Shown here one piece after another: positions 1-14,086 of a stretch of 14,086 nucleotides of DNA. A program made the translations under genes and the position numbers. This DNA comes from Azonexus sp. (lineage in GTDB: Bacteria > Pseudomonadota > Gammaproteobacteria > Burkholderiales > Rhodocyclaceae), in assembly GCA_023150195.1 (NCBI GenBank), contig JAKLLI010000019.1, positions 1 to 14,086 on the forward strand, read 5' to 3'. Position 1 is the first letter of the stretch; every line of letters starts with the position of its first letter. The notes below the pieces were generated by a model. That model made no database searches. It saw only the letters and a program-made list of their open reading frames with translations, and was not told where the DNA came from.

Positions 1-1341
1 CAGGTACGCCTGCACATCGTTGAATTTCGTGGCTTCGAGGCCTTTATCGAGGGACGGCCCTATTGGGAAGTGCCGGTTACGGTGCAGCGCCTGTGCGGTA
101 TTTGCCCGGTGAGCCATCATCTGGCCGCGGTCAAGGCCATGGATTTGATCGCCGGTTATGGTCCACTCACGCCAACGGCCGAAAAACTGCGTCGGCTCAT
201 GCATTACGGCCAGATCGTGCAGTCGCACGCCGTGCATTTTTTCCATCTGGCTTCGCCCGACATCCTGCTCGGCTTCGATAGCGATTTCACCCGGCGCAAC
301 ATCGTCGGGGTTGCGCTGGATTTCCCGGAAATTGCCAAGCAGGGCGTGCTCTTGCGCAAGTATGGCCAGGAGGTGATTCGTCACACCTCGGGCAAGCGCG
401 TGCATGGCACCGGCGCCATCCCCGGCGGCATGAACAAGGCCCTGAGTCAGGCCGAGCGCGATGAGATGGCCAAAGATATCGAGCAGATGATTGCCTGGGC
501 GCAGGCTTCGGTGCACATGGTCAAACGCCTGCACGAGGTGAATCCCGGTTTCTACAACGTGTTTGGTGAGTTTCCTTCCAACATGATGGGGCTGGTGCGG
601 CCGGACGGGGCGCTGGACTACTATCACGGGGCCTTGCGCGCGGTCGACGCCGATGGAAAGGTGATTTTCGATCAGGTCGATTACGCCAACTATCAACAGG
701 TCTTACAGGAAGACATCAAGCCCTGGAGCTACATGAAGTTTCCGCACATCCGTGCGCTCGGGGCGGAAACGGGCTGGTACAAGGTGGGTCCGCTGGGGCG
801 TGTGCAGGCGGCAAGTTTCCTCAGTACGCCGCTGGCCGAGGGGGAGCGGCAGGCGATGATGGCCCTGGGCAACGGCAAGCCGGTGCATGGCACGCTGATG
901 TTCCACTGGGCGCGTTTGATCGAAGTCCTGCATGCACTCGAGATGATCCGCGACTTACTGGACGACCCCGAGTTGCTGGGCGGCGATCTGATGGCGGACA
1001 AGGGGCCGCGCCGCTACGAAGCGGTGGGGGTGATCGAAGCTCCGCGGGGGACACTCTTCCACCACTACCGCGTCGATGACGATGATTTGGTGACGTATTG
1101 CAATCTGATCGTCTCGACCACCAACAATAATCAGGCGATGAACGAAGCGGTGCGCAAGGTGGCCTTGCAGTATCTCGACGGACGCGTCATTACCGAGGGT
1201 TTGCTGAACCATATTGAATGTGCCATCCGGGCTTACGACCCCTGCCTGTCCTGTGCCACCCACGCGCTGGGTAAAATGCCGATGACGGTGGAACTGCTGG
1301 GCCCGGACGGCAACTTGGTGCACGCCCTGAGCCGTTCATGA
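1..1341 (+). CDS. hoxH: [NiFe]-hydrogenase large subunit HoxH, group 3d (5' end outside window)
   Basis: This is the catalytic subunit of the cytoplasmic bidirectional NAD(P)-linked [NiFe] hydrogenase, which carries the Ni-Fe(CN)2CO site and interconverts H2 with protons and electrons. The frame is open from base 1, and 446 residues are visible. The family is usually about 470-490 residues, so roughly 35-40 N-terminal residues are missing. The N-proximal nickel-binding motif RLCGICPVSHH (Cys at in-window residues 32 and 35) and the C-terminal DPCLSCATH motif are both intact. HoxH-type stretches are present: HIVEFRGFEAF, WSYMKFPHI, VGPLGR, and EAPRGTLFHHY followed by NNNQAMN. After the last His of DPCLSCATH there is a 25-residue tail (ALGKMP...), the expected peptide removed during maturation. 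The stop overlaps the start of hoxW by 4 nt. HoxFUY and HoxE-like partners are expected upstream, outside the window. Family recognition is from memory of HoxH sequences, not from a search. Confidence 0.95.
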   Translation, partial: QVRLHIVEFRGFEAFIEGRPYWEVPVTVQRLCGICPVSHHLAAVKAMDLIAGYGPLTPTAEKLRRLMHYGQIVQSHAVHFFHLASPDILLGFDSDFTRRNIVGVALDFPEIAKQGVLLRKYGQEVIRHTSGKRVHGTGAIPGGMNKALSQAERDEMAKDIEQMIAWAQASVHMVKRLHEVNPGFYNVFGEFPSNMMGLVRPDGALDYYHGALRAVDADGKVIFDQVDYANYQQVLQEDIKPWSYMKFPHIRALGAETGWYKVGPLGRVQAASFLSTPLAEGERQAMMALGNGKPVHGTLMFHWARLIEVLHALEMIRDLLDDPELLGGDLMADKGPRRYEAVGVIEAPRGTLFHHYRVDDDDLVTYCNLIVSTTNNNQAMNEAVRKVALQYLDGRVITEGLLNHIECAIRAYDPCLSCATHALGKMPMTVELLGPDGNLVHALSRS

Positions 1342-1850
1342 CCGCGCCGGTGGTGGTTTTTGCCATCGGCAATCCCAGCCGGGGGGACGACGCGCTGGGG
1401 CCGCATCTTTGCGGTCGACTCGTCGAATGGCTCGAAAATGCCGGGCTGGCCGGTGATTTCGAGGTGTTCGAGGATTTTCAGCTCAACATCGAGCATGCGC
1501 TGGATCTGGCCGGACGCAGACTGGCTTTGTTCATCGACGCTGGTACAGGCACGCCGGCCCCCTTCCATTTTTACCCGGTCAGTGCGCAGCGCGAGATCAG
1601 CCACAGCTCACACGCCTTGCCTCCCGAAAGTGTCCTACAGGTCTTTGAGCAGACAATGGGCGGTGAACCGCCGCCGGCCTATGTGCTTTGTGTACGTGGC
1701 GAAGATTTTGCACTGGGGGCGCCCTTGAGCGCCGCAGCAAGGCAGCATGCGGCGGCCGCTTGCGACTTCCTGTTTTCCTTGTGCCAACAGGCCTCAGCGG
1801 CGCACTGGCAAGCCGTGGCTGAACGCGGGATGGTGATGACGGCAAATTGA
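1338..1850 (+). CDS. hoxW: HoxW-type hydrogenase maturation endopeptidase
   Basis: Nickel-dependent endopeptidase of the HycI/HybD/HoxW family. It removes the C-terminal tail of the large subunit once the Ni-Fe cofactor is inserted. The protein has 170 residues, a usual length. The N-terminal GNPSRGDDALG motif (residues 11-21) is the family signature. The three expected nickel-binding positions are D18, D67 (in LALFIDAGTG) and H92 (in SHALPPESVL), assigned by analogy to HybD Glu16, Asp62 and His93. The start codon overlaps the hoxH stop (ATGA at 1338-1341), so translation is probably coupled and the partner is evident. The last ~20 residues extend beyond the recognisable fold and look unremarkable. 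The stop codon lies inside the FNR-like box of the next transcription unit. Confidence 0.93.
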   Translation: MTAPVVVFAIGNPSRGDDALGPHLCGRLVEWLENAGLAGDFEVFEDFQLNIEHALDLAGRRLALFIDAGTGTPAPFHFYPVSAQREISHSSHALPPESVLQVFEQTMGGEPPPAYVLCVRGEDFALGAPLSAAARQHAAAACDFLFSLCQQASAAHWQAVAERGMVMTAN

Positions 1851-1889
1851 TTTGCATCATGGGCATAGTGAGCGCGGGCGGCGCAGAAT
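1847..1889 (+). promoter_or_regulatory. FNR/Anr-type box plus candidate -10, upstream of exported-protein gene
   Basis: TTGATTTGCATCAT at 1847-1860 matches the FNR/Anr/Dnr consensus TTGAT-N4-ATCAA at 9 of 10 positions (the last A is T). A hexamer CAGAAT at 1884-1889 matches TATAAT at 4 of 6. If that hexamer occupies -12 to -7, transcription would start near 1896 and the box centre would sit near -42.5. That is within about one base of the -41.5 spacing of class II FNR activation. A transcript from 1896 would give a 24-nt leader to the ATG at 1920. The box overlaps the hoxW stop codon. What is seen is the match and spacing; binding by an FNR/Anr/Dnr protein is inferred. Confidence 0.55.
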
Positions 1890-1919
1890 GCGCGCTGCAC
1901 GTTGATCCCAAGGGCAGCC

Positions 1920-2624
1920 ATGTTCCAAATCGACTTGTATTTCCTCCGAAAGACATTCGCGGCGACTTCGGTCGCCGTCTTTTTGTCCGGCAGTGCGCTG
2001 GCCGATACGGCTGCTGCCTGGTTCGAACGCTTGCAAGCGCAGCCCGACGCCGGGATCGAAATTACCTTGCCCGTAGCGGTGGGGGAGGTCTTGCGCAGCA
2101 CCCGTGACGGCGAGCGGGTCACGGTGCGTTACCCCATGCAGTTCAACCAGATTGCCGAAGGTTGGAGCTGGCGACCCGGCGCCGATCCTGCGGTCGACGA
2201 CTACTATCACGACAAATTCCTGCCGCTGCAGTCGGTGACCGAAACGCGGGGCGATTACGTGGCGGAAGACAAAATCGGCAGCCCGCAGCGCATGCGTGTG
2301 CAGTGGCGTTACGACTACTTTTTTGCCTTCGATAACCTCTACGATTTTTACCCGCGCAGCGATGACGACGAGGCCGGGTTCTCGGCCACCTTGCCCGCTT
2401 CGGTCGGCGAAGCGCCCGAATTGCGTGCCACCCTGCAAGTCACTCAGCCGGTCACTCGGGAAAGCACGACATTCTGGAAGGCGACCCATGCGCAACCGAA
2501 GGATTTCACGCTGAAAAAACGCTATCTGACGGGCCGCCTGATGTCACTGGCCTTTCATGATCCGGTGACCGGGCAACTGTTGTGCCGAATTCCCGTGGGC
2601 AGTGCGCATTGCGCTGCGCCCTGA
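1920..2624 (+). CDS. Exported protein of unknown function
   Basis: I do not recognise this 234-residue protein. It begins with a typical Sec signal peptide: a basic stretch (LRKTFAATS), a hydrophobic core and an ALA cleavage site near residue 28. The mature part is therefore likely periplasmic or outer-membrane-facing. The mature region is rich in aromatic and acidic residues, with stretches such as DDYYHDKFLP, RYDYFFAFDNLYDFY and RSDDDEAG. It ends in a segment with two cysteines (C222 and C231) that could form a disulfide. No transmembrane segment is seen after the signal. The ATG at 1920 is chosen over an in-frame TTG at 1902 because it has an AGGG ribosome site at 1911-1914, because the signal peptide begins there, and because the likely promoter start lies near 1896. 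An FNR-like promoter suggests expression at low oxygen. It lies downstream of hoxHW but is probably a separate unit. Confidence 0.75.
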   Translation: MFQIDLYFLRKTFAATSVAVFLSGSALADTAAAWFERLQAQPDAGIEITLPVAVGEVLRSTRDGERVTVRYPMQFNQIAEGWSWRPGADPAVDDYYHDKFLPLQSVTETRGDYVAEDKIGSPQRMRVQWRYDYFFAFDNLYDFYPRSDDDEAGFSATLPASVGEAPELRATLQVTQPVTRESTTFWKATHAQPKDFTLKKRYLTGRLMSLAFHDPVTGQLLCRIPVGSAHCAAP

Positions 2625-2630
2625 ATACGC

Positions 2631-3074
2631 TTAGCGGTAAACCAGGACCGGAATTTTGGAGTGGGTCAGCACCTTGTTGGTTTCACTGCCCAGCAAAATG
2701 CTGCTGATGCCGCGTCGACCGTGGGAAGCCATGAAAATCAGGTCGCAACCGGATTTTTCCGCGGCTTCGATGATGGCTTCGTGCGGGAGGTCGCTGACTG
2801 CGCTGAGCGTGGCGCAGGGCACCCCTTCGTCCTGGCAAAGTTTGGCGACCTCGGCAAGAAACTCGCTGGCCTGTTTTTCGGTCATTTCAGCGAATTGCTC
2901 CGGGCTGCTTGGATCGAGCAGCGCGCCTTCGCCAAAATAGGCAATCGGGTATTCCGGCTTGGCGTAAAACGCCGTGACACGGGCACCGGCTTCGCGCGCG
3001 AAGGAGATGGCGCGGCGCATGGTGGAACGGGAGAGCTCCGAGCCGTCGGTCGGAACGAGAATATGCTTGAACAT
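2631..3074 (-). CDS. Universal stress protein (UspA family)
   Basis: A single-domain universal stress protein of 147 residues, the usual length. It is probably a cytoplasmic, dimeric, nucleotide-binding protein made under energy or oxygen stress. The N-terminus MFKHILVPTDGSELS is characteristic, with the adenine-contacting Asp in VPTDGS. Near the C-terminus the ATP-binding signature is present as A-SH-G-x9-G-S (ASHGRRGISSILLGS), so this should be the ATP-binding subclass; the first G of the consensus is A, a common variant. The start has a good Shine-Dalgarno GGAG eight bases upstream on the minus strand. It converges on the exported-protein gene with only 6 nt between stop codons and is divergent from phaC. 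USPs are often under FNR/Anr control in proteobacteria, but only a weak half-matching box is seen upstream here. Confidence 0.95.
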   Translation of the reverse strand: MFKHILVPTDGSELSRSTMRRAISFAREAGARVTAFYAKPEYPIAYFGEGALLDPSSPEQFAEMTEKQASEFLAEVAKLCQDEGVPCATLSAVSDLPHEAIIEAAEKSGCDLIFMASHGRRGISSILLGSETNKVLTHSKIPVLVYR

Positions 3075-3250
3075 GGTGATCTCCAGAATGTTGTGGCGCA
3101 GGTTTGTCGCTCAACCCTTGAGAATCATCCTACGCCATGTCGGAAGGAATTCAAACCATTGTGAAAAGGTCATCTTGCGCGTTTTCGGCTTGCCCACGCG
3201 GTGCTGGATCGCTGTAAGATAGGGCTCGGTTACACAGCCCGGAGAACGGA
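3075..3250. promoter_or_regulatory. Divergent intergenic region between usp and phaC
   Basis: This 176-nt spacer must hold both promoters. On the plus strand a weak sigma-70-like pair may serve phaC: TTGCCC at 3190-3195 and TAAGAT at 3215-3220, with a long 19-nt spacer. Just before the phaC Shine-Dalgarno (GGAG, 3241-3244) a small hairpin can form: GGGCT 3222-3226 with AGCCC 3236-3240. On the usp side a 13-bp palindrome CTCAA-CCC-TTGAG lies at 3110-3122, 36 nt upstream of the usp start. None of these signals is strong, and I see no small gene. Confidence 0.35.
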
Positions 3251-4999
3251 ATGTCTGCGAGTGGTTCAGGACAGCATGGCAGCGTCGATATCAGCAGTTT
3301 GAGTCCCGCCGAGTCGGTGGGGCGTGCCGTCAGCAAGGCACTCGACCCCTATGGCATGACCGGGTCGTTGCTCAATGCCCAGATGGCCTGGTGGATGCAT
3401 CCACTGGAGTTGAGTCGGGCCGTCAATGCCTTGTCCGGCGACGTCATTCGCCTGCAGTCGCATGTGATGCGGCGGGCGATGGGGATTCCATCGACTGACG
3501 TCGTACTTCCGCATGCCGACGATGCGCGTTTTGCCGATCCGGCGTGGACGACCTCCGCCAGCTGGGACATTCTCAAGGAATCCTATCTGGCGCTGACGCA
3601 CCGCCTCGAAGACATGTTGTTCGAAACCCCCGGCCTTTCCGACAAGGAGCGTCGTCGTTCGGCCTTCTGGCTACGCAACTGGTTGAACATGATGGCGCCG
3701 ACCAATTTCTTCTGGACCAACCCGGCGGCGATGGCACGTTGCGTGGATACCCAGGGGGAAAGCCTGCGTCAGGGCATGGAAAATTTCGTTCGCGACGTTA
3801 AGGCCAAGAACATCCTGATGGTCGAGCAGGATGCCTTTACGGTGGGCAAGGATCTGGCCACGACGCCGGGCAAGGTGGTTTTTCGCAACCGCCTGGTGGA
3901 ACTGATTCATTACACGCCGACCACCCCCAAAGTGCGGGCGATGCCCATCGTGATGATCACGCCGTGGATCAACAAGTTCTACATTCTTGACCTGACGGCC
4001 AAGAAAAGCATGGTCAAGTATCTGACTGATCAGGGGTTTTCCGTGTTCATCACGAGCTGGAAGAATCCCGGTGCCGACATGAGCGAGCTGCGTTTCGACG
4101 ATTACCTGTTAGAGGGCGTCAACGAAGTGGTGCGGGTGGCGACCGATTTCTGCAAGGTGCCGCAGGTGCATCTGGTCGGTTACTGCATCGGCGGGACGCT
4201 GGTGTCGACTTACATGGCGTGGGCCAACCGGCATTTCGCCGCCGACCAGATGCCGGTCGCGCACTGGACCTTGTTCACCACGCTCACCGATTTTTCCCAT
4301 CCGGGCGACATCGACGTCTTCATCGACGAATCCTGCATTGATGCCATTGACGAGTCGATGGCGCAGAAGGGTTTTCTGGATGGCGCCGAAATGGCGACCT
4401 CCTTCCGCATGCTGCGCTCCAATACCCTCATCTGGCATTACTGGGTGCACAGCTATCTGTTGGGGGATCCCCTGCTGCCTTTCGATGTCCTGTTCTGGAA
4501 CATGGATACCACGCGCATGCCGCATGCCATGCACAGTTTTTACCTGCGCGAGATGTATCTGCACAACAATCTGGTCAAGCGCGATCATCTCAAGCTGGCT
4601 GGCGAATCCATCGATCTCGACCGCATTGTGCAGCCGCTCTACGCCGTGACCGCCGAGGATGATCACATCGCCCCGTGGAAGCAGTGCTATCGCATCCGCA
4701 AATATGTGAATGTGAAGGCGCCGGTGCGCTTCGCGCTCTCGTCGTCCGGCCATATTTTGGGTATCGTCAATCCGCCGGTGAATCCGCCCAAGCGAACGTA
4801 CCGGGTGGCGGATGCCGAGCGCAACGAACATTGGGAACAATGGCACGAGCGCACCGAACCGCAATCCGGCACTTGGTGGGAAGACTGGACCCGCTGGCTC
4901 AACGAGCGCACCGGGGAACTGGTCGATGCCTATCCCACAAGCCGTCGCAACTATCTTTCGCTCGGCGATGCGCCGGGGACTTACGTGCTGGAAAAATGA
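3251..4999 (+). CDS. phaC: Class I poly(3-hydroxyalkanoate) synthase PhaC
   Basis: Polymerises (R)-3-hydroxyacyl-CoA into PHA on the surface of storage granules. The protein has 582 residues, close to class I enzymes such as the 589-residue Cupriavidus PhaC, with an N-terminal PhaC_N region followed by an alpha/beta-hydrolase-like catalytic domain. The lipase-like box is GYCIGG with nucleophile C312. The rest of the catalytic triad is D471 in EDDHIAPW and H501 in SSGHILGIVNPP. Other family stretches are TPWINKFYILDL, FITSWKNPG and WHYWVHSYLLGDP. The ATG at 3251 has GGAG at 3241-3244. No phaA, phaB or ordinary phasin gene is adjacent. The 3' end overlaps the MCP-tip-like gene by 4 nt (ATGA), so the two are likely translated together. 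Class I is favoured over class II by length and sequence; substrate chain length cannot be read from the sequence. Confidence 0.96.
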   Translation: MSASGSGQHGSVDISSLSPAESVGRAVSKALDPYGMTGSLLNAQMAWWMHPLELSRAVNALSGDVIRLQSHVMRRAMGIPSTDVVLPHADDARFADPAWTTSASWDILKESYLALTHRLEDMLFETPGLSDKERRRSAFWLRNWLNMMAPTNFFWTNPAAMARCVDTQGESLRQGMENFVRDVKAKNILMVEQDAFTVGKDLATTPGKVVFRNRLVELIHYTPTTPKVRAMPIVMITPWINKFYILDLTAKKSMVKYLTDQGFSVFITSWKNPGADMSELRFDDYLLEGVNEVVRVATDFCKVPQVHLVGYCIGGTLVSTYMAWANRHFAADQMPVAHWTLFTTLTDFSHPGDIDVFIDESCIDAIDESMAQKGFLDGAEMATSFRMLRSNTLIWHYWVHSYLLGDPLLPFDVLFWNMDTTRMPHAMHSFYLREMYLHNNLVKRDHLKLAGESIDLDRIVQPLYAVTAEDDHIAPWKQCYRIRKYVNVKAPVRFALSSSGHILGIVNPPVNPPKRTYRVADAERNEHWEQWHERTEPQSGTWWEDWTRWLNERTGELVDAYPTSRRNYLSLGDAPGTYVLEK

Positions 5000-5619
5000 C
5001 CATGACGAACGCGTTGACCGTAGCTGGCAAACCTCAGGCGGGGGCCGACCTGTTGCGCATTGTGCGCATCAACGAAGAAATCAAGGCCGTGGTCGGGGTG
5101 GCCTTCAAGATCAATATCATGGCCTTGAATGCCATTTTTCTGGCCAAGCGGGCTGGAACCACGGCCCTGGGTTTTGGCGTGCTGTCCAATGAGTTGCGGG
5201 TCTTCTCCCAGGACCTGCGCACCTGCATGGGCTCGCTCACCGATCTGATCCACCGCTGCGTCAATGAGGTGTCGCTGGTGTTGCAGGATATCCGCCACAC
5301 CAAGTTGTTGCGGGACGCGGTGGATTTGTCGGCCAACCCGGCTGGACAGGCGATTTTGCAGCGTCGTGAAGCCGGTAATGCCGAGCACCGTTCGCGGCTG
5401 GGCGCCTTGCGTCGCCAGTTGCAGCGCTCGCTGGAGGATGCTTTCCGGCTGGTCGAACTCGGTGGCGTGCTGGCCAAGTCGGCCAAGATCGAGGCCGCTT
5501 ACGGCCAGGCATTCGCGGGTCCGCTGGCGCAAGTGTCGGGCGAATTCGACGGCATCGTGGAAGAGATCCGTAATTCCCTGCAGGCTTTGCGCCGCTCAGC
5601 CTTTTTTTCCGATCAATAA
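4996..5619 (+). CDS. Soluble protein with degenerate MCP signalling-tip (chemotaxis-like)
   Basis: A 207-residue, largely helical protein with no signal peptide or membrane segment. Residues about 28-75 align by eye with the conserved hairpin tip of methyl-accepting chemotaxis proteins. VAFKINIMALNA matches IAFQTNxLALNA, KRAG matches ARAG, and GFGVLSNELRVFS matches GFAVVAxEVRxLA. The usual acidic residues (xEAARAGE) and the Arg of GRGF are absent here, so CheA/CheW contacts may be altered. The remainder (about 95-200) is predicted coiled coil or amphipathic helix. There is no sensory domain. The start at 4996 overlaps the phaC stop (ATGA) and has GGAA just upstream; the ATG at 5002 is an alternative. 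It is followed after 27 nt by the ODP-type di-iron gene, suggesting that the ODP is its sensor partner. An alternative reading is a PHA-granule-associated helical protein, given the phaC coupling. Confidence 0.7.
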   Translation: MTMTNALTVAGKPQAGADLLRIVRINEEIKAVVGVAFKINIMALNAIFLAKRAGTTALGFGVLSNELRVFSQDLRTCMGSLTDLIHRCVNEVSLVLQDIRHTKLLRDAVDLSANPAGQAILQRREAGNAEHRSRLGALRRQLQRSLEDAFRLVELGGVLAKSAKIEAAYGQAFAGPLAQVSGEFDGIVEEIRNSLQALRRSAFFSDQ

Positions 5620-5646
5620 AACCAATCGTTTCGAAGGGGACGTCGC

Positions 5647-6387
5647 GTGAAGAAAACGAATGTCATTTATCAGGATGGCGATCACAAATGGGTGGCCATT
5701 GTTCGCGATCCCGAGCGTCCGGGCCATCTGGTGGATACCAATGAATATCTGGTGACGCATGGCGGGGCGGGCATTCTGCTCGATCCGGGCGGGGCGGAGG
5801 TTTTTCCGGCGGTGTTCTCGGCCTTGTCTTCCGAATTCGATCCAACGGCGCTCAGCGCCGTGTTTGCTTCGCATCAGGACCCGGATATCTGTTCTTCGCT
5901 GGCGCTGTGGCTGGAATTCAATCCGGGCATGCGTTGCTACGTCAGCTGGCTATGGAGCAGTTTCGTGCCACATTTCGGGGGAACGGCGGAAACCTTCGCC
6001 TGCATCCCCGACGAAGGCATGGAAATCTCCCTGAATGGCCTGCAGTTGCAGGCGGTGCCGGCGCATTATCTGCATTCTTCAGGCAATTTCCATTTGTACG
6101 ACCGCCAGGCCAAGATTCTCTTCTCGGGGGATGTGGGCGCCGCCTTGTTGCCGGCCGACCAGGACGGCCTGTTTGTCGAGAATTTCGATGCGCACATCAA
6201 GCATGCGGAAGGCTTCCATCGGCGCTGGATGGGTTCCAACGAAGCCAAGCGGCGCTGGTGCGAGCGCGTGGCGCAAATGGACATCGACATGCTCTGCCCA
6301 CAGCATGGCGCGATTTACCGGGGAGCCGATGTGCATCGCTTCATCAGCTGGTTCGATGATTTGCAGGTGGGCATCGTCGGCAGTTGA
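5647..6387 (+). CDS. ODP-type oxygen-binding di-iron protein (metallo-beta-lactamase fold)
   Basis: A 246-residue protein of the flavodiiron-like metallo-beta-lactamase family that lacks the flavodoxin domain. Stand-alone members include ODP, an oxygen/iron sensor described for Treponema denticola chemotaxis. Likely metal ligands by position are H76, D78 and D80 in SHQDPDI, H143 in HYLHSSGNFH, D162 in LFSGDVGA, and H220 in LCPQHGAIYRG. The canonical HxExDH motif here reads HxDxD-Ile, so the sixth-position His is missing, which favours O2 binding or sensing over NO/O2 reduction or hydrolysis. The start is GTG at 5647 with AGGGGA at 5635-5640. It lies 27 nt after the MCP-tip-like gene and is probably co-transcribed with it and with phaC. 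The name ODP-like is from recognition of the motif spacing; a plain MBL hydrolase is less likely because the ligand pattern is of the flavodiiron type. Confidence 0.8.
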   Translation: MKKTNVIYQDGDHKWVAIVRDPERPGHLVDTNEYLVTHGGAGILLDPGGAEVFPAVFSALSSEFDPTALSAVFASHQDPDICSSLALWLEFNPGMRCYVSWLWSSFVPHFGGTAETFACIPDEGMEISLNGLQLQAVPAHYLHSSGNFHLYDRQAKILFSGDVGAALLPADQDGLFVENFDAHIKHAEGFHRRWMGSNEAKRRWCERVAQMDIDMLCPQHGAIYRGADVHRFISWFDDLQVGIVGS

Positions 6388-6399
6388 TCCGCGTGCTTG

Positions 6400-6440
6400 T
6401 TGATGCCGATCAAGGTTTGGGCGCAGCGGGAAACCGACAA
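6400..6440 (+). promoter_or_regulatory. Perfect FNR/Dnr box with class II-like -10, upstream of HHE operon
   Basis: TTGATGCCGATCAA at 6400-6413 is a perfect TTGAT-N4-ATCAA box. GACAAT at 6435-6440 matches TATAAT at 4 of 6. Placing it at -12 to -7 gives a start near 6447 and a box centre at about -40.5, close to the -41.5 of class II FNR-family promoters. The spacing to the HHE ATG at 6474 leaves a short leader. FNR, Anr and the NO-responsive Dnr/Nnr share this motif, so the sequence alone cannot say which regulator acts. The NO/O2-related genes downstream fit either. The site supports 6474, not an upstream TTG, as the HHE start. Confidence 0.72.
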
Positions 6441-6458
6441 TCCGGTTTCGCCCAAACC
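6414..6458. repeat. Nested inverted repeat between ODP and HHE genes
   Basis: The outer arms GGTTTGGGCG (6414-6423) and CGCCCAAACC (6449-6458) are perfectly complementary. Inside them AAACCG (6431-6436) pairs with CGGTTT (6443-6448) around a 6-nt loop. Together they form a 16-bp stem with a 7-nt one-sided bulge. It has no trailing T-tract, so it is not a standard terminator. It starts directly after the FNR-type box and covers the predicted -10 and start point. It could be an operator, an RNA structure in read-through transcripts from phaC, or a REP-like element. Confidence 0.7.
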
Positions 6459-6473
6459 GATCTGGATACGCTC

Positions 6474-6917
6474 ATGAGCCTTCGCGATTTACTGACCGAA
6501 AACCACCGCCATTGCGATGACCTGTTTGCCGAGGCCGAGATGGCCGCGGGCAAGGGGAGGGTTGATACCGCACTGGCGGCTTTCAGCGGCTTCGCCGAGG
6601 CGACACTCGCCCATTTTTCGGCAGAAGAACTCACCCTGTTTCCGGCCTTCGAGGCCCAGACCGGCATGACCATGGGGCCCACCCAGGTCATGCGCATGGA
6701 ACATGAGCAGATGCGCAGCCTCATCCAGGATGCGGTCGACGCGCTCAAACAGGGCAATACCGAGGATTTTCTCGGCATCAGCGAAACCTTGCTGATCATG
6801 ATGCAGCAGCACAACATGAAGGAAGAAAACGTGCTCTACCCGATGTGCGATCAGCATTTGAGCGCCGAGGTGAGCAGTTTGCTGGCGCGCATCGGTTCGG
6901 CGCTGCATCAGGCATGA
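6474..6917 (+). CDS. Hemerythrin HHE-domain protein
   Basis: A 147-residue four-helix-bundle hemerythrin-like protein, expected to bind a non-heme di-iron centre and to bind O2 or handle NO and iron stress in the cytoplasm. Likely ligands are H11 or H13 (ENHRHCDD), H47 and E51 (HFSAE), H77 (RMEHEQM), and H113 and E117 (HNMKEENVLYP). This is the normal HHE layout, with the H-x3-E motif occurring twice. The ATG at 6474 is used; it has a weak GGA at 6464-6466. An in-frame TTG at 6384 would translate through the FNR box and the inverted repeat and is unlikely. The stop overlaps the DUF2249 start (ATGA). HHE plus DUF2249 is a recurrent pair near NO-metabolism genes, consistent with the FNR/Dnr box upstream. 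Confidence 0.92.
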   Translation: MSLRDLLTENHRHCDDLFAEAEMAAGKGRVDTALAAFSGFAEATLAHFSAEELTLFPAFEAQTGMTMGPTQVMRMEHEQMRSLIQDAVDALKQGNTEDFLGISETLLIMMQQHNMKEENVLYPMCDQHLSAEVSSLLARIGSALHQA

Positions 6918-7141
6918 GCCGGCCGCCGCCCGAGCGTGTGCTCGACGCCCGCTATCTCGAGCCACCGGGCCCCTTTGTTCAGACCATGGAGATGCTCGAC
7001 ACGCTGGCGCCCGGCGAGCAGATGTTGCTGCTGCTCTATCGCGAGCCGCACCCCCTCTACCGCGTGTTGCAGCAAAACGGGCATCGCTGGTCGGTTGAAC
7101 TGCAGCCTGACGGGACTTTTGAAATCCTGATTACCTGCTGA
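6914..7141 (+). CDS. DUF2249 (TusA-like fold) small protein
   Basis: A small cytoplasmic protein of 75 residues made of one DUF2249 domain. Family hallmarks are VLDARYLEPPGPFVQTMEML near the N-terminus, then TLAPGEQMLLL, REPHPLYRVL (the conserved PHPLY stretch) and a final beta-strand FEILITC. The fold is related to the sulfur-carrier-like TusA family but lacks its CPxP cysteine motif; the only Cys is the last residue. The biochemical role of DUF2249 is unknown. Such genes are often found next to hemerythrins and NO reductase or NnrS-like genes. The start overlaps the HHE stop by 4 nt, so translation is probably coupled. Confidence 0.9.
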   Translation: MSRPPPERVLDARYLEPPGPFVQTMEMLDTLAPGEQMLLLLYREPHPLYRVLQQNGHRWSVELQPDGTFEILITC

Positions 7142-7151
7142 GGGTGCGTCA

Positions 7152-8438
7152 GTGCAGGCACTGCTTTCCTTTGACAAGAGTCCGCCGCTGTCTGCGCCCT
7201 TGCGCTTTTTTCTGACGGCTCCCGTGTTTGCCATGCTGGCTGGCATCTTGTTGCTGGTCGATGGCCCTGAGGTCTTGGCCTCGCGCTGGTCGCCGCTGAC
7301 GCTGGCGGCCACCCATCTGTTCACGCTGGGCTTCATGTTGCAGGTGATGCTGGGGGCGCTGATTCAAGTTTTGCCTGTCGTGGCCGGTGCCAATCTGGCA
7401 CACCCGGCCCGAATTGCGAGCGGCGTGCACGCCACATTGACGCTGGGTACGCTGGTGCTGGTTTGGGCTTTCCTCTTTCCTGCCCCGGGTTTGCTGCACC
7501 TTGCCGCCACCTTGCTGGGTTTGGCGATCCTGGTTTTTCTGCTGACCGCCGGGCGGGCGGTGTTTGCCGTGCCCACGACCAGTCCCACCATTCGCGGTTT
7601 GAAACTGGCCTTTGCCGGCCTGGCGATGACCGCCGGCCTCGGTGTGTTGCTGGCGCTGGCCTTGGGCAGTGGCTGGTCCTTGTCCTTGCTGGATTGGGTT
7701 GACCTGCATGCCACCTGGGGCTTGGGCGGCTGGAGTGCCGTCCTGCTCATGACACTCGCTTATGTGGTGGTGCCCATGTTCCAGCTGACGCCGGCATATC
7801 GGGTGCGGGCCAGCGTCTGGATGCCAGTCAGTCTGGCGCTCAGTGCTGCCGTGTGGACGCTGGCGGTGTTGGCGCAGTTGCCCTGGCTAAGCGGGCTGGC
7901 GGCCTGGGTGATGGCTTTGGCCGGCCTCGCCTTTGCCGGGATGACGCTCGTCCTGCAACGGCAACGCCGGCGGGCGCGGCCCGATGCCACGCTGGCTTAC
8001 TGGCAAGTGGCCTGCATGGCCTCGGCGGTGGGGCTGGTTTTGTGGCGGCTTTCCGGCTTTGCGCTTGTCGAGGACTGGTCGCCGCTTCCCTTGTTGATTG
8101 GCGTACTGATCATGATGGGCGGCTACGGCGGATTCATCACCGGCATGCTCTACAAGATCGTGCCTTTTCTTGGCTGGCTGCACCTGCAAAACCTCGCCGG
8201 ACCGGGAAAGCCAGTGCCGGCGATGAACAAGTTGCTGAGTGAAGCCGCGATGCGCGGGCAACAGCGCCTGTTTTTTGCCGCTTTTGCCCTGTTGACCGCC
8301 GCTTGTGTCTGGCCCGAATGGCTTGCTCGTCCCGCAGGTTTGGCATTTCTGCTCGCCCATGCCGCGCTGCTGGTCAATCTGCTGAAGGCAGTGCGTGCCT
8401 ATCGCGCATGCCGTGCGTCACTGGGGCAGGCTGCATGA
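7152..8438 (+). CDS. Polytopic membrane protein, NnrS / heme-copper-oxidase subunit I-like
   Basis: An inner-membrane protein of 428 residues with about 12 predicted transmembrane helices (roughly 17-37, 51-80, 93-111, 113-140, 149-172, 187-212, 222-242, 247-268, 281-302, 312-340, 372-388 and 394-414). Histidines in or near helices resemble heme or metal ligands of NnrS and CcoN-like proteins: H55 in ATHLFTLGFMLQVMLGA, H186 in DLHATWGLGGW, and H344 in FLGWLHL. It is too short and lacks the full ligand set for a working oxidase. The GTG start at 7152 has GAGGG at 7140-7144. The gene lies 10 nt after DUF2249 and overlaps SirB2 by 4 nt. Genes of this type recur beside HHE and DUF2249 genes in betaproteobacteria. 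A role in NO or oxygen stress is inferred from context only, and the family assignment is tentative. Confidence 0.7.
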   Translation: MQALLSFDKSPPLSAPLRFFLTAPVFAMLAGILLLVDGPEVLASRWSPLTLAATHLFTLGFMLQVMLGALIQVLPVVAGANLAHPARIASGVHATLTLGTLVLVWAFLFPAPGLLHLAATLLGLAILVFLLTAGRAVFAVPTTSPTIRGLKLAFAGLAMTAGLGVLLALALGSGWSLSLLDWVDLHATWGLGGWSAVLLMTLAYVVVPMFQLTPAYRVRASVWMPVSLALSAAVWTLAVLAQLPWLSGLAAWVMALAGLAFAGMTLVLQRQRRRARPDATLAYWQVACMASAVGLVLWRLSGFALVEDWSPLPLLIGVLIMMGGYGGFITGMLYKIVPFLGWLHLQNLAGPGKPVPAMNKLLSEAAMRGQQRLFFAAFALLTAACVWPEWLARPAGLAFLLAHAALLVNLLKAVRAYRACRASLGQAA

Positions 8439-8812
8439 ACTATCTTGTGCTCAAGCATCTGCATGTGACCTGCGTGGTCTTGAGCGGCACCGGCTTTGCC
8501 TTGCGGGCGTGGTGGATGTGGCGAGCTTCGCCCGCGCTCCAGCATCCGCTGGCACGCCGCCTGCCGCATGTTATCGATAGCCTGTTGCTGGGCAGCGCGC
8601 TGTGGATGGCCTGGGAAAGCCAGCAGTTTCCCTTTGTCCAAAGCTGGCTGACGGCCAAGTTCTTTGGCCTGCTCGGCTACATCGTGCTCGGCAGTCTGGC
8701 GCTTAAACGCGCACCCGACCGGGCGGCCAGGGGGCGCTATGCCCTGGCGGCGATGCTGGCGTATGGCTATATCGTTAGCGTGGCCTTGAGCCGCCAGCCC
8801 TGGCCTTTCTGA
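8435..8812 (+). CDS. SirB2-family membrane protein
   Basis: A 125-residue inner-membrane protein with four predicted helices, the full length for SirB2. Typical features are LVLKHLHVTCVVLSGTGFALR at the N-terminus, RRLPHVIDSLLLGSALWMA, SWLTAKFFGLLGYIVLGSLALKR, and a last helix ending VALSRQPWPF. The molecular function of SirB2 is unknown; the name comes from a Salmonella locus once linked to invasion-gene regulation. The start overlaps the previous stop (ATGA at 8435-8438), placing it last in the HHE operon. Its stop codon directly abuts the stop of the convergent regulator gene, with no spacer. Confidence 0.9.
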   Translation: MNYLVLKHLHVTCVVLSGTGFALRAWWMWRASPALQHPLARRLPHVIDSLLLGSALWMAWESQQFPFVQSWLTAKFFGLLGYIVLGSLALKRAPDRAARGRYALAAMLAYGYIVSVALSRQPWPF

Positions 8813-10837
8813 TTACATTTTGCCCAGTTTGCGATACAGCGTATTGCGGCTGATACCCAACTGGCGAGCGGCTGCCGAAATGTTGCCGCCAGCGGCTTCC
8901 AGCGTGCGCAAGGCCGCCTGCCGGCTGATTTCCTCCAGACTGCCGGCGGGGCCACCTTCCAGCGGGGCTGCCGCCCACGGATCGTGTCCCTGAACGGAGA
9001 AGGCTTCGGTCGACGGCAGCGGCACTTCAAAAAGCTCTTCCGGCAGGTGCAATTCGGTGATCAGGCTTTCGTCGTCGTCGAGCAGGGCGATGGCGACGCG
9101 AATCACGTTGTGCAATTGCCGGATGTTGCCGGGCCAGCGATAGGCCTCGATGGCCTGCAGCGCGCCTTCGGAGAAACGCACCGGCAAGTCGCGGTTGAGC
9201 GCCTCGGCCGCCGCCAGTTTGTTGACCAGGGCGCGCAGATCACTACGTTCGCGCAAGGGCGGCAAGGTGACGGCGAGGCCGTTGAGGCGATAGTACAAAT
9301 CCTCGCGGAAGGTGCCACGAGCGACTTCCTCGCGCAGCCGTCGGTGGGTGGCGCAGACCAGAGAAATATCAACCTGAATCGCCCGCGTACTGCCCAGCGG
9401 GGTCACGCTGCGTTCCTGCAGTACCCGCAGCAGGCGGGCCTGCAGATTGAGCGGCATGTCGCCGATTTCATCGAGAAACAGGGTGCCGCCGTGGGCTTGC
9501 TGAATTTTCCCCGGCGCCCCTTCTTTGCGTGCACCGGTAAAGGCGCCGCCCTGATAACCGAACAACTCTGACTCGATCAGGGTTTCCGGAATCGAGGCGC
9601 AGTTGAGCGCGACGAAGGGAGCGTCATGGCGGTTGCCGCTGTTGTGATAAGCCTTGGCGAACATTTCCTTGCCGGCCCCGGATTCGCCCTGAATCATGAT
9701 CGGGATGTCGCGGTCGAGGATACGCCGGGCACGATCGATGGCCATTTGCAGTCGGCTGTCACCGGTGTTGAGGGTATCCAGGGTGATGGCGCGCCGGCTG
9801 GGGGCGCTGCTGGGTGCAGCTTTGGGTGTGGCGCGCGGTGCTGGTTCTTCGTACACCCGGCCACTGAGTTGCGGATTGGGCAGGTTGCCGCGCAGTTGCA
9901 TGCAACGTTTGCGGCCGTTGATCTGGCATTCCACAAACCCTTGGGGATTGCTGCGCTGCCGGTCGATCAGGGCGGCCAGATGGCTTTCGAAAACCATGGA
10001 AAAGTCGCGGTTGACCGCATCTGCCCGGCGAATGCCCAGCCAGTCCAGACAATTGCGGTTGATGGCCAGCACCTGGCCATCGGGGGAAATCGCCGCCATG
10101 CCTTCCTTGGGGCTGCCCAGCCCATTCGGATGTTCGTGAATGCAGACCAGGATGTCGCGGGCGTGGACCAACTCGAAGAGTCGTTTTTCGATGATGGCAG
10201 AGGAAAATCGCGCGAGGCCAAGCGTATGTCGTTGCTGACTGCGATAGTCGCCGGAAATGTCGAGGACGCCGATCAGGCGCCGGTCCGGCCCGAAAATCGG
10301 ACTGGCGCAGCAACTCAGAAAACCGTTGTTTTCCAGAAAATGCTCGCCGCCCAGCACGGCCACCGCAGATTCCTCGGAGAGTGCGGTTCCGATGGCATTG
10401 GTGCCGCGCTGGGTTTCATCCCAGGAGGCGCCCGCCGCGAGGGCGATACGGTCGGCACGCTTGACGAAGTCCGGGTCACCCACGGTGTCCAGCAAGAGGC
10501 CGTTGGCGTCGGCCAGAATGACCATGCTGCCGGAGGCGCGAATTTCCTCGTACACATGCTCCATGATCGGTCGCCCCTGGCTGAGCAGGCTGCGATTGCG
10601 ATCCTGCTCGGTTTTCAGCTCATGGCGGTCCAGCGGTTGTTCGATCGGACTCAGGCCGCATTCCTGCAGGCCGAAGCGGCGGCAGCGTTCCCAGGAGCGA
10701 ATGATCAGCGGATCAAGTAGCCCATCCGGCAATTCGCCACGGTCAAAAAAGACCTCGCGGGCCTGTGTCAATTGCTGGCCGTGCAGCTCGGCCATGGTCT
10801 GGATGATTCCCATCTCTCCTCCGGTTGTCTCGGACAT
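8813..10837 (-). CDS. Sigma-54-dependent activator, AcoR/BmoR type (GAF-PAS-AAA-Fis HTH)
   Basis: A bacterial enhancer-binding protein of 674 residues. Residues about 105-220 form an AcoR-type GAF sensor (GASWDETQRGTNAIGTAL, EHFLENNGFLSCCASPIFG, LIGVLDISG). A PAS-like segment follows at about 245-290 (AAISPDGQVLAINRN). The AAA+ domain has Walker A GESGAGKE (384-391), the sigma-54 contact loop GAFTGA (431-436), Walker B GTLFLDEIGD (451-460) and GNIRQL (570-575). A Fis-type helix-turn-helix closes the protein (about 640-672, GNISAAARQLGISRNTLYRKL). Relatives respond to acetoin, alcohols or aldehydes, which suits the divergent alcohol-oxidation accessory operon carrying a sigma-54 promoter. The start is uncertain: the ATG at 10837 gives the longest product but has a weak ribosome site; an ATG at 10813 has GGAGG placed very close, and one at 10795 is also possible. 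Confidence 0.93.
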   Translation of the reverse strand: MSETTGGEMGIIQTMAELHGQQLTQAREVFFDRGELPDGLLDPLIIRSWERCRRFGLQECGLSPIEQPLDRHELKTEQDRNRSLLSQGRPIMEHVYEEIRASGSMVILADANGLLLDTVGDPDFVKRADRIALAAGASWDETQRGTNAIGTALSEESAVAVLGGEHFLENNGFLSCCASPIFGPDRRLIGVLDISGDYRSQQRHTLGLARFSSAIIEKRLFELVHARDILVCIHEHPNGLGSPKEGMAAISPDGQVLAINRNCLDWLGIRRADAVNRDFSMVFESHLAALIDRQRSNPQGFVECQINGRKRCMQLRGNLPNPQLSGRVYEEPAPRATPKAAPSSAPSRRAITLDTLNTGDSRLQMAIDRARRILDRDIPIMIQGESGAGKEMFAKAYHNSGNRHDAPFVALNCASIPETLIESELFGYQGGAFTGARKEGAPGKIQQAHGGTLFLDEIGDMPLNLQARLLRVLQERSVTPLGSTRAIQVDISLVCATHRRLREEVARGTFREDLYYRLNGLAVTLPPLRERSDLRALVNKLAAAEALNRDLPVRFSEGALQAIEAYRWPGNIRQLHNVIRVAIALLDDDESLITELHLPEELFEVPLPSTEAFSVQGHDPWAAAPLEGGPAGSLEEISRQAALRTLEAAGGNISAAARQLGISRNTLYRKLGKM

Positions 10838-10888
10838 GCTTTTTTTCTTTGTAGTGTTTCATAACGTAGCACCTGCCCTTTTTCTAAG

Positions 10889-10931
10889 CAACGCGTTGAA
10901 CAGTGTGCAGCGTTTTTGTCAGCAAATGCTG
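10889..10931. promoter_or_regulatory. Candidate upstream activator sites for the sigma-54 operon
   Basis: Two palindromic elements lie in the divergent spacer. CAACGCGTTG (10889-10898) is a perfect 10-bp palindrome about 90 bp upstream of the -24 element. CAGCA-AA-TGCTG (10920-10931) has perfect 5-bp arms. TTGAACA at 10896-10902 overlaps the first. The distance to the promoter is right for enhancer binding by the divergently encoded activator, and the first palindrome also lies near a possible promoter of the activator itself. Which, if either, is bound is inference. Confidence 0.35.
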
Positions 10932-10986
10932 TGCCAGTTCCCCTGTGTTGGTTAAAAAAGGCGCGAAAACGGGTTGGTTTGTTCAC

Positions 10987-11002
10987 TGGCATGAGGATTG
11001 CA
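10987..11002 (+). promoter_or_regulatory. Sigma-54 (-24/-12) promoter of the pedF operon
   Basis: TGGCATGAGGATTGCA matches the RpoN consensus TGGCACG-N4-TTGCW with one mismatch (T for C). The invariant GG (10988-10989) and GC (11000-11001) are separated by exactly 10 bp. Transcription would begin about 12 bases after the GC, near 11013, giving a leader of about 40 nt before the GTG start at 11052. The divergently encoded gene is a sigma-54 activator, which independently supports the call. Confidence 0.85.
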
Positions 11003-11051
11003 AACGTTTCGGCCACAAAAGTCGCAATCCGTATTCATCAAAGGAGACAAA

Positions 11052-11480
11052 GTGAAATCCCTTACCCGCAAATTCGCCACCCTGGCCACCGTGCTCACCC
11101 TGGGTTCTGTCAGCGCCACCTTGTTCGCTCACGGCGATGTCGTGCCGCAGGCCGTGGATGTCACCGGACTCAAGCCGCTCGGCGAGCATTGGCGAGAAAG
11201 TAACCCCTATCGCAAGGACGCGCTGGCGATTCGCATCGGTGATTCTGCGTTCAATCAGAATTGTGCACGCTGTCATGGGCTGGGCGCCGTTTCCGGCGGG
11301 ATCGCGCCAGATCTGCGCTACCTGCCCCTGGGCGATGAAGGTGACGAAGTCTTTATGCAGCGCATCCGTAAAGGCGCGTTTCGCGATGGTCGCGTTTACA
11401 TGCCCCCGTTTGAAGGTACGCTGAGCCAGGAAGCCATGTGGTCGATTCGTGCCTGGCTGGAGACCGTCCATGAAGAATGA
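11052..11480 (+). CDS. pedF: Cytochrome c-550 PedF (quinoprotein alcohol dehydrogenase electron acceptor)
   Basis: A periplasmic monoheme c-type cytochrome of 142 residues, expected to take electrons from a PQQ-dependent alcohol dehydrogenase. A Sec signal peptide ends near residue 26 (LFA before HGDVVPQAVD). The heme-binding motif is CARCH (C71, C74, H75), and M117 in VYMPPFEG is the probable distal ligand. PedF-family stretches are HGDVVPQAVDVTGLKPLG, NPYRKDALAIRIG and ARCHGLGAVSGGIAPDLR. The GTG start at 11052 is chosen because GGAG lies at 11043-11046 and the product then starts with a proper signal peptide. An upstream in-frame ATG at 10998 falls inside the sigma-54 promoter and is not credible. 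It is the first gene of the operon and overlaps the next by 11 nt. Confidence 0.92.
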   Translation: MKSLTRKFATLATVLTLGSVSATLFAHGDVVPQAVDVTGLKPLGEHWRESNPYRKDALAIRIGDSAFNQNCARCHGLGAVSGGIAPDLRYLPLGDEGDEVFMQRIRKGAFRDGRVYMPPFEGTLSQEAMWSIRAWLETVHEE

Positions 11481-12315
11481 CCGTCGACTGTGGTTGAAGG
11501 GGCTGGCAGGGCTGCCGCTGGCGATGGCCCTGCCGGCCCGTGCCGATGCGCTGGAGGCCGTTCGCGAGAAGGGCCGGCTGCGCATTGCGGTCTACAACGA
11601 TTTTCCGCCGTATTCGATGGCGGGCGGCAAGGGCATTGACGCCGACATTGGTCGGGCGATTGCCGAGCGCATGGGTCTGGCTGCAGAAATTGTCGGTTTC
11701 AATGCCGATGAGGACATGAATGACGACCTGCGCAACATGGTCTGGAAGGGGCATTATCTGGGTACCCAGCCCGCCGACCTGATGTTGCATGTGCCCGTCG
11801 ACATCAATCTGGCCAAGAGCAACGACAAGGTGCGCATTTTCGGCGCCTACCATCGCGAAACCCTGGCGTTGGCGAGAAATCCCTCGCGGATCAATGCCTT
11901 GAGTGGTTCCGCCGCCGTCGCGCTGGAAATTTTCACGCGCGAAAAAGTGGGCGTGGAAACCGCCAGCCTGTCCGACTCTTTCCTGCTTTCCGTGCTCAAT
12001 GGCCGGCTGCGCGATAACGTGGTGCACTTCAAGACCGTCGCCGATGCCGCGCAAGGCCTCAAGGATGGGCAGGTCAGCGCCGTACTGGCGCCGCGTGCCG
12101 AACTGGAAGCCGCGCTCGCGGGCGCCAGCCAATTCCCCATCGAGCGTCCGCAACTGGCCGAACTGAAAATTGAAGGCTGGCCCTTGGGGATGGCGGTCAA
12201 GGTCGAAGAGATGGCCCTGGCCGAAGCGGTCACGCAAGCCTTGTCTACGCTCAAGGGCGATGGTTCGCTGGCCGCGATCTTCAAGCGCCATGGCATTTCC
12301 TTCCTGCCGGCATGA
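11470..12315 (+). CDS. Quinoprotein-associated periplasmic binding protein (MxaJ/XoxJ-like)
   Basis: A 281-residue protein of the bacterial solute-binding family 3, of the subgroup associated with quinoprotein dehydrogenases (MxaJ/XoxJ relatives) and not with an ABC transporter. No permease or ATPase gene is nearby. Core features are REKGRLRIAVYNDFPPYS, GGKGIDADIGRAIAERMGL, and a DVPLNLTK-like segment VPVDINLAKSNDKV. The signal sequence DRRLWLKGLAGLPLAMALPARA carries a twin-arginine-like RR-x-W-L-K motif, so Tat export is possible. The ATG at 11470 has GGAG at 11459-11462 and overlaps pedF by 11 nt. The exact role, perhaps assisting or activating the PQQ enzyme in the periplasm, is not settled for the family. 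Confidence 0.88.
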   Translation: MKNDRRLWLKGLAGLPLAMALPARADALEAVREKGRLRIAVYNDFPPYSMAGGKGIDADIGRAIAERMGLAAEIVGFNADEDMNDDLRNMVWKGHYLGTQPADLMLHVPVDINLAKSNDKVRIFGAYHRETLALARNPSRINALSGSAAVALEIFTREKVGVETASLSDSFLLSVLNGRLRDNVVHFKTVADAAQGLKDGQVSAVLAPRAELEAALAGASQFPIERPQLAELKIEGWPLGMAVKVEEMALAEAVTQALSTLKGDGSLAAIFKRHGISFLPA

Positions 12316-13256
12316 TGCGCCCCGTCATCACAACCCTCGCTGGCCTGGTGCTGCTCGGCTTGGCCGCCGGCGCCCAGGCCGGCGCGCTGGCCTATGTGCC
12401 GAATGAAAAATCGGCCTCGGTCAGCGTCATCGACACCGATAGCGATCAGGTGGCGGCCAGTTTTGCCTTGGGCAAACGGCCCCGCGGCATTGCCGTCGGT
12501 GAGGCGCATTTGTATTTAACCGATGCGCAAGGCAGCGCGCTGTTGATCGCCGAGCGCAAAAGTGGCCAACTGCTGCGTACCGTCAAATTGGGCGAGTCGC
12601 CGGAAGGTGTTTCACTCTCTGCCGATGGTCGCCTGCTGGCGGTGGCCATGGAGGATGACAACCTGGTCGTCTTGCTCTCGGCGCCGGAAGGTCGCGAGAT
12701 CGCCCGCATCAAGGTCCATGGCAAGAATCCGGAGCATGCGGTGTTCAGCCCCGATGGGCGCTGGCTTTACGTGAGTGCCGAAGAGGCCGAGCAACTGGAC
12801 GTGATCGATGTCGCGGCCAGGCGTCAGGTGGCGAGCATCGATGTGGGCAAGCGCCCCCGCGGTATCGCCTTCCTGCCCGATGGCAGTCGCGCCTACGTTG
12901 CCTGCGAAGTGGCGGGTAAGGTCTATGCGATCGATGTCGCCAGTCGCCAGGTGATTGCGGAAATTACGGCGGGTCAGTATCCAAACGGCCTGGCGGTCCA
13001 CCCGGATGGGCAGCAGGTTTTTGTCTCGAATGGACGTGATCCGTCGGTGATGGCGATCGATGTCGCCACGAACAGCGTGCGGGCGACGGTTGCGGTCGGA
13101 AAACGCCCCTGGAACATGGCCGTGACGCCGGATGGCAGCAAGCTTTACGTCGCCAATGGCCGTTCCGGCACGGTCTCGGTGATCGACACCGCCAGCATGC
13201 AAAAGCTGCGTGACGTGACGGTGGGTGAATTGCCTTGGGGGGTCAGCATTCGATGA
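12312..13256 (+). CDS. PQQ-catabolism-associated YVTN beta-propeller protein
   Basis: A periplasmic beta-propeller of 314 residues with a Sec signal peptide ending near residue 23 (AGAQA). Seven YVTN-type repeats of about 42 residues can be traced. Their hallmark pattern is (L/V)YVxN...VSVIDTx...V.A.I.VGKRPRGIA..PDG. Examples are KRPRGIAV, ESPEGVSLSADG, KNPEHAVFSPDG, KRPRGIAFLPDG, QYPNGLAVHPDG, KRPWNMAVTPDG and ELPWGVSI. Proteins of this kind recur in PQQ-dependent alcohol dehydrogenase loci, probably as a periplasmic scaffold, but the biochemical role is unknown. The start overlaps the preceding stop; ATG codons at 12312 and 12315 are both possible. Confidence 0.9.
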   Translation: MMRPVITTLAGLVLLGLAAGAQAGALAYVPNEKSASVSVIDTDSDQVAASFALGKRPRGIAVGEAHLYLTDAQGSALLIAERKSGQLLRTVKLGESPEGVSLSADGRLLAVAMEDDNLVVLLSAPEGREIARIKVHGKNPEHAVFSPDGRWLYVSAEEAEQLDVIDVAARRQVASIDVGKRPRGIAFLPDGSRAYVACEVAGKVYAIDVASRQVIAEITAGQYPNGLAVHPDGQQVFVSNGRDPSVMAIDVATNSVRATVAVGKRPWNMAVTPDGSKLYVANGRSGTVSVIDTASMQKLRDVTVGELPWGVSIR

Positions 13257-13813
13257 ACAGTGCGCGCTACACCTTTCCCGCCGTACTGCTGCACTGGCTG
13301 ATGGCCGGCCTGGTTTTGTACATGCTGTGGCTGGGCGTGACCATGGTTGACCTGCCCAAAGGGCCGGACCGAACGGCGGCCTACGGCCTGCACAAATCCT
13401 TCGGTCTACTGCTGCTGGGGCTGTTTTTTGTTCGTTTCGGCTGGCGTTTGCGGCATGCGCCGCCGCCCCTGAGTGGCACGGGCTGGGAGCGCAAGGTGGC
13501 GCATGCGACGCATCACGCGCTTTATCTCTTTCTGCTGCTGACACCGCTGGCCGGTTATCTCGCGTCCAGCTTTTCGACTTATCCGCTCAAGTTTTTCGGG
13601 CTGGATGTCATCAAGCTGGGTTGGCCTGATGAAGGCATTCAGGGCGGATTCAAGTTGATTCACCTCTACAGCGCGTGGATCGGCATGTTGCTGGTGGGCT
13701 TGCACTTTGCCGGCGCGATCAAAAACGCCCTGCGTCGCGATGGCAGTTTGCAGCGTATGTTGCCCTGTCGATGTGTTCAAAAATTGAACACCTGTACCGA
13801 CGTGGAGCAGTAG
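13253..13813 (+). CDS. Cytochrome b561 family protein
   Basis: A diheme inner-membrane b-type cytochrome of 186 residues with four transmembrane helices. Candidate heme ligands are H14 (VLLHWLMA), H47 (GLHKSFG), H84/H87/H88 (AHATHHALY), H137 (LIHLYSAW) and H151 (GLHFAGA). It likely exchanges electrons between quinol and periplasmic partners, here plausibly the PedF cytochrome or the quinoprotein system. The ATG at 13253 overlaps the propeller stop (ATGA). The usual family end, about DGSLQRMLP, is followed by an unusual 16-residue tail with three cysteines (CRCVQKLNTCTDVEQ), encoded partly by a 19-bp palindrome. It is the last gene before the terminator. Confidence 0.93.
   Translation: MNSARYTFPAVLLHWLMAGLVLYMLWLGVTMVDLPKGPDRTAAYGLHKSFGLLLLGLFFVRFGWRLRHAPPPLSGTGWERKVAHATHHALYLFLLLTPLAGYLASSFSTYPLKFFGLDVIKLGWPDEGIQGGFKLIHLYSAWIGMLLVGLHFAGAIKNALRRDGSLQRMLPCRCVQKLNTCTDVEQ
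13773..13791. repeat. 19-bp palindrome in the 3' end of cytochrome b561
   Basis: GTGTTCAA-AAA-TTGAACAC has perfect 8-bp arms around a 3-nt centre. It lies inside the coding sequence, in the part specifying the unusual C-terminal tail. It lacks a T-tract and is about 70 bases before the real terminator. The TTGAACA half-site also occurs at 10896-10902 in the regulatory region of the same operon. It may be a protein-binding site or a short RNA hairpin. Confidence 0.65.
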
Positions 13814-13864
13814 TGTTCAGCGTGTGTTGCCTGGTTCGCTGTCGGTCTACGGCAGATTGAGCGA

Positions 13865-13892
13865 AAAAACCGTGCGTGTTTGCACGGTTTTT
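13865..13892. terminator. Bidirectional Rho-independent terminator
   Basis: AAAAACCGTGC (13865-13875) pairs perfectly with GCACGGTTTTT (13882-13892) around a 6-nt loop. A T-rich run follows on the plus strand, and T-runs also follow on the minus strand. It sits between the convergent ends of the cytochrome b561 gene (stop at 13813) and the minus-strand gene (stop at 13898), so it can end both transcripts. Confidence 0.93.
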
Positions 13893-13897
13893 CATTT

Positions 13898-14086
13898 TTA
13901 CGCGGGAAATTCAAGGTTTATCGTCCACATCGGATCGGTGATGCCAATGACAAAGGACGTACCAACCGTATCCAGTGTCTGTCCGCTACGCAGTTTTTCC
14001 ACATCGGCCGGGGTGATGTCCCGGTAGGCGAGCAGAACGCCAGTTTCACTGAATTTCTTGCCGACAGAACCCGTCAGCATATTCGG
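13898..14086 (-). CDS. Unidentified protein, C-terminal part only
   Basis: A minus-strand frame that stays open to the window edge and ends with TAA at 13898-13900. About 62 residues are visible, ending in PMWTINLEFPA. The in-frame ATG at 14080 has no ribosome site, so the true start is probably outside the window. The visible part (KKFSETGVLLAYRDITPADVEKLRSG...) is soluble and has no motif I recognise. It is treated as real because it stops just beside a bidirectional terminator and its composition looks like coding sequence. Confidence 0.55.
   Translation of the reverse strand, partial: PNMLTGSVGKKFSETGVLLAYRDITPADVEKLRSGQTLDTVGTSFVIGITDPMWTINLEFPA

What the first reader, a model, noticed from the sequence alone, without database searches (positions are those of the whole stretch)
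4996..6387. A split O2 chemosensory module (MCP signalling tip plus ODP) attached to a PHA synthase gene
A receptor-less MCP-tip-like protein gene is followed after 27 nt by an ODP-type di-iron MBL gene, and the pair is translationally coupled to phaC. Seen: the MCP-tip-like stretch, the flavodiiron-type ligand pattern, and the spacing. Known: in Treponema denticola an ODP di-iron protein serves as an O2/iron sensor for chemotaxis. Inference: the two proteins form an O2 sensor feeding a chemotaxis or other kinase array, or report on PHA synthesis or granules. I know of no described link between PHA synthase and such a module.
Basis: partly seen in the sequence, partly recalled or inferred. Interest (0 to 1): 0.72.

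Follow-up and report, generated by a model that had tools for sequence, protein, structure and literature searches.

The report
Two-gene oxygen sensor for chemotaxis
Next to a plastic-storage gene this bacterium carries a small two-gene unit, a cut-down chemotaxis receptor tip and an iron protein that probably senses oxygen; relatives suggest it belongs with swimming control rather than with storage.

Summary
4996-5619 encodes a 207-aa divergent MCP-tip protein (here mcpT); 5647-6387 encodes an ODP-family di-iron protein (E 8e-68 to a solved ODP). They are a conserved unit: ODP follows mcpT in 80 of 80 named and 40 of 41 unnamed loci, sets that share genomes. In other families of the class, 6 of 8 pairs lie by CheA. 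In loci without a phaC hit, 13 of 25 have a perfect sigma-28-like promoter upstream of mcpT. Best reading: a bipartite O2/redox input to CheA/CheW arrays, a kind described for Treponema denticola. The phaC link is real synteny but probably incidental: pair-less relatives keep phaC, in 5 of 24 with the hemerythrin gene 107-183 nt behind it, and the hemerythrin genes lie behind their own FNR/DNR-type box. Newer: mcpT is predicted as a single-chain four-helix bundle with probably two tips, like a fused receptor dimer. The E385-equivalent is never Glu in tip 1 (120 of 120) and usually Glu in the proposed tip 2 (117 of 120). Profile comparison did not confirm tip 2. No interaction was tested.

The parts
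2631..3074 (-). universal stress protein gene, divergent neighbour of phaC (context)
   Evidence: Pfam Usp 2.1e-30; usp divergent upstream in 57 of 64 named loci with at least 5.5 kb upstream
3251..4999 (+). phaC, class I-type PHA synthase (context; its stop codon overlaps the mcpT start)
   Evidence: PhaC_N 3.9e-59; TIGR01838 586.8 bits, below its cut-off of 622.65
4996..5619 (+). mcpT: MCP-tip protein without sensor domain, 207 aa
   Evidence: MCPsignal 4.2e-8; 41-row alignment A1; AF2 pLDDT 88.8, pTM 0.79
5104..5205 (+). tip hairpin 1 of mcpT (residues 37-70), clear MCP tip with the E385-equivalent replaced by Leu (L49)
   Evidence: hhalign 98.1%, E 6e-13 for residues 14-100
5248..5343 (+). 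residues 85-116 of mcpT, part of the predicted distal two-helix stalk; proposed ODP dock (inference)
   Evidence: helix lengths in the model of L201; these residues face the gap in L078, which also lacks ODP
5443..5565 (+). probable second, more degenerate tip hairpin (residues 150-190), keeping the E385-equivalent (E166)
   Evidence: best PSSM register outside hairpin 1 among 157; predicted turn at 168-170; not found by hhalign
5647..6387 (+). ODP-family di-iron metallo-beta-lactamase-fold protein, 246 aa
   Evidence: PF19583 1.6e-76; PDB 6qrq 8e-68
6400..6413 (+). perfect FNR/DNR-type box TTGATGCCGATCAA, probable boundary to the next transcription unit
   Evidence: a site with at most 2 mismatches between odp and hhe in 60 of 60 named and 25 of 25 unnamed loci, expected 1.2 and 0.7
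6474..6917 (+). hemerythrin HHE protein (neighbouring unit)
   Evidence: Pfam 7.8e-21
6914..7141 (+). DUF2249/TusA-like protein (neighbouring unit)
   Evidence: Pfam 1.4e-18
7152..8438 (+). hydrophobic protein that I read as NnrS-like (label recalled; no family match above cut-off)
   Evidence: no significant family; position conserved
8441..8812 (+). SirB2-like membrane protein
   Evidence: Pfam SirB 1.3e-38

Best explanation
mcpT and ODP form a bipartite, cytoplasmic O2 (or Fe/redox) input to a chemosensory CheA/CheW array. Inferred mechanism: ODP binds O2 at its di-iron site and changes how it contacts mcpT, perhaps at the distal two-helix stalk. mcpT is a single-chain four-helix bundle carrying probably two MCP-type tips, a stand-in for a receptor dimer without sensor or methylation helices. 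It inserts into or docks on receptor/CheA/CheW arrays and shifts kinase activity. Shown: the two proteins, the conserved pairing, the CheA-cluster context outside the family, and a sigma-28-like promoter in Zoogloea-type relatives. Inferred: complex formation, O2 as ligand of this ODP, array binding, direction of the response. In this genome and in most of the examined Rhodocyclales loci the pair sits behind phaC, here between phaC and an FNR/DNR-type hemerythrin unit, as a cassette in what looks like a low-oxygen gene island; any co-transcription with phaC would serve expression, not PHA chemistry (inference).
For: (1) ODP directly follows mcpT in 80 of 80 named and 40 of 41 unnamed loci; at least 15 of the 41 unnamed mcpT are also in the named set. 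(2) mcpT-linked ODPs form one group apart from 5 non-linked ODPs, support 97/94, although the tree program warned of long branches meeting there. (3) Of 8 pairs outside the family, 6 have CheA in the fetched stretch, as does L080 inside it; 6 of these 7 CheAs form one clade, L207 lies elsewhere on a long branch. (4) Sigma-28-like promoter TCAAG-N14-GCCGTTAA upstream of mcpT: 13 perfect of 25 loci without a phaC hit, expected 0.0; the unrefined consensus gave 17 of 121 at up to 2 mismatches, expected 1.0. Three such genomes hold 11 exact sites (control, pattern read backwards: 2); 3 are at mcpT and 7 of the other 8 precede signalling genes, one of them an MCP. (5) CheA in 40 of 40 mcpT+ versus 98 of 110 mcpT- genomes; one CheA class in 34 of 40 versus 38 of 110, Fisher 2.5e-8, phylogeny not controlled. 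(6) Precedent: T. denticola ODP is genetically coupled to an MCP homologue without TM and sensor modules that modulates CheA (PMC7666581, section 8 and passages).
Against: The E385-equivalent, a trimer-contact residue of canonical receptors (recalled), is absent in tip 1 in 120 of 120 readable family sequences. The Pfam score is below cut-off, and L203 gives no MCP match at all. In L205 and L232 (outside the family) and in the stretches of G098 and G042 inside it no che gene was found. In the window's own genome the pair is not near che genes, no sigma-28-like site with fewer than 3 mismatches lies near mcpT, and both CheA hits are of the other class (77% complete MAG). None of 94 loci with phaC has a perfect sigma-28-like site. 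No interaction was computed or measured.
Confidence: 0.7

Rival explanations
1. A PHA-linked module: mcpT is a granule-associated helical protein or reports PHA synthesis or redox state, and its place behind phaC reflects direct function with PHA synthase.
For: phaC lies within 2.5 kb upstream in 57 of 67 named loci with at least 4 kb of flank (the script printed 50 because distance 0 was left out, the 10 listed as without phaC are the rest) and overlaps mcpT in 11 of 67 loci.
Against: Of 24 pair-less genomes with an orthologous phaC, 5 have hhe directly behind phaC at 107-183 nt and 7 have fnr-hemN. The 8 pairs outside the family have no phaC hit and 6 lie by CheA. Zoogloea-type loci have the pair without phaC. 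A nitronate-monooxygenase gene separates phaC and mcpT in some loci.
Confidence: 0.06
2. A low-O2/NO stress enzyme unit: ODP acts as an oxygen or NO reductase or iron-handling enzyme and mcpT is its helical scaffold, with no chemotaxis role in this lineage.
For: Neighbours are hemerythrin, DUF2249 and NnrS-like genes behind an FNR/DNR-type box; the wider region in relatives has fnr, hemN and a cbb3 oxidase gene. ODP shares ligand motifs with flavodiiron proteins and matches them at E 8.5e-8.
Against: No flavodoxin domain was found (246 aa). The box separates hhe from ODP. Sigma-28-like promoter and CheA clusters in relatives. Most invariant columns of mcpT lie in tip 1.
Confidence: 0.15
3. mcpT is an array modulator or decoy rather than a sensor transducer: lacking E385 in one tip, it caps or loosens receptor arrays when ODP is in one state. 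(A variant of the best explanation; the odds overlap with it.)
For: E385-equivalent lost in tip 1 in 120 of 120 readable sequences. In T. denticola, loss of ODP changes CheA order in arrays (PMC7666581). The L078 variant keeps both tips without ODP and stalk.
Against: Nothing here separates this from ordinary signalling. L078 is one draft genome.
Confidence: 0.25

Closest known systems
T. denticola ODP (TDE2498) with the MCP homologue TDE2496 (Muok et al. 2019; the PNAS paper is not held, seen only through PMC7666581 section 8 and passages, and passages of PMC7319448 and PMC6978683)
   Same: ODP-family di-iron protein encoded with an MCP homologue lacking TM and sensor modules; input to CheA. 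PMC7319448 says that ODP genes in operons with MCP genes, in two orders, were already found in that work.
   Different: Here mcpT has probably two tips and a stalk and lacks E385 in tip 1; it lies by phaC and low-O2 genes in Rhodocyclales. Whether TDE2496 shares this build could not be tested (its sequence was not reached).
CetA/CetB bipartite aerotaxis receptors (PMC12442639, abstract and passages seen)
   Same: A small cytoplasmic sensor protein signals through a separate MCP.
   Different: CetB is a PAS/FAD protein and CetA is membrane-linked; here the sensor is a di-iron ODP and the MCP part has no sensor or separate membrane domain.
Hemerythrin-domain MCPs such as DcrH (passages of PMC13401364 seen)
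   Same: Di-iron O2 sensing for chemotaxis.
   Different: Sensor and MCP are one chain there, two genes and another fold here.

Membership tests
ODP family (PF19583) | profile match over the whole domain | tested here: met
   257 bits against cut-off 27.2, positions 1-194 of 194
ODP family (PF19583) | flavodiiron-type ligand pattern | tested here: met
   four motif patterns in 46, 46, 45 and 47 of 47 mcpT-linked ODPs; same motifs in the alignment to 6qrq. That these are the ligands is recalled.
ODP family (PF19583) | binds di-iron and O2 | not testable with these tools
   needs protein
MCP signalling domain (PF00015) | score over the curated cut-off | tested here: not met
   33.7 bits against 34.6, E 4.2e-8; L201 23.5 and L080 32.5 bits, L203 no match. 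I call it a divergent relative, not a standard member. The protein database lists PF00015 for the 120 homologues shown.
MCP signalling domain (PF00015) | tip hairpin homologous to MCP tips | tested here: met
   tip 1: hhalign 98.1%, E 6e-13; hmmsearch median 40.9 bits, 41 of 41 over 10 bits
MCP signalling domain (PF00015) | E385-type trimer-contact residue in the tip (role recalled) | tested here: not met
   tip 1: Leu, Val, Ala or Pro in 120 of 120; proposed tip 2 has Glu in 117 of 120; L147 unreadable
MCP signalling domain (PF00015) | second hairpin (tip 2) is also an MCP tip | tested here: inconclusive
   PSSM register best outside tip 1, 27-mer z 6.7; predicted turns coincide; but hhalign 0.1% and hmmsearch median only 3.9 bits, none over 10
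Bipartite ODP/MCP chemosensory pair | MCP-like gene and ODP gene adjacent and conserved | tested here: met
   80 of 80 and 40 of 41 loci; 8 of 8 outside the family
Bipartite ODP/MCP chemosensory pair | MCP partner modulates CheA | not testable with these tools
   only indirect: CheA clusters and CheA co-occurrence
Flagellar sigma-28 regulon | sigma-28-type promoter upstream | tested here: inconclusive
   13 perfect of 25 loci without a phaC hit; 0 of 94 loci with phaC; nothing under 3 mismatches near mcpT in the window

The most novel reading that the evidence does not exclude
mcpT is a natural single-chain MCP-tip dimer: two hairpins in one polypeptide, one with the canonical core but without E385, the other keeping that Glu, with a distal stalk to which ODP docks. 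It is a plug-in O2-sensing adaptor that needs no membrane receptor or methylation and moves as a two-gene cassette between chemosensory clusters and low-oxygen islands.
Probability: 0.35. Interest if true: 0.66.

Novelty: new variant of a known kind. Interest (0 to 1): 0.5.

Why it matters
The ODP-chemotaxis experiments described in the papers I could read are on a spirochaete. This gives free-living betaproteobacteria (Azospira, Dechloromonas, Zoogloea) in which to test how a soluble di-iron protein talks to a chemosensory array. If mcpT is a natural single-chain tip dimer it is also a minimal tool for receptor-CheA-CheW studies. It also weakens an attractive but unsupported claim of a PHA-chemotaxis link.

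Tried and rejected
PHA function: judged unlikely because of empty sites and CheA-cluster contexts. Second hairpin by profile methods: hhalign tip 1 versus tip 2 gives 0.5% and MCP profile versus tip 2 0.1%, so I keep the two-tip claim as probable only. Foldseek gave no match with E under 0.001; its list has MCP cytoplasmic structures (3zx6, 2ch7) only at ranks 25 and 32. VIA-align's best rows are designed single-chain four-helix bundles and say only that the topology fits; cytoplasmic MCP tips are not among its 50 listed rows. FNR-type box in the usp-phaC spacer: up to 1 mismatch in 18 of 44 loci (expected 0.25, loci partly from the same genomes), but the window's own spacer has 3 mismatches. 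Sigma-28-like site in the window: nothing under 3 mismatches near mcpT; 12 sites with up to 3 mismatches over the window against 6.0 expected. In the phylum sample (E at most 1e-16, at most 7 candidates scored per genome) one genome besides the window's had mcpT. Literature on an mcpT-ODP link with phaC: only looked for it, in the PMC CC library; 59 found no paper, and of the listings of 82 and 83 I opened only PMC12442639 and PMC13401364, neither of which showed such a link in the passages seen. Most subscription papers, and the PNAS paper with its supplement, are not held, so this shows little about print as a whole.
Full report
What is there. The window (contig 162 of a 77%-complete, 425-contig genome, G000) carries usp (2631-3074, minus), phaC (3251-4999), mcpT (4996-5619), ODP (5647-6387), then a hemerythrin HHE gene (6474-6917), DUF2249 (6914-7141), a hydrophobic protein that I read as NnrS-like (7152-8438; label recalled, no family hit) and a SirB2-like gene (8441-8812). 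Loci with close homologues are from Azonexus, Dechloromonas, Azospira, Azovibrio, Zoogloea, Propionivibrio and many unclassified MAGs, so the window is very probably from Rhodocyclales.

The ODP. It matches PF19583 over its whole length (E 1.6e-76) and two solved proteins named oxygen-binding diiron protein (6qrq, 6qnm; E 8e-68 and 5e-64; that one of them is from T. denticola is recalled). The four ligand-type motifs are kept in 45 to 47 of 47 linked ODPs.

A conserved pair. mcpT homologues are in 40 of 150 sampled family genomes, 26 of 68 genera (at most 20 candidates scored per genome). ODP follows directly in 80 of 80 named and 40 of 41 unnamed loci; at least 15 of the unnamed mcpT are also in the named set. 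The exception, L078 (G084, 79% complete), lacks ODP there and in the genome search, and its mcpT lacks the residues matching 85-116 of the window protein, in the stalk, while both tips stay intact. One draft genome cannot prove it, but it suggests that the stalk serves ODP. Linked ODPs form a group of their own (97/94) against five unlinked ODPs, with a long-branch warning.

The chemotaxis link. Outside the family, 7 of 369 sampled class genomes have a near full-length homologue (8 candidates scored per genome; I take the other, partial hits in long open frames for ordinary MCPs without examining each, and that list was cut) and one more came from the phylum sample (7 scored per genome). All 8 have ODP next to mcpT. 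Of these 8 loci, 6 have CheA in the fetched stretch: L201, L202, L203, L204 and L206 carry STAS, CheA, MCP and CheW genes upstream of mcpT (in L206 MCP genes, not CheW, come last), and L207 has a more divergent CheA just upstream of mcpT. L205 and L232 show no che gene. Inside the family, L080 has STAS-CheA-MCP-CheW-MCP-mcpT-ODP, with mcpT and ODP overlapping and then a gene that I read as a receiver domain, and L081 has an MCP just upstream at a contig start; the related stretches of G098 and G042 show no che gene. Six of the seven adjacent CheAs form one clade next to a CheA class of the family (unrooted). That class (best E under 1e-16) is in 34 of 40 mcpT+ and 38 of 110 mcpT- genomes; any CheA is in 40 of 40 and 98 of 110 (no correction for phylogeny). 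The window's own assembly shows only the other CheA class. Of 119 loci with enough upstream DNA, 25 have no phaC hit, and 13 of these have a perfect TCAAG-N14-GCCGTTAA element upstream of mcpT (expected 0.0); 0 of 94 loci with phaC have one. The 13 have 11 distinct spacers. The degenerate form was chosen after seeing hits to the plain consensus, which by itself gave 17 of 121 at up to 2 mismatches (expected 1.0). The spacing equals the published sigma-28 consensus TAAAGTTT-n11-GCCGATAA (PMC2859248, passages). Three such genomes hold 4, 3 and 4 exact sites (control, pattern read backwards: 1, 0 and 1), one at mcpT in each; of the other 8, 7 precede HD-GYP-like, HDOD, Cache-PAS, GGDEF or MCP genes and 1 an outer-membrane efflux gene.

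The PHA link. phaC is upstream within 2.5 kb in 57 of 67 named and 27 of 37 unnamed loci with at least 4 kb upstream (the printed 50 and 26 left out distance 0). I searched 35 of the 110 pair-less family genomes for phaC; 24 have one at 49% identity or more. There hhe follows phaC at 107-183 nt in 5, after a longer gap in 4 (a nitronate-monooxygenase gene in two), and fnr-hemN follows in 7; the other 8 show neither within the fetched stretch, some with sirB or another Crp-like gene. All 5 short spacers carry the FNR/DNR-type box with at most 2 mismatches. So phaC appears to belong to an older low-oxygen island, and the pair came or went as a cassette between phaC and the box. Between ODP and hhe the box (at most 2 mismatches) is present in 60 of 60 named and 25 of 25 unnamed loci, perfect here at 6400-6413. 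TTGATnnnnATCAA is the published FNR/DNR box, and nnrS is a reported target of such regulators (PMC1274295, passages). Hence the hemerythrin genes are probably a separate unit.

Known or new. ODP with a receptor-less MCP is known from T. denticola (PMC7666581, section 8 and passages), and ODP genes in operons with MCP genes, in two orders, were reported (PMC7319448, passages). I could not read the primary PNAS paper, so I cannot say whether Rhodocyclales were among them. Not met in what I read: the probable two-tip single-chain build, loss of E385 in tip 1, the cassette behaviour, the low-oxygen island, and the sigma-28-like promoter. I file it as a new variant of a known kind.

Noticed in passing
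window 6400-6413: Perfect FNR/DNR-type box in front of the hemerythrin-DUF2249-NnrS-like unit; a site with at most 2 mismatches in 60 of 60 named and 25 of 25 unnamed odp-hhe spacers, sets that share genomes.
   Followed up: yes
L078 (G084:C93) 1988-2588: Natural variant: mcpT of 162 aa without part of the stalk and with ODP missing, hhe next.
   Followed up: partly
L082 (G000:C294) 3962-4735: A second, unlinked ODP in the same genome, beside a type II/IV secretion ATPase gene with MshEN domain.
   Followed up: partly
L206 4427-4966: The ODP gene next to mcpT matches in two overlapping pieces and the called frame lacks the H-x-[DE]-x-D motif; possibly broken or misassembled.
   Followed up: no
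window 8813-13810: Sigma-54 regulator, PedF-type cytochrome c550, solute-binding protein, beta-propeller and cytochrome b561-like genes; seen as a block only in L042 and L043 among the unnamed loci.
   Followed up: no
usp-phaC spacer of relatives: FNR-type box with at most 1 mismatch in 18 of 44 loci, expected 0.25, not in the window: possible oxygen control of phaC in part of the family.
   Followed up: partly
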